Below the pieces are notes generated by a model. The model was not told the DNA's origin and did not search any database. It was given only the letters and a program-made list of their open reading frames with translations. Both the position numbers and the translations under genes were made by a program. Positions 1-55,616 of a stretch of 55,616 nucleotides of DNA are shown one piece after another. The stretch's first letter is position 1. Each line of letters starts with the position of its first letter. The DNA is taken from assembly GCA_021789945.1 (NCBI GenBank), contig JAJYIS010000003.1, forward strand, positions 1 through 55,616, written 5' to 3'. This DNA is from Thermoplasmata archaeon. GTDB lineage: Archaea; Thermoplasmatota; Thermoplasmata; UBA10834.

Positions 1-101
1 ACGACCACCAGCTCGTCGCCGAGCTTCTTCGACTCTTCGAGATAGTGGAGATGGCCGAGATGGATGATGTCGAATACTCCTGTGGCCATGACGCGAACCA
101 T
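1..101 (-). CDS. ribL: FAD synthetase, RibL-type nucleotidyltransferase (5' part only)
   Basis: Reverse-strand translation begins [20 protein letters not shown], the nucleotide-binding start of the cytidylyltransferase superfamily with the HxGH motif (HLGH). In archaea this family includes RibL, which transfers AMP from ATP to FMN to make FAD. The gene runs off the left edge, so only about 33 codons are visible and the ORF track does not list it. The start codon lies 6 bases after the ribB stop, so the two are almost certainly co-transcribed, which supports the flavin assignment over glycerol-3-phosphate cytidylyltransferase. The functional call is inferred from motif plus neighbour. Confidence 0.75.
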
Positions 102-107
102 TGGCGC

Positions 108-815
108 TCACCAGCTTTTGAACTCCTTCCAGGCCTCTACGATTTCGGCCCCCTCGAGAAACACGAGCCCTCGGCGCTTGGCCCGGGCCTTGGCGTCCTC
201 CTTGGACAACGCCTTGCCGTCGTCGCCCATCATCTCGCACACCGTGGCCGACGGCACCATCCCCGCCATGATGACCAGCGCGGTCGCGAGCTCCGTGTGG
301 CCGAACCTCGTCTCGAGGATCCTCTCAGAAGTGTTGAGCAGATGCACGTGGCCCGGCGCCCTGAAGCTCTTGCCGAACTCCCGCTTCGCCCATCCGTCCT
401 CGGACGTTAGGGCCTTCTTCGCGAGAGACGAGAATTCCGATATCGTGAGCGCGCGGTCGTTGTCCGTGATCCCGGTGAAGGTCCTCCTGTGATTGATTGT
501 GATCCCGAAGGCAGACTTCACATCGTACGGGATGTCGTTAGGCATGAGGCCCTTCATGACGGGGTAGTGCTCCGCCATCCCGAGGAACAGCTCCGTCAGG
601 AACGGTAGGCCAAGCGCCTTCTGGATGCGAGTGTCCGCGGTCGTGCATATGAGCCCGCCCGCATCCTTCCGCAGGATCCTCACGGCCTCTGAAGTGACCT
701 TCTCGGACGCGATGACCATGTCCGTCTCCTCCTCGCGTCCGTCAGCATCATAGACGAGGACTATCTTGCCATCCTTGAGCTCCAGGAGGGCCCGCGTCAC
801 GGCTTCTGTGGCCAT
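108..815 (-). CDS. ribB: 3,4-dihydroxy-2-butanone 4-phosphate synthase
   Basis: RibB converts ribulose 5-phosphate to 3,4-dihydroxy-2-butanone 4-phosphate and formate, the four-carbon precursor of riboflavin. The protein shows the family signatures: the acidic loop DADGREEETDM for Mg2+ and substrate, GGLICTT, the segment FGITINHRRTFTGITDNDRA, and RAPGHVHLL with the catalytic histidine region. Length is 235 residues from the ATG at 815, normal for a stand-alone RibB. The ORF track starts at 863, but a TATA-like TTCATAATATTC lies just upstream of 815, which suggests a leaderless transcript from 815. ribL follows immediately. Confidence 0.9.
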   Translation of the reverse strand: MATEAVTRALLELKDGKIVLVYDADGREEETDMVIASEKVTSEAVRILRKDAGGLICTTADTRIQKALGLPFLTELFLGMAEHYPVMKGLMPNDIPYDVKSAFGITINHRRTFTGITDNDRALTISEFSSLAKKALTSEDGWAKREFGKSFRAPGHVHLLNTSERILETRFGHTELATALVIMAGMVPSATVCEMMGDDGKALSKEDAKARAKRRGLVFLEGAEIVEAWKEFKSW

Positions 816-873
816 TGTCGCGAAGATGCCGCATCGGAATATTATGAATGGTGTAGTTACCATCTCGAAGGTA

Positions 874-3765
874 TCAGTCGACCCTTCTTAAGGCCTCGGC
901 CGGAGCCAGTTTCGCGGCGCCTCTCGACGGAGGCAGCGTCGCTGCCAGGGTTATCAGGAAGGCGATTGCGACCAGCATCAGGAGGTCAACCCATGGGATC
1001 ACGAACGCGGAGTACTTGCTGAACCCGCCCCAGTCGTACAGCCTGTACGAGAGCGCCAGGCCCAGGAGCACGCCCATGACTATGCCCAGCAGGGAGACGT
1101 ACGAGGTCTCCAGCATGAACGTGCCGAGTATCATCCTCCTCTGGAAGCCGATCGCGCGCATCACGCCGATCTCCTGCCGTCTCTCGGCAACGCTCCTGAT
1201 CGTGATTATGCCAAGCCCGGATATGCCCACGACGAGCCCCATGCCGAGGAATATCTCCATCAGCTGCATCGTCGATGACACGATTCCCATGTACGACTGT
1301 ATCGTGTCCCTGGAGACGTAGACCCGCAGGCCGTAGGTCACGAACCTCTTCTCCAGCTCCTTTGCGACCTCGTCGTCCGTCCATCCGCTCTGATGGGCCG
1401 TGGCGATGTAGAACAGGTTCTGCTGGACGACGTACGTGTTGTTCTTGACGAAGTCGCTTGACGTGAAGACCGCCATGTTCATCGTCTGGTCCATTATGCC
1501 GATGACCTTGACATGGACCTGGTGCCCGTCGGACATGACCATCGTGAGGGTCTGCCCGAGGTCGACCCGCAACGTCCCGCTCGACGGCCCGTACGTCTGC
1601 CCCCTCACGGTCCCGTCGATCACCGCGACGCCCGGGTCGTGGGCCACCGCGTTCCACGCTTCGCTGTCCGAAGCGTAGTCCGAGGACCGCATCAGGAGCG
1701 AGAAGGCGTTCTGCTCCAGCATGGACTGGGACATGCCCAGCAACATATACGGCACAGTCTCGTTGGCGCCGTTCTTGATGATCGCGATGGGGGCGGTGAC
1801 GCTGGGCTCGACCCTGCTGATGACCCCCGAGTCCGTCAGGTCCTGGACCTGCGCGGAGAACGCGTTCGTCGGGATGTCCCTGATCGAGATGCCCATGAGC
1901 TCGAAGCCTCCCGAGAACTGCTGGGTCATCGCGTCCACGCTCTCCCTCTCGAACGAGGCTATCATGGCGAGCACGGTCACGGTGAACATGATCAGCGCGA
2001 AGATGAAGAGGCTCAGGCCGGTCCTGAACCTCTTGTTCATGGGGTAGCTGATGGCCACCCTGAACACCGGGAGTAGCGAGCGCTTCTTGCCGCCCGTGCG
2101 GACCAGCCCCCCGAGCAGGAGGTCGCTGTTGAAGACGGCGATGAGGACGCCGGCGATCACCAGCAGGATCCCTGTGAGAATGAACATCTCCATCCCGCTC
2201 TTCAGGGCTCCGAAGAGGTACGGGTGGAGGTTCGTCGGGTCGAGGGTCCACCAGATGATGAACATCCCTGACACGGTGAAGGTCCACCTGGGGTTCACGT
2301 TCTTCACCAGGGCCATCGAGATCCCGAGCAGTATGAGGGACGGACCTGCGTATATCCCGGCAGCCTGCTTCGACGATATCCCCGATGCGAAGATCAGCAG
2401 GCCCAGCGCGATGCTGAGGACGCCTGTCACGAGGTACTTCCTGCCGGACTTCGCCAGGATCGGCTCTGGGATGTCCCTGATGGCCCTGACGATGTTCAGC
2501 TTGCTGACTCTCCACGACGCCACCACAATCGTCAAGAGGGTGATCAGGAACCCCGCGCACGCCGCGACCAGGATGCTCGATGGCTCGAAGTGGAGAGTGA
2601 AGGCCAGCCCCCCGCCCGCGACCGACGAGAACAGGCCCATCATGACGCCGGCGATGGCGAGCCCCACTATCGAGCCTATGGCGGCAGCGAACAGCGCGTA
2701 CACCACACCCTCGAACAGGAAGGTCTGGGTCAAGTCCCCGCGCTGCATGCCTATGGCCCTCGAGATCCCCATCTCCGGCTTGCGCTCCTCCGCGAGCATC
2801 ACGAATATGTTGATTATCAGGGCGATCCCGGCTATGATCGTGAACGAGCTCATGATGATGAACAGCTGCGATATCTGGTCCGCCGTCGATTTCGCTGCGT
2901 CCACGCCGTCCTTCTTCACCTCGTCGAAAACATAGTCGTACCCTGGCGGCAGCAGTCCCTTGAGCTGGGTGACCGCCTGATCCGAGACGAGGTATCCCTC
3001 ATCTATCGACCCCGCGGCCGAGACGTCTATCCTGTTGATGTCGTTGGGCTGGAGCATCACGTCATTCTGGACGTAGCTCAGGTCGACAAAGACCAGCTTC
3101 TCGTTCTGCCAGCGGCCTAGCCCCGAGTTGTAGGCCACGTGCGAGACTACCGCGAACTCCGGGACATTCGTCGGACCTATGATCTCGATCGTGTCCCCCG
3201 GGTTCGCGTTCAGCTCGTCAGCAAGGCCCTGGTTGATCACGACGTTCCTGCCGGAGATGTCGTCCGGCGTGACGGGATTCCCGTTCTCGTCCAAGAGAGG
3301 GTCGAGGCTCTGGCTGAGATTGACCCCGAAGATCGTCGCAGATGGATATGGAAGGCCGTTCGCCTGGTCGAGGACAGAAACGGATTCTCGGACCGCCGGC
3401 GCTGCCCCGTCGAGGTAGTTGGCGTTCCCGCCGGCTATCGCGACCATCAGGTTCGTGGCAACAGACTGGTCGAAGTACACGTCCCTGCTCGTGTTGTCCT
3501 TCACGGAGATGACGATGTCGACCGCGCCTGTCGAATCGAAGGTGTCCTTCTTGATGAGGTAGCTGAGCGTGTCCGCCATCACGAGCGAGCCCGAGATCAT
3601 CGCGGTCGCGATGAGGAGGCCGGCCGTGATGATGACCGTGAACTTCCTCTTTCTCCAGACGTTCCTCACCGCCATCTTGGCGAGCGTCCTCCGCCTGAGC
3701 ACCAGGACGCCCACCACGGCCAAAACGAGGAGCACAATCAGAAGCAGCTGGGTCGCCGAGTTCAA
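874..3765 (-). CDS. ABC transporter permease, MacB/FtsX type, 963 aa
   Basis: Large membrane subunit of a MacB/LolCDE-like ABC system. Two N-terminal hydrophobic segments (about residues 5-24 and 43-64) precede an extracytoplasmic domain. A first FtsX module follows near residues 300-380 with the motif ERKPEMGISRAIGMQR, then a run of further membrane helices. A second extracytoplasmic domain leads into a C-terminal FtsX module with ERRQEIGVMRAIGFQR. The duplicated FtsX modules in one chain explain the length. Start is a TTG at 3765 with a strong ribosome site (AGGTGG) that overlaps the stop region of the ATPase gene 10 bases upstream. The substrate cannot be read from sequence; export of lipoproteins, peptides or lipids is possible. 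Confidence 0.88.
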   Translation of the reverse strand: MNSATQLLLIVLLVLAVVGVLVLRRRTLAKMAVRNVWRKRKFTVIITAGLLIATAMISGSLVMADTLSYLIKKDTFDSTGAVDIVISVKDNTSRDVYFDQSVATNLMVAIAGGNANYLDGAAPAVRESVSVLDQANGLPYPSATIFGVNLSQSLDPLLDENGNPVTPDDISGRNVVINQGLADELNANPGDTIEIIGPTNVPEFAVVSHVAYNSGLGRWQNEKLVFVDLSYVQNDVMLQPNDINRIDVSAAGSIDEGYLVSDQAVTQLKGLLPPGYDYVFDEVKKDGVDAAKSTADQISQLFIIMSSFTIIAGIALIINIFVMLAEERKPEMGISRAIGMQRGDLTQTFLFEGVVYALFAAAIGSIVGLAIAGVMMGLFSSVAGGGLAFTLHFEPSSILVAACAGFLITLLTIVVASWRVSKLNIVRAIRDIPEPILAKSGRKYLVTGVLSIALGLLIFASGISSKQAAGIYAGPSLILLGISMALVKNVNPRWTFTVSGMFIIWWTLDPTNLHPYLFGALKSGMEMFILTGILLVIAGVLIAVFNSDLLLGGLVRTGGKKRSLLPVFRVAISYPMNKRFRTGLSLFIFALIMFTVTVLAMIASFERESVDAMTQQFSGGFELMGISIRDIPTNAFSAQVQDLTDSGVISRVEPSVTAPIAIIKNGANETVPYMLLGMSQSMLEQNAFSLLMRSSDYASDSEAWNAVAHDPGVAVIDGTVRGQTYGPSSGTLRVDLGQTLTMVMSDGHQVHVKVIGIMDQTMNMAVFTSSDFVKNNTYVVQQNLFYIATAHQSGWTDDEVAKELEKRFVTYGLRVYVSRDTIQSYMGIVSSTMQLMEIFLGMGLVVGISGLGIITIRSVAERRQEIGVMRAIGFQRRMILGTFMLETSYVSLLGIVMGVLLGLALSYRLYDWGGFSKYSAFVIPWVDLLMLVAIAFLITLAATLPPSRGAAKLAPAEALRRVD

Positions 3766-3774
3766 GGTCCCACC

Positions 3775-4491
3775 TCAGAACGGCTGCGGGGCGAAGTCCT
3801 TCTCGACCTTCCCGTCGCGCATCATGACTATCCGGTCCGCCAGCTTCCCGACGTTGTAGTCGTGGGTGACGATCACGAACGTCTGCCTGTTCTGCTTGTT
3901 CAGGTCCCGGAGCAGGACCATGATCTCCTTCGAGGACTCGCTGTCCAGATTCCCGGTGGGCTCGTCCCCGAAGACGATCTCCGGCTTGTTCACAAGGGAC
4001 CTAGCGATCGTCACGCGCTGCTGCTGTCCGCCGGAGAGCTCGGAGGGCTTGTGGTTCTGCCATTCCTCGAGGCCGACGGCCTTCAGGGCCTCCATGGCCT
4101 TCTTCCTCGCCTCTTTCGGAGGAGTGCCTGATATGAGCAGCGGAAGCTCGACGTTCTCGGCCGAGGTGAGCACGGGCAGGAGGTTGTACGCCTGGAATAT
4201 GAACCCGATCTTCTCCGCCCGGTAGCTGGTCCTCGTCCGGTCGTCCATGTCGGAGAGGCGGGTACCTCGTATGAAGATCTCGCCGCCAGTGATGTCGTCC
4301 AGCCCGGAGAGGCAGTTCAGCAGAGTCGTCTTGCCGCACCCAGATGGCCCCATGACCGCTATCATCTCGCCTTCCTTCACCGCGAGATTGACTCCTCTCA
4401 GCGCGTCGACCTTCACCTTGCCTGTGTCATAGGTCTTCTTGACTTCCTTCGCCAGGACGATGGCGTCCGTCCCAGTCACATCCGCACCCAC
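3775..4491 (-). CDS. ABC transporter ATP-binding protein, LolD/MacB type
   Basis: Cytoplasmic ATPase subunit of 238 residues. Visible motifs in order are Walker A GPSGCGKTT, Q-loop FIFQAYNLLPVLT, signature LSGGQQQR, Walker B IVFGDEPTGNLDS and the H-loop VTHD. The AYNLLPVLTSAENVELPL segment is typical of the MacB/LolD branch, matching the MacB-type permease that follows after 9 bases. Start is the GTG at 4491; a TATA-like TATTATTTCC around 4565-4575 on this strand would serve the operon. The two genes form a complete exporter without an adjacent periplasmic-type adaptor. Confidence 0.92.
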   Translation of the reverse strand: MGADVTGTDAIVLAKEVKKTYDTGKVKVDALRGVNLAVKEGEMIAVMGPSGCGKTTLLNCLSGLDDITGGEIFIRGTRLSDMDDRTRTSYRAEKIGFIFQAYNLLPVLTSAENVELPLLISGTPPKEARKKAMEALKAVGLEEWQNHKPSELSGGQQQRVTIARSLVNKPEIVFGDEPTGNLDSESSKEIMVLLRDLNKQNRQTFVIVTHDYNVGKLADRIVMMRDGKVEKDFAPQPF

Positions 4492-4630
4492 AGCGCTCGC
4501 ATGGCCCTTGGTCTTCGGAATTGTCTTCCCCCCGGCAAATCCCAGTCTGTATCTGGATGGAAATAATACATCTTTCGGTCTTTGAGCGTTGCGCTTGCCG
4601 GAATTTCACGCGGCCAATCCAGGAGATGCA

Positions 4631-4638
4631 TTAATATG
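4631..4638 (+). promoter_or_regulatory. TATA box of the isomerase gene
   Basis: TTAATATG lies 23-30 bases upstream of the ATG at 4661. This spacing is that of an archaeal TATA box giving a leaderless mRNA, and it decides the start in favour of 4661 rather than the ORF-track start at 4589. Confidence 0.6.
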
Positions 4639-4660
4639 CGCAATCCAATACAAGATTCGA

Positions 4661-5701
4661 ATGTTGGATTCGAGGGAAAGACTGGGCTCGCTCGACAAGA
4701 GAGGGATGCTCAGCACGATCGAGCAGATGCCGAAGAACCTCTCGGAAGGGGTCAGGCTGGGTACGCGCATGAGCCTGCTGAGGTTCTCGCCGTCGAAGGT
4801 GGTCGTCTGTGGCATGGGCGGCTCCGCCATAGGAGGGGACCTCCTCTGCGAATGGGTCTCCTCGATTTCCGAGGTCCCGTGCAGCGTCCATCGGTCGTAC
4901 TCGGTCCCGAGCCACATCGACAAGGACTCGTTGGTGATAGTCGCCAGCTACTCCGGGGACACTGAAGAGACCCTCAACATGTTCGAGGCCGCCCAGAAGA
5001 AGGGCGCGAGGATCGTGGCGATCGCATCCGGCGGCGAGCTCGCCCACAGCGCCGAGAAGCTGGGCATCCCGTGCGCGAAGATACCCACGGGGATGATGCC
5101 GAGAGCCTCCCTGGGCTTCATGATGGGGGCGATGATAGGCATTCTCGAGAGGACGCAGATGGTCTCGTCCGGCGAGCAGGTCGAGGAGACCGTCAGAGTG
5201 CTGAAGAGCGTCATCGACTCATGCAAGCCCTCGGTGAAGACGGCCGACAACCCCGCCAAACGCCTTGCGCACGAGCTCATGGGACATGTGCCGGTCGTCG
5301 TGGGATACGGTCTCTCGAGGCCTGTAGCCAAGAGGTGGGCGAACCAGCTGAACGAGAACGCGAAGTCGCTCGCGTTCAGCTCGGAGATACCCGAGCTGGA
5401 CCACAACGAGATCGTCGGCTGGATGAAGGACGGCCTGAGCAGGGGCTTCGCGGCCGTGATCCTGGACAACGAGCAGGGCAACAGCGCGCTCTCAAGAAGG
5501 GTCGAGGCGACGAAGAACATGCTCACGAGGGTCGCCTCTGTGCACCGCGTCAAGTCTCTCGGCCGCGGTCCGCTCGCGCAGATGTTCTCCCTTGTTCTTG
5601 TGGGGGACTACGTCAGCGTCTACCTGGGGATCCTGAGGGGCGAGGACCCTTCCGCGAACGAGCCCATCGACGAGCTCAAGTCCGTTCTCGCGAAAAAGTG
5701 A
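4661..5701 (+). CDS. bifunctional phosphoglucose/phosphomannose isomerase, SIS family
   Basis: The 346-residue protein has the SIS fold signature of archaeal PGI/PMI: GMGGSAIGGDL near residue 43, SYSGDTEETL near residue 90, then SGGELAHSAEKLGIP and PRASLGFM. A late PELDHNEIVGW motif contains the Glu/His region that serves catalysis in the Pyrobaculum and Thermoplasma enzymes. It interconverts glucose 6-phosphate and fructose 6-phosphate, and mannose 6-phosphate and fructose 6-phosphate. This feeds gluconeogenesis (other steps are at 34-36 and 44 kb) and glycan precursor synthesis. Length is slightly above the usual 300-330. It is monocistronic and divergent from the ABC operon. Confidence 0.9.
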   Translation: MLDSRERLGSLDKRGMLSTIEQMPKNLSEGVRLGTRMSLLRFSPSKVVVCGMGGSAIGGDLLCEWVSSISEVPCSVHRSYSVPSHIDKDSLVIVASYSGDTEETLNMFEAAQKKGARIVAIASGGELAHSAEKLGIPCAKIPTGMMPRASLGFMMGAMIGILERTQMVSSGEQVEETVRVLKSVIDSCKPSVKTADNPAKRLAHELMGHVPVVVGYGLSRPVAKRWANQLNENAKSLAFSSEIPELDHNEIVGWMKDGLSRGFAAVILDNEQGNSALSRRVEATKNMLTRVASVHRVKSLGRGPLAQMFSLVLVGDYVSVYLGILRGEDPSANEPIDELKSVLAKK

Positions 5702-5890
5702 TTATGATTCTCCCGTCAGACCGTCCGGTCGCCCCGACAAGAATGAAAAAAGAGCGTGAGAGGGCGTTCGCCCCCTCCATGTTTCCCATCCCAATTGAGC
5801 TGCGTTGGCCAGCCCTTCCTTCCCTTTGTTCGTCAGAGTGCGGGCGCGGTGTCGTCCGCCTTCCGTCAAGGCATCCGTCCCCTCAGTGAA

Positions 5891-6289
5891 TCATTGGACT
5901 CTCATTCTGGACGCAGTGCGGGCCATCCCTTTCCGCGTGCCGCGGTCCTCGATCGCCTCAGCGACCTTCTGTCGAAGCTGCTCCTTGCCCTCGAGGTAGT
6001 ACCGCTTCTTCTCCTCGACCCACCCCGCAAGTGCCAGCGTCACGGCCTGAGATATGTCGGTGGCATCGCCGCTCGCTATGAACATTTCGACATCCTCTGC
6101 CAGAGCCGCGGGCACGATCGCCTGGATCTTCTCTCCGTTCCATGTGGCGACCTCGTCGTGCAGGTAGTGGTATAGCGCCTCCCTCACGACGTCCGAAAGG
6201 CTCTCCTGGCCGGTCCGCTCGCGTATCGCCTCGAGCTCCCGAAGGTCTTCGTCGGGCAACCGAATGTTGAGACGTGCTGTGCTTTTCAT
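5891..6289 (-). CDS. ribbon-helix-helix (CopG/NikR-like N-terminus) transcriptional regulator, 132 aa
   Basis: The N-terminus (STARLNIRLPDEDLRELEAI then ESLSDVVREALYHYL) is a clear RHH DNA-binding fold: an RLNIRLP beta strand and two helices. The remaining 80 residues contain a second stretch resembling the same pattern (PAALAEDVEMFIASGDATDI followed by SQAVTLALAGWVEE) and a basic tail. No NikR ACT domain with metal-binding His is seen, so a nickel sensor is not supported. A perfect 19-bp palindrome sits between its TATA box and start codon, which points to autorepression. Whether it is a plain repressor or an antitoxin without visible toxin cannot be told; no toxin gene is adjacent. Confidence 0.8.
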   Translation of the reverse strand: MKSTARLNIRLPDEDLRELEAIRERTGQESLSDVVREALYHYLHDEVATWNGEKIQAIVPAALAEDVEMFIASGDATDISQAVTLALAGWVEEKKRYYLEGKEQLRQKVAEAIEDRGTRKGMARTASRMRVQ

Positions 6290-6306
6290 CGTTATCGCGG
6301 TGCCTT

Positions 6307-6339
6307 GTATGACACATTGTCATACATTCTATAAATAGG
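6307..6339 (-). promoter_or_regulatory. TATA box and palindromic operator of the RHH regulator
   Basis: On the minus strand a TATA element TATTTATAG (about 6330-6338) is followed by the palindrome GTATGACA-n3-TGTCATAC at 6307-6325, and the regulator ATG is at 6289. The palindrome covers the expected transcription start, an ideal position for repression by a symmetric RHH dimer. Arms are perfect over 8 bp. The assignment to this regulator is inference from position. Confidence 0.65.
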
Positions 6340-6513
6340 TAACTGCAAGATTGTCGACCTGTGTTTCCACTGCAGCCGGTCCAAGAATCTCCACGAACGC
6401 TCCGGCCGAAAGGGCGGGCCACACGCGTCCGCACGAAGCGGGACGAGCGCACCAGGCTACACCTTCCTGGTCATGGGATAGATTTTTTACCTTTCAACGA
6501 ATTGCACGAGATT

Positions 6514-7812
6514 GTGGCATCCGCAAAGCAGCTTGCCCAGTCAGTCAGGGAGCTGACGAGGAAGCACAATTCTTGGTTCAAGGAATCGATCCCGCTGATC
6601 GCCTCCGAGAACGTGATGAGCCCAGTCGCGAGGGAGGTCCTCAACTCCGACCTGAACAACAGATACGCCGAGGGGCTGCCGTTCAAGAGATACTACCAGG
6701 GCAACATCTATGTCGACGAGATCGAGACCATCTGCGAGAACCTCGCCAAGGAAGTTTTCTCCTGCAAGTTCGCCGACGTCCGGTCGATTTCCGGAACTGT
6801 GTCGAACATGGCCGTCCTGATGGCCCTCACCAAGCCTCGGGACAAGATGACCACCGTCGCGCTCTCCGATGGGGGCCACATATCGCACGCGAAGATCGGC
6901 GCGACCGGTGTCAGGGGCGTCAGGACCTTCAACTACCCGTTCGACGAGAAGAACATGAACATAGATGTCGAAGGGGCGAAGAGGCTCATCAGGGAGGTGA
7001 AGCCCAAGGTCGCGCTGTTCGGCCAGTCCGTCTTCCTGTTCCCCACACCGCTCAAAGAGCTCAACGGCGTGTTCGAGGAGGTCGGATGCACCACGTGGTA
7101 CGACGCCGCGCACGTGCTCGGCCTCGTCGCGGGGAAGAGGTTCCAGGACCCGCTCAAGGAGGGCGTGGACGTAGTCTCGGGCAGCACGCACAAGACGCTC
7201 CCGGGGCCACAGCATGGCATGATCATCTCGGACCTGTCGAAGGACGGCCTCGAGACCTCCCTCAGGCGAGGGGTGTTCCCAGGCGTCACGAGCAACCATC
7301 ACCTGCACTCCGTGGCCGCGCTCGCGGTGACCCTTGCGGAGACCAAGGAGTTCGGTGAGGCCTACGCCGACCAGACCATCAAGGACGCGAAGGCGCTCGG
7401 AGGGGCCCTCCACGAACGCGGGTTCAACGTGCTCTGCGAGCACCTCGGGTTCACGGCTTCGCACACGATCGTCGTCGATGTCGAGGAGTACGGCGGCGGG
7501 GCGAAGGTGGCCAAGGCGCTCGAGAAGGCGAACATCATTCTGAACAAGAACCTGCTGCCGTGGGATTCCGACCCCGTCAGACCGAGCGGCATCAGGATAG
7601 GCGCCCAGGAGCTGGCGCGCCTGGGCATGAAGGAGAACCACATGGCGGACGTCTCCGAGCTCATCGCGCGAGTCGTGGTCAAGGGCGAGCCCCCGGAGAA
7701 GGTGAGGGAGGACGTGATCGAGTTCAAGCGCCAGTTCACGAAGGTCCACTACTGCTTCTACGAAGGCGAGGAGGCCTACGACTATCCCGCGTACGACGGC
7801 GACATCGTCTGA
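6514..7812 (+). CDS. glyA: serine hydroxymethyltransferase
   Basis: PLP enzyme interconverting serine and glycine with a pterin one-carbon carrier. The conserved SHMT opening SIPLIASENVMSPVAREVL, the aromatic NRYAEGLPFKRYYQG, and the PLP-lysine segment VSGSTHKTLPGPQHGMI are all visible, as is the late IRIGAQELARLGM. Length from the GTG at 6514 is 432 residues, normal for archaeal SHMT. The ORF-track start at 6361 adds 51 residues without family resemblance. A T-rich ATTTTTTACC about 25-30 bases before 6514 suggests a leaderless GTG start; TTG 6502 is the alternative. It stands alone, divergent from the RHH gene. Confidence 0.93.
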   Translation: MASAKQLAQSVRELTRKHNSWFKESIPLIASENVMSPVAREVLNSDLNNRYAEGLPFKRYYQGNIYVDEIETICENLAKEVFSCKFADVRSISGTVSNMAVLMALTKPRDKMTTVALSDGGHISHAKIGATGVRGVRTFNYPFDEKNMNIDVEGAKRLIREVKPKVALFGQSVFLFPTPLKELNGVFEEVGCTTWYDAAHVLGLVAGKRFQDPLKEGVDVVSGSTHKTLPGPQHGMIISDLSKDGLETSLRRGVFPGVTSNHHLHSVAALAVTLAETKEFGEAYADQTIKDAKALGGALHERGFNVLCEHLGFTASHTIVVDVEEYGGGAKVAKALEKANIILNKNLLPWDSDPVRPSGIRIGAQELARLGMKENHMADVSELIARVVVKGEPPEKVREDVIEFKRQFTKVHYCFYEGEEAYDYPAYDGDIV

Positions 7813-7869
7813 TTCTGCGAGACTCTACTTTTATTAGAACCCAACCTAATCTGACCCTGCAGGAATGGG

Positions 7870-8694
7870 ATGGCTGCTCGCAGAACGCTTCTTCAGGTGT
7901 CGATAGCGATCGTCAACCTCGTGATCGCAGCGCTGGTCTTCACCAGCATCTGGCCGTTCCCCAGCGGGGACTTCAAGGTAGATCTGCCGTCCGCGAGCGA
8001 GATCCATTGGACGTTCTCGAACGGCACCGTCCAGGTGGTCGCACCGTTCACTGTCGACAACAACTGGATATACGATGTCGACAACCTCGAAATCTCATAT
8101 CTCATCTCGAACGAGTCGAACAAACCTCTGGCTGGAGACACGCTGAGCGTGGGCTCGATCCCCGCCGGGAGGACCGTGTCCTCGCAGCTCGAGTTCGACA
8201 TCGACCTCGCCACGTTGTTCTCCCAGGGGATCGATTGGATGGTCTTCCACGACGACATGCTGTACTTCCGCTTGGAGGCCACGTGCTGGTACACCATGAA
8301 TCTCATCCACTTCGACGCGGTGTACGAGGTCAGCGTGCCGTGGGACGCTCTGATACAGGGCTATGGGATCTCGAACGTGACCTACCCGACGACTCTGCCC
8401 GCGCCCGGCACGCCGGTGTCCGTGACGGTCGACTACTGGCTGGCGACCTCGAACCTGCTCAGAAGTCTGCCCGCGGCCGCCGTCACCCTCTCGTACTACG
8501 GGAACGACACTCTGCTCGGCTCCGCCCAGACGACCGTCCAGCTCGGCGGCAACTACTCCAGCGTCGCCACCGTCGATGTGAACCCACAATACTACACTAG
8601 CTATTGGCTGGAGCTGCAGTTCCAGTTCGGCGGCTTCACGGTCTCGCAGCGGTGGAACGTGACTACGTCCACACCGTGGGGTATGCTCCCATGA
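7870..8694 (+). CDS. membrane-anchored protein with LEA14/WHy-like domain
   Basis: A single hydrophobic segment near residues 8-28 (SIAIVNLVIAALVFTSIW) anchors a protein whose remaining 245 residues should lie outside the membrane. The region from about residue 50 to 130 (QVVAPFTVDNNWIYDVDNL, then AGDTLSVGSIPAG) has the pattern of LEA14/WHy beta-sandwich domains: a hydrophobic strand, V-N-N, and a small G-x-I-P-A-G loop. A second beta-rich part with PAPGTPVSVTVDYWL follows. Function is unknown. The stop codon overlaps the start of the next gene (ATGA), so the two products are probably made together. Confidence 0.6.
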   Translation: MAARRTLLQVSIAIVNLVIAALVFTSIWPFPSGDFKVDLPSASEIHWTFSNGTVQVVAPFTVDNNWIYDVDNLEISYLISNESNKPLAGDTLSVGSIPAGRTVSSQLEFDIDLATLFSQGIDWMVFHDDMLYFRLEATCWYTMNLIHFDAVYEVSVPWDALIQGYGISNVTYPTTLPAPGTPVSVTVDYWLATSNLLRSLPAAAVTLSYYGNDTLLGSAQTTVQLGGNYSSVATVDVNPQYYTSYWLELQFQFGGFTVSQRWNVTTSTPWGMLP

Positions 8695-9440
8695 AGCCGC
8701 GCAACAGGCTGTCCGACTCCGTGTGGACCGCCTTCACCGAAGGCCTCAGGTTCGTCGTCGTGCCGATAGTCCTCATAGACCTCATCACCAGGAACTACCC
8801 GCTCCTGACGACGCCGTTCATGCCACAGATCCGGGAGTACATCCTGATCTTCGGTGGGATGATCGTGGCGGCGAGCTCCCTCGAGGTGATGAACAAGCCG
8901 GGCTCCTTCAAGCGGCTGCTCTTCGGCCTGTCATCGCTCGGGTTCGTGTGCATGTGGATGTTCGTGATCTTCGGGGGAGGGCTCGCAGAGTTCACATACG
9001 GGCCGTACCATTTCAGCTTCGACATCACCAAGGTCGTCTACATCATGCTGATAGGCATCGGACTGAAGGGCTTGCTGGTCGTCACGACCTACTCCGACAA
9101 CAGGCAGGGCCTGCTCGAGGAGGCCAGGGAGAAGGGGCTCGAGAAGGCCGCCGCAAGGGAGGTCAAGAGGTCCCGGCCCGCAACGAGGACGAGGGCCGCG
9201 AACCCGGAGTTCTCGGCGTACTCGCGCCTGGCCTATGAGGTCACGCACGACGAATCCGTGGGCTACGAGCCTCCTCCTCCGCCCCCGGCTGTGCCAGCTG
9301 CGCCGCAACGGACGATCAGGACGGTCAAGTTCAAGACCTGCCCGATATGCGGCGAGAAGGCCCTGTCGAACGAGACGGTCTGCAGGAACTGCGGCGCGTG
9401 GTTCTCGAGTGACTCGTTCAGGTTCGAGAAGAGTTCCTGA
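8691..9440 (+). CDS. four-helix membrane protein with C-terminal zinc ribbon
   Basis: Unrecognised 249-residue protein. The start at 8691 overlaps the previous stop by 4 bases; the ORF-track start at 8604 lies inside the previous gene. The N-terminal 140 residues contain about four hydrophobic stretches (FVVVPIVLIDLI, YILIFGGMIVAASSLEV, LGFVCMWMFVIFGGG, VVYIMLIGIGLKGLLVV). A basic, Ala-rich linker and a proline run then precede a zinc ribbon CPICGEKALSNETVCRNCG (C-x2-C-x10-C-x2-C). The zinc ribbon should be cytoplasmic. With its partner it may form a membrane complex spanning surface and cytoplasm. Its 3' end overlaps the convergent ncsA gene by 23 bases. Confidence 0.65.
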   Translation: MKPRNRLSDSVWTAFTEGLRFVVVPIVLIDLITRNYPLLTTPFMPQIREYILIFGGMIVAASSLEVMNKPGSFKRLLFGLSSLGFVCMWMFVIFGGGLAEFTYGPYHFSFDITKVVYIMLIGIGLKGLLVVTTYSDNRQGLLEEAREKGLEKAAAREVKRSRPATRTRAANPEFSAYSRLAYEVTHDESVGYEPPPPPPAVPAAPQRTIRTVKFKTCPICGEKALSNETVCRNCGAWFSSDSFRFEKSS

Positions 9441-10341
9441 TCGAGTCGATGAGCTCGCAGGCCTTGCACTTCTTGGATATCGTGGGCTCTCCGCACTCGC
9501 ATGTCCTGAGCTCTGCCTGCTCGAAGGTGCTCTCGAGCGCCGGCAACAACTTGTCGTAGCTCCTAAGGATCGAATGCCTCGTCCCCGGGTACCTGTCCTC
9601 GAGCTCGAAGACTGCAGACCTGTAGGAGTTCCTGAGCGCCTCTGGAGCATACGGGCATTCGAGGTCATGGTACCGCAGCCCGTTGACAATGGCATAGAGC
9701 GTGGTCTCGCTCTCGGGTATCGACCTGAGGGGCTGGATCCGCGGCACCAAGCCTGGCTGGCCCCTCCGGTGCGGCCCGAGCCTCGCCAGCCGCTCCACGT
9801 CGCCTCGCGCGAAGTTCATCAGTATGGACTGGGCCGTGTCGTCTAGGTTCAGGCCGGTCGTGAGGTAGTCCGCCTTCCAGTCCCTCGCGGCCCTGTTCAT
9901 AGCGGACCGCCTGAGCACGCCGCAGTAGCTGCAAGTCGAGAGCTCGCGCTCCACAGCGGCGATCTCGTCCATGGTGACTCCGAACATCCCCTTGAAGGAG
10001 ACGATGATGTGCTCCGCGCCGATCTCCTTGCATTTGGCCGCGACAATCGGCAGGCTGGACTCGCGATATCCCGCGATGCCCTCGTCGACTGTGATCGCGC
10101 ATATCCCAGTATTGCGCCTCTTGCCAAGGATCTGGCTCACGAGATGGAGCGCGACGGTGCTGTCCTTTCCGCCCGAGACTGCGACCGCGATCCTCTCGCC
10201 GCCCCTGAGCTCCAGCTGCTGGCGCAGCTCATGCTTGACTCGCTTCTCAGCGAACGCTGAGAAGTGTTCGCTGCAGAGATGAGCTCCGCTGTACCTTATC
10301 AGGGTGATCGCTTTGCGGTTGCACTTGTCGCACTTGGGCAC
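9418..10341 (-). CDS. ncsA: tRNA U34 / U54 2-thiolase, NcsA/TtuA family
   Basis: The PP-loop ATPase motif AVSGGKDSTVALHLV, an N-terminal zinc pair CDKCNRKA with the later LCSEHF, the central STCSYCGVLRR, LTTGLNLDDTAQS and a C-terminal double zinc motif (CECG, CKAC) identify the TtcA/NcsA/TtuA tRNA-thiolation family. Such enzymes adenylate the target uridine and take sulfur from ubiquitin-like carriers; a candidate carrier lies at 41.8 kb. Start: AATAAATA at 10365-10372 (minus) lies 24-31 bases upstream of GTG 10341, so a leaderless start there fits. Family members also begin just before the CxxC. The ORF-track ATG at 10419 lies upstream of that TATA box. NcsA versus TtuA specificity is not resolved. 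Confidence 0.85.
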   Translation of the reverse strand: MPKCDKCNRKAITLIRYSGAHLCSEHFSAFAEKRVKHELRQQLELRGGERIAVAVSGGKDSTVALHLVSQILGKRRNTGICAITVDEGIAGYRESSLPIVAAKCKEIGAEHIIVSFKGMFGVTMDEIAAVERELSTCSYCGVLRRSAMNRAARDWKADYLTTGLNLDDTAQSILMNFARGDVERLARLGPHRRGQPGLVPRIQPLRSIPESETTLYAIVNGLRYHDLECPYAPEALRNSYRSAVFELEDRYPGTRHSILRSYDKLLPALESTFEQAELRTCECGEPTISKKCKACELIDSIRNSSRT

Positions 10342-10492
10342 GCTTGCAGGATGCCAGAGCCGCATATTTATTGCTTCTTTGACGGCGGCGGAGAAATGAT
10401 CCTCCTTCCCAGGGGCCACGTGGCTCTCGGCTCTGGCCAGCAGCGAGCGGAAGATGGAACTATCCGAGACGCCTTCTCCGCTCAGATTTCAG

Positions 10493-11029
10493 ATGGTTGA
10501 ATCACAGGTTCGCATCCGACCGGCAGAACGCGAGGATGTCCCGACCGTCGTGCTGATCTCCCGGACGTCCGTGACCGATGAGGAGGTCTCAGGGTTCGGC
10601 GTGCCCGTCACCGAGTCAAGGGCCGAAGAGGTGGACAGGATACTCTCCTCTTGGATTGGAAATGGCAGAGCGGGCGCCCAGGAGCTGTTGGTTGCGGAGA
10701 GGGACGGGCTTGTTGTGGGTTGCGTGAAGATCGAGGAGAGGGGGGACGATCTCGAGCTCGTCGACATCGACGTGCTTCGTCCGATGCAGGGCCAAGGGAT
10801 AGGGAAGTCTCTCGTCACCTACGTCGAAGAGTTGGCGAGAGAGCGGAGGAAGCGCGCGGTCACATTGGGCACGAGCAGGAACTCGGCAGGAGTCGCGTGG
10901 ATGTCGTTGCCTTGGTGGACCTCCATCGGCTACTCAGTCACTCATGAGGAAGAGAACGACTGGACCAGGTCAATCGCCCCCGGAGTGCGGGAGATCAGGA
11001 TGAGGAAGGGAATCTCACACCCTGACTGA
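10493..11029 (+). CDS. GNAT family N-acetyltransferase
   Basis: A 178-residue acetyltransferase fold: an N-terminal strand VRIRPAEREDVPTVVLIS, a central strand GLVVGCVKIEERGDDLELVDID, and motif A VLRPMQGQGIGKSLVTYVEE, whose Q-G-x-G-I-G loop binds acetyl-CoA. The late SLPWWTSIGYSVTHEEE segment matches the usual F-Y-x-x-x-G-F position. The substrate is unknown. The ATG at 10493 is preferred over the ORF-track start at 10454 because the homology pattern begins directly after it. It is divergent from ncsA. Confidence 0.8.
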   Translation: MVESQVRIRPAEREDVPTVVLISRTSVTDEEVSGFGVPVTESRAEEVDRILSSWIGNGRAGAQELLVAERDGLVVGCVKIEERGDDLELVDIDVLRPMQGQGIGKSLVTYVEELARERRKRAVTLGTSRNSAGVAWMSLPWWTSIGYSVTHEEENDWTRSIAPGVREIRMRKGISHPD

Positions 11030-11135
11030 AGTCCGGTTCTTCTCAGCTGCTGCACGCATAATCGGACCGATCTTCAGGAATGTCCTGGCCCTTGGGTCCC
11101 TCGGGACCTCCCCATTGTTCTACCGTCTTTCCTCC

Positions 11136-11155
11136 TCAATGGTTCTCAATGGTTC
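11136..11155. repeat. tandem 10-bp duplication
   Basis: TCAATGGTTC occurs twice without spacer in the 141-base gap between the acetyltransferase and the small membrane gene. CAATGGTTC appears once more near 11371. No function is evident; simple slippage is likely. Confidence 0.5.
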
Positions 11156-11170
11156 CTTCCGAGACGGGAG

Positions 11171-11395
11171 TCAGACTCCTCTCAGCGCCTCTAGGTTGCG
11201 ACGGTGAAGAACCCACAGAAATATGAGAATCCCAACAATGATCAGCGCGATTCCAGGAACCGCGATCTCCCATTGGTAAATCACTCCTTCCGAGGACGAA
11301 AACACTATGTTACCCGCGAGATAGACGAGGAACAGACCGACTGCGACCAGGAGTGTCGATGCGAGCAGTCCAATGGTTCTTGCAGGACCAGACAT
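11171..11395 (-). CDS. small membrane protein with two helices, 74 aa
   Basis: Two strongly hydrophobic segments (about residues 8-30, LLASTLLVAVGLFLVYLAGN, and 45-64, VPGIALIIVGILIFLWVLH) are joined by a short polar loop and followed by a basic tail HRRNLEAL, predicting a hairpin with both ends inside. No family was recognised. The predicted product, not a homologue, is the support. The gene is alone between two plus-strand genes. Confidence 0.55.
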   Translation of the reverse strand: MSGPARTIGLLASTLLVAVGLFLVYLAGNIVFSSSEGVIYQWEIAVPGIALIIVGILIFLWVLHRRNLEALRGV

Positions 11396-11534
11396 GGGAA
11401 GAGCATTGTCTTTCCACCCTTTGGGCTTTGCCGAGACGAGGTGTTCTTCTATCTACTACGCTCACATCCTTGCACTTCTGGCCACCCCTAGATAGTTATT
11501 TGTAAGGATAGCGCATTCGAGAAACGAGGGCAGA

Positions 11535-12494
11535 ATGCAGGACGTCTGGGTGGAGAAGTACAGGCCCAAGAAGCTCTCTGAGGTAATCGGCCAAAAGGCG
11601 ATTGTCGAGAGGCTCTCGGCCTACACGAGAACCAGGAGCATGCCTCACATGCTCTTCGCAGGTCCTGCAGGCTCCGGAAAGACGACCTGCGCGATTGCTC
11701 TTGCCCGCGAGCTGTTCGGTGAACACTGGCGGGACAGCCTGATCGAGCTCAACGCATCTGACGAGAGGGGAATCGACATCGTCCGCGGGAAGATCAAGGA
11801 CTTCGCCCGCGCGGCGTCGATCGGCGGGACCGACTTCAAGGTAATATTCCTGGACGAGGCGGACTCGCTCACGGCCGATGCCCAGGCAGCCCTGAGAAGG
11901 ACGATGGAGCGGTACACCCAGACCTGCAGGTTCATCCTCTCGTGCAACTACTCATCAAAGATCATCGAGCCGATCCAGTCGAGGTGCGCTGTGTTCAGGT
12001 TCCGGCCGCTCAGCGAGGACGACGTGAAGACCTATCTGAAGAACATCGCGAGCCAAGAGCATGTGCATGTCACCGACGACGGGCTCGATGCGATTTGCGA
12101 GCTGGCCGCAGGTGACCTCCGGAAGGCGACCAACATCCTGCAGGTCGCATCTTCCCTCGGCAAGAAAGTCGACCAGGATGTCGTGTTCGAGTCCACTGAG
12201 AGCATCCGCCCCTCCGAGATACAGGAACTTCTGAAGACCGCGCTCAGCGGTAACTTCACCGCCGCCCGCTCCAGGCTCGACGGGATCATCATAAGGCACG
12301 GGCTCTCGGGGGAGGACATCGTCCAGGGGATCCACAGGGCCGTCTTCGACCTGCCCGTGAGCGAGGACGCGAAGATCGTCCTCATCGACCGGGTCGGCGA
12401 GGCTGAGTTCCGCATGGTATCGGGCTCGAGCGACAGGATACAGCTCGAGGCCCTGCTGGCTCATTTCGCCAACGAAGGCCGGAAGATGAAGTAG
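11535..12494 (+). CDS. rfcS: replication factor C small subunit
   Basis: AAA+ clamp-loader subunit that, with RfcL (at 52.4 kb), loads PCNA. In order: the RFC box [14 protein letters not shown], Walker [10 protein letters not shown], Walker [10 protein letters not shown], sensor 1 [11 protein letters not shown], and the arginine-finger SRC motif [10 protein letters not shown], then the C-terminal collar domain. 319 residues is standard. A TATA-like element AGTTATTTG lies about 35-40 bases upstream. Only one small-subunit gene is in the window. Confidence 0.96.
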
Positions 12495-12521
12495 GCACCC
12501 GGAGGAGCAAGTGCACAAATG

Positions 12522-12529
12522 TTATATAC
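12522..12529 (+). promoter_or_regulatory. TATA box of the L40e gene
   Basis: TTATATAC is the strongest TATA box in this stretch, 34-41 bases before the L40e ATG, so the mRNA would carry a leader of roughly 10 bases. Confidence 0.6.
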
Positions 12530-12562
12530 GGTTTCGAGGCTTGGGGCGCCAGAGGACCCAAG

Positions 12563-12712
12563 ATGGCTAGATTCCCCGAGGCAGAGGCCCGGAACCTCGT
12601 GAAGAAGGTCTGCATGAACTGCAATGCCAGGAACGCCATACGCGCGACCAGATGCAGGAAGTGCGGGTACCACGGCCTGAGGATCAAGACGAGAGAGACG
12701 AAGAAAGCGTGA
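12563..12712 (+). CDS. rpl40e: 50S ribosomal protein L40e (eL40), 49 aa
   Basis: This short gene falls below the ORF-track cutoff. Translation begins [20 protein letters not shown] and ends [11 protein letters not shown] zinc ribbon is formed by CMNC and CRKC ten residues apart, with the hallmark [11 protein letters not shown] ending of archaeal and eukaryotic L40e. In eukaryotes this protein is made as a ubiquitin fusion; here, as in other archaea, it is free. It has its own TATA box and follows rfcS after 68 bases. Confidence 0.95.
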
Positions 12713-13023
12713 TCGGCCACACCCGGTTCGTTTTGTCATTCCGAAGTTGCCTGCCTGCTGCAGGCTGACACTTCACCTAATAGAAAAAGACGGGTGGAGG
12801 GGACTCCACCGCAGTTGGGCATCACCCTTTGGTCACACCTCTCCTCTTCCTTCAAAAGAGCGTGTCTGCCAAAATGGCGATAGGGAATTCAGTCGCGTGA
12901 TTATAACCCTTTTGCCCACATTAGAGCATTGGCTCGCACTTAGGCAATGGAATTCTTAGGATTGAAAGCATTTGCGTGAATAGGATATGTTTATTTACAT
13001 TTTGCCAAATTCATGTAGTCGAA
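12713..13023. other. 311-base intergenic stretch with one stable hairpin
   Basis: No convincing gene was found; the 70-residue ORF at 12747 has no recognisable character. The stretch holds a perfect 7-bp stem with a GGGA (GNRA-type) loop, GGTGGAG-GGGA-CTCCACC at 12793-12810, and a short palindrome GCCTGCTGCAGGC near 12752. It ends with the TATA box TTTATTTAC (12990-12998) of the next gene. The hairpin may end the L40e transcript or belong to a small RNA. Confidence 0.45.
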
Positions 13024-14088
13024 ATGTGGAAATTTCTCCGGAACGAGATGTTGGTCATCCTCGCGCTCGCCGAGGACGCGAACAGGACGGACGCTGAGAT
13101 CGCGGACATATACGACCTGAAGAAGGGCACCGTGTCGTCAGTGAGGAGAAGGCTGTTCGACGCGGGCGCCATCAACTTCGCCTATGTGCCGACGTTCAAC
13201 ATGCTCGGATGCGAGATGCTCGCGTTCCATTATGGTTCGACAGATCCTGCGACCCGACCCGACGTCAAGGCCAGCAACTACCTGGAGTTCTGCAATCGAG
13301 CCCCGCAGGTCTACTTCGGCATGATAGGCGGGAACTCCGTCGCGCTCTTCACGGCACTCAGGAACGCCACTGAGCTGGAGTCGTTCATGCTCTCCCACAA
13401 TAGGTTCTTCCTCGGTACCAGGCGGCCGTCCAAGGCAAGGCTGAACACCGTCGTCTTCCCATACTCGCTCTCGAGGGGGAAGTACGTGCCACACTTCGCC
13501 AACATCGTCTACGACTACTTCGAACTCGACGTCCCCCAGCCCAAGACCACGCCTCCGTTTCAATCCTCAAAGGAGCCCGTCGACCTCTCGAAGACGGAGA
13601 AGGCCGTGCTCGTGGACATGGTGGCGAACCCGACGAACACGGATCGCGAGATCGCGGAGTCCGTGAAGCTGTCCAGGCAGGCGGTGACGAGGATCCGCAA
13701 CAGGCTGACGGACGACGGGATGCTCACCAGGATCTGCGTGCCGAGGCTCTACCGATGGGGGTTCGAGATATGTGCAATCGCGCACCCGAAGTTCAGCCTC
13801 GATGTCCCCTGGGAGAAGCGTCTCCGGACCGAGCCGAAGGCCGCCGTCGAAACGTCGTTCTACTCCGTCTCGAAGGCCGATGAAGCGGTCTCATGCTACA
13901 TGGTGCCCAAGTTCACCCAGTACTCGGAGCGGCTCGAGAGCATCCTTGGATGGTACCACAAGGCGAAGGCCTTCGACGATGAGCTGGAAGTGACTCTGTT
14001 CTCCCTCGAGCGCACGAGCGAGCTGCGCAACTTCGACTTCGCTCCGGCGGTCCGCCACATCTTGGGCGCGGACTCGCGTCCGCAGTAG
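13024..14088 (+). CDS. transcriptional regulator with two tandem HTH units
   Basis: 354 residues from the ATG at 13024. A TATA box 26-34 bases upstream makes this a leaderless start; the ORF track adds 16 residues. The chain appears to be an internal duplication. A first winged HTH (about 5-60, RTDAEIADIYDLKKGTVSSV then RRRLFDAGAINFAYVPTF) leads into an alpha/beta domain. A second HTH (about 185-245, NTDREIAESVKLSRQAVTRI then RNRLTDDGMLTRICVPRL) leads into another such domain. HTH units of this Lrp/AsnC-like kind normally dimerise, so one chain could act as a built-in dimer. Ligand and targets are unknown. Confidence 0.75.
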   Translation: MWKFLRNEMLVILALAEDANRTDAEIADIYDLKKGTVSSVRRRLFDAGAINFAYVPTFNMLGCEMLAFHYGSTDPATRPDVKASNYLEFCNRAPQVYFGMIGGNSVALFTALRNATELESFMLSHNRFFLGTRRPSKARLNTVVFPYSLSRGKYVPHFANIVYDYFELDVPQPKTTPPFQSSKEPVDLSKTEKAVLVDMVANPTNTDREIAESVKLSRQAVTRIRNRLTDDGMLTRICVPRLYRWGFEICAIAHPKFSLDVPWEKRLRTEPKAAVETSFYSVSKADEAVSCYMVPKFTQYSERLESILGWYHKAKAFDDELEVTLFSLERTSELRNFDFAPAVRHILGADSRPQ

Positions 14089-14164
14089 GCGCTCCGTTGG
14101 GCCAACCTGTAAATAGAATCCGGATGATATTGCACCCGGTGATCGCATCAGAGTCACAGCATAT

Positions 14165-14551
14165 GTGGCCAGCAGGTGGGTCAAGGCCGCATTCCTGGCC
14201 ATAATCGGCATCGTGATACTCTACTTCTCGGCCGGGCTCGTGGACGACCTCAGGCAGGTCGTCCAGCAGCACTCGAACTTCAACCTCACGTACACTTGGA
14301 GCCTTCTGACGATCCTGCTCTGGATACTCGTCGCCTGGCTGTTCATCGACGCGGCTTTGACCGTCGCCCTGAGCTTCTCGGAGCACAGGTACACATTGTA
14401 CGATGTGATGGTGAGGCTCCAGAAGATCGAGAAGAGGCTCGGCGTCCAGGAGCCAAGGTCGACCGGCCGGGGGTCGCGGACGGAGGCTGACGCCGAGGAG
14501 GTCGTGGAGGAGCCTGATGAGAACGAGGTGCCTCCTCCCCCGGTCGAATGA
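14165..14551 (+). CDS. small two-helix membrane protein with acidic tail, 128 aa
   Basis: Unrecognised protein. Hydrophobic helices lie at about residues 6-27 (VKAAFLAIIGIVILYFSAG) and 46-70 (LLTILLWILVAWLFIDAALT). The segment YDVMVRLQKIEKRLGV may form a short coiled coil, and the C-terminal 30 residues are acidic and end in a proline run. GTG 14165 is the track start; an overlapping ATG at 14163 is out of frame. It ends 10 bases before the convergent topA stop. Confidence 0.6.
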   Translation: MASRWVKAAFLAIIGIVILYFSAGLVDDLRQVVQQHSNFNLTYTWSLLTILLWILVAWLFIDAALTVALSFSEHRYTLYDVMVRLQKIEKRLGVQEPRSTGRGSRTEADAEEVVEEPDENEVPPPPVE

Positions 14552-14560
14552 GATCGCCCG

Positions 14561-16876
14561 CTACGCGGCCTTCTCCTTCTTCTCCTTGCCTTCCTTCTTC
14601 TGCGCCCTCTCGAGCTTCTTCGGGCAGCTCATGTTCAGGCAGAGCGTCCACTTCCCCCTGTTCGCGTTGAGCACATCGACCAGCGGGGCGCCGCACGCTT
14701 CGCAGGCCTGGTCCTTTGCGATAATCTTCCCCTGCTGCGGCAGAGGGTACATGACCTTGCAGTTCGGGTAGTTCGAGCATCCCGCGAACCTCTTGCCCTT
14801 CCTCGATTGGACGATCCTGACATCGCCTCCGCAGGACGGGCACTTGCCCAGGTGCCTCTCCTTGAGGGCCCCCGGGCATTTCGGGTCTATGCAGACGACT
14901 GTGGGGGCCTGCCCTCTGGCCACGGTCTTGATCTTCGGGGCGCCGCAGACCTCGCAGACCTGGTTCGTCGCCAGCACCAGGAGGCCCTGGGGGAGCGGGT
15001 ACGTGTTCTTGCATTCCGGGTAGTTCGAGCATCCGGCGAACGAGCCGGTCCTCCCGCGGATCTGCATCATGTGGCCCGTCCTGCACTTCGGGCACTGGCC
15101 GAGCGCGTGCTGCTCGCGGAGCGCCTTCTTTATCGCGTCCCCGACGTCGACCTTGTGCTTCTCCAGGACCTCCATGATGTCGTCCAGCATCGCCTGGCTC
15201 TCCTCCACGACCTCCGCCTGCTCGAGCTCGCCGTTCGCGATCATGTCCATGTCGCGCTCGAGGTGCGAGGTCATCTTGACGTTCGTGATGTCGTTCGCGT
15301 ACTGCTCGAGTGCCGTGACCACCGCCGTGCCGCTCTCCGTCGGCTCGATGATCCTCGACACCTTCACGAACCTCCTGTCGAACAGCTTCTGGATGGTCTC
15401 GTGCCTGGTGCTCTTCGTGCCCAGCCCGAGGTCCTCCATCTTCTTGACTAGCGTGCCCTGGGAGTATCTCTCGGGCGGGGCCGTCTTCTTCTCTGAGTTG
15501 TGGATCCTGAGGACGTCGGCCTCGTCGCCGACATTCAGGGCCGGAAGGGTGACCTCCTTGGCCCGGTAGTACGGATAGTACTTCCTCCATCCGGGGGAGA
15601 TGATGTTGTATCCCTCGCTCTCGAACTGCTCCCCGCCGATGTCGAGATCGACCTTGGTGGTCCTCGACACGCACGATGGTGCGAGCGTCGCGAGGAACCT
15701 CCTGGTCACGAGCTCGTAGACATCCCAGCTGTGCCCCTTGAGCTCGCCCTTCTTGGCCGCCTCCACGGGGTGTATCGGCGGGTGGTCTGTCGTGCTCCTC
15801 TTTCCCCTCGACGGCCTGAGGCTCTCCTGTTGCAGGATCTCTTCAGCCTCGGCGGCGAACTCCGATTTCCTCAGCTTCTCCAGGATCGACCTCAGGCTGA
15901 GCGACGGCGGATACACCGTGTTGTCGGTCCTCGGGTATGAGATGTATCCCGCGGTGTACAGGTCCTCCGCGACCTTCATGGCCTGCGACGCCGTGAGGCC
16001 GATCTTGTTCGCCTCCATGAGATAGATGGTCGTGCTGAACGGTACCGGAGGGTACTCGTCGTTCTGCTCCTCCTTCGCGTCCTTTACGATGGCCTTCTTC
16101 GCAAGCTTCGCCTTCGCCGCAGCGGATTGCGCCTCCTCCTTGACGGTGAACCGGCCGTGCATGTGCGACGCGCTGAAGCCGGTGTCCTTCATCAGGTCCG
16201 CGCTGACGAGCCAATAGGGCGTCGGCTGGAATGACTTGATCTCCCTGTCTCTGTCGACTATCAGGGCCAGAGTCGGGCTCTGGACCCTGCCCACAGAGAG
16301 GAAGTCCTTCCCCAGCTGGCCCGAGGCCAATGAGATGAATCTGGTGAGCGCGGCCCCCCAGGCGAGGTCGATGAGCTGCCTGGTCTCCGCGGACGCCGCG
16401 AGCTTGTAGTCCAGCTCCGTTAGCTCCGAGAACGCCCGCTCGATCTCTCCCTTGGTCAGCGCGCTGAACCTCGCCCTTCGGACCGTCTTCTTCACTTTCG
16501 CCTCCTCGAGCGCTTCCGCGCCTATGAGTTCCCCTTCGCGGTCGAAGTCCGTCGCGACGATGACCTCGTCCGCCCAGGTCGATAGGTCGACAAGGGCGTT
16601 CATGATCTTCTTCGCCGTCGGGTCGACCTTCTTCACAGGCTTGACATGGACGAGGTCCTTGGGCGGGATCGCGTCCCAGTTCCTCTGGTACTGCTCAGGG
16701 TAGTCGAGCTCGATGATGTGTCCTCTGAGGCCGAGGACCGCGTGCTCGTCGCCGCCCTTGTCGAAGAAGAACGTCTGGACACCGGCTACCGAGCGGCCCT
16801 TCTGAGTGAAGTCGGACAGTATGAGTGCGATCCTCCGCGCGGCGAGATTTTTCTCGGAGACTATTAGCCGGCGCAT
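14561..16876 (-). CDS. topA: DNA topoisomerase I (type IA) with C-terminal zinc ribbons
   Basis: The N-terminal TOPRIM domain (MRRLIVSEKNLAARRIALIL; acidic DFDREGE near residue 109), the strand LASGQLGKDFLSVGRVQSPT, and the active-site tyrosine in YISYPRTDNTVYP identify a type IA topoisomerase that relaxes negative supercoils. The C-terminal third carries several C4 zinc ribbons (CPKCRTGHM with CSNYPEC; CEVCGAP with CIDPKC; CPSCGGDV with CSNYPNC; CEACGAP with CLNMSC) and a lysine-rich tail. No helicase domain is present, so it is not reverse gyrase. A TATA box TTAAATAAG about 25 bases upstream on the minus strand indicates a leaderless start at 16876. 771 residues is normal. Confidence 0.95.
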   Translation of the reverse strand: MRRLIVSEKNLAARRIALILSDFTQKGRSVAGVQTFFFDKGGDEHAVLGLRGHIIELDYPEQYQRNWDAIPPKDLVHVKPVKKVDPTAKKIMNALVDLSTWADEVIVATDFDREGELIGAEALEEAKVKKTVRRARFSALTKGEIERAFSELTELDYKLAASAETRQLIDLAWGAALTRFISLASGQLGKDFLSVGRVQSPTLALIVDRDREIKSFQPTPYWLVSADLMKDTGFSASHMHGRFTVKEEAQSAAAKAKLAKKAIVKDAKEEQNDEYPPVPFSTTIYLMEANKIGLTASQAMKVAEDLYTAGYISYPRTDNTVYPPSLSLRSILEKLRKSEFAAEAEEILQQESLRPSRGKRSTTDHPPIHPVEAAKKGELKGHSWDVYELVTRRFLATLAPSCVSRTTKVDLDIGGEQFESEGYNIISPGWRKYYPYYRAKEVTLPALNVGDEADVLRIHNSEKKTAPPERYSQGTLVKKMEDLGLGTKSTRHETIQKLFDRRFVKVSRIIEPTESGTAVVTALEQYANDITNVKMTSHLERDMDMIANGELEQAEVVEESQAMLDDIMEVLEKHKVDVGDAIKKALREQHALGQCPKCRTGHMMQIRGRTGSFAGCSNYPECKNTYPLPQGLLVLATNQVCEVCGAPKIKTVARGQAPTVVCIDPKCPGALKERHLGKCPSCGGDVRIVQSRKGKRFAGCSNYPNCKVMYPLPQQGKIIAKDQACEACGAPLVDVLNANRGKWTLCLNMSCPKKLERAQKKEGKEKKEKAA

Positions 16877-16931
16877 TCAGGGTTGGATGATTGCCTGCTT
16901 ATTTAATGTTGATGGGGAGGCGCGGCGAGCT

Positions 16932-16952
16932 GGCCAGATCGAAGATCTGGCC
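16932..16952. repeat. 9-bp perfect inverted repeat between purA and topA
   Basis: GGCCAGATC-GAA-GATCTGGCC lies 20 bases after the purA stop and about 55 bases ahead of the topA start. It may fold in the purA transcript as a 3' stem-loop, or act as a regulator site upstream of the topA TATA box at about 16898-16906. Confidence 0.6.
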
Positions 16953-16971
16953 GAGGCGGAGGTCCTTCGGC

Positions 16972-18276
16972 TCACCACATCCTCTTCCGGAGGTCGAGCA
17001 TCTCGTTCCTCCGTCTGCCGAGCCCAAGGAGGACCACGGGAAGCTCCATCTCCTTCTCGATGAACCTGATGTACCTCCTCATGTCCTCGGGGAGGGCGCC
17101 GAACCCCTTCGAGAGGATCCTCTTCATCCCTTCGTTGTCGATCTCTTCCCAGCCGTCCAGCGTCCTGTACCTGGGCTCGCACTTGTCCAAAAGCCTCAGG
17201 TCCGCGGGAATCGTCCTCATCTTCTTCCCGTCGAGCGAATAGTGAGTGCACACCTTGAGCTCGTCGAACCCTCCGAGGACATCGATCTTCGTTAGCGCGA
17301 TCCCGGTGAACCCGCTGAGTCTGCTCGTGTAGCCAGTCACTACAAGGTCGAGCCATCCGCACCTTCTCGGCCGTCCAGTCGTCGTCCCGAACTCCCCTCC
17401 CTTCTCCGCTATCTTCCTGCCCGTCTCGTCCGAGATCTCCGTCGGGAAGGGGCCGGCGCCGACCCTCGTCGTGTAAGCCTTCACGACGCCGAACACTTCG
17501 TCGAGCCAGAGCGGGGACACTCCGGAGCCTGATGCTGCGTTCCCAGACACCGTCTGGGACGATGTCACGAACGGGTACGTCCCGTGGTCGATGTCCAGCA
17601 TCGAGCCCTGGGCCCCCTCGAACAGAACCCTCTTCTTCGCCTCGAGCGCCTTCTCGACTATCGCCCCGGTGTCAGCCACGTACATCGAGAGCCTTCTGCC
17701 GTACTCGCAGTACTCCTTCAGGATGGCGGCCTGGTCCAGCTTCGTCGGGTCGCCGTACGCGTCCAGCATGAGCTGCTTGAGCGGGACAAGGAACTTGAGC
17801 TTCTCGGTGAGCGCGTCCTCGTCGACGAGGTCGCACATCCTCACTCCCAGCCGCGAGGCCTTGTCCGAGTAGGCCGGTCCTATGCCCCTTCCCGTCGTGC
17901 CGACCCTCGCGCCCTTCCTCATCCTCTCCTCGGCCCCGTCCAGGAGCCTGTGGTATGGCATGATGACGTTCGCCCGGTCGCTTATCCTCAGGTTCTTGGC
18001 GCTGATACCCCTGGACTCCAGCTTGTCAATCTCCTGGAGCAGTACTCCAGGGTCGATCACGACCCCGTTCCCTATCACCGCGAGCTTGCCGGGCCTGAGG
18101 ATGCCGGACGGAAGGTGGTGCAGCGCGAACAGCTCCTCCCCGATCTTGACGCTGTGGCCGGCGTTGTTCCCGCCCTGGAACCTCACGACCATGGCCGCTT
18201 CCTCGGCCAGGAAATCGACGATCTTCCCCTTGCCCTCATCTCCCCACTGAGAGCCGATGACGACCAGTGCAGGCAT
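16972..18276 (-). CDS. purA: adenylosuccinate synthetase
   Basis: First committed step from IMP to AMP: IMP plus aspartate plus GTP gives adenylosuccinate. Diagnostic motifs are the GTP-binding start VIGSQWGDEGKGKIVDFLAE, FQGGNNAGHSV, GTTGRGIGPAYSDKASR, EGAQGSMLDIDHGTYPFVTS and the late TTGRPRRCGWLDLV. 434 residues matches the longer forms. The Asp and His of the catalytic pair are both present (GDEGKG and NAGHSV). It is transcribed separately from trm1 (57-base gap). Confidence 0.96.
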   Translation of the reverse strand: MPALVVIGSQWGDEGKGKIVDFLAEEAAMVVRFQGGNNAGHSVKIGEELFALHHLPSGILRPGKLAVIGNGVVIDPGVLLQEIDKLESRGISAKNLRISDRANVIMPYHRLLDGAEERMRKGARVGTTGRGIGPAYSDKASRLGVRMCDLVDEDALTEKLKFLVPLKQLMLDAYGDPTKLDQAAILKEYCEYGRRLSMYVADTGAIVEKALEAKKRVLFEGAQGSMLDIDHGTYPFVTSSQTVSGNAASGSGVSPLWLDEVFGVVKAYTTRVGAGPFPTEISDETGRKIAEKGGEFGTTTGRPRRCGWLDLVVTGYTSRLSGFTGIALTKIDVLGGFDELKVCTHYSLDGKKMRTIPADLRLLDKCEPRYRTLDGWEEIDNEGMKRILSKGFGALPEDMRRYIRFIEKEMELPVVLLGLGRRRNEMLDLRKRMW

Positions 18277-18333
18277 CTTCTCGCGGAGAGCATCCCCAGC
18301 TCCCGTATTAAAACATTCGAGTGTGACGGATTC

Positions 18334-19452
18334 TCAGGATTTCCTAGGGAATTTCTTGTATGCGTCGATGAGCCGTCTCCTGCTCATGTCCGTCTTGAAC
18401 CCCTTCGGGTCGAAATGCGTCCTCGAGGCCGTCGCGCCCTTTTTCCTCAGGAACTCCACGAAGTCCGCGAGCTTCGGCGGGGACACCTTGGTCCTCCGGG
18501 CGAGCTCGTCCATCGAGTAGAACAGCGCCGGCGTTGCGGCCTCCTCCATCCATGTCCCGAGGTACTTGCCGCTCCTGTTCGCCGTTCCGAGGTCGCCCGT
18601 GGCCCTCATCCGCTTGAGCAGGTCCTTCGAGAACAGCGGGCCGGTCCAGAGCGGGCCCGCGTCCTTGTCCGTCGACCTCGAGTCTGAGATCTCCCTGTCG
18701 AGAGTCTTGCCGTCGAAGCTGGCATAGCCCATCTTCCGTACGAGCGCGTCCGCCCTCGCGGCCCCGTTCCTCACCTGCAGGTAGCACCGGAAGTAGTGAT
18801 CCGCATGGTAGCACAGCAACGGCTGGGCCGCGCGGTCGTGGGCTGCCGCCTGGCGCATGATGAATCCGACCAGTATCCTCAGGCCGGTCTCATGAGCGAA
18901 CGGGGACCTCTGGGAGAGCGCGCCGTACCTCCTGAGGCATGTCTTCGGATAGACCCCGTAGAGGGGCGCGGTGTCCGTGGCTGTCACCGCTATGATCCCG
19001 TTGTTCTTGCAGCCCTGGACGGCCGGGTCGATGAAATCGATGGGCGTCCCGAACGGGTCGATGTCGATGTAGTCGAACTTCTCGTCCGCGAGGAGGCTCC
19101 TCAGGTCCCTGCACTCGATCCTCACATGGCCGAGGCTGTTCTGCTCCGCGTTCTGCTTCATCAGGACCGCAGCCGCGAGGTTGCTGTCGTTCAGGACGAA
19201 GTCTGCCTTCACGCCGCACTCGTTCGCGAGCCTCAGGCCCCGCGCGCCGGAGGCGGCCAGCCCGTCCAGGATCTTCTGGCCCTCCCTGAAGACTGCCCTG
19301 CCGACCATGACGGAGATGTCCCTGCCGAACTCCATCTGCCTGTTGTAGAACACCTCTCGCGAGCGGCTGCCGGGGCCGCTCGTGTTGTAGTTGCCCGGGA
19401 CGATCAGTTCCGTGGTGCCCTCACGGACAAGCGCGAGGTTCGACGTGCTCAA
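18334..19452 (-). CDS. trm1: tRNA (guanine26-N2)-dimethyltransferase Trm1
   Basis: The 372-residue enzyme uses S-adenosylmethionine to dimethylate G26 of tRNA. Family marks are the start VREGTTELIVPGNYNTSGPG, RSREVFYNRQMEFGRDISV, SAM motif I GLAASGARGLRLANE, catalytic motif IV DIDPFGTPIDF, and a C-terminal TRM1-type domain. The true start is TTG 19452, which overlaps the stop of the upstream NTPase gene in the sequence TTGA, a translational-coupling arrangement. The ORF-track start at 19827 reads through the NTPase gene in another frame. The C-terminal part contains a helix-turn-helix-like stretch (MDELARRTKVSPPKLADFVE). Confidence 0.93.
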   Translation of the reverse strand: MSTSNLALVREGTTELIVPGNYNTSGPGSRSREVFYNRQMEFGRDISVMVGRAVFREGQKILDGLAASGARGLRLANECGVKADFVLNDSNLAAAVLMKQNAEQNSLGHVRIECRDLRSLLADEKFDYIDIDPFGTPIDFIDPAVQGCKNNGIIAVTATDTAPLYGVYPKTCLRRYGALSQRSPFAHETGLRILVGFIMRQAAAHDRAAQPLLCYHADHYFRCYLQVRNGAARADALVRKMGYASFDGKTLDREISDSRSTDKDAGPLWTGPLFSKDLLKRMRATGDLGTANRSGKYLGTWMEEAATPALFYSMDELARRTKVSPPKLADFVEFLRKKGATASRTHFDPKGFKTDMSRRRLIDAYKKFPRKS

Positions 19453-19994
19453 ACGTACTCGCCCTTCATCAGTTTGATGATCTTGTAAGGCAGGAGGTTC
19501 CTGTTGATGGGCGTGACCTCGAGTATCCGGACATCGTCCCTCCTGCGGATGTCCTGGAGGAGAGGGTTCCTGGACTTCTTGTGCAGGGTGAGGATGATCG
19601 GCTTGTCGACGTCCATCGCGTCCTTGACCGCCTTGACGAACTTCTCGGACTCGACCTCCATCTTGCCGACCTCGTCGATCACGATTACATCGGCGTTCTT
19701 GCTCGCGTCCAGGAGCGCCTCGACGCCGACCGTGTCCAGGCTCTCCAGGTTGACGCCGAACTTGCCGACGTAGAACTTCGACTCGGTCTCTATGTGCGCG
19801 AACACGGCCTTCCGCTTGGTCCTCCAATCCATGACGTAGAACCCGACGCGCTTCCCGTTCTCGACGATGGGCTCCGTGACCATCCCGCCGACGACGAGGC
19901 TCTCCTCTTCTAGCATCTCGATGACCTTGACGAGGGCCTGCGTCTTGCCCGCGCCCGGAAGTCCTGTGATGCCTACCTTTATCCCCCTCGTCAT
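19449..19994 (-). CDS. nucleoside-triphosphatase, THEP1 family
   Basis: 181-residue P-loop NTPase: Walker A ITGLPGAGKTQALVKV, Walker B VIVIDEVGKMEVES and the GGMVTEPIVENGKRVGFYVMD segment are characteristic of the THEP1/NTPCR family, which hydrolyses ATP and GTP slowly and may also be a kinase. The ATG at 19994 is used because the family begins at GIKVGITG; the ORF-track start at 20024 adds ten residues upstream of the visible P-loop domain. Its physiological role is not established. Here it is translationally coupled to trm1, suggesting a link to tRNA or nucleotide metabolism. Confidence 0.85.
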   Translation of the reverse strand: MTRGIKVGITGLPGAGKTQALVKVIEMLEEESLVVGGMVTEPIVENGKRVGFYVMDWRTKRKAVFAHIETESKFYVGKFGVNLESLDTVGVEALLDASKNADVIVIDEVGKMEVESEKFVKAVKDAMDVDKPIILTLHKKSRNPLLQDIRRRDDVRILEVTPINRNLLPYKIIKLMKGEYV

Positions 19995-20042
19995 AGTATC
20001 ACCGGGCCGCCAGACAAACGGCACCTGTATGGTTTTTCATAT

Positions 20043-20060
20043 ATATGATGCATCTCATAT
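20043..20060 (-). promoter_or_regulatory. AT-rich inverted repeat in the NTPase-trm1 promoter
   Basis: ATATGA-n6-TCATAT lies about 50 bases upstream of the NTPase ATG within the only TATA-like region of this gap. It could be a regulator site or a coincidence of AT-rich promoter sequence. Confidence 0.35.
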
Positions 20061-20093
20061 AATCCTCATCCGCGCGTCCCGTCCAGGTTCCTC

Positions 20094-20489
20094 TCATCGC
20101 GCCGGGACCTTCGATGTCTCCTCGATGAACATGAGAGGGTAGTTCATCTTCTCAATGTACCTCATCGACGCCTTCACCCTGGCGGTCCTGTACCTCACGG
20201 TCATCCGGACGTCGAGCATCTCGCCCGTCAGGGAGACGTAGTCGTACTGCCCGCGCTTCTTCCGCAGCATCGACCGGTCGATCTTGACAGTCACCTTCTC
20301 GACGAACGGCTGGACGCCGCAGCCCGCCTCGATGGCCTTCTCGAGGGTCCTGACATTGTCCGCGCTCAGGGGGACCCCGACGAACTGGTGGTAGATGGTG
20401 CCCATCTTCACTCCGGCCTCGAAGGCCGCGCGCTCGGCGTCGGAGCATCGGAAGTAGCTGTCAGCTGTGGTTTCCCTTGACCCTCTCAT
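20094..20489 (-). CDS. mptD: archaeal dihydroneopterin aldolase MptD
   Basis: The 131-residue protein has the pattern of the archaeal-specific aldolase of methanopterin/tetrahydrofolate-type pterin synthesis: SDAERAAFEAGVKMGTIYHQ, FVGVPLSADNVRTLEKAIEA, GCGVQPFVEKVTVKID and the C-terminal YRTARVKASMRYIEKMNYPL. It cleaves 7,8-dihydroneopterin to 6-hydroxymethyl-7,8-dihydropterin and glycolaldehyde. This supplies the one-carbon carrier on which SHMT in this window depends. The start overlaps the end of pssA by 29 bases, so it ends the lipid-gene operon. Confidence 0.85.
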   Translation of the reverse strand: MRGSRETTADSYFRCSDAERAAFEAGVKMGTIYHQFVGVPLSADNVRTLEKAIEAGCGVQPFVEKVTVKIDRSMLRKKRGQYDYVSLTGEMLDVRMTVRYRTARVKASMRYIEKMNYPLMFIEETSKVPAR

Positions 20490-21228
20490 ACATCGGCCCC
20501 CCTAAAACGTAGACGATCGTGAATGCCAGTGCGATGGCCGTGGCGGTACGTGAGAACGCTCTATATAAGGGTTGGTCGCCGACCAAGGCCAGGCCAGCTA
20601 TGAACGGAAGCACGGCCATCAGCACGGCGAGCACGCTCGCGCCCGCCATCCAACCGTGGATCTTGGGATAGGATATCTCGGAGGCCATGAGGAAGCTCGC
20701 CGCGAACCCCACGCCCAGCACCATCCACATCGACTTCTCGACCGCGAAGTAGTACTTAGGGTCCTCGGCACCAGCGGTGGAGCCGAACAGCAGCGCGACA
20801 AGAACGATGAACAATGCCGCCACGGGCGCCGGCATGCCGACGAAGTAGTTCAGCTGGTATCCGCTCGCGCTGAACCTCGCGAGCCTGAAAAGGCCGGTCG
20901 CGAGAACGGCGACGGAGCACGCGAGCACGACCGCGCTCTCGAGCTGGGTGCTCCCGGAGTCGTGGAACTCGGCGTAGATGAGCAGCGCGGGCGCGAACGC
21001 GAACGATATCGAGTCGGAGATCGAGTCGAGGACCTGGCCCATCGAGTGCTTGCTGCCGAACTTGCGTGCGATGGTTCCGTCCAAGCCGTCCATCATCATC
21101 GAGAGGAACAGGAGGCCCGTCGCCGAGAGGAACTTGCGGTCGAGTATGTAGGTTATCGCGATGAACCCCAGCACGCCGTTCGCGAGCGTGAACAAGTCTC
21201 CCCAGGAGATCCTATTCCAGGCCGCCAT
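20461..21228 (-). CDS. pssA: CDP-archaeol:serine transferase (archaetidylserine synthase), CDP-alcohol phosphatidyltransferase family
   Basis: 255-residue integral membrane enzyme. The catalytic motif is DGLDGTIARKFGSKHSMGQV followed by LDSISD, which fits D-x2-D-G-x2-A-R-x8-G-x3-D-x3-D, the signature of enzymes that transfer a CDP-activated lipid to an alcohol. About eight hydrophobic helices follow. In archaea the lipid is CDP-archaeol and the acceptor serine, and the adjacent decarboxylase gene supports serine over inositol or glycerol phosphate. It overlaps psd by 17 bases and mptD by 29. Confidence 0.88.
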   Translation of the reverse strand: MAAWNRISWGDLFTLANGVLGFIAITYILDRKFLSATGLLFLSMMMDGLDGTIARKFGSKHSMGQVLDSISDSISFAFAPALLIYAEFHDSGSTQLESAVVLACSVAVLATGLFRLARFSASGYQLNYFVGMPAPVAALFIVLVALLFGSTAGAEDPKYYFAVEKSMWMVLGVGFAASFLMASEISYPKIHGWMAGASVLAVLMAVLPFIAGLALVGDQPLYRAFSRTATAIALAFTIVYVLGGPMYERVKGNHS

Positions 21229-21820
21229 TCCGGTCCTCCGCGATCCTTGTGATCCCGCCCTTGAGCCTGTCGCCCTTCTTGACGAGGATCCTCAGGCTCT
21301 CAGGGGGCAGGTAGATGTCGACCCTGGAACCGAACCTTATTAGGCTCATCCTGTCCCCCTTCGCGAGCTTCTGACCGACATCGATGTAGGGGACGATTCT
21401 CCTGGCAATCGCGCCCGTCATCTCGACTATGGACACCTCCCCGTGCCGGGTCATCAGCGAGATCTCCAGCCGCTCATTGTGCTCCGTGCTCCTCGAGAAC
21501 GCCGGGGAGTGCTTCCCGTGGGCCCGCTCCTTCCTGGTGACGGTCCCGTCGGCCGGGGCGCGAGTGACATGGACGTTCCTCAGGGCCAGATAGGTCGACA
21601 CGAGCCCCTTCTGCTCGTCTATCTCGCGAACCCTCCCGTCCGCTGGGGCGACTATCCCATCGCCTATAGTCCGCCTGGGATCCCTGAACACGAAGACGAA
21701 GAACAGCGCGAGGCCCGTGAACCCCGCGGCCGCATACAGCGTGAACGGGAGTGCGACGAGCGCGCCAGCAGCGCTCATGCCAACGAACATCCGGCCTCCC
21801 TTTGCAATCATCCGCCGCAC
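21212..21820 (-). CDS. psd: archaetidylserine decarboxylase proenzyme
   Basis: Phosphatidylserine-decarboxylase family, 202 residues. Two N-terminal hydrophobic stretches (MSAAGALVALPFTLYAAAG, LALFFVFVFRDP) are followed by the beta-rich core with RDPRRTIGDGIVAPADGRV, ALRNVHVTRAPADG and SPAFSRSTEHNER. The self-cleavage region ISLIRFGSRVDIYLP contains Gly-Ser, where cleavage would create the pyruvoyl cofactor. The protein converts archaetidylserine to archaetidylethanolamine. The short form lacking extra domains is the archaeal/bacterial type II. ATGs at 21820 and 21811 are both possible starts. Confidence 0.9.
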   Translation of the reverse strand: MRRMIAKGGRMFVGMSAAGALVALPFTLYAAAGFTGLALFFVFVFRDPRRTIGDGIVAPADGRVREIDEQKGLVSTYLALRNVHVTRAPADGTVTRKERAHGKHSPAFSRSTEHNERLEISLMTRHGEVSIVEMTGAIARRIVPYIDVGQKLAKGDRMSLIRFGSRVDIYLPPESLRILVKKGDRLKGGITRIAEDRNGGLE

Positions 21821-21854
21821 CTTCGGCTCCCTTGGATCTGCCCGGATTCCGGGC

Positions 21855-22505
21855 TCATCTCAGCAGCAACTTCGCGTCGACCACCACTGCGCCCTTCTCC
21901 TTCACGAAAACAGGGTTGAGGTCCATCTCCGCGATCTTGTCCATGTACTTCTCTCCGAGCGCCGACACCTTCATCATTACGTTGATAATCGCGTCGCGGT
22001 CGACCTTGATCTTCCTGTAGCCCTCGAGTATGGGCGCGGCCTTGATCTCCCTCAGCATCTCCTCCGCGTCCTCCTTCTTGATGGGCACGACCCTGAAGGT
22101 CACGTCCTTGTAGATCTCCGTGTAGATGCCCCCCAGGCCGAACATGATGGTGAGCCCGAAGGTCGGGTCGTTTATCAGGCCCACGATGACCTCCGCCCTC
22201 CTGTCCTGGTGCGACTCCACCAGGATGGATTCGCTCGGGAACCTCTCCCTCAGCTTCGAGAACTCGTGCTCGAGCTGGTCCCTTGCGACGTCCAGGATGA
22301 CCCCACCGACATCCGTCTTGTGGAGGATGTTCGGAGAGCACACCTTCAGGACGACCGGAAACTTCAGCTTCTTCTGGTCGATGTCCTCGACCTTAGTTAC
22401 GACCTGGAAGTCGGTGGTGGGTATCCCCGCCTCGCGCATAAGCTCCTTGACCTCGTTCTCTGCGAGGGACTTCCTGCCTTCCTTCAGCACGGATTCGATT
22501 ATCAT
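21855..22505 (-). CDS. acdB: acyl-CoA synthetase (ADP-forming) beta subunit, ATP-grasp
   Basis: The 216-residue ATP-grasp protein shows EVKELMREAGIPTTDFQVVT, FPVVLKVCSPNILHKTDVGG, ILVESHQDRRAEVIVGLIND, MFGLGGIYTEIYKDVTFRVV and AEMDLNPVFV, the markers of the ACD beta subunit. With the alpha subunit (32.5-33.9 kb) it converts acyl-CoA, ADP and phosphate to acid, CoA and ATP. The ATG at 22505 has a ribosome site GGTGG a few bases upstream; the track start adds four residues. It directly follows korC (37 bases), so acyl-CoA made by Kor can be used for ATP synthesis. Confidence 0.92.
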   Translation of the reverse strand: MIIESVLKEGRKSLAENEVKELMREAGIPTTDFQVVTKVEDIDQKKLKFPVVLKVCSPNILHKTDVGGVILDVARDQLEHEFSKLRERFPSESILVESHQDRRAEVIVGLINDPTFGLTIMFGLGGIYTEIYKDVTFRVVPIKKEDAEEMLREIKAAPILEGYRKIKVDRDAIINVMMKVSALGEKYMDKIAEMDLNPVFVKEKGAVVVDAKLLLR

Positions 22506-22542
22506 TGTCAAGGCCACCGACTGCCAAACGCCGTCGCCATCT

Positions 22543-23124
22543 TTAACCCTTGCTCCTCTTCTCTACGGCCTCGCTGGCCAGCTTCGCGCCCAGCTTCAGG
22601 GCCGACCGGTTGAGGTCGTGGGTCGGCTTCGGGACGGACTCGAGAAGCGCCCTCTCCAAGGACTCAAGGCTGACGATGTCCGATATCTCACGGAAGGCGC
22701 CCAGCATCACAACGTTCGCGACGATCCTCGTGCCCACGGTTTCCTCGGCTGCGGTCGTGGCTGAGATGTGGTACACGTCCCCCTTGGGCCTGTCGAAGAC
22801 TAGGTCGGGGTCGATGATGATCTTGGTGTCCGGCTTCCTCTCCTGGATGTACTTCGCGTAGGCCTGCTGGGACATTATCACGAGATAGTCCGGGACCTCG
22901 ACGAACGGATAGAGCATCTCGGCGTCCGATATCTTGACATCGCACTTCGAGTGGCCGCCCCTGGCCGATGGCCCGTACGACTGCGTCTGGATCGCGCTCT
23001 TCCGGACCTCCTTTCCGTCCCCGCCCACTCTGCGGTCGTAGAGCGCCGCCGCCCTGGCGAGCACTATGCCCATGAGGATGACCCCTTGGCCGCCGAATCC
23101 AGAGAACCTGACCTGGCTATCCAT
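22543..23124 (-). CDS. korC: 2-oxoacid:ferredoxin oxidoreductase gamma subunit
   Basis: 193-residue gamma subunit: RFSGFGGQGVILMGIVLARA at the N-terminus, SYGPSARGGHSKCDVKISD in the middle, and PDYLVIMSQQAYAKY are typical for KorC/VorC. It completes the thiamine-pyrophosphate enzyme that oxidises a 2-oxoacid to acyl-CoA with reduction of ferredoxin. The start overlaps the korB stop by 8 bases. Substrate (2-oxoglutarate versus branched-chain 2-oxoacids) is not decided by the sequence. Confidence 0.92.
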   Translation of the reverse strand: MDSQVRFSGFGGQGVILMGIVLARAAALYDRRVGGDGKEVRKSAIQTQSYGPSARGGHSKCDVKISDAEMLYPFVEVPDYLVIMSQQAYAKYIQERKPDTKIIIDPDLVFDRPKGDVYHISATTAAEETVGTRIVANVVMLGAFREISDIVSLESLERALLESVPKPTHDLNRSALKLGAKLASEAVEKRSKG

Positions 23125-23926
23125 GCTTAGACACCCCGATCAGCTCCTCATAGCATTCCCTGTTCCTGTCGACGAACTCGCCGACGGTGATCTTCCCCTC
23201 GAGGTTGAGGTCGACATGGTCCACCGCGTTCGCCTTCGCCTTGTCCCTCCGGATGGAGCTCTCCCTCATCCATTCGAGCATCTGGGTCGGGTCGGCCATC
23301 CTGTTCCTGCGGCCGAAGTTCGTCGGGCACTGGGCGACGACCTCGACGAACGTGAACCCCTTCTTCTGGAGCGCTGCCTTGATCGACTTGGTGAGCTCGT
23401 GCACGTGCCTTGTGGTCCATCGGGCCACGTAGTTCGCTCCTGCCGCGACGGCGATCTCAGCGAGGTCGAAGGGGTACTCCTTGTTCCCGCGGGGCGTGGT
23501 GGTCGAGAGGAACTCGTGAGGGGTGGTTATGGACGCCTGGCCGCCGGTCATGCCGTAGATGTTGTTGTTTATGCAGATGACCGTCATGTCGACGTTGCGC
23601 CTGCACCCGTTGATGAAGTGGTTGCCGCCAATGGCCCCGAGGTCCCCGTCACCCGTGAAGACGACCACCTTGAGCTCCGGCTTCGCGAGCTTCAGCCCGG
23701 TCGCGAACGCGATCGCCCTGCCATGGGTCGTGTGCAGCGCGTCGGAATTGATGTAGAGCGGTATCCTGGACGAGCATCCGATCCCGCCAACGAACGCCGT
23801 CTTATCGAGCTCAAGCCCGAGCTCGTTGAAAGCCCTGTAGAAGCAGTTCATGACGGCGCCGTTCCCGCACCCTGGACAGAACACATGGGGCCATCTGTCC
23901 TTCCTGTAGAAGTCGAAGATCTCCAT
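23117..23926 (-). CDS. korB: 2-oxoacid:ferredoxin oxidoreductase beta subunit (TPP-binding)
   Basis: 269 residues with the thiamine pyrophosphate site: FCPGCGNGAV at the N-terminus, GIGCSSRIPLYINSDALHTT, the GDGDLGAIGGNHFINGCRRN Mg-TPP motif ending in ICINNNIYGMTGGQ. The split form with separate alpha and beta chains is the KorA/KorB type, with a shorter beta chain than pyruvate oxidoreductase PorB. Its ATG shares one base with the korA stop. It is the electron-generating catalytic subunit. Confidence 0.93.
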   Translation of the reverse strand: MEIFDFYRKDRWPHVFCPGCGNGAVMNCFYRAFNELGLELDKTAFVGGIGCSSRIPLYINSDALHTTHGRAIAFATGLKLAKPELKVVVFTGDGDLGAIGGNHFINGCRRNVDMTVICINNNIYGMTGGQASITTPHEFLSTTTPRGNKEYPFDLAEIAVAAGANYVARWTTRHVHELTKSIKAALQKKGFTFVEVVAQCPTNFGRRNRMADPTQMLEWMRESSIRRDKAKANAVDHVDLNLEGKITVGEFVDRNRECYEELIGVSKHG

Positions 23927-25056
23927 CAGATCACCCCCATCTCTCTCAGCTTGTGCCTGAACTCGCTCGGGGTCGGCGGGTCCCCGCCGATCTTTGAGAG
24001 CAGCTCGACCTTCTTGCAGCCGTTCTCCAGGGCGACCCTCTTGATCTCAGAGTACATCATGCCCAGGTTCATCTCGCTCACGAGTATACGGTCGCAGTTC
24101 CTCGCGACCTCGGCGATTGGCTCCTCGGGGAACGGCCAGAGGCTCTTGAGCCTGAGCAGCCCGACCTTGTCGTCGCTGGCCGCGACCTCCTTGGCCCCGA
24201 GCGCGGCCGAGCCGTACGACACTATCATCGTCTTGGACCCCGGGCACATGAGCTCCCACTTGTTGATGTCCTTCCGGTTCCTCAGGACCTTCTCCGACAG
24301 GCGTTTCACGAGTTCCTGGTGGACCTTGACGTCCTCCGGCTCGATCCAGGAATTGTCCGTATGGGTCATGCCTGTGACCATCGTCCTGTGGCCCTTTCCG
24401 AAGACAGGGAATGGTCGGACAAGCTCGTCGGGGACGTCGTACGCCTCGTCGGACCTCCGGATTCCCTTCTCCTTCCTGCCGATGATGTCCAGCTTGTCAG
24501 GGATGGTGAGCAGGCCCCTCATGTGGCCCACCTCCGCGTCCGAGAGCAGGAACGCCGGCACGCGGTACTTCTCGGAATAGTTGAACGCCGCGACAGTGAG
24601 GTCGAACATCTCCTGCACTGAGGCCGGCGCGAAAGCGATTACCTGGTAGTCCCCGTGGGAGCCGTACCTGGTCTGCATCACATCGCCCTGCGATGCGCGC
24701 GTGGGCTGTCCGGTGGATGGCCCGCCGCGCATCACGTCGACGATGACTATCGGGGTCTCGGACATCGCGGCGTACCCGATGGCCTCCTGCATCAGGGAGA
24801 ATCCTGGACCAGAGGTCGCGGTCATGGACTTCACGCCTCCCCACGAGGCCCCTATGACCGCGGATATGCAGGCGATTTCGTCCTCCATCTGGAGGAACAC
24901 GCCCTCCTTGCCGTCGAGTTTCGCCGCAAGCCCTTCGGCAATCTCGGTCGACGGTGTTATGGGGTATCCTGCGAAGAACCGCACGCCCGAGGCCAGTGCA
25001 CCCTGCACGCACGCCTCGTTCCCCTGAAGGAAGAACTCTCCCGGAGCGACCTTCAT
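23926..25056 (-). CDS. korA: 2-oxoacid:ferredoxin oxidoreductase alpha subunit
   Basis: 376 residues beginning MKVAPGEFFLQGNEACVQGA, with FFAGYPITPSTEIAEGLA, QMEDEIACISAVIGASWGGV and TATSGPGFSLMQEAIGYAAM, the hallmarks of KorA. The true start is the ATG at 25056, which overlaps the korD stop in ATGA. The ORF track carries an artificial extension to 25266 that runs antisense to nothing but through korD in another frame. Gene order D-A-B-C with tight overlaps is a single operon. Confidence 0.94.
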   Translation of the reverse strand: MKVAPGEFFLQGNEACVQGALASGVRFFAGYPITPSTEIAEGLAAKLDGKEGVFLQMEDEIACISAVIGASWGGVKSMTATSGPGFSLMQEAIGYAAMSETPIVIVDVMRGGPSTGQPTRASQGDVMQTRYGSHGDYQVIAFAPASVQEMFDLTVAAFNYSEKYRVPAFLLSDAEVGHMRGLLTIPDKLDIIGRKEKGIRRSDEAYDVPDELVRPFPVFGKGHRTMVTGMTHTDNSWIEPEDVKVHQELVKRLSEKVLRNRKDINKWELMCPGSKTMIVSYGSAALGAKEVAASDDKVGLLRLKSLWPFPEEPIAEVARNCDRILVSEMNLGMMYSEIKRVALENGCKKVELLSKIGGDPPTPSEFRHKLREMGVI

Positions 25057-25301
25057 TTCTTCTTCTCCTCCTCGGTCTCCTCGTGCCACGAGATCGCCTG
25101 GTCGGGACAGCTCAGTATGCAGAGCTCGCACAGCAGCTTGCCCTCGCGGTTGTGGTTGTAGCACTTCTCCGCCGCGCTGACGACTGCCGTGAAGTACCCG
25201 GTCTCGCCGATGCCGCTGCCCTTCGAATAGCACTTCTTGGGACAGATGTAGACGCAGATGTTGCACGCCTTGCAGAACTTCGGGTCGATGACCGGCTTCA
25301 T
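25053..25301 (-). CDS. korD: 2-oxoacid:ferredoxin oxidoreductase delta subunit, ferredoxin-like
   Basis: 82 residues with two 4Fe-4S sites: CKACNICVYICPKKC (C-x2-C-x2-C-x3-C) and a second formed by CYNHNREGKLLCELCILSCP, where the first cysteine is 11 residues before the others instead of 3. It passes electrons from the TPP subunit to ferredoxin. The tail is strongly acidic and lysine-rich (EETEEEKKK). A TATA box TATTTAAA at 25333-25340 lies about 32 bases ahead of the ATG and should drive the whole kor-acdB cluster. Confidence 0.9.
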   Translation of the reverse strand: MKPVIDPKFCKACNICVYICPKKCYSKGSGIGETGYFTAVVSAAEKCYNHNREGKLLCELCILSCPDQAISWHEETEEEKKK

Positions 25302-25395
25302 CTACACACTTTCGATGCCATCGAGAGGTCGATATTTAAATCTATTTGAAGTAAAGAAATTCGTCTAGCGTCTCCTGGATTGTCCATTTCACGGA

Positions 25396-25420
25396 CCGCT
25401 GTGTCGTCATTCGACACGCG
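25396..25420. repeat. inverted repeat in the korD/nadA divergent promoter region
   Basis: GTGTCG-TCATT-CGACAC (25401-25417) is a perfect 6-bp repeat that extends outward by CCG/CGG after a small bulge. It lies midway between the korD TATA box (25333) and the nadA TATA box (about 25466), about 60 bases from each. It could be an operator for either gene. Confidence 0.45.
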
Positions 25421-25503
25421 GACGGCGAATCCTGCGGACACATTGCCAAGAGTTTAGTCGAAAGGATTAATACGGAATCGTCGTTAACTCGGCGCACGAG
25501 AAC

Positions 25504-26409
25504 TTGAACGCCCTCCAGGAGAAGATCCTCAAGCTGAAGTCTGAGAAGCACGCGATATTCCTCGTGCACAACTATCAGCGCAAGGAGATACAGGAGCTGG
25601 CCGACTTCCTGGGAGACTCCTACGGGTTGTCCGTGCAGGCCAGCAAGACCGACGCGAAGGTGATAGTCTTCTGCGGGGTCGATTTCATGGCGGAGTCGGC
25701 CAAGATACTCAACCCTGAGAAGACCGTGCTGCACCCGAACCCCAAGGCGAGATGCCCGATGGCCGCGATGGTCGACGTCAAGTCCCTCAAGGAGCTGAAG
25801 GCGGAGCATCCTGGCGCTCCCGTCGTGTCGTACGTGAACACTACCGCGGACGTCAAGGCGGAGAGCGACATCTGCTGCACGTCCGCGAACGCGGTCAAGA
25901 TAGTCCAGTCGCTGCCCGACAAGAAGATCATATTCGTCCCCGACACGAACCTGGGGCTATATGTCCAGAGGTTCGTGAAGGACAAGGAGATCGTGCTCTG
26001 GCCAGGGTTCTGCCCTACCCACGTGAACATCAAGGTGGAGGACCTCAAGGAGCTCAAGAGGAAGCATCCTGACGCCGAGGTCCTGGTGCACCCCGAGTGC
26101 ACGCCCGACGTGATCGATTTCGCCGACCACGCATATTCCACAGAAGGCATCATCAAGCATGTCGTGTCGTCCCCGAAGAAGGAGTTCATCATCGGGACGG
26201 AGTCCAACATGCTCCACAGGCTCAGGAAGGAGGCCCCTGGCAAGGAGTTCTACGCGGTCGAGCACGCGACCTGCCCGAACATGAGAGAGATCACGCTCGA
26301 GGACGTGTACAACTCACTTCTGAAGATGCAGTACAAGGTCGAGCTCTCGGCCGACATCATCAAGAGGGCCAGGCTGCCGCTCGAGCGGATGATCGCGGCC
26401 GGCCGGTGA
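25504..26409 (+). CDS. nadA: quinolinate synthase
   Basis: Condenses iminoaspartate with dihydroxyacetone phosphate to quinolinate for NAD synthesis. The 301-residue protein has VHNYQRKEIQELADFLGDSY at the start and three cysteines at about residues 84 (ARCPMA), 170 (PGFCPTH) and 257 (ATCPNM). This spacing is that of the three ligands of the oxygen-sensitive 4Fe-4S cluster in known archaeal NadA. The start is TTG 25504. A TATA-like TTAATAC at about 25466-25472 fits a short leader. No nadB or nadC is adjacent. Confidence 0.95.
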   Translation: MNALQEKILKLKSEKHAIFLVHNYQRKEIQELADFLGDSYGLSVQASKTDAKVIVFCGVDFMAESAKILNPEKTVLHPNPKARCPMAAMVDVKSLKELKAEHPGAPVVSYVNTTADVKAESDICCTSANAVKIVQSLPDKKIIFVPDTNLGLYVQRFVKDKEIVLWPGFCPTHVNIKVEDLKELKRKHPDAEVLVHPECTPDVIDFADHAYSTEGIIKHVVSSPKKEFIIGTESNMLHRLRKEAPGKEFYAVEHATCPNMREITLEDVYNSLLKMQYKVELSADIIKRARLPLERMIAAGR

Positions 26410-26425
26410 TTCCGAGCGGCGTCCG

Positions 26426-27061
26426 TCATTTCAGGAGGTCCATCGCCGGGCCCACGAGGAAGTACGCTCCGAAGACCATCATGAGCGCTCCGCAGATCCC
26501 GAAGATCGCCTCGTGGACGAGCGGGGTCCAGAGATGCTTCGTCCTGAACACGACAACCGAGGTCAGCGTGTACCACCCGAGATCGCAGCTCCAGTGGACC
26601 AGTGCGAACACCACCACGATCATCGGGCCGAAGAACTGGGCGTTCAGGACGAGCACCGCGCCTATCGTGGCCCACCAGAGGAGGAAGTATGGGTTGCCCG
26701 CCGTCGTGAGCGCGCCCGCGGTCACCGGCCCGTACGAAATGAGGTCATGCTCGGGGTCCGCGGACATCTTCCTCGATCGTATCATGGACGCCCCCAGATA
26801 GAGCAGGAGCGTGCCCCCGACCAGTCCGATTCCAAGCTTCACGAAGCTGTTCTCGAAAACATAGTCGAGGCTGACGATTATCAGGGCCATGAGCGGAAAT
26901 TCGACCAGGCCGTGGCCGATGGCTATCTTGACCCCGGCTGTCTCGTCCTTGTACCCCTTGGCGACCGCGGCCGCGAAGACCGGGCCCGGGGTCATCACGC
27001 CCGACAGCGAGATGACGACCGTCGATGCGAAGAACACCCAGATGTCGGTGAACTCGACCAC
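26426..27061 (-). CDS. LysE/RhtB family amino-acid exporter
   Basis: 211-residue membrane protein with six hydrophobic helices. The N-terminal helix ends in SLSGVMTPGPVFAAAVAKGY, which contains the TPGP signature of the LysE superfamily, followed by GVKIAIGHGLVEFPLMALII and later LTTAGNPYFLLWWATIG, also characteristic. Members export amino acids such as lysine, threonine or homoserine lactone; the substrate here is unknown. It ends 16 bases from the convergent nadA stop. Its TATA box is around 27085 (GTCTATTTAACC). Confidence 0.85.
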   Translation of the reverse strand: MVEFTDIWVFFASTVVISLSGVMTPGPVFAAAVAKGYKDETAGVKIAIGHGLVEFPLMALIIVSLDYVFENSFVKLGIGLVGGTLLLYLGASMIRSRKMSADPEHDLISYGPVTAGALTTAGNPYFLLWWATIGAVLVLNAQFFGPMIVVVFALVHWSCDLGWYTLTSVVVFRTKHLWTPLVHEAIFGICGALMMVFGAYFLVGPAMDLLK

Positions 27062-27118
27062 GGAAAGATAACCGGAGGGCGTCTATTTAACCAGTGCTCT
27101 TCGTCTCATTGGCAAGCG

Positions 27119-27128
27119 TATCAAATAG
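27119..27128 (+). promoter_or_regulatory. TATA-like element ahead of the sRNA candidate
   Basis: TATCAAATAG lies 24-33 bases before the C box at 27152, the correct spacing for transcription starting at the sRNA candidate. Confidence 0.45.
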
Positions 27129-27150
27129 CCGTATTGAGATAACACGGAAT

Positions 27151-27213
27151 CGTGATGACAAGAGGGTCAGCTGAGGTCCTCCGGGATCCGTGATGAGCCC
27201 TATGAGTGCTGAA
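27151..27213 (+). ncRNA. candidate C/D box guide sRNA
   Basis: The stretch has all four boxes of an archaeal methylation-guide RNA in order. C is GTGATGA (27152-27158), D' is CTGA (27171-27174), C' is GTGATGA (27190-27196) and D is CTGA (27209-27212). The C-D' and C'-D guide intervals are both exactly 12 bases, the usual archaeal length. The D'-C' spacer of 15 is longer than typical. The guides are CAAGAGGGTCAG and GCCCTATGAGTG. A terminal stem beyond the boxes is weak. A TATA-like element sits at the right distance upstream. The next gene starts 30 bases after box D, so the RNA might be processed from its leader. Targets were not identified. Confidence 0.62.
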
Positions 27214-27242
27214 TCGGCCTCGGATTGTCAGGGAGGGTGAAC

Positions 27243-27683
27243 ATGTCGCGCCCAGCGGCCTCTGGACTCCCTCCCCGCCCATTGGGCGTCATCCTGCTCG
27301 CGCTGCTGCAAATCTGGCACGGCCTATGGTACATCGTTCTCTCGCTCGTCTTCCTTGCCGTGTCCGCCGCGACCTCGACCTTGAGCGGCGCGATCAGCGC
27401 CCTCGCCACATTGATCGCGCTCGTGTTCTTCGTCCTCGGCATATACGCACTCTTGCTCGCGAGGGGATATGTAAAGGGCTATGAGCGGGCCAGGCGACGC
27501 GGGATCGGCGTCGCCCTCTTCGCGATTTTCCTGGTCGCGGTGGAGATCGTGATCACGAAGCTCCAGGTCTTCCTGCCCGACTCGCCCTTCTGGACGGTCG
27601 TGGGCAACATCATCATAATATGGTACCTGAGACGCGATGCGACCAGGCGATACTTCACGGCCAGGACCGCCGCGAGGAGATAG
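27243..27683 (+). CDS. integral membrane protein of unknown function, 146 aa
   Basis: Four hydrophobic segments are predicted: PLGVILLALLQIWHGLWYIV, LVFLAVSAATSTL, a long ALATLIALVFFVLGIYALLLA, and IGVALFAIFLVAVEIVITKL; a short hydrophobic stretch and a basic tail (RRDATRRYF) follow. The start at ATG 27243 is preceded by GGAGGGTGA, one of the best ribosome sites in the window, so the ORF-track start at TTG 27225 is unlikely. No family was recognised. The gene may share a transcript with the C/D box RNA candidate just upstream. Confidence 0.6.
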   Translation: MSRPAASGLPPRPLGVILLALLQIWHGLWYIVLSLVFLAVSAATSTLSGAISALATLIALVFFVLGIYALLLARGYVKGYERARRRGIGVALFAIFLVAVEIVITKLQVFLPDSPFWTVVGNIIIIWYLRRDATRRYFTARTAARR

Positions 27684-27694
27684 GAAGGGCAGTG

Positions 27695-28210
27695 TCAGCT
27701 GTATATGCTGACGAGATAGTCGATGAACTTGCTCAGGGGCATCCCGTCGTTCCAGCGCATGATGAGGTTGCCCTCCTTGGATGGGCATATCTTCGGGAGC
27801 CTCTGGTATACCACCCTGAGCCTGCCGTTGATGGGCCCGACATCGAGGGTGAACACCCTCCACGCGTCGCCTCTCTGCCTCTTGTACCGGAAGGCGTAGA
27901 TCGGCATCAGTCCGACCCTCCTGCAGTCGTCCATCATCTCCTGGGCCTGGACCGCCAGCTTCTCGCTCCTGCTGAATCTCAGGACGTCGTTGACTGAGCT
28001 CTTGACCTCGATCGGCAGCGACAGGTCGGACCGGATCGCGACGAGGTCCACGCCGAGCGACCCAGCGCCCCTCACGACCATGAATGGCCTGTCGCGGATC
28101 CTGTAGTATCCCTCGCGCTCGTCGTCGTCGCAGGTCTTCGTCACGCGGGCGAGCATGTCCTCGTCGGCCTTGAGGATCCCCTTGAGCTCGCGCTCAAAAA
28201 TGCGTCCCAT
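27695..28210 (-). CDS. hjc: Hjc-like Holliday junction resolvase / restriction-fold endonuclease
   Basis: 171 residues starting MGRIFERELKGIL, matching the G-x3-E-R-E-L opening of archaeal Hjc, followed by VVRGAGSLGVDLVAI and LPIEVKSS. Together these give the E, D and E-x-K catalytic residues of the fold. Archaeal Hjc is usually near 120-135 residues. This one has a roughly 20-residue insertion (DMLARVTKTCDDDEREGYY) between helix 1 and the first strand, and a longer C-terminus. ATG 28210 is chosen because TTTAACGG lies about 28 bases upstream (leaderless); the TTG at 28237 is the track start. It resolves four-way DNA junctions in recombination if the assignment holds. Confidence 0.72.
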   Translation of the reverse strand: MGRIFERELKGILKADEDMLARVTKTCDDDEREGYYRIRDRPFMVVRGAGSLGVDLVAIRSDLSLPIEVKSSVNDVLRFSRSEKLAVQAQEMMDDCRRVGLMPIYAFRYKRQRGDAWRVFTLDVGPINGRLRVVYQRLPKICPSKEGNLIMRWNDGMPLSKFIDYLVSIYS

Positions 28211-28245
28211 CGCCTTCGGCCAGGATATTGACGGCAACCGTTAAA

Positions 28246-28776
28246 TCATTTTTCACTGCAGTCAGAGACTGCAAAAAGGCCTATGTCGTCCTTCAGCGCA
28301 GTCGAGGGGATCTGCCTGAAGAACCTGGCCTCGTCGACTCCCGTGGCCTTGTCTGGCTGGCATGAGCAGTCGTCCGTTTCCGCCGCGAACACGAAGTGAA
28401 GCCTCTTGATCGAGACGTTGGAGTAGTGCCAAACGACATCGTAGATCCCCGCGAGCTCGAGGCTCTTGATCGCCAAGCCGCACTGCTCTGACCCTATCCT
28501 CTTCACAGACTTCTGGATGTCCTCGTTCGGCCCTATCCTGTCGGAGGGGAAGACCCAGTCAGCCGACCCGCGCCTGCGCACGAGCGCTGTCCCGTCCTCG
28601 CCCCGGATGAGGACCAAAGCCTGACCTTTGCAGGGCGAGTAGTCCAGGTCGGCCCTCTTCTCGCCCATCTCGAAGGCGATGTTCCGCACCTCGAACCTGG
28701 GCGTGGTTATCGCCAGCTGGTCGATCTCGTCCGCCGTCGGCAGCTCGATCAGCATGTGCTTCGGAGGCTTCCTCAC
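28246..28776 (-). CDS. Nudix-fold protein with degenerate Nudix box
   Basis: 176 residues. The central part QALVLIRGEDGTALVRRRGS then WVFPSDRIGPNEDIQKSVKR and IGSEQCGL is a Nudix domain. Measured against G-x5-E-x7-REUxEExGU, the spacing E-x7-R is kept, but the first catalytic Glu is Ile (RI instead of RE) and the second Glu of EE is Gln. Metal binding is therefore probably altered or lost, and the protein may bind a nucleotide-like ligand rather than hydrolyse it. The start overlaps the aspS stop (ATGA). It lies between aspS and the resolvase, an unusual neighbourhood. Confidence 0.65.
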   Translation of the reverse strand: MRKPPKHMLIELPTADEIDQLAITTPRFEVRNIAFEMGEKRADLDYSPCKGQALVLIRGEDGTALVRRRGSADWVFPSDRIGPNEDIQKSVKRIGSEQCGLAIKSLELAGIYDVVWHYSNVSIKRLHFVFAAETDDCSCQPDKATGVDEARFFRQIPSTALKDDIGLFAVSDCSEK

Positions 28777-30101
28777 GGGATGAGCCTTGACCTGTCTCTG
28801 GGGTATAGGACGGCCTCCCTGACGTTCGGCAGGTCCAGCATCTTCTGGACATATCTCTCGACCCCGAACCCGAACCCTCCGTGCGGCGGCATGCCGAACC
28901 TGAACGCCTTCAGATAGAACTCGAACGAGTCGAGGTTGAGGTTGTTCTCCCTCATCTGCTCGGTGAGCACGTCGTACCTGTGCTCCCTCTGTCCCCCCGA
29001 GACGATCTCCTGTCCGCGGTAGTCGAGGTCGAAGTACCCCGTGGTCTCAGGGTCCTCATCGTACCTCTTGGCGTAGAAAGTGCCTCTCTTCAGGGATGTC
29101 GGGAACTCGGTGATGAAATAAAGTTCGGACCTCTTCTCGCGCTTCATGACGTCTCCGAGGGCCTTCTCGCCCTCCGTCCCGAGGTCGTCCCCCGGCCTGA
29201 TCTTGAGGCCTTCCCCGCACACCATCTCCACCGCTTCCTTGTACTTCACGCGCGGGAACGGTGCTGCGGGCAGATCGACAGTGACGCCCAGCTTCTCTAG
29301 CTCGGCCCTCGCGTGCTCGCGCACGTGCTGGAGGCTGGCCATGACTATCCCCTCCGCGACGGCCATCACATCCTCTGACGATCGAATGAATGCGAGTTCG
29401 ACGTCGAGGGACATGAACTCGGCGATGTGCCTGATGGTGTCCGATGCCTCTGCCCGGTACGCGGGCGCGATCTCGAAGATCCTGTCAAGGCCGCTCGCCA
29501 TCAGGTTCTGTTTGTACAGCTGAGGGCTCTGGGCCAGGAACGCGCTCCTGTCGAAGTACTTGATGGGGAACAGGGTGGAGCCGCCCTCAGCTCCTGCGGC
29601 GACTATCTTCGGTGTGCTGACTTCCACGAACCCCTCCGAGGTCAGGTAGTTCCTGATGCCCGTGAGAGTCTTCGCCTTCACCTGGAAGATCGCCTTGACC
29701 TCGTCCTTCCTGAGGTCCATGAACCGGTTGTTGAGCCTCGTGTCGAGGTCCGCGCCCACCTTGTCAATGACGCCGAGCGGGAGCGGGGCCTCCGCCTTGC
29801 TCAGGATGTCGATCTTCTCCGGTATGATCTCGAAGCCCGCCCTCGCCTCTTTGCTCTCCTTCACTGTTCCGGAGACGAGGACCACGGACTCGCGCGGAAT
29901 GCCGGCTGCGAGATCGAACAGCTCCTTGCTCCGTTTCTTCAGGAGCGTCACCTGGATGACGCCGGACCGGTCTCTCAGCTGGAGGAATGATATCCCCCCT
30001 AGGTTCCTCAGGTCCTGGACCCAGCCTCCCACCGTCAGCTGCTTGCCGTAGTGCTCAGGGCCGATCTCGTTGGAGTAAGTGACGTGCTGCCATGAAGGCA
30101 A
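28773..30101 (-). CDS. aspS: aspartyl-tRNA synthetase, archaeal type
   Basis: Class IIb synthetase of 442 residues. An N-terminal OB fold (LTVGGWVQDLRNLGGISFLQ) binds the anticodon. Motif 2 region IAPAYRAEASDTIRHIAEF and motif 3 GMPPHGGFGFGVERYVQKML are clear, with LDYRGQEIVSGGQREHRYDV specific to AspRS. The true start is TTG 30101 with a GGTGAT ribosome site 7 bases upstream; the ORF-track extension to 30230 has no family character. Whether it also charges tRNA-Asn (no AsnRS seen here) cannot be decided from this window. Confidence 0.94.
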   Translation of the reverse strand: MPSWQHVTYSNEIGPEHYGKQLTVGGWVQDLRNLGGISFLQLRDRSGVIQVTLLKKRSKELFDLAAGIPRESVVLVSGTVKESKEARAGFEIIPEKIDILSKAEAPLPLGVIDKVGADLDTRLNNRFMDLRKDEVKAIFQVKAKTLTGIRNYLTSEGFVEVSTPKIVAAGAEGGSTLFPIKYFDRSAFLAQSPQLYKQNLMASGLDRIFEIAPAYRAEASDTIRHIAEFMSLDVELAFIRSSEDVMAVAEGIVMASLQHVREHARAELEKLGVTVDLPAAPFPRVKYKEAVEMVCGEGLKIRPGDDLGTEGEKALGDVMKREKRSELYFITEFPTSLKRGTFYAKRYDEDPETTGYFDLDYRGQEIVSGGQREHRYDVLTEQMRENNLNLDSFEFYLKAFRFGMPPHGGFGFGVERYVQKMLDLPNVREAVLYPRDRSRLIP

Positions 30102-30236
30102 GTGATCATCACCTTTCTTGCGTAACCTAGTGGAGGCTCTTAACGGTTTTCGTGCGCGGTCGCTCCATTCGCGGGCCGAGCGGGGCGCCTGACCGAAGGC
30201 CAAGCGTGAAATAAGCTGCACACCATCCATGACCCA

Positions 30237-31496
30237 ATGGACTTGATCATCCTTGTCTACGTCCTGCTCATGATCGCCTTCGCGAAGGCGGTCGGGGAGC
30301 TCGTGACAAGGGTGAGCCAGCCTGCGATAGTCGGCGAGCTCCTTGCGGGCATAGTCCTGGGGCCGTTCCTGCTGGGCGCTGTCTTCTCCGGGCTCTCGGA
30401 CATGTACACGACCGCGTCCGAGCCCGGGAAGTTCATCTCCGACCTGGGAGACCTCGGGATGCTCTTCCTGATGCTGTATTCCGGGCTCCAGTTCTCCCCG
30501 GGCGCCCTGCGCAGCTCCTCCAGGCTCGGCGGGAGCATAGCCGTCGTGGGCATGGTGCTCCCGATGGTGCTCGGCTATTTCGCAGGCGTGCTCCTCGGGA
30601 TGAGCGGCCTGCCTCTAGCGTTCCTCTCGCTCGCGGTGTCCGTCACGGCACTTCCGGTCACCCTCAGGATGCTCGTGGACCTGGAGGTGATGAGGACAGA
30701 GACCGCTGGCACGATAACCAGCGCCGCGCTCATCACCGACGCCGCCCTGATGCTCGGCCTGAGCCTCATCCTGGGAAGCACGACCGGGCCCATGACTCCC
30801 CTGGAGGCGACCGTGCTCTCCGGCGGCTTCATCATGTTCTTCGTCCTAGCGGTCGCGGTGGGCAGGTACGTCGTGCCCCATGTCTACCAGCTCTTGAAGT
30901 GGATGCGCACGGGGGAGGCCGCGTTCGCGGTCGCCATCGGGTTCGCGATCGCATTCGCCATACTCGCCGAGAGGCTCGGGCTGCCGACGGTCATAGGCGC
31001 GTTCATAGCAGGCCTGTTGCTCAGACAGGCGGGGAAGGGGCTGAAGGCCTGGGACAGGGTCGAGGACATCTTATCCGGGGTGACCATGGGGTTCCTCGCG
31101 CCGATATTCTTCGTGCTCATCGGGTTCACCGTGGACTTCAAGATCGTCATGAACGCATTGCCGATGCTCGCCGTCGTCACGCTCGTCGCCATCGTCGGGA
31201 AGATCGCGGGGTCGTACGTCCCGGGAAGGGCGTTCGGGCTGAAGGACAGGGAGGCAATGGCCGTCGGCTCGATGATGATGGCCAAGGGCGCCATGGAGCT
31301 GGTGTTCGCGAGGATTGCGCTCGAGCAGGGCATCATCGACGATAAGCTGTTCTCCGTGCTGGTGCTGATGGCTTTCGTCTCGACCATGCTCGCGCCAATC
31401 ATGTTCAAGTTCTTCTTCAACCGTGCTGTCGGGCGCGGGGAAATCAAGCGATCCGCAGAGCCCGCGGTCGACCTCGGGGACGCTGACCTGGCCTAG
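30237..31496 (+). CDS. cation:proton antiporter, CPA2 (KefB/NapA-like)
   Basis: 419 residues with about 12 hydrophobic segments. Features include the N-terminal QPAIVGELLAGIVLGPFLLG, a strongly conserved motif of CPA2 antiporters, then LFLMLYSGLQFSPGALRSSS, and in the second half AERLGLPTVIGAFIAGLLLR and LAPIFFVLIGFTVDFK. The transport-site region is present around residue 145-165 (ITSAALITDAALMLG). No C-terminal RCK/TrkA-N domain follows. It exchanges Na+ or K+ for protons. A TATA-like GAAATAAG lies about 27 bases ahead of the ATG, indicating a leaderless gene. Confidence 0.88.
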   Translation: MDLIILVYVLLMIAFAKAVGELVTRVSQPAIVGELLAGIVLGPFLLGAVFSGLSDMYTTASEPGKFISDLGDLGMLFLMLYSGLQFSPGALRSSSRLGGSIAVVGMVLPMVLGYFAGVLLGMSGLPLAFLSLAVSVTALPVTLRMLVDLEVMRTETAGTITSAALITDAALMLGLSLILGSTTGPMTPLEATVLSGGFIMFFVLAVAVGRYVVPHVYQLLKWMRTGEAAFAVAIGFAIAFAILAERLGLPTVIGAFIAGLLLRQAGKGLKAWDRVEDILSGVTMGFLAPIFFVLIGFTVDFKIVMNALPMLAVVTLVAIVGKIAGSYVPGRAFGLKDREAMAVGSMMMAKGAMELVFARIALEQGIIDDKLFSVLVLMAFVSTMLAPIMFKFFFNRAVGRGEIKRSAEPAVDLGDADLA

Positions 31497-32413
31497 GCCG
31501 CTCCCGCGCGCTCCCGCCTCCGGGGGAGGCCTGTCTGGTTCGCGATGACGATGCCCAGCACGATGATGACCCCGCAGAGGACGGTCCAACTCTGCACGCC
31601 CTCGCTCCTCAGGATCCAAGCGAAGACGGATGCGAAGACGGGCATGAGGTAGATGAGGAACGCCATCCTCGAGACGTCCTGCTTCTCGAGCGAGCGGAGG
31701 TAGAGCACCGACGACAGTCCGGCGCACAGGACCCCCAGCACGACGAGGTTCGCAATCGAATTCGATGTGTAGACGGCCTCGGAGCCGGACTCGAGCGGGA
31801 CGGCCGCGCCCAGCATGAGAGTCCCGAGCGCCACGCCCAGGCCGATTATCAGCATGGGCGGGTTCCTCTCGAGCATCCTCTTCGCCGCCACCCATGCCAG
31901 CCCGTAGGAGGCCGCCGATACGAGGATCAGCACGTTGTCCACGAACTCCTGGTTGTCGAGGGATATCCCCCCGCTCGCGACCAGGAGGATCGTGCCGGTC
32001 ATCGCAATCAGGGTGCCGACCGCCTTGGCCCTCGTCAGCTCCTCCTTGAGGAGCAGGATCGCGAATGCGAGCGTCATCACCGGCCCGGACGACTGTATGA
32101 CGGACGCGATGGAGGATGTCCCGTGCTGGAGCCCGATGTTCTGAGCCACGTTCGGGAGCGCGACGTACAGGAACCCGAGGGCGAGGAGCATCTTCCACTC
32201 CTTCGCGATGGTGGACCTCATCTCCGCGGCCGAGTGCCGTAGCAGGACCGCGACCATCAGGACCGCCGATGCGAGGACGAACCTGACGAATCCGAGCATT
32301 ATCGGGGAGAAGTCCTCCAGACCGGTCTGGATGAGCGGGAATGCGAGGCCCCAGAGCACGACCGCTCCGAGCGCAGACGCGGAATCCAGCCAGAACCGCC
32401 TATCTTCTGCCAT
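31493..32413 (-). CDS. EamA/DMT family transporter
   Basis: 306 residues with ten predicted helices in two repeats of five (the EamA duplication): AVVLWGLAFPLIQTGLEDFS in the first and LILVSAASYGLAWVAAKRML in the second, each followed by the L-x-Y-x-x-L-P motif region (FLYVALPNVAQN; YLMPVFASVFAWIL). Such proteins export small metabolites or amino acids. The ATG at 32413 starts the first helix region; the longer track start at 32560 runs into acdA. It is convergent with the antiporter, overlapping 4 bases, and follows acdA on the same strand. Confidence 0.85.
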   Translation of the reverse strand: MAEDRRFWLDSASALGAVVLWGLAFPLIQTGLEDFSPIMLGFVRFVLASAVLMVAVLLRHSAAEMRSTIAKEWKMLLALGFLYVALPNVAQNIGLQHGTSSIASVIQSSGPVMTLAFAILLLKEELTRAKAVGTLIAMTGTILLVASGGISLDNQEFVDNVLILVSAASYGLAWVAAKRMLERNPPMLIIGLGVALGTLMLGAAVPLESGSEAVYTSNSIANLVVLGVLCAGLSSVLYLRSLEKQDVSRMAFLIYLMPVFASVFAWILRSEGVQSWTVLCGVIIVLGIVIANQTGLPRRRERAGAA

Positions 32414-32487
32414 GAGCGGAGGGCGAATGCACTCAGGGATTTTAGTCTGTCTGTCCGGGACGCAGGTCCTAGCCCGAGGCTCAGCGG

Positions 32488-33900
32488 TCAATCCGCGCGG
32501 GGTTCCTTGGGCTTGCCCTTGCTCAAGAGCTCGAGCCGCCGGCCCTCGTCGTACAAGCAACGGACGGCCTTGGCCGCACGCATGGCGGAGGCGTAGACGG
32601 GTATGTTCTTGACCCTAAGCTCCTGGACGACCTCGTCTATCTCGGGGCCTCCCACCCAGCACGCCACGATAGGCTTCTTCAGGTTGCGCTTCTCCTCGAC
32701 GAGCTTGATGACAGCTCCCACGTACTCCCTGGGCCTGGCTATGCCGGCATGGACGCAGGTCATTATGAGGGAGTCCACGTTCGGGTCCGAGAGCATGATG
32801 CTCCCGGTCGCGTGATACCTATGAAACCTAGCGTCGCCGGTCACATCGAGCGGGTTCCTCGCGGTGGTTATCGGAGGCAGCTGGGGCTTCAGGGCCTCTA
32901 TGGTCCTCTTCGTGAGGTTCGGCACCTTGAGGCCGATGGATTCGCACCAGTCAGCCACCATGATGCCGGCGCCTCCGCCGTTGGATATGATTCCCACCCT
33001 GTTCCCGGGCGCCGGCGGCTGGTATGCGAGCGCCCTCGCGAAGTCGAAGAGCTCTATGACATCATAGGCCCTCTGGATGTGCACCTGCTTGAACGCGGAG
33101 TCGTAGACGGCGTCCGAGCCGCTCAGCGAACCGGTGTGCGTGGACGCCGCCGCCGAGCCCGCTGGCGTCCTGCCAGCCTTGATCGCCACGATCGGCTTCC
33201 TGCAGCGGCGTGCGGAGTCCAGGAACTTCTTGCCGTCCTTGATGCCCTCGATGTACATCGCGATGACCTTCGTGGCATCGTCCTGGTCCAGGTAGTCGAT
33301 GATGTCCGCGTCGTCGACATCGGCCTTGTTCCCGATGCTGATCACCCTCGAGAGCCCGATGTACTCCCCGTTCGCGTAGTAGATCATGCCTATGCAGAGC
33401 GCGCCGCTCTGGCTAATGAGCGCAATCTCCCCCGGCCTGGGCATGCCGAACACGAAAGCCGCGTCGAGGTTGTCGATCGGGTCCTTGTACCCCAGCGTGT
33501 TCGGCCCGATCAGTCTGATGCCGCCCTTCCGGGCGATCTGAAGGACCTCGTCCTCCAGCTCCTTCCCCTTCTCGCCTATCTCGCCGAATCCCGATGATAT
33601 CACGATCGCGCCCTTGACCTTCTTCTTGGCGCACTCGGTCATGACCTTGGGCACGAACTCGGCCGGCACGGCGATGATCGCGAGGTCGATGTCCTCCTTG
33701 ACCGCGAGGACGCTTGGCTGCGTCTTGAGCCCTATGATCTGCGGGGTCTCGGGGTTTATCGGGATCACCTTTCCCGTGTAACCGTTCACGAGAATGTTCT
33801 GGAGTATCTCGTATCCGACCTTCATCGGGTTCCTGGAAGCGCCGATCACCGCGATGGTCTTCGGCGAGAAAATCGGTCTTAGGTCCTCAACGGCGCCCAT
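32488..33900 (-). CDS. acdA: acyl-CoA synthetase (ADP-forming) alpha subunit
   Basis: 470-residue CoA-binding subunit. It has an N-terminal Rossmann CoA-binding domain (FSPKTIAVIGASRNPMKVGY), GGIRLIGPNTLGYKDP, and the succinyl-CoA-ligase-like domain with ALISQSGALCIGM. The phosphohistidine loop AAASTHTGSLSGSD contains the His that becomes phosphorylated. It pairs with the ATP-grasp subunit acdB. In many archaea alpha and beta are adjacent or fused; here they are about 10 kb apart in different operons. It has its own promoter (TTAATTGAG near 33935-33944 on this strand). Confidence 0.93.
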   Translation of the reverse strand: MGAVEDLRPIFSPKTIAVIGASRNPMKVGYEILQNILVNGYTGKVIPINPETPQIIGLKTQPSVLAVKEDIDLAIIAVPAEFVPKVMTECAKKKVKGAIVISSGFGEIGEKGKELEDEVLQIARKGGIRLIGPNTLGYKDPIDNLDAAFVFGMPRPGEIALISQSGALCIGMIYYANGEYIGLSRVISIGNKADVDDADIIDYLDQDDATKVIAMYIEGIKDGKKFLDSARRCRKPIVAIKAGRTPAGSAAASTHTGSLSGSDAVYDSAFKQVHIQRAYDVIELFDFARALAYQPPAPGNRVGIISNGGGAGIMVADWCESIGLKVPNLTKRTIEALKPQLPPITTARNPLDVTGDARFHRYHATGSIMLSDPNVDSLIMTCVHAGIARPREYVGAVIKLVEEKRNLKKPIVACWVGGPEIDEVVQELRVKNIPVYASAMRAAKAVRCLYDEGRRLELLSKGKPKEPRAD

Positions 33901-34169
33901 CGGTCAATCACTAGCGGACGCAAGAGAGGTGTAGGCTCAATTAAGTCTTTCCGACGCACTAGTGCCGGTGTCACGCCGGTGGCCTCGCACGCGGACGCCT
34001 GCTTTCGGTTCGACCGCCCCGGACTCCCGGCCTATGAGATAGGACCATCTGGACGCGCTAGTGGACTTGCTGGAGGCTCCGTGCGAACCCCAGGAACGGT
34101 TAATATACGATGAATATCTTATCCATCGAAGCCGCGCTGGGCGAACGCATTCCCACGGGGGAAATTGAG
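33901..34169. other. divergent intergenic region acdA/fbp
   Basis: The 269 bases hold the acdA promoter (about 33935) and the TATA box of the next gene (34101-34108). The middle is GC-rich and no RNA gene or stable structure was convincing. Confidence 0.4.
34101..34108 (+). promoter_or_regulatory. TATA box of fbp
   Basis: TAATATAC sits only 1 base before the ORF-track ATG at 34110, so that start would lie before the transcription start. The real start must be further downstream, supporting ATG 34170. Confidence 0.6.
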
Positions 34170-35306
34170 ATGCCAGAAAAGATAACCGTGTCGCTGATAA
34201 AGGCCGATGTCGGATCGATCGCGGGACACTCGAGACCGCACCCCAAGATGATGGAGGTGGCATCGGACACTTTGAGAAAGGCCGTACGGGACGGTCTGCT
34301 GATCGACTACTACGTCACCAGATGCGGGGACGACATACAGCTTCTGATGACACACAGGGAGGGCGAGAACAACAGACAGGTGCACGAGCTCGCATGGAAC
34401 GCCTTCATGGCCGCGTCCAAGGAGGCGAAGAAGATGCACCTGTACGCCGCCGGCCAGGACCTGCTCTCAGACGCGTTCTCCGGGAACGTGAGGGGCCAAG
34501 GCCCGGGTGCCGCCGAGATGGAGTTCGAGGAGCGCCCGACAGAGCCGATGCTGGTCTTCATGGCGGACAAGTGCGGCCCTGCCGCGTACTCGTTACCCAT
34601 ATCCAAGATCTTCATGGACCCGTTCACGACGACCGGGCTCGTGATCGACCCGCGGGCGCACCTCGGGTACGACCTCGAGATAGTCGACGTCGTAGACCAC
34701 AAGAAGGTCCTCATGAGCTCCCCGGCCGAGCTGTACGACATCCTCGCGCTCATAGGCGACACGACCAGGTACGCGGTCAAGAGGGTCATCCACAGGACGC
34801 TCGGGATATCCGCTGTCGTGTCGACCGAGAAGCTGAACATCCTGGCAGGGAAGTACGTTGGGAAGGACGACCCCGTGATGCTCGTAAGATGCCAGTCCGG
34901 CTTCCCGGCCGTCGGGGAGGTCCTGCAGCCGTTCGCGTTCCCGCAGCTGGTCGCTGGCTGGATGCGCGGGTCCCACTACGGCGCATGGTACCCCTGCGGG
35001 GTCGACGATTCCGATCCTTCGTACTTCGACGGCCCGCCGAGGGTGTGCTCGCTCGGCATCCAGATCAATGGCGGCAAGATACAGGGCGCTGAGCCACCGG
35101 GCGGCAAGCCGGGCGACCACAAGCCGGTCGACTACTTCTCGGGCAAGGAGTGGGACCACGTCAGGGACAAGGCGATGAGGATCTCCATCTACATGCGCGG
35201 GCACGGCCCGTTCATGCCGGGCATCGTCTCTCCAGAGGACCTCGAGTACACGACGAGGCCGGAGATCCTGAAGAAGCTCGAGCCCAGGATGAAGCCTCTC
35301 GAATGA
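34170..35306 (+). CDS. fbp: fructose-1,6-bisphosphate aldolase/phosphatase (bifunctional)
   Basis: 378 residues beginning MPEKITVSLIKADVGSIAGH, the signature opening of the archaeal FBPA/P enzyme. It both condenses triose phosphates and removes the 1-phosphate, making gluconeogenesis unidirectional. Further marks are MMEVASDTLRKAVRDGLLID, DFYVTRCGDDIQLLMTH-like YYVTRCGDDIQLLMTHREGE, PMLVFMADKCGPAAYSLP, and PFTTTGLVIDPRAHLGY. A purine-rich GGGGGAAA sits ahead of ATG 34170. tpiA follows after 10 bases, so the product pair supplies and uses triose phosphates. Confidence 0.95.
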   Translation: MPEKITVSLIKADVGSIAGHSRPHPKMMEVASDTLRKAVRDGLLIDYYVTRCGDDIQLLMTHREGENNRQVHELAWNAFMAASKEAKKMHLYAAGQDLLSDAFSGNVRGQGPGAAEMEFEERPTEPMLVFMADKCGPAAYSLPISKIFMDPFTTTGLVIDPRAHLGYDLEIVDVVDHKKVLMSSPAELYDILALIGDTTRYAVKRVIHRTLGISAVVSTEKLNILAGKYVGKDDPVMLVRCQSGFPAVGEVLQPFAFPQLVAGWMRGSHYGAWYPCGVDDSDPSYFDGPPRVCSLGIQINGGKIQGAEPPGGKPGDHKPVDYFSGKEWDHVRDKAMRISIYMRGHGPFMPGIVSPEDLEYTTRPEILKKLEPRMKPLE

Positions 35307-35316
35307 GGGCGTTGCC

Positions 35317-35994
35317 GTGAGCATCCGCATGCCCGCCATCGTGATCAACTTCAAGACCTATCTGGAGGCCAGCGGGAGCGCCGCCCTCGAGCTCGCGAAG
35401 CTGTGCGACCATGTCTCGTCAGAGACCGGCGCGTCGATCGTCGTCGCGCCCCCGATGCTGGACCTCGCGGCGGTCGCTTCGGCCGTCGGCATACCGGTGT
35501 TCGCCCAGCATATCGACAGCGTCACGTCGGGCAGCACGACGGGCCATGTCACGATCGAGAACGCGAAGGCCTCGGGGGCCAAGGGGACGCTTGTGAACCA
35601 TTCGGAGCACAGGATCAGGATCGCGGAGATCCATGAGATCATCGACCGCGCCCGTCCGCTCGGGCTGTCGACGATAGTGTGCACGAACAACCTCGCGGTC
35701 AGCAAGGCGTGCGCCGCCATGGACCCGGACTTCGTCGCGATCGAGCCTCCAGAGCTGATAGGCGGCGAGGTGTCCGTCACGACGGCCAACCCGAGGATAG
35801 TCTCGGACACCGTCCAGTCGATCCGGAAGATCAGCGGCAGCGTTGGAGTGCTCTGCGGAGCCGGCGTGAAGAACGGCCGCGACGTGGCTGCCGCGCTCGC
35901 GCTCGGCACGGACGGGGTGCTCTTGGCGAGCGGGGTCGTGAAGGCCAAGGATCGGCGCGCGACCCTCATGGACCTCGTGTCGGGGCTGGGATAG
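35317..35994 (+). CDS. tpiA: triosephosphate isomerase, archaeal type
   Basis: 225 residues, the compact archaeal form. INFKTYLEASGS at the start carries the catalytic Lys. LVNHSEHRIRI gives the His and AIEPPELIGG the catalytic Glu, followed by the phosphate loop VLCGAGVKNGRDV. It interconverts glyceraldehyde 3-phosphate and dihydroxyacetone phosphate, the substrates of the aldolase upstream, and dihydroxyacetone phosphate is also used by NadA. GTG 35317 has a GAGGGCG ribosome-like site; ATG 35329 is the alternative start. Confidence 0.94.
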   Translation: MSIRMPAIVINFKTYLEASGSAALELAKLCDHVSSETGASIVVAPPMLDLAAVASAVGIPVFAQHIDSVTSGSTTGHVTIENAKASGAKGTLVNHSEHRIRIAEIHEIIDRARPLGLSTIVCTNNLAVSKACAAMDPDFVAIEPPELIGGEVSVTTANPRIVSDTVQSIRKISGSVGVLCGAGVKNGRDVAAALALGTDGVLLASGVVKAKDRRATLMDLVSGLG

Positions 35995-36050
35995 CCGAAG
36001 ACTACCTGTAAGCAAGTTGTTCTTGACCGGGGGCCCGGCATACACTCCCG

Positions 36051-38225
36051 ATGCGGCGTGAACACATCCAGGCGGTGTCGTCGGCCTTGCTTCTAACCTT
36101 CGTTGTGTTCATCCCGCATCACGTCGACGACACCGCCATCGCCCCGAAGTCGGCCTCACTGGTCTCGTCTCCAGGCCTGCTGATCTCCGAGTTTTACCCC
36201 CGCGGGTTCTGCGACGACGAATACATCGTTCTGTCGAACCAGTGCGGGACCGCTATCGACCTGAAGGGCTGGAACCTGACGGACGGCGAAGGAGTGCTCA
36301 GTTTCGCCTCCGACGTATGGCTCACGGACGGGGAGTCCTTCTCCATCTCATGGAACCAGAGCTCGTTCTGGCAGGCGTATGGGAGACTGCCGGAGGTATC
36401 CATGGACTCGACGGAAGCCGCGAGCGTCATCCGTTCGTCCGGCAGCTTCAGGCTGGGGGATTCCGGAGACTCGATGGCCCTCAGCTCCCCCCAGGGGCGC
36501 CTGGTCGACGCAGTGATCTACGGGTCCACGAGCGAGACCTCCCAAGGATGGTCGGGCGACCCGATGCCGGCGCTCAAGCAGGGCGAGGTCGCCAAGAGGG
36601 TCAGCTCCGCGGGGGCGCTGCTCGACACCGACTCCATGCTTGACTGGATGCCGTTTCGAGAGTTCAGGTACGGCTATACGGACCTCCAGAGCGGCAGCAT
36701 CGACATCGCGGCCGGGAACATCACGACCTTCGTAAGCCCCGACAATTCGCAGGACATCGTGCTGTCAGGGATAGGGCATGCCAGCAAGAGCATCAGCGCA
36801 TGCTCGTACGAGTTCTCCTCGGCGCCGGTCACAAAGGCACTCATCGAGGCGAGGCAGCGCGGGACGGCGGTCCGGCTGCTCGTCGACGGCTCGCCCTCAG
36901 GGGGCATGTCCGAGGGCGAGCTCGCATGCCTTTCCGTCCTCTCGCGGTCCGGGATCGATGTCCGCGCCGTCAAGGGGAACACATCGTCTGGGGTGGTCCA
37001 GCACACCGGCGCTCTCCACGCGAAGTACATCGTCATCGACTCGCTCGTCACGATCGTCATGTCAGAGAACCTCGTCGAGCAGGGCATGCCGACCGACAGG
37101 GTCTTCGGCAACCGCGGCTGGGGTGTCGAGATCCGGGACTCAAGGGCCGCGAGGCTCGTCCTGGACGTGTTTGAGGCAGACTCAAGGCTCTCCAGGAGGG
37201 ACGTCGTCCTTTGGCCCAACTGCCCACTGTTCAACGGCTCTGCGGAGCTGCCCAAGGCCCCGGACCAGAACCACACGCAGGAACTGTTCGAGCCGCTGGT
37301 GAATTCAGAGCCTGCGCGCATCACTCTCTGTCTCTCCCCGGACATCTCGGTCCAGCGGCCGTATCTCGCGCCGCTGATCGAATGCTCCCGCAGGTTCGTC
37401 GGCGAGCAGTTCCAGGCCGACCTCTGGTGGAAGGAGAGATGGAACAACGAATCGATTGTCAGCCCACTCGTCTCGGCCCTGGAGTCATCGCTCAGGGCCG
37501 GCGGGAGCGCGAGGCTGCTGCTCGACTCCTCGTGGTACAACGTTCCAGGGAACGGCGCGGTCGCCGACAGTCTCAGGGAGAACACGACGTTCGCCGGGAT
37601 GGACGGCGAGTTCGCGCTCCTCAATCCCGCCAGCCCTATCACCGCCCTGCACAACAAGGGCGCCGTGATCGACGGGAGAACGACATTGATATCGAGCAAC
37701 AACTGGGTCTTCGCATCGTTTGCCAGGAACCGCGAGCTGGGCGTCCTGGTGTACTCCGTCGAGGTCGCAGACTACTTCACCACGGTCTTCGAATCTGACT
37801 GGAACCCGGACAGGACACCTCCCGTCGCGGACGCGGGGGAGGATATCGAGATGGCCGCGGGCGAGACCGTCATGATCACCTCTGGGCGGTCGTTCGACGA
37901 CCGCGTGATATCCTCAGTCGCATGGGACACGGACGGCGACGGGTTCGCGGAGTCCTGGAACCGGTCGATCGACTACACGGCGAGCGTCCCCGGAGACCAT
38001 CGGATCGTGCTCACCGTGGAAGATTCGTGGGGGAACGCCGCGACCGACGAAATCATCGTGAGCGTGATTGTCCCGGATGGCCCTGGGCGAGCAGGCCATG
38101 GCGGGCTCGTCGGCCTGGAATGGCTCGCTCCGATCGTCCTCGCCGCAGCATACGTCGCATTCAGGAGACGGCGGCCTGCCGGGGAGGCGCCTTCGCGGAA
38201 GCTTAATCATCGACCTAAGGCGTGA
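36051..38225 (+). CDS. exported lamin-tail / phospholipase-D-like / PKD protein, membrane-anchored
   Basis: 724 residues. A signal-like N-terminus (VSSALLLTFVVFIPHH) is followed by a lamin-tail domain (about 45-150, LLISEFYPRGFCDDEYIVLS; DLKGWNLTDGEG). Then come two phospholipase D half-sites: HAKYIVID at about residue 323 and HNKGAVID at about 534, both complete H-x-K-x4-D. A PKD-like beta domain (about 590-675, PVADAGEDIEMAAGETVMIT) and a C-terminal helix LEWLAPIVLAAAYVAFRRRR anchor it. Both catalytic HKD motifs being intact argues for an active phosphodiesterase, acting on nucleic acid or lipid outside the cell. It follows tpiA by 56 bases and carries many N-x-S/T sites. Confidence 0.82.
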   Translation: MRREHIQAVSSALLLTFVVFIPHHVDDTAIAPKSASLVSSPGLLISEFYPRGFCDDEYIVLSNQCGTAIDLKGWNLTDGEGVLSFASDVWLTDGESFSISWNQSSFWQAYGRLPEVSMDSTEAASVIRSSGSFRLGDSGDSMALSSPQGRLVDAVIYGSTSETSQGWSGDPMPALKQGEVAKRVSSAGALLDTDSMLDWMPFREFRYGYTDLQSGSIDIAAGNITTFVSPDNSQDIVLSGIGHASKSISACSYEFSSAPVTKALIEARQRGTAVRLLVDGSPSGGMSEGELACLSVLSRSGIDVRAVKGNTSSGVVQHTGALHAKYIVIDSLVTIVMSENLVEQGMPTDRVFGNRGWGVEIRDSRAARLVLDVFEADSRLSRRDVVLWPNCPLFNGSAELPKAPDQNHTQELFEPLVNSEPARITLCLSPDISVQRPYLAPLIECSRRFVGEQFQADLWWKERWNNESIVSPLVSALESSLRAGGSARLLLDSSWYNVPGNGAVADSLRENTTFAGMDGEFALLNPASPITALHNKGAVIDGRTTLISSNNWVFASFARNRELGVLVYSVEVADYFTTVFESDWNPDRTPPVADAGEDIEMAAGETVMITSGRSFDDRVISSVAWDTDGDGFAESWNRSIDYTASVPGDHRIVLTVEDSWGNAATDEIIVSVIVPDGPGRAGHGGLVGLEWLAPIVLAAAYVAFRRRRPAGEAPSRKLNHRPKA

Positions 38226-38235
38226 CGCCCCCGCG

Positions 38236-38679
38236 ATGATCGTCACCCGCCCGTTCGCCCCTCCAGACATACCTGAGGTCATCCGGATCGTCGAGGACTC
38301 GCTCAGGGAGAATTATCCTCCTTCCCTGTATCTCACGGTCCACAATCTGTGGAGGGAGGGCTTCATCGTGCTGATCCAGGACGGCAAGATGGCGGGTTTC
38401 GTCGCGGCCGTCCCAAACGGAAACAACGTTGCCAGGGTCCTCATGCTGGCCGTCCTGCGCCCGTACAGGAACCGGTCGTTCGGGAAGCGCCTCATGAACG
38501 AGCTCTTCTCGAGCTGTCGCGCGAAGGGTTTGGACACGGTCATCCTCGAGGTCCGGAAGAGCAACAGGGTGGCCATCGCGTTCTACGAGCGCCTGGGCTT
38601 CACGGTCTACGGGGAGATGAAGAAGTTCTACAGCAACGGTGAGGACGCCTACAAGATGATGCGCGTGCTCGAGACCTGA
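38236..38679 (+). CDS. rimI: GNAT acetyltransferase, RimI-like
   Basis: 147 residues from ATG 38236; the ORF-track start lies inside the previous gene. It shows VTRPFAPPDIPEVIRIVEDS, motif A LRPYRNRSFGKRLMNELFSS (the usual Q/R-x-x-G-x-G/A loop is RNRSFG, so slightly altered), and the C-terminal VRKSNRVAIAFYERLGFTVY, the classic motif B of RimI/Naa10-type N-terminal acetyltransferases. It probably acetylates protein N-termini. It sits 10 bases after the large surface protein and is convergent with the Lon-like gene. Confidence 0.8.
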   Translation: MIVTRPFAPPDIPEVIRIVEDSLRENYPPSLYLTVHNLWREGFIVLIQDGKMAGFVAAVPNGNNVARVLMLAVLRPYRNRSFGKRLMNELFSSCRAKGLDTVILEVRKSNRVAIAFYERLGFTVYGEMKKFYSNGEDAYKMMRVLET

Positions 38680-38687
38680 ACGGGCGC

Positions 38688-40214
38688 CTACTGATAGCCC
38701 CTCTTGTCGTCGTAAACGTGATAGTTCCAGTACTGGTATGGCGAGGACTCCTTCTCGGAGGTGCTCATGTCGGAGGAGATGGCGCCCATGTAGCTGCCGT
38801 ACCTGTCCTTGATCTGCTCCTCGACCGGCCTCGCCCTCTTCAGCGCCTCCTTGATGTGCGCTGGCTCGATCAGTCTCGCCTGCTCGAGCACCGCGATGTC
38901 GCCCGCGGCCCGGATGAGCCCTCCGAGCTCCCTCAGCCTGAGGGTGAGCGACTTGTCCCTGTTGTCCACGAATTTGGCCCTTCTGCGCGCCTCGTCGATC
39001 AGCATCATGATGGAGTCCCTGGACGCGTGCGGTATCTTCGCGTCCATCGTGATCTCCTGAGCCACGAACTGCGCGAGCCTGGACCTGTTCTCCTCGGTGT
39101 CGGGCATGACGGTCTCCACGAGCACCTCGTACCCTCCGCCGTTTATCCTCGACCTGAGGGGCGAGAGTATGTGCGGCAGGTCCTGGATGTTGCACGCGCC
39201 GACGAATATGAAGTCGCATGGGACATTGTCCACCCTCACGCTCGCGCCCGCGCTCTGCGGGTTCCTCCCCGCTATCGGGAACCGCTTCTCCTGCATCGCC
39301 GTGAGCATGAACCTCTGGAGATGGCCAAGGTGCGGGAGCTCGTCTATGAAGAGGACGCCCTGGTGGGCGCTGTGGATCGCGCCCGCGACGACCCTGTCGT
39401 AGGGCTGGGTGCCCAGCTGCGGGTGGCCCCCGTACGGGTCGTGCCTCACGTCCCCGAGCAGCTCGACCTCGCTTGCCCCGGTTGCCAGGACAAACGGGTT
39501 GCGCGTGATCGGCACTATGACCTTCTTCGGGCTCTCCTTCTCCAGCTCGCGCCTCTTCTCGAGGGCCTGCTGGTCGAGGACCTTGATCATCTCGCCTGCG
39601 CGCTCGAAGACGACGACCTCCTCCTTGCCGAACCTCTTCCTCGTGGTCGTGACGCGCTCTCTCCCGACCATCTGGCCCATGGTGACCTCCATGAGCCCTC
39701 CCAGGAGGTCCCCGAACGGGTTGTTCGCGGTGGACTTCACCTGTGCCACCTTCGCCCTCGAGCACTTAGGGCAGAACCCTTCCTTGGGCGACGAGTATGT
39801 CCCGCAGTTCGAGCACCTGTAGCCCAGGCGCTCAGCGACGCTCACAGGGGCCTCCTTGGGGTCGATGTACTCCCCCTCGGCGTACCCCTTCGACTCGAGC
39901 TCCTTCTCGACCTCGTCGATGGACCTGACCTCGACTAGCGGGCGCTCCGGGTTCTCAGGGTTGTGGACGACCCTGATCTCCTCCGTCGGGCGGGCAAGGT
40001 GCAGCGAGAGCGCCTGTGCGATCATCGACTTGCCAGTGCCGGGAGGGCCCACGAGCAGGAAATGCCTCCTCTGGGACGCCGCGATCCTCGCCAGCCTGAC
40101 GGCTTCCTCTTGGCCTATGACCCTTTCAAGGGGGTCCGTCGGGACCTTGATGTCCTCTGAGGATTCGATGTCTTCCAGCAGACTAGCTGTCTTCTCGGGA
40201 GTCATGAAGTTCAA
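38688..40214 (-). CDS. Lon-like AAA+ ATPase with zinc-ribbon insert and no protease domain
   Basis: 508 residues related to the ATPase half of archaeal LonB. Walker A is GPPGTGKSMIAQAL (about 55-62). The later block LLGDVRHDPYGGHPQLGTQP, then RVVAGAIHSAHQGVLFIDEL with Walker B, sensor GACNI and arginine finger SPLRSRI are the LonB pattern. Two features differ. The segment between Walker A and B, which carries membrane helices in LonB, has a zinc ribbon (CSNCGTYSSPKEGFCPKC) and no hydrophobic helix. The chain ends after the AAA+ lid, with no Ser-Lys protease domain. It should be a soluble unfoldase or remodelling ATPase. It starts 6 bases after dnaG. Confidence 0.8.
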   Translation of the reverse strand: MNFMTPEKTASLLEDIESSEDIKVPTDPLERVIGQEEAVRLARIAASQRRHFLLVGPPGTGKSMIAQALSLHLARPTEEIRVVHNPENPERPLVEVRSIDEVEKELESKGYAEGEYIDPKEAPVSVAERLGYRCSNCGTYSSPKEGFCPKCSRAKVAQVKSTANNPFGDLLGGLMEVTMGQMVGRERVTTTRKRFGKEEVVVFERAGEMIKVLDQQALEKRRELEKESPKKVIVPITRNPFVLATGASEVELLGDVRHDPYGGHPQLGTQPYDRVVAGAIHSAHQGVLFIDELPHLGHLQRFMLTAMQEKRFPIAGRNPQSAGASVRVDNVPCDFIFVGACNIQDLPHILSPLRSRINGGGYEVLVETVMPDTEENRSRLAQFVAQEITMDAKIPHASRDSIMMLIDEARRRAKFVDNRDKSLTLRLRELGGLIRAAGDIAVLEQARLIEPAHIKEALKRARPVEEQIKDRYGSYMGAISSDMSTSEKESSPYQYWNYHVYDDKRGYQ

Positions 40215-40220
40215 CGGTGC

Positions 40221-41492
40221 TCAGCTGAGGTCTTCCTTCGTCAAGACCTCGACATTTGTCGGGAGCTTGGCGATGTTGCCCAACTTAACACCGACGACCG
40301 CGCTGATATTCTTTTCCACAGCGAGGTCGAGTATCCTCTGGGTGATGATCCCGTCGAGCACGACCGCGGTCACGACCTCGGTCGTCTCCTTGAGCGTGTC
40401 TGCGAGCAGGCTAACATGGACTTCCTTGATGACGTTCCCGGCCTCGCCCATCAGCTTCGCCTTCGACGTGTTGCTCAGCTCTTCAAGGACTCCCTTGTAC
40501 CTGAACTGGTCCGGGTTCAGCCTCTTCCCGGGCTTCTCCTCGACTGGCCTCGGCCTGGGCTGCTCCCTGTGCTTCCCACGGTCGTCCTCGTGCCTGTGCC
40601 TGTCCTGGCGGTCGTCCTCGCGTCTTACCATTTTTTCTCCATTCTTTGTCTGGCCGCCCTGGAGGTTGAGCATTTCTGCGAACTGGTCTCCCGGGACCTT
40701 GTTCCTCAGGCACTTCACGATCTGCTTCTGCGTGAGCTCCTCGACCTCTTGGCCTGCAGGAGCCCTCGAGATGAAGTCTATCTCTGCGACCTGAAGCAGC
40801 TCCCTCAGTATGAGCTCTCCGCCCCTGTCGCCGTCCACGAACGCCGTGACGACCTTCTCCTTCGCGAGGTCGATGATCGTCTGCGGGACGTTCGTCCCCT
40901 CGACCGCGATCACGTTCTTGATGCCGTACTTCAGGAGGTTGATCACATCGGACCGGCCCTCGAGGATTATGATGGCGTCTGAGTCGTCGATGTTCGGGCC
41001 CGCCGGCAGCCTCTCCTTTCCGTAGTGGACGACCTCCTCGATCTGCACGGACTGCCTCACGGAGTCCTCCAGGTCCAGCCCGCTCGTCTTCGAGGCCTTC
41101 AGCATCTCGTTCAGGAGCTTCTTCGCCCTCTCGATTATCTTGTTGCGCTTGGATATCCTGACATCCTCGATCTTCTCTACGGAGATCCTGGCCTTGCACG
41201 GCCCGACCCTGTCGATCGTCTCGAGGGACGATGCCAGGATTGCGGTCTCCACCTGGTCGAGGCTCGAGGGCACATACACCACTCCCTCGGACTTACCCTT
41301 GGTGGCTCCGACCTCCACCTCGATCCTCCCGATCCTTCCGCTCTTCTGAAGGTCCCTGAGGTCGAGCTCGTCGCCCAAAAGCCCTTCCGTCTGCCCGAAG
41401 ATGGCGCCTACGATATCTGGTTTCTCGACTATTCCGTCCGTCGCTAGCCTTGCCTGTATCAAGTATTTCGTTGTACTTGGATCTATGTCCAT
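40221..41492 (-). CDS. dnaG: archaeal DnaG (TOPRIM primase-like, exosome-associated)
   Basis: 423 residues: an N-terminal domain with YLIQARLATDGIVEKPDIVG, a TOPRIM domain with IIILEGRSDVINLLKYGIKN (conserved Glu) and AFVDGDRGGELILREL (acidic D-x-D), and a C-terminal domain after a charged linker (RREDDRQDRHRHEDDRGKHR). Archaeal DnaG is a stable subunit of the RNA exosome and shows some primase activity in vitro. A strong ribosome site GAGGTAGGT precedes the ATG. Two very short ORFs and a roughly 210-base leader lie upstream. The Lon-like ATPase follows directly. Confidence 0.94.
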   Translation of the reverse strand: MDIDPSTTKYLIQARLATDGIVEKPDIVGAIFGQTEGLLGDELDLRDLQKSGRIGRIEVEVGATKGKSEGVVYVPSSLDQVETAILASSLETIDRVGPCKARISVEKIEDVRISKRNKIIERAKKLLNEMLKASKTSGLDLEDSVRQSVQIEEVVHYGKERLPAGPNIDDSDAIIILEGRSDVINLLKYGIKNVIAVEGTNVPQTIIDLAKEKVVTAFVDGDRGGELILRELLQVAEIDFISRAPAGQEVEELTQKQIVKCLRNKVPGDQFAEMLNLQGGQTKNGEKMVRREDDRQDRHRHEDDRGKHREQPRPRPVEEKPGKRLNPDQFRYKGVLEELSNTSKAKLMGEAGNVIKEVHVSLLADTLKETTEVVTAVVLDGIITQRILDLAVEKNISAVVGVKLGNIAKLPTNVEVLTKEDLS

Positions 41493-41497
41493 CGTAC

Positions 41498-41599
41498 CTA
41501 CCTCTCTTCGAAAAACAGCGTTGCCAACTCCCTGCCGCTCCTTCGGCCGAATCGCCCTGCAGTGCCGGGCGCGTTCTGCCAGCGGCCGTTGACAGACAT
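41498..41599 (-). CDS. putative micro-ORF, 33 aa, in the dnaG leader
   Basis: Too short for the ORF track. It starts at ATG 41599, directly after the stop of the preceding micro-ORF, and ends in a TAG embedded in the dnaG ribosome site 5 bases before the dnaG ATG. The predicted peptide starts MSVNGRWQNAPGTAGRFGRR and is strongly basic. The stretch GTAGRFGRRSGREL faintly recalls the N-terminus of ribosomal protein L37ae, but the zinc ribbon that would prove this is absent. It could be a regulatory leader peptide or a decayed gene; translation is unproven. Confidence 0.35.
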   Translation of the reverse strand: MSVNGRWQNAPGTAGRFGRRSGRELATLFFEER

Positions 41600-41659
41600 C
41601 TATTCAATGGAGACCTGGAGGCGCTCGACGAGCGGGGCCAGGGCCCCGAAGACACTCAT
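41600..41659 (-). CDS. putative micro-ORF, 19 aa, in the dnaG leader
   Basis: ATG 41659 to TAG 41600-41602, encoding MSVFGALAPLVERLQVSIE, a short amphipathic peptide. Its stop is immediately followed by the ATG of the 33-residue micro-ORF, with no spacer. Inside it lies the hairpin CGGGGCC-CT-GGCCCCG. A TATA box AGTATTTAA (about 41732-41740 on this strand) would start transcription near 41707. No clear ribosome site precedes it. This is a candidate leader peptide; chance cannot be excluded at this length. Confidence 0.3.
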   Translation of the reverse strand: MSVFGALAPLVERLQVSIE

Positions 41660-41809
41660 TTGATACTTGGGATGATATGTCAGATTGAGATTTGATGCGC
41701 TGTTCTTCGGAACTATTATCGCGCCACTGATTAAATACTTTTCGATACGCCCTATAAAATTCGAGAACGAGCCGGCCAGTATGTCGGAGCCGGCTGTCCG
41801 GCCGCCCTG

Positions 41810-42019
41810 TCAGCCCCCGGAGACCACGGCAACCAGTTTGACCTCGTCCCCGTCCTCCAGCACCTCGTCGAGTGGAATCGGTGCCCGGTCCTTGACCGCA
41901 ATCCATGCGTCCGGGAAGAGTTTGAGGGACCTGATTAGGCCCTCGACGGTCGTGCCCTCTTCGACCTCGACCGTCTCCGTCCTCTTCCTGGTGGGAAGCA
42001 TTTGGACCTTGATCCTCAT
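41810..42019 (-). CDS. ubiquitin-like small modifier / sulfur carrier (SAMP, MoaD/ThiS fold)
   Basis: 69 residues, MRIKVQMLPTRKRTETVEVE then GTTVEGLIRSLKLFPDAWIA and the C-terminal EVKLVAVVSGG. The beta-grasp pattern, size and exposed Gly-Gly end match archaeal SAMPs, which are adenylated by an E1-like enzyme and then used either as protein tags or as sulfur donors for tRNA thiolation and molybdopterin. NcsA in this window is a possible customer. TTTGATAACC lies about 25 bases before ATG 42019, suggesting a leaderless mRNA; the TTG at 42043 is the track start. Confidence 0.85.
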   Translation of the reverse strand: MRIKVQMLPTRKRTETVEVEEGTTVEGLIRSLKLFPDAWIAVKDRAPIPLDEVLEDGDEVKLVAVVSGG

Positions 42020-42071
42020 GTGATTCGCGGGGACGGTTATCAAATGGTTTGGGATAACTCTTTGCCAAGCA

Positions 42072-42085
42072 GACGGCGCGCCGTC
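42072..42085. repeat. 14-bp perfect palindrome after the PKD gene
   Basis: GACGGCGCGCCGTC lies 45 bases after the PKD-gene stop and upstream of the SAMP promoter. It may be a 3' stem or a protein site. It also contains GGCGCGCC, a low-frequency restriction-type palindrome. Confidence 0.45.
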
Positions 42086-42129
42086 CGCCGGGCTGCATCA
42101 TGGACCCATGAGTGCGGCCTTCGGGGCCT

Positions 42130-43473
42130 CTAGTGTCGCCTTAGCACGATGAACAGCGCCAATGCTACCAGGGCCGCCTCTGAAGAGCCGATGACGAGCC
42201 AGATCACAGAATCCGGGATCGGGTTGCTGGATGCTTGGGTTCCTAACACGGCGATCGTGACGGTGTCGTTATCCGACCTCGCCTCCGCATCCATCACGGT
42301 AAGGGTTATGACATACCTGCCTGGCGTGACGAAATGGAACATCGGCTTCTGGCCAAACATGAGCTCCCACGTTCCATTGTAACGGAACTTCCAGATGTAA
42401 CCCATATCTGCAATGTCACCAACGCTCCCCGAGCCGTTGAACCGGAACCACGTTCCGGAAGAGATAGTCTCGTCAGCTCCCGCCTCGGCCATCGGCAACC
42501 TGCCTCCAGGGCCAGTCACCTGGACTGTGAGTGAGTCCGACCCCAACGGATTCATCCACTCGTCCTTGATTGTCAGAATGACAACATAGGTTCCAGTCTT
42601 GTTGAACGTATAATTGGCGACCATTCCGGACAGAATGACGGGAGAATCGACCACCAACATCCACTCGCAGTACGCTGTCGGCACGTAGACATCCGATGCC
42701 GAGCCGTTGAACGTCACCGCCTCCCCGACTGCCACCGTCTGGTTGGGACCCGCTTCGATCAAGCCGGGCCATGGCATGCTCTCGACGTACACACACATCT
42801 GGTCGGAGGCGTTCAGTCCGCCTGAATCGGTCACGGTCAGGCTGACGACGTATGATCCGATGGTGCTGAAGACATAGCACGCCGTGCACCCCCAGAGTCT
42901 GACGGGAGTCCCGCAGTCCTCAAAGGTCCAGAGGTAGTCGATGATGCCGACATCATCCGAGGACATCGAGCCATCAAACACGATCGACTGGCCAACGGCA
43001 GTGCGACTGTCAGGCCCGGCTTCAACGATCGGAGGGGAGTTGGGGCCGGTCGATGGCAATACGGTAATCGTGACGGAAGTCGTGTTGGACGATCCCCAAC
43101 AGTTCCGGACTGTCAGCCAAACAACGTAGGTCCCCGTCTTGTTGAACATCTCGATGACAATCATGCCGAAGACATCTCTTGTCTCGTTGCTGACAATGTA
43201 GGACCATTCCCAAGATATGACGAAATACTCATCTGTCGAGGCCGATGCGTCAAGGGTGACCTTGTTCCCCACGATGACAGTAGTAGGGTTCGCAGAAGCG
43301 ACTGCCACTGGGGGGGAGTGCTCTGTTGTCTCCTGCGCGACACATCTCGACGGGACCGTGCCAGGGTCTCCTGGGATTCCGGCGATTCCCGGAAGGATGA
43401 ACGAGGACGCCATCATCAGGGCGAGCGAGGCCCTGATTACCCCAGCTGACTCCATGCCTCCGTCGCCCCCCAT
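42130..43473 (-). CDS. exported protein with four PKD domains and C-terminal anchor
   Basis: 447 residues: a signal peptide (SLALMMASSFILPGIAGIPG), four beta-sandwich PKD repeats (starting near VAVASANPTTVIVGNKVTLD, PIVEAGPDSRTAVGQSIVFD, LIEAGPNQTVAVGEAVTFNG and MAEAGADETISSGTWFRFNG), and a final membrane helix SVIWLVIGSSEAALVALALF with a short RRH tail. PKD domains mediate surface binding or spacing. No enzymatic domain is present. Repeat 2 has three Cys (DCGTPVRLWGCTACYV) and may be disulfide-linked. Codon use is slightly more AT-rich than its neighbours. Probably a cell-surface structural or adhesive protein. Confidence 0.82.
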   Translation of the reverse strand: MGGDGGMESAGVIRASLALMMASSFILPGIAGIPGDPGTVPSRCVAQETTEHSPPVAVASANPTTVIVGNKVTLDASASTDEYFVISWEWSYIVSNETRDVFGMIVIEMFNKTGTYVVWLTVRNCWGSSNTTSVTITVLPSTGPNSPPIVEAGPDSRTAVGQSIVFDGSMSSDDVGIIDYLWTFEDCGTPVRLWGCTACYVFSTIGSYVVSLTVTDSGGLNASDQMCVYVESMPWPGLIEAGPNQTVAVGEAVTFNGSASDVYVPTAYCEWMLVVDSPVILSGMVANYTFNKTGTYVVILTIKDEWMNPLGSDSLTVQVTGPGGRLPMAEAGADETISSGTWFRFNGSGSVGDIADMGYIWKFRYNGTWELMFGQKPMFHFVTPGRYVITLTVMDAEARSDNDTVTIAVLGTQASSNPIPDSVIWLVIGSSEAALVALALFIVLRRH

Positions 43474-43623
43474 CGAGAAACATCATTCGCGCGCCTCCTA
43501 AAGAACTTGGTGGACCTGGACGACCGCGAGGGCTCTCCAGCCCGCGTTCCCTGATGTACTGTCAGGCACAGGGTCCGTCCTCTGATCATCGCATCTGACC
43601 TGCGATGTGAGTTGATGAAAATG

Positions 43624-43631
43624 AAATATAC
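43624..43631 (+). promoter_or_regulatory. TATA-like element ahead of the tRNA
   Basis: AAATATAC lies 39-46 bases before the mature tRNA-Ser 5' end, close to the expected distance for a tRNA promoter with a short 5' leader. Confidence 0.45.
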
Positions 43632-43669
43632 TTGGCCCGTAATCCTTGGCCAAACAATCCAGCAGCACT

Positions 43670-43756
43670 GCCGAGGTAGCTAAGCTCGGTTTAAGGCGGT
43701 AGCCTCGAGAGCTACTGGTGCTCGTCACCACGGGAGTTCAAATCTCCCCCTCGGCG
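43670..43756 (+). tRNA. tRNA-Ser(CGA)
   Basis: 87 nucleotides folding as a class II tRNA. The acceptor stem is GCCGAGG/CCTCGGC with discriminator G73, as in serine tRNAs. The D-arm is GCT/GGC, the anticodon stem GTAGC/GCTAC and the anticodon loop CTCGAGA with anticodon CGA (reads UCG). A long variable arm GGTG/CACC and a T-arm GGGAG-TTCAAAT-CTCCC complete it. CCA is not encoded. No intron is seen. Confidence 0.95.
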
Positions 43757-43823
43757 CCTCGTCGTTCTCCCGCTCTTATTTGGCAGAGGTTAATTACGGG
43801 TCGGAGCATTCAACCTCGTTATA

Positions 43824-45050
43824 ATGGCCCCGAAGAAGATGCTGATGATCGTCTGCGACGGCCTCTCGGACAGGCAGGTCAAGCAGTTCGACATGAAGAC
43901 CCCGCTCCAGGCGGCCCGGAAGCCTGCCATGGACGCGCTAGCTAGGCACGGGATAAGCGGTCTCATGGACGTCATCGCCCCGGGGGTGATCCCGGGCAGC
44001 GACACCGCCCACTTGGCGCTCTTCGGGTACGACCCGTACAAGGTCTACACGGGTCGAGGGCCAATCGAGGCCGCGGGCGCCGGCATCCAGCTGAGGCCCG
44101 GCGATGTCGCCTTCAGGTGCAACTTCGCGACCGCGACGAGGGATCTCGTCGTGACGGACAGGCGCGCTGGACGTATCAGGACCGGTACTGCGGACCTCGC
44201 GAAGGCGCTCGATGGCATGAGCATTGAGGGCACATCCGTGATGTTCAAGGAGGGCTCCGAGCACAGGGGGGTCCTCGTGCTGCGAGGAGACGGGCTCGAC
44301 TACAGGGTGACGGATGTCGACCCTCACCAGGACGGCAAGATCCTGGAGTCCAGAGCGATGGTCCCGGAGGCCAAGAAGACAGCCGCCGCCCTGAACGAGT
44401 TCGTGAGGAGGTCGTACGGCGTTCTCTCGGGACATCCCGTGAACATCGAGCGGAAGAAGCAGGGCCTGCCTCCGGCGAACATAATCCTCCCGAGGGGCGC
44501 GGGGAGCACCAAGGACCTCGAGCCGATGTCCCAGAGATACGGCCTGAAGTGCGCGGCCGTCGCGGGCGTCGGGCTGGTCAAGGGCATCTGCCGGATGGTA
44601 GGCATGGACGTTCCGGACATAAAGGGGGCGACCGGCGGGCTCGACACGGACTACAAGGCGAAGGGAGAGGCCGCGATCAAGCTCATCGGGACGAACGACT
44701 TCGTTTTCATGAACATCAAGGCTGGGGACATCGCGAGCCATGACGGCGAATTCGGCATGAAGGTGAGCGTGGTCGAGAACATCGACATGATGCTCGGATA
44801 CGTCCTGAAGGACGCGCCCGAAGACCTCGTGATCGCGCTCACGTGCGACCACTCGACCCCGGTCTCCCTCAAGGACCACAGCGCGGACCCCGTCCCCGTG
44901 ACCATCTCTGGAGGAGGCGCAAGGGTGGACGGCGTCCGGGAATTCGACGAGGTGTCCGCAGCTTCCGGGGCGCTCGGCAGGATGAGGGGAATGGACCTCA
45001 TGCCCACATTGATGGGCATCGCGGACCGCGCGAAGAAGTTCGGGGCCTAG
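43824..45050 (+). CDS. apgM: 2,3-bisphosphoglycerate-independent phosphoglycerate mutase, archaeal
   Basis: 408 residues of the alkaline-phosphatase superfamily. MLMIVCDGLSDRQVKQF holds the first metal-binding Asp, and IPGSDTAHLALFGYDPYKVY contains the nucleophilic Ser (about residue 60). The C-terminal IALTCDHSTPVSLKDHSADP gives the D-H-S-T-P metal ligands. The GDGLDYRVTDVDPHQDGKIL segment is typical of ApgM. It interconverts 3- and 2-phosphoglycerate. The TATA-like TTAATTAC lies about 27-35 bases before the ATG, so the mRNA is probably leaderless. Confidence 0.95.
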   Translation: MAPKKMLMIVCDGLSDRQVKQFDMKTPLQAARKPAMDALARHGISGLMDVIAPGVIPGSDTAHLALFGYDPYKVYTGRGPIEAAGAGIQLRPGDVAFRCNFATATRDLVVTDRRAGRIRTGTADLAKALDGMSIEGTSVMFKEGSEHRGVLVLRGDGLDYRVTDVDPHQDGKILESRAMVPEAKKTAAALNEFVRRSYGVLSGHPVNIERKKQGLPPANIILPRGAGSTKDLEPMSQRYGLKCAAVAGVGLVKGICRMVGMDVPDIKGATGGLDTDYKAKGEAAIKLIGTNDFVFMNIKAGDIASHDGEFGMKVSVVENIDMMLGYVLKDAPEDLVIALTCDHSTPVSLKDHSADPVPVTISGGGARVDGVREFDEVSAASGALGRMRGMDLMPTLMGIADRAKKFGA

Positions 45051-45065
45051 ACTCGAGTCGACCCT

Positions 45066-45344
45066 TCAGGCCGCTAGCGACTCGTTTATCATGTCTTCCT
45101 GGACATGTCCAATGATCCTTATGTCCGCCTTCTTGACCCCTGAGAGCTCCAGGACCCTGCGCTTGATGTTCATTGCCAAGTGGATGCCCAGCGGGCAGAA
45201 CGGGGAGGTCGGCCTGAAGGTGAGGCTGACCGTGTCCTTCGAGACCTTGAGCTCGGAGATGAGCCCCATGTCGTAGACGCTCACGTTGCTGTGTGGATCT
45301 ATTATCTCCTTCAGCGCTGAAATGACCTCTTGTTCGCTCGGCAT
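45066..45344 (-). CDS. MIP18/DUF59 family Fe-S assembly protein (SufT/PaaD-like)
   Basis: 92 residues from ATG 45344 with an AGGAGAT ribosome site 6 bases upstream. VISALKEIIDPHSNVSVYDM then GLISELKVSKDTVSLTFRPT and SPFCPLGIHLAM is the DUF59 core, with the conserved Cys (SPFCP) that binds or transfers Fe-S clusters in this family. It may help maturation of the Fe-S enzymes in the window (NadA, Kor, radical SAM proteins). It is convergent with apgM. The track start at 45380 adds 12 residues without support. Confidence 0.82.
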   Translation of the reverse strand: MPSEQEVISALKEIIDPHSNVSVYDMGLISELKVSKDTVSLTFRPTSPFCPLGIHLAMNIKRRVLELSGVKKADIRIIGHVQEDMINESLAA

Positions 45345-45456
45345 CTGCAGATCTCCTCTCTCTGTCCCCTCTTGTCCCAAGTGTCATCAAACACAGCTCT
45401 TGGTATGAATCTAGCGACTGATTCGGACGGTATCCAAGCCAGCTCTGACCCGGCCC

Positions 45457-46098
45457 TCATACTCCCTGCCTCTGTTTCTTGAAGTAGTCGAGGACGATCT
45501 TCCTCTGGCCCTTCCTGAGTATCTCGGACAGCGTCGAGGGCGAGACGTCGAACATCTTCGCCAGGTCCCTCAGGCTTATCCGCTTCGGGTAGTCGAAGTA
45601 GCCCCTCTCGAAGGCCACATGCGTGATCTTGTCCTGCCTGTCCGTGAGGGTCTCCTTGTCGTCGATCTTGGTGAGCTTCACGAGTTCGGTCTCGACCCCC
45701 TTGCTCTTCAGGTGGTCGAAGATGCCCTTCAGGACTTCCTTGTCGGACAACACCAGCGTCCACTCGACCTTGCCGTTCCCCTTCGTCTCGGCAGATATCA
45801 GGAAGACGTCAGCGTCCGTGAGGATTCTGCAGATCTCGCATCGCGAGGTGGTCACTGAACCGAAGACCTTCCCCTTGTTGGTGGTCGTGGCATCGACGTT
45901 GGAGACCAGCGGGTTCTTCTTGATGTCCTTGAGGACCTCTTCCATGACATCCTCAGGGCCGGCGATCTCCACGAGGTCCTTGACGCCTTTCTCGGAGTAT
46001 GGGATCCGCTCGATGACCTTGATCGTTACAGGATGCTTTTCTGGAATCTCGCTCATCCAATTCTGCGGGATCTTGAGCGAGATTACTGCTTCCATCAT
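45457..46098 (-). CDS. Bat-type HTH transcriptional regulator (HTH-10 family)
   Basis: 213 residues. The C-terminal 60 residues (ETLTDRQDKITHVAFERGYF then DYPKRISLRDLAKMFDVSPS and TLSEILRKGQRKIV) are the bacterioopsin-activator-type HTH found in haloarchaea and related lineages. The N-terminal 140 residues are a ligand- or metal-sensing part with the paired cysteines CEIC (about residue 87). A perfect TATAC-C-GTATA palindrome overlaps its own promoter (46142-46152), suggesting autoregulation. Confidence 0.8.
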   Translation of the reverse strand: MMEAVISLKIPQNWMSEIPEKHPVTIKVIERIPYSEKGVKDLVEIAGPEDVMEEVLKDIKKNPLVSNVDATTTNKGKVFGSVTTSRCEICRILTDADVFLISAETKGNGKVEWTLVLSDKEVLKGIFDHLKSKGVETELVKLTKIDDKETLTDRQDKITHVAFERGYFDYPKRISLRDLAKMFDVSPSTLSEILRKGQRKIVLDYFKKQRQGV

Positions 46099-46141
46099 AT
46101 GGATTCGCCCCGGGACGAATTGACCAGTTGCTGAGAAGGGG

Positions 46142-46152
46142 TATACCGTATA
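46142..46152 (-). promoter_or_regulatory. palindrome overlapping the Bat-type regulator promoter
   Basis: TATAC-C-GTATA is a perfect 11-bp palindrome 44-54 bases upstream of the regulator ATG, next to the TATA-like TGATATACG on this strand. Binding by the regulator is a plausible inference. Confidence 0.4.
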
Positions 46153-46256
46153 TCAATATTGAGGTCTCGGGGTCCCTGCGTTCCCAGACCGCGTGGCACT
46201 TTCGCTCTGCCAACGAATCTCCTTATTAATGCAGTCGCAGATGACAATGGCCAAGG

Positions 46257-47570
46257 ATGGAGCTTTCTCAGTTCAGCCGCTCAGCCACGATGCTTGATTC
46301 GCCCGCGCTCTTCGACGAGATACTCTCGCTCGAGGACATCTCCAGGACTTCCTCTCGATGCGTGTACTGCAAGGGCTCGAAGATGCTCTGCGGGAAGGAG
46401 CGATGCTCGGTCATAGCCAGGTTCTACTCGACCTCCAGGGCCAGGGAGAGGATAGACCGGCTGAGCCTGGACGGCGCCTCTCCTCCCAGCGTGTTCGTGG
46501 GGAGGTTCGGGTACCCGAGCGTCTCCGTCGGTCCGATGATCCCCCCGTACCACGGCGACACCTCTCTGATGGATACCCCTGAGCGGTGGGTCGGCCTCGG
46601 AATCGACGACATAATCGACTTCAGGTCGAACCTCGTTCGGGGCATGCACAGCGTGGACATCCACGATGTGGACAACTCTAACAAGCTGATCGTCAAGACC
46701 AGAGAGCTCGCCCTCGCGAGGAACCCACCTGAGGCCGTGGCCGAGTTCAAGAAGAAGCCCGCAGGCAGGCTGACCGTGGACGACGACGTGCAGCCGTTCG
46801 GGCCATCCGCGCCGCTGGTCAAGTTCGACCTTTCGAACTTCAGGTTCGACCAGCGACTGGAGAAGGCCTTTTACGACACCGATCTCAAGGCCAGGGAAGC
46901 GCTGGTCTCACTCTACAAGGACGGCTCGCTCCTCTCCCAGATACAACGGGCGTTCAGCGTTGGCGCGTTCGGCGTCGGCAAGAGGAGGAAGTTCGTCCCC
47001 ACCAGGTGGAGCATAACCGCGGTCGACTCGAACCTCGGGCTCCACCTGCTCGAGACCACGAAGACCTTCCCGACCATCAACGAGTACCGGATCTACGAGG
47101 CCAATCATCTGGACAACAGGTGGGCGATTCTGATGATGCCTTCTTCCTGGAGGTACGAGCTGATCGAGGCATGGTACCCGAACACGGCCTGGAACCCTCA
47201 CAGCGACAGGATTGCCATCATGTCGGACCACGAGTTCTTCGACGGCCGGAAGGACTATGCCAGCATCGGAGGCTGCTACTACGCCGCTCGGCTGGCCGTG
47301 AACGAGCTCATGCAGAAGGAGCGCAGGCAGGCCGGAGTGTCGATCCTTCGGGAGGCCCATCCTGGGTACATACTTCCGGTGGGCGTGTGGAACGTCCGCG
47401 AGAACGTCCGCGCTGCGCTGAGGACTGAGCCAAGGAGGTTCCTCACGATGAAGGATGCGCTGACCCATGTGTCGACCATCATGGACATCCCCGTCTCGAG
47501 ATGGATCAGGAACAGCGCCATCCTCAAGGACGCCCTCTATCAGAGGCGCGTGGACGACGCATGGAGCTGA
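46257..47570 (+). CDS. nreA: archaeal DNA repair protein NreA
   Basis: 437 residues. A zinc-binding N-terminus (CVYCKGSKMLCGKERC), PPSVFVGRFGYPSVSVGPM with the highly conserved NreA block, and the central WSITAVDSNLGLHLLE are clear. Haloarchaeal NreA helps survive DNA damage and contacts PCNA through a C-terminal PIP box (Q-x2-L-x2-F-F). Here the chain ends RRVDDAWS and no such motif is visible. TATA element CTTATTAATG lies about 26-35 bases before ATG 46257. A radical SAM gene follows almost at once. Confidence 0.9.
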   Translation: MELSQFSRSATMLDSPALFDEILSLEDISRTSSRCVYCKGSKMLCGKERCSVIARFYSTSRARERIDRLSLDGASPPSVFVGRFGYPSVSVGPMIPPYHGDTSLMDTPERWVGLGIDDIIDFRSNLVRGMHSVDIHDVDNSNKLIVKTRELALARNPPEAVAEFKKKPAGRLTVDDDVQPFGPSAPLVKFDLSNFRFDQRLEKAFYDTDLKAREALVSLYKDGSLLSQIQRAFSVGAFGVGKRRKFVPTRWSITAVDSNLGLHLLETTKTFPTINEYRIYEANHLDNRWAILMMPSSWRYELIEAWYPNTAWNPHSDRIAIMSDHEFFDGRKDYASIGGCYYAARLAVNELMQKERRQAGVSILREAHPGYILPVGVWNVRENVRAALRTEPRRFLTMKDALTHVSTIMDIPVSRWIRNSAILKDALYQRRVDDAWS

Positions 47571-47574
47571 GCTC

Positions 47575-48366
47575 TTGCCGGTGAGATTGGTAGAGTGCAG
47601 CTCAGCGCTGTCGAGGTCTCGCCTTCCAGGCCTCGACTGGGCCCTCAACCCGTATCGAGGCTGTTCCCACGGCTGCGCCTACTGCTATGCCCAAGACGTC
47701 ACGCGGTTCGACACGAGCGTCCCCTGGGGGCAATCGGTCGAGGTGAAGGTGAACATCGTCCAGAGGCTGAAGAAGGAGCTGGACAAGGGCATCGAGGGGG
47801 TCGTCGGCGTAGGCACGGTGACGGACCCATACCAGCCGCTCGAGAGGAAGTACGAGCTGACCAGAGGCTGCCTCACCCTCATGAAGCGGCACGGCGTCCG
47901 GGCCAGCATCCTGACGAAGTCCTCACTGGTCCTCAGGGACCTCGATGTCCTCAGGTCGTGGCCGCACGTCGAGGTCGGGATCAGCGTATCGAGCCTGGAC
48001 GATTCTGTCGCTGGCCTCGTCGAGCCCGGCGCGAGCCCGCCGAGAGATAGGATGGACGCTTTGTCCGAGCTCGGAAGGAACGGGGTGAGCGCGTACCTGA
48101 TGGTCGCGCCCGTGATCCCCTCGGTCTCGGACGCGGACGAGAGCCTGAGACTCCTCGTGCGTGAGGCGTCCAAGGCGCGGGTGCGCTACGTCATGTGGGA
48201 CATGTACAACCCCAAGCCGCTCGCGTCCGCTAGGCTGAATGCGCGCCTATCAGCCATTGACGTTCACCCGACCTCGCGCGGTCCCGAGGAGCCCGTCAAT
48301 CGGGTCAGGAGGACGCTCGAGAAGGCCTGCTCGGCAGAGGGATTGAGGTTGGTCGACGCGTTCTGA
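47575..48366 (+). CDS. radical SAM protein, spore photoproduct lyase-like
   Basis: 263 residues from TTG 47575 (GTG 47581 is the alternative; the ORF-track start runs through nreA). The motif LNPYRGCSHGCAYCYAQDVT carries C-x3-C-x2-C for the 4Fe-4S/SAM site. The context N-P-Y-x-G-C-x-H-x-C-x-Y-C-Y-A is typical of SplB-like and related radical SAM proteins. The C-terminal half has the TIM-barrel strands VRASILTKSSLVLRDLDVLR and ISVSSLDDSVAGLVEPGASP. It lies 4-10 bases after nreA, so a DNA repair role is likely but unproven; a different nucleic-acid modification is possible. Confidence 0.82.
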   Translation: MPVRLVECSSALSRSRLPGLDWALNPYRGCSHGCAYCYAQDVTRFDTSVPWGQSVEVKVNIVQRLKKELDKGIEGVVGVGTVTDPYQPLERKYELTRGCLTLMKRHGVRASILTKSSLVLRDLDVLRSWPHVEVGISVSSLDDSVAGLVEPGASPPRDRMDALSELGRNGVSAYLMVAPVIPSVSDADESLRLLVREASKARVRYVMWDMYNPKPLASARLNARLSAIDVHPTSRGPEEPVNRVRRTLEKACSAEGLRLVDAF

Positions 48367-48399
48367 GCCGAATGAGATATCCAGATGGCACGAAGATCG

Positions 48400-48438
48400 A
48401 GGACATTGTCCTGCACAATGGTTATATAGAAGTTCTAT
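48400..48438 (+). promoter_or_regulatory. thermosome promoter with two palindromes
   Basis: TATA box TTATATAG lies at 48422-48429. Palindrome 1, AGGACA-T-TGTCCT, spans 48400-48412. Palindrome 2, ATAGAA-G-TTCTAT, spans 48426-48438 and overlaps the 3' edge of the TATA box. Both are perfect 6+1+6 elements with centres 26 bp apart. Palindrome 2 contains GAAnTTC, reminiscent of heat-shock elements. Confidence 0.6.
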
Positions 48439-48465
48439 CATACTCGGCGCAGGTGAAGTGATTCT

Positions 48466-50115
48466 ATGTTGGGAGGCCAACCCGTTATTGTGCTCAAGGA
48501 AGGAACGGAATCCACCAAGGGCAAGACCGCTCACGACAACAACATCGCGGCGGCCAAGGCAGTGGCGGATGCCGTGCGCAGCACCCTGGGTCCGAAGGGC
48601 ATGGACAAGATGCTAGTGGACAGCATGGGCGACATCGTCATCACGAATGACGGCGCAACGATCTTGAAGGAACTGGATATCGAACACCCCGCGGCGAAGA
48701 TGGTCGTCGAGGTCTCGAAGACGCAGGACAACGAGTGCGGCGACGGCACGACGAGCGCGGTCGTCATCGCCGGCGAGCTGTTGAAGAAGTCCGAGGCGCT
48801 GATCGAGCAGAACGTCCATCCGACTGTGATCTCGAACGGATTCCGGCTCGCGGCCAACGAGGCCGTGAAGATCCTGAGGGGCATAGGTATAGAGGTGTCT
48901 CCGACCGACAAGAAGTCCCTCCGGCTCATCGCCATGACCGCGATGACTGGGAAGGGCGTCGGCGGGGAGCGCAACTCGCTCTCCGACATCGCTGTCGAGG
49001 CCGTGTCCTCGATAGCCGAGAAGGTGGACGGCAAGTGGGTGGCGGACATCGACAACATCCAGGTTGAGAAGAAGCACGGCGGCGCTGTCTCTGACACGAA
49101 GCTGATCAAGGGCCTCGTCCTCGACAAGGAGCGCGCTCACCCGAGGATGCCGAGGCTGCTGAAGGGCGCGAAGATCGCGCTGGTCGACTCGGCGCTCGAG
49201 ATCAAGAAGACCGAGGTCGAGGCGAAGATCCAGATCCGCGACCCGACCCAAATGCAGATGTTCCTGGACGAGGAGGAGAAGGCTCTCAGGACGATGGTCG
49301 AGAAGGTCAAGGCATCGGGCGCGAATGTGCTCATCTGCGAGAAGGGCATCGACGACCTGGCGCAGCACTATCTGGCCAAGGAAGGCATCTACGCCGTCAG
49401 GCGCGTGAAGAGGTCGGACATGGAGAAGCTCGCGAAGGCTACGGGAGGCAAGATTATTGCCAACCTCGACGACCTGAAGGCTTCCGAGCTCGGAGCCGCC
49501 GAGCAGGTCGAGGAGCTCAAGATATCCGACTCCGACATGACCTTCATAACCGGATGCAAGAACCCGAAGGCGGTGTCAATATTGATCAGGGGCGGCACCG
49601 AGCATGTCGTCGACGAGGTCGAGAGGGGCCTGCACGACGCGCTCAAGGTGGTCGCGGTCGCAATCGAAGATGGAATCGCAGTGCCGGGCGGAGGCGCGCC
49701 CGAGATCGAGGTCGCCCTGAAGCTCAGGGACTATGGTCAGAGCGTCGGCGGCCGGGAGCAGCTGGCAATCGAGGCCTTCGCAGAGGCCCTCGAGGTCATC
49801 CCTTGGACACTCGCGGAGAACGCGGGCATGGACTCGATCGACATAATGATCGAGCTCAAGAACGCCCACATGAAGAAGTCCGGGAAGAACGCCGGCGTCG
49901 ATGTCGAGAACAACAAGGTCTCCGACATGGTGAGCGCGAAGGTCATCGAGCCCCTGAGGGTCAAGACCCAGGCGATCCAGTCGGCGACCGAAGTGGCATC
50001 CATGATCCTGAGGATCGACGACGTCATCGCGTCCAAGAGGTCCGCCGCGCCAGAAGGCCCGCCACCCGGAGCAGGCATGGGCGGCATGGGCGGAATGCCC
50101 CCGGGCATGATGTGA
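48466..50115 (+). CDS. thsA: thermosome subunit (group II chaperonin)
   Basis: 549 residues. [20 protein letters not shown] at the N-terminus, [40 protein letters not shown] with the ATP-binding G-D-G-T-T, and [13 protein letters not shown] are chaperonin hallmarks. The C-terminus is a glycine/methionine repeat ([14 protein letters not shown]) as in many archaeal thermosomes. It forms a double-ring folding chamber. A GGTGA ribosome site lies 9 bases before the ATG. Only one subunit is present in the window; others may lie elsewhere. Downstream is a strong terminator-like hairpin. Confidence 0.96.
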
Positions 50116-50132
50116 GGATAATCAAACACCTT

Positions 50133-50167
50133 GGAGGCCCCGCGCCTCCATTATCGTCCTTTTTTTT
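50133..50167 (+). terminator. hairpin plus T-tract after the thermosome gene
   Basis: GGAGGC-CCCGC-GCCTCC (6-bp stem) is followed 10 bases later by eight T residues (50160-50167). The T-tract is a normal archaeal termination signal; the hairpin just ahead resembles bacterial intrinsic terminators. Confidence 0.65.
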
Positions 50168-50242
50168 CGCACTTTTGTGAAGCTAGCGCACGCTCGTCAT
50201 CGTCGTGAAAATGCACCATTTGTGGTCGGGCGGCCTTCTAGC

Positions 50243-50524
50243 TCATCTCTGATCTAGTATCTTGATGAGGTGGAACCCGAACTTCGTCTTGACGGGCCCG
50301 ACCACATTGCCCTTCTCTCCCTCGAACGCGGCCTTCTCGAACTCCTGGACCATCTGGCCTTTGCCGAACCAACCGAGGTCTCCGCCCTGCTTTCCGGACG
50401 GACAATCTGAGTGCTTCTTTGCGAGGTCTGCGAAGCTCACTCCAGCGTTCAACTTCGTGAGCAGATCCTTCGCCTGGTCTTCCGACTTCACAAGAATGTG
50501 CGCTGCGTGGACTTGCTTTGGCAT
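50243..50524 (-). CDS. parvulin-type peptidyl-prolyl cis-trans isomerase
   Basis: 93 residues: VHAAHILVKSEDQAKDLLTK, NAGVSFADLAKKHSDCPSGK, QGGDLGWFGKGQMVQEFEKA and VGPVKTKFGFHLIKILDQR. This is a complete single-domain rotamase (PpiC/Par10 type) with the two active His positions (HIL and FHLI) and the Cys in SDCPSG. It speeds proline isomerisation in the cytoplasm; no signal peptide is present. GATTTTAAC about 25-30 bases upstream is its TATA box. It converges on the thermosome gene, another folding factor. Confidence 0.93.
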   Translation of the reverse strand: MPKQVHAAHILVKSEDQAKDLLTKLNAGVSFADLAKKHSDCPSGKQGGDLGWFGKGQMVQEFEKAAFEGEKGNVVGPVKTKFGFHLIKILDQR

Positions 50525-51266
50525 ATGGCCTCGATAGGTCGCGTACGGGTTAAAATCTTCTGCATGGCGTGTCGTCTCGATTTTTCGTACTTTTTCCGGC
50601 GCGCGTCTGCATGTATGGCTGCCTTTCTGGATGTATTCCCAAGTGCCCTTGAACGCTGGATTTCACTAGCGCGGGCGGGTCAAATCTCCTCTTGATCTCG
50701 TTGCTCAATGCCCTCGATTCTGCAGTTAAATCCCCCTCAATTCTGCTGTGATTCTGTGCGTTTGATTTGGTCCGATTTTGCACCATAAGTCGGTGATTCC
50801 CAAGCGTGTACAGCATAGAGCTATATTCTTTGATGTATTATAGTTTCTAAGATTACTAGGTTGATATGGGCGCTATACATTCGTTCCCACGAGAAGAGAC
50901 CTGGCAGGATTCCCAGTCTGCGCCCAGACTGAGACTGTGGCTATCGCTCTTGCGTGCAGCCTAATGTGGCCAGTAGGGTCGTCCAGATGTTAACTAGATG
51001 GTCTTCAGAGGGCGTTCCAGATCTCATAGAACTGCGGATCTGAGCCTGGTCGCATCTGGGTCGGGGATGACGGAGCGCACGAGAAGCTGAAGGGCACGTA
51101 TGCGGAGTCTGCCACGTTATAGCATGACAAGGAACCCCACCGTGATATAACTTAGCACGCTGTCGGCTGCTGTCGGACGACATTATCGAATAATGATTCA
51201 ATAAGTGACTAGGTATCTAATGCGCATAAATTAGTATAGCTAATAAGTATAATGAATGCTGGTGTC

Positions 51267-51285
51267 TTGCCCCCGTAGGGGGCAA
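51267..51285. repeat. 8-bp stem hairpin in the island
   Basis: TTGCCCCC-GTA-GGGGGCAA is perfectly paired. It stands out in an AT-rich stretch and lies about 320 bases ahead of the recombinase gene. It could be a recombinase binding site or part of an unannotated RNA. Confidence 0.55.
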
Positions 51286-51498
51286 AGTGGGGAAGTAGCT
51301 CCTAGGATCGGGGGTTTTGCTGTTTCCTCATGGTGTTTTTCTGGTTTGCAGCTCTTCCGTGATACGAAATGTCATGCTCCTGAACTCGATCCCCTTCTGG
51401 TTGGCTCGTTCTATGGGGGCGGAAAAACCGTGACGTCAACAAATAGGGTATTTGTCGCCGTTTTCACGAGGGAAAGCAGGGGGCGGAGGCTGCTGAGG

Positions 51499-51568
51499 GC
51501 ATTTTGCAGCGAAAATGCGACATTTTAAATATGCTCAAAACTCATGCTTTTGTCGGACAATCGTCCGA
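51499..51568 (+). promoter_or_regulatory. recombinase promoter bracketed by two inverted repeats
   Basis: Inverted repeat 1 is GCATTTT-GCAGCG-AAAATGC (51499-51518). The TATA box TTTTAAATATG is at 51523-51533. Inverted repeat 2 is TCGGAC-AATC-GTCCGA (51553-51568), which falls on the predicted transcription start. The layout suggests control by a symmetric DNA-binding protein, possibly the recombinase. Confidence 0.5.
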
Positions 51569-51591
51569 AGCGAAGGGATGGGGAATCTAGC

Positions 51592-52248
51592 ATGCGCAAG
51601 TATCTCAAGCAGGATGAGCTAAGGGCCCTGCTCGAGGCTCCGAGACGGATGAGGGACCGTCTCATCATCAAACTTCTCTATGAAACGGGGATGAGGGTGG
51701 GCGAGCTCGTCGCCTTGACAATCGGTGACGTGGATCTCGAGGCGAGCGAGATCACGATACAGGAGGCGAAGAGGCACAAGGAGGGCAGGAAGGTCCCCCT
51801 TGTCAACAGCTGGACGAAGACGATGTTGCGTGACTACATCGGGACGAGGAAGGTCTGGAAGGACCCGCTTTTCGTCTCGAACAAGAGGATGCCGCTGTCC
51901 AGGCGCCAGGTGGAGAGGCTGATCTCCAACTACGGCGCCCAGATCGGCCTGGACAAGGACAAGAGGCACCCGCACGTGCTGCGCCACACGCATGCCGTCT
52001 ACTCCCTGAAGTCTGGCATCGACCTCAGGACGCTGCAGCAGAACCTCGGCCATTCCAGCATAGAGGTGACCGCCATCTACCTCACCATGGACATCGACGA
52101 CAGGAAGGAGGAGTACTCCAAGCACCCGCTGCCGTCGACCGAGAACGATTCTGAGGAAGTGGCCGAGCCCAAGGCCGAACACGAGAGCGATGGGCCAGCG
52201 GTGGCCTCGAATCACAGCACCTCGTTTGTGATCGGGAGCGGCGTATAG
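51592..52248 (+). CDS. minimal tyrosine recombinase / integrase (catalytic domain only)
   Basis: 218 residues from ATG 51592 (the track start adds 16). The catalytic residues are complete: Arg in YETGMRVGELVALTIGDVDL, Lys region in QEAKRHKEGRKVPLVNSW, HVLRHTHAVYSLKSG (H-x-x-R), LGHSSIEVTAIYLTMD (His and nucleophile Tyr). The N-terminal SAM-like arm-binding domain of Xer and phage integrases, about 90 residues, is missing. The C-terminal 40 residues are acidic and polar. Xer-family roles are chromosome dimer resolution or element mobility. AT-rich repeats overlap its stop codon. Confidence 0.9.
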   Translation: MRKYLKQDELRALLEAPRRMRDRLIIKLLYETGMRVGELVALTIGDVDLEASEITIQEAKRHKEGRKVPLVNSWTKTMLRDYIGTRKVWKDPLFVSNKRMPLSRRQVERLISNYGAQIGLDKDKRHPHVLRHTHAVYSLKSGIDLRTLQQNLGHSSIEVTAIYLTMDIDDRKEEYSKHPLPSTENDSEEVAEPKAEHESDGPAVASNHSTSFVIGSGV

Positions 52249-52281
52249 TTTACGGCTATACTATTAAACTAGATAAACTAT
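52245..52281. repeat. three copies of ATAGTTTA around the recombinase stop codon
   Basis: ATAGTTTA occurs at 52245-52252 (plus; its TAG is the recombinase stop). As TAAACTA(G) it occurs in inverted orientation at 52265-52271, and again as TAAACTAT at 52274-52281. The first two form an inverted pair with a 12-base spacer, the last two a direct pair. Position and AT-richness suggest a recombination or binding site. Confidence 0.5.
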
Positions 52282-52317
52282 TTTCATATATTATTATATC
52301 AAATAACTAGAACGGCC

Positions 52318-52341
52318 CTGCCCCGAGGATTTTCGGGGCAG
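52318..52341. terminator. 9-bp stem hairpin downstream of the recombinase
   Basis: CTGCCCCGA-GGATTT-TCGGGGCAG is perfectly paired. It lies 70 bases after the recombinase stop and about 25 bases ahead of the rfcL TATA element (CTATAATACG, 52364-52373). It may end the recombinase transcript and insulate rfcL. Confidence 0.5.
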
Positions 52342-52395
52342 TTGTCCCTCGCGCACGATTAATCTATAATACGGGTCGGGCGATGTTGAAGAAGA

Positions 52396-53784
52396 ATGCA
52401 GGAACCGTGGACCGAGAAGTATCGTCCAAGGTCGCTCAGGGATATCATCGGTAATGAGATGGCCGTCCGTGCGATGAGGCGGTGGGCCGAATCCTGGACC
52501 TCTGGCATGCCGAGGAGGAAGGCGCTAGTGCTTATGGGGGAGCCCGGTATCGGGAAGACCAGCGCCGCCCTCGCCCTCGCGACCGACATGAGATGGGACC
52601 ACATCGAGATGAACGCCTCGGACCACAGGAACGCCTCGTCAATCCAGAGCGTCGCAGGCGCCGGCTCGGCGAACCAGACCTTCTCGGACTCGGGCGAGTT
52701 CATGTCGACCAGCCGGGGCATGAGGAAGCTGGTGATCCTCGACGAGGCGGACAACCTGTTCGGGAACCAGGACAGGGGAGGCGCGAAGGCCATATCGGAG
52801 ACGATAAGGGACTCCGGCCAGCCCATCATCCTGATCGTGAACGACTACAACGAGCTCGCGAGGAAGTCCCCCGCCGTGAAGACTCTCGCGGAGAAGGCGG
52901 TCTTCTCAAGGCTTTCTGCGGCGGAGGTGATGAGGGTGCTGAAATCCATCCTGGCGAGCGAGGACCTGACCGTCCCTGCGGCGGTCCTGGAGAGGATATC
53001 CGCCAACGCGGGCGGCGACCTCAGGGCCGCGATCAACGACCTCCAGATGATCACCGAGGGGAGGACCGATTTCGAGCACGTCGACGCTGACGCGCTCGGC
53101 AAGCGCAACCAGGACAAGGAGATGCAGGATGTCTTCAGGGCGATGTTCAGGTCGCAGAGCATCAGGGACGCGCGGGACTCTACTTTCGGCCTGGACATGA
53201 CCCCGGACGACCTCATCATGTGGATCGAGGAGAGCGCCCCCGCAGAGATCAGGGAGCCAGCCTGCCTGGCCGGAGCGTTCGACTCGATATCGAAGTCGGA
53301 CGTCTTCCTGGGCCGCACCAGGCAGCTCCAGCATTACGGCCTATGGGCGTACGCGAAGGAACTGATGACGGGCGGGGTCGCGCTCGCCAAGGCGGGAAGC
53401 CCGGGCCCGGGGCCTCCGGAGTACAGGTTCCCTGGCCAGTTCATCGTCATGTCGAGGGCGAAGGGCCCGCGCGCGGTCAGAAACGCGGTCGCGGACAAGG
53501 TCGCACAGTACACCCACACATCCAGGAGATGCGCTCTTGACTCCACTGTGCCGGTCCTATCGGTGATGGTCAAGAGGGACGACGAGTTGCTCCTCGAGAT
53601 GGGGAGGACCCTCGATCTGGACGATGCGGACGTCGGGTATCTCTTGGGGGTCGACCCCGACTCGAGCAGGGTCTCGCACGCGATGAACCGCATCAGGGGC
53701 GACGCTGCGCGGGCGGAGGATGCTGGCAAGGCCGAGAAGGGTCCTGGCCGGCCGAGGGGAAGGAAGGGACTGACTGAGTTCTGA
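52396..53784 (+). CDS. rfcL: replication factor C large subunit
   Basis: 462 residues: EKYRPRSLRDIIGNEMAVRA, Walker A GEPGIGKTSAALALA, Walker B LVILDEADNLFGNQ, the RFC sensor NDYNELARKS and the C-terminal collar. It partners RfcS (11.5 kb) as the clamp loader. The chain ends PRGRKGLTEF, a degenerate PCNA-interacting peptide in which the usual Gln is Arg (R-K-G-L-T-E-F) and the second aromatic is missing. A TATA element about 23-32 bases upstream fits a leaderless mRNA. Confidence 0.95.
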   Translation: MQEPWTEKYRPRSLRDIIGNEMAVRAMRRWAESWTSGMPRRKALVLMGEPGIGKTSAALALATDMRWDHIEMNASDHRNASSIQSVAGAGSANQTFSDSGEFMSTSRGMRKLVILDEADNLFGNQDRGGAKAISETIRDSGQPIILIVNDYNELARKSPAVKTLAEKAVFSRLSAAEVMRVLKSILASEDLTVPAAVLERISANAGGDLRAAINDLQMITEGRTDFEHVDADALGKRNQDKEMQDVFRAMFRSQSIRDARDSTFGLDMTPDDLIMWIEESAPAEIREPACLAGAFDSISKSDVFLGRTRQLQHYGLWAYAKELMTGGVALAKAGSPGPGPPEYRFPGQFIVMSRAKGPRAVRNAVADKVAQYTHTSRRCALDSTVPVLSVMVKRDDELLLEMGRTLDLDDADVGYLLGVDPDSSRVSHAMNRIRGDAARAEDAGKAEKGPGRPRGRKGLTEF

Positions 53785-53797
53785 GAGGGTCGTCGCA

Positions 53798-54726
53798 TTG
53801 ACTTCGAGAACCGTTGAGCATCTGGAGAAGCAGCAGTACAGGCTCGTGGGGGAGAGCGGGGCGGTCAAGCTCTGCCACTGGATGCGCCAGAAGCTCTTGT
53901 ACGGGCGCCCGTGCTACAAGGAGGAGTTCTACGGGATCGAATGTCACCGCTGCCTCCAGATGACGCCCTCCGTGAATGTGTGCAACATGAGGTGCCTCTT
54001 CTGCTGGCGGTATCACGGGATGACAGGGTTCGAGGGAGCATCCCACACCGAGCCCGAGGCGCTCCTGGACGGATGCATCTCCGAGCAGAGGTTCCTCGTC
54101 TCGGGCTTCAAGGGGGATCCCAGGTGCGGCGAGAGGCTCTGGAATGAGGCGAGGGAGCCGAACCAGGTGGCCATATCGCTCTCCGGAGAGCCCACGCTGT
54201 ACCCGACCTCGGGGAGTTCATCGCGCTTTGCAAGAGGCGGGGCATGACGACCTTCCTTGTGACGAACGGCACCGTCCCAAAGGCGCTGGCCAACCTGTCG
54301 ACACTTCCCACTCAGCTCTATGTCACGGTCGCGGCCCCGAACAAGAAGCTGTTCGAGAGGCTCTGCGTCCCCCAGTCCTCCCGCGCTTGGGAGGGCCTGA
54401 TGGAGACTCTCGAGCTGCTGCCGTCACTATCCACCAGGACCGTCGTCAGGCACACGCTCGTGGACGGCTGGAACCTCGGCTGGGAGGACGAGTACGCAGA
54501 GCTGGACAGGCTGGCGGACCCGACCTTCGTCGAGCCCAAGGGGTACGTGTTCGTGGGAGACTCGCGCACTAGGATGACCGTCGGCAACATGCCCTCGCAC
54601 GCCTCCGTCAGGGAGTTCTCGGCGAGGCTCTCGAAGCGCTTGTCCCTAGACGTGCTCGGAGAGCGCGAGGATAGCAGGATCGTCCTGCTCGGCAGGAAGG
54701 GCGCGAAGCTCAGGGTGAGGGGCTAG
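53798..54726 (+). pseudogene. taw1: tRNA-Phe 4-demethylwyosine synthase Taw1, interrupted by an apparent 1-base deletion
   Basis: The two ORF-track entries 53798-54247 and 54244-54726 are halves of one radical SAM enzyme of about 309 residues. The first half has YGIECHRCLQMTPSVNVCNM then RCLFCWRYHGM (C-x3-C-x2-C) and ISLSGEPTLYP. The second has MTTFLVTNGTVP and the C-terminal domain. Reading the bases after the YP codons (about 54202-54206) one frame over gives DLGEFIALCKRRGMTTFLV, the expected continuation. So a single base is missing in the CCCG region. Taw1 converts m1G37 of tRNA-Phe to 4-demethylwyosine using pyruvate. The cause could be a sequencing error, a real mutation or programmed frameshifting. 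Confidence 0.85.
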
Positions 54727-54731
54727 AATGC

Positions 54732-55616
54732 TCACTTCAGCCTGATGGTCTCGAGGTTCATCGGCGCCCGGGTCTCGATGCCGAACTTCTTGTACAGGGT
54801 GCTTGCCAGGTCCGCGCACTTGAAGTCCTCACCGTGGCAGATGATGATGCGCTCTGGCCTCGGCTCGAGGGTGCTCACGTAGTTCACGAGCTGCCTCCTG
54901 TCCGAGTGGCCGGAGAAGCCGTCGACGTTCTCCACATCCATCTTGAGGTGCAGGTTGAGGGGCTTCCCCTTCTCGGTGAGGGTTATGTCCGACCAGCCCT
55001 TCTGGATCTTCCGGCCCATGGTGCCGTCCCCCTGGTAGCCGACGAACACGAGCGAGTTCTTGTCGTCGTCGCACCAGGCCTTGAAGTACTCCATCACCGG
55101 GCCGCCGTTCATCATGCCGCTCGTAGCGAGGACGATGCACGGCTCAGGGTCGTGGCAGATGCGCTCCCTCATCTCGGAGCTGTCCACGCGCTTGAATATG
55201 TCCGACAGGAACGGGTTCTCGCCCATCTGGAATATCTGCGTCCGGAGCTGGCTGTTGAGGTACTCCGGATACGCCGTGTGAATGGCAGTCGCCTCCCAGA
55301 TCATCCCGTCCAGGTAGACCGGGGCCCTCGGTATCTGGTGGTTCCTCATCTGCTCTTCGAGGACCAGCATGACCTCCTGGGACCTCCCGACCGCGAAGAC
55401 GGGTACGAGCACCCTGCCTCCGCGGACGAGGGTGGTGCGAACGATCTCCTTCAGCTGGTTGCCCGCCTCCTGCCTGCTGGGCTGCATGTCGTGGTATCCG
55501 CCGTATGTCGACTCGATGACCAAGGTCTCGAGCCTCGGGAACTTGTTGACCGATGCGTTGAACAGCCAGGACTTCTCGAACTTTATGTCGCCCGTGAAGG
55601 CGATGTTGTACAACCC
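54732..55616 (-). CDS. fttA: FttA / aCPSF1 beta-CASP ribonuclease (3' part)
   Basis: Only the C-terminal 294 residues are in the window; the coding frame continues past the right edge and the track start at 55613 is an internal TTG. The segment YNIAFTGDIKFEKSWLF, PRLETLVIESTYGGYHD, RVLVPVFAVGRSQEVMLVLE, IVLATSGMMNGGPVMEYF and VDGFSGHSDRRQLVNYV are beta-CASP motifs with the catalytic histidines. The end MNLETIRLK is typical of aCPSF1. This factor cleaves nascent transcripts and drives transcription termination in archaea. It is convergent with taw1 (5-base gap). Confidence 0.94.
   Translation of the reverse strand, partial: GLYNIAFTGDIKFEKSWLFNASVNKFPRLETLVIESTYGGYHDMQPSRQEAGNQLKEIVRTTLVRGGRVLVPVFAVGRSQEVMLVLEEQMRNHQIPRAPVYLDGMIWEATAIHTAYPEYLNSQLRTQIFQMGENPFLSDIFKRVDSSEMRERICHDPEPCIVLATSGMMNGGPVMEYFKAWCDDDKNSLVFVGYQGDGTMGRKIQKGWSDITLTEKGKPLNLHLKMDVENVDGFSGHSDRRQLVNYVSTLEPRPERIIICHGEDFKCADLASTLYKKFGIETRAPMNLETIRLK

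Follow-up and report, generated by a model that had tools for sequence, protein, structure and literature searches.

A candidate dual-guide C/D box sRNA of Thermoplasmatota with predicted targets at elongator pre-tRNA-Met C34 and 23S rRNA C1920

Archaeal C/D box small RNAs (sRNAs) with a guide for elongator tRNA-Met have been described, such as sR-tMet of Haloferax volcanii (Rfam RF02163), for whose action on the tRNA-Met precursor Joardar et al. (2011) is reportedly the source. The Haloferax sRNA is reported to act on elongator tRNA-Met while the intron is still present, guiding Cm34 (PMC5372725; PMC4033218). A second known RNA, sR41 of Pyrococcus (Rfam RF01126), has the 23S G1909-equivalent as its proposed target (PMC2584109). 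A third, sR3 (Rfam RF01133), also comes from Pyrococcus. Bacteria, on the other hand, use a stand-alone protein enzyme, TlyA, whose 23S site is C1920. TlyA is described as a 23S and 16S 2'-O-methylcytidine methyltransferase in PMC12805891 and PMC5778110. Finally, tRNA-targeting sRNAs are reported usually to have one guide with no target and to use just one of the two (PMC7994747).

The locus studied here lies in the window, a 55,616-nt stretch of contig JAJYIS010000003.1 from a Thermoplasmata archaeon (host genome 2.0 Mb, 152 contigs, 88% complete). The whole sRNA gene covers 27152-27212 of the forward strand in the order C-guide-D'-spacer-C'-guide-D. Box C (GTGATGA, 27152..27158) is followed by a 12-nt D' guide, CAAGAGGGTCAG (27159..27170), box D' (CTGA, 27171..27174), a 15-nt D'-C' spacer, GGTCCTCCGGGATCC (27175..27189), box C' (GTGATGA, 27190..27196), a 12-nt D guide, GCCCTATGAGTG (27197..27208), and box D (CTGA, 27209..27212). 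The first-pass annotation had read the same boxes and the same two 12-base guide intervals, and the sequence agrees with it base for base. Element and homologues alike carry RUGAUGA as C/C' and CUGA as D/D' in the order C-D'-C'-D; the R position of box C is G or A among homologues with its other bases invariant, and boxes D', C' and D are kept. Moreover, a fibrillarin gene is present in the organism's own genome and in four relatives.

The comparison with the known RNAs is one of shared halves. The D guide GCCCUAUGAGUG is identical in the Rfam consensus of sR-tMet, and the element has the function that defines this RNA (a predicted D guide for C34 of intron-containing elongator pre-tRNA-Met). 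The D' side differs, being a predicted 23S C1920 guide in the window element, as does the architecture around the spacer. Since the element scores 19.9 bits against a gathering threshold of 50, we file it under the same function and not as a family member. Likewise, the D-side consensus of sR41, GAGCCCUAUGAGcgCUGA, is nearly identical to that of the element, whereas the D' side is unrelated and the score is 29.5 against a gathering value of 54. The likeness to sR3 consists of the linear box sequence and GGGUC in the D' guide; the guides differ over most of their length and the score is 30.3 against 41, although one homologue (L009) lies just above gathering (41.4 against 41). We rejected sR3 as the same RNA and attribute the resemblance to the boxes and GGGUC. 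Within the window as a whole, the sole gathering-level Rfam match is a tRNA-Ser(CGA) at 43670-43756.

Short boxes may arise randomly, and the simplest doubt is that their arrangement here is due to chance or that a protein-coding feature was misread as an sRNA. Four boxes at such spacings had been judged unlikely by chance at first sight, and this is borne out: the pattern occurs once within the window and is absent, in strict or relaxed form, from 200 first-order Markov shuffles of it. A BLAST search with the 161-nt region gave matches in 34 of 60 relatives, with most alignments ending at the box-C and box-D limits, that is, with an isolated conserved block of about 60 nt. The conservation in close relatives that had been proposed as a check is thus present. 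Boxes and guides are kept, the D'-C' spacer ranges from 3 to 16 nt and its hairpin covaries; across families, conservation is confined to boxes, guides and hairpin stem. We count a chance arrangement as already refuted by this conservation and the target matches, and give it next to no probability. The identification as a C/D box guide sRNA, made initially from the letters, holds on the boxes, the conservation and the 10-bp tRNA and rRNA targets of the two guides.

The search for guide complements suggested by the first-pass annotation (8 or more bases in rRNA or tRNA) gives 10 bp for each guide, with the +5 position covered. For the D guide, GCCCTATGAGTG forms 10 Watson-Crick pairs, with no mismatch, with ACUCAUAGGG of elongator tRNA-Met, both in the organism's own genome (G000:C110:51788-51892) and in G009. 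ARAGORN finds a 31-nt intron in the tRNA-Met of both. The anticodon arm reads UCGGA-CUCAUA, intron, A-UCCGG, which places the junction after A37 and ahead of position 38. The duplex (ACUCAUA followed by GGG) takes in 7 nt of exon 1, A31-A37, and the GGG that opens the intron. Wobble C34 lies opposite the guide base that is fifth from box D. The D guide therefore most likely directs 2'-O-methylation of C34 on the intron-containing precursor (predicted Cm34), and, as the duplex spans the splice site, methylation should come before splicing. The mature tRNA-Met was considered as a target and rejected, since by eye only 7 pairs are left once it is spliced. Hence the original expectation of rRNA or tRNA targets stands for both guides, with the amendment that the D target is an intron-containing pre-tRNA and not a mature RNA.

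When the genome was searched for exact 11-mers of both guide complements, nothing turned up beyond the sRNA and a single chance match at window position 36594; the true duplexes are 10 bp long. The chance match, a second exact 11-nt complement of the D' guide (36594-36604, reverse strand), probably lies within a coding region.

We compared guide and intron over 151 Thermoplasmatota genomes of the class. Introns of tRNA-Met were gathered by pattern. A second, independent pattern served for the D guides; it left the four intron-facing bases free and still returned GGG nearly everywhere. The D guide is found in 57/67 genomes whose intron starts with GGG, against 0/25 with another start (Fisher P = 8e-15, a value that overstates independence because the genomes share ancestry). 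This is comparative evidence for joint evolution of a trans-acting guide with the bases that open a tRNA intron. The non-GGG cases are spread over several families (f9, f12, f18). In two f23 cases (G095, G146) the guide complement is GAG, which in G095 can pair with GGG via one G-U pair. Ten GGG-intron genomes lack the D-guide pattern, and 22 genomes have a D guide and no recognised intron. A bolder reading is that one sRNA couples Cm34 of tRNA-Met to Cm1920 of helix 69 and, because the guide reads across the splice junction, keeps the intron, along with the three bases that open it, fixed in evolution. We regard this as possible yet rather doubtful; if true, lineages in which the intron start is lost or altered lose the guide as well.

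The D' guide CAAGAGGGTCAG forms 10 Watson-Crick pairs with UGACCCUCUU of 23S rRNA, the fifth base being C1920 (E. coli numbering, from alignment to E. coli K-12 rrlH). This site is on the 3' strand of 23S helix 69. Helix 69 is a subunit bridge helix at the interface of the ribosomal subunits. An exact pattern found the site in 22 of 60 relatives and in the organism's own genome, the remainder having no pattern match; it reads CCCUCUU except in two genomes with CUCUCUU (G025, G055). A scan of the SSU rRNA for guide targets gave no good site. The D' guide thus most likely directs 2'-O-methylation of 23S C1920, a prediction drawn from pairing and conservation. About 3% of shuffled guides reach a match of at least 10 bp when a single guide is considered, and it is therefore conservation that carries the case. 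In the literature, archaeal methylation hotspots are said to include helices 68, 69 and 71; our search found no paper naming archaeal Cm1920, and such data may exist elsewhere.

That chance rate leaves room for a reading in which only the tRNA-Met guide works and the match to C1920 is a coincidence or a relic, that is, a single-guide tRNA sRNA as in other archaea. This would fit the habit of tRNA-targeting sRNAs reported in PMC7994747, and it would fit other families as well, where the D guide is kept with D' guides that are unrelated and seem unconstrained. Yet AAGAGGGTCAG hardly varies in many families, with spacers that run from 3 to 16 nt, whereas a guide of no use would not stay so constant, and the D' target is itself a nearly invariant functional rRNA site. 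We consider the single-guide reading unlikely and keep the one with two working guides. The unrelated D' guides elsewhere indicate that conservation reaches further for the tRNA-Met half, and that the C1920 half is a module carried by some of the Thermoplasmatota. In L019 (G008) and L022 (G020), GAAGAGGGTCAG is replaced by a variant, GAAACGGGTCAG, with poorer pairing to 23S rRNA; the assemblies of G008 and G020 yielded no corresponding 23S stretch. The homologues L168-L178, from other families that keep the D guide, combine the tRNA-Met D guide with highly variable D' guides, which are probably orphan guides drifting freely.

With a strict pattern, both guides occur together in 26 class genomes. 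They are also found on 38 GTDB contigs, all from Thermoplasmatota-type archaea where the label reaches that level (Thermoplasmata, Candidatus Thermoplasmatota, Thermoplasmatales, Aciduliprofundum, DHVE2, Methanomassiliicoccales); the remaining labels read just Euryarchaeota/archaeon. The sRNA type and the D guide are already known, and the union of this D guide with a C1920 guide looks peculiar to Thermoplasmatota as judged from these occurrences. The element is a slightly variant newcomer to a known kind of C/D box sRNA.

The 15-nt D'-C' spacer had been held against the element. The archaeal norm is a few nucleotides, and homologues of other families have 3-4 nt. The length is as stated, and the spacer is a conserved hairpin, which may explain it. 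It folds as a 5-bp hairpin (GGUCC/GGAUC in the window element, where the helix persists via one G-U pair) in 17 homologues, with 95.1% of cells paired, three pairs changed on both sides and 13 cells changed on both sides. The covariation score is 0.428 against 0.149 in shuffles (0/500 shuffles reach it), and shifting the register of the hairpin abolishes the signal. A weak terminal stem, the other objection, is indeed weak in the window element, but by eye it is clear in some homologues.

The sRNA probably has its own promoter. The TATA-like box noted upstream is confirmed as TATCAAATA at 27119..27127 (forward strand), ending 24 nt before box C, with CAAATA beginning at -30 relative to box C; a TATA-like A-T rich element sits at -28 to -32 in most homologues, other families included. 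Downstream is an ORF for a membrane protein with no Pfam match (27243..27683, forward strand), whose ATG at 27243 is 30 nt past box D. This distance, given correctly in the first-pass annotation, had led to the idea of release from an mRNA leader, and the ORF does follow the sRNA in several same-genus genomes. The element might then be a structured part of this mRNA's 5' leader, either processed out of it or working in cis. However, the adjacency is limited to the same genus, other genera keep the sRNA without the ORF, and the kept TATA box would start transcription at the sRNA 5' end. For these reasons an own promoter is likelier, and we hold the leader origin to be highly improbable. On the other side, a divergent LysE-type transporter gene (26426..27061, reverse strand), a neighbour outside the sRNA like the ORF, is kept upstream; LysE, NadA and an Hjc-like gene form the conserved surroundings of the sRNA within its family.

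Altogether, the comparative data make it very probable that the element is an archaeal C/D box sRNA with transcription of its own, and that both guides work, one for pre-tRNA-Met C34 and the other for 23S C1920. From these data we infer transcription, RNP assembly, methylation and its order relative to splicing as follows. The sRNA would assemble with L7Ae, Nop5 and fibrillarin, the spacer hairpin supplying a stem for the internal motif. The D guide would base-pair with unspliced elongator pre-tRNA-Met and place a 2'-O-methyl group on wobble C34 ahead of splicing, and the D' guide would pair with the 3' strand of 23S helix 69 and direct the same modification to C1920. Where bacteria use a protein enzyme, the element would select the same base by guide RNA, and an archaeal Cm1920 is thereby predicted. 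As a mixed tRNA and rRNA dual guide, it would be an apparent exception to the one-sided tRNA guides reported in PMC7994747. Two predicted targets can now be assigned to an unannotated RNA present across many Thermoplasmatota, for which literature searches returned no C/D sRNA study.

A further set of C/D box sRNAs was seen in family f7 (L152-L155, L157, L159). The complement of their D guide, AGATTTTGAGT(G/T/A), is ACUCAAAAUCU, a sequence that resembles the anticodon loop of tRNA-Leu(CAA), with C34 as the putative target.
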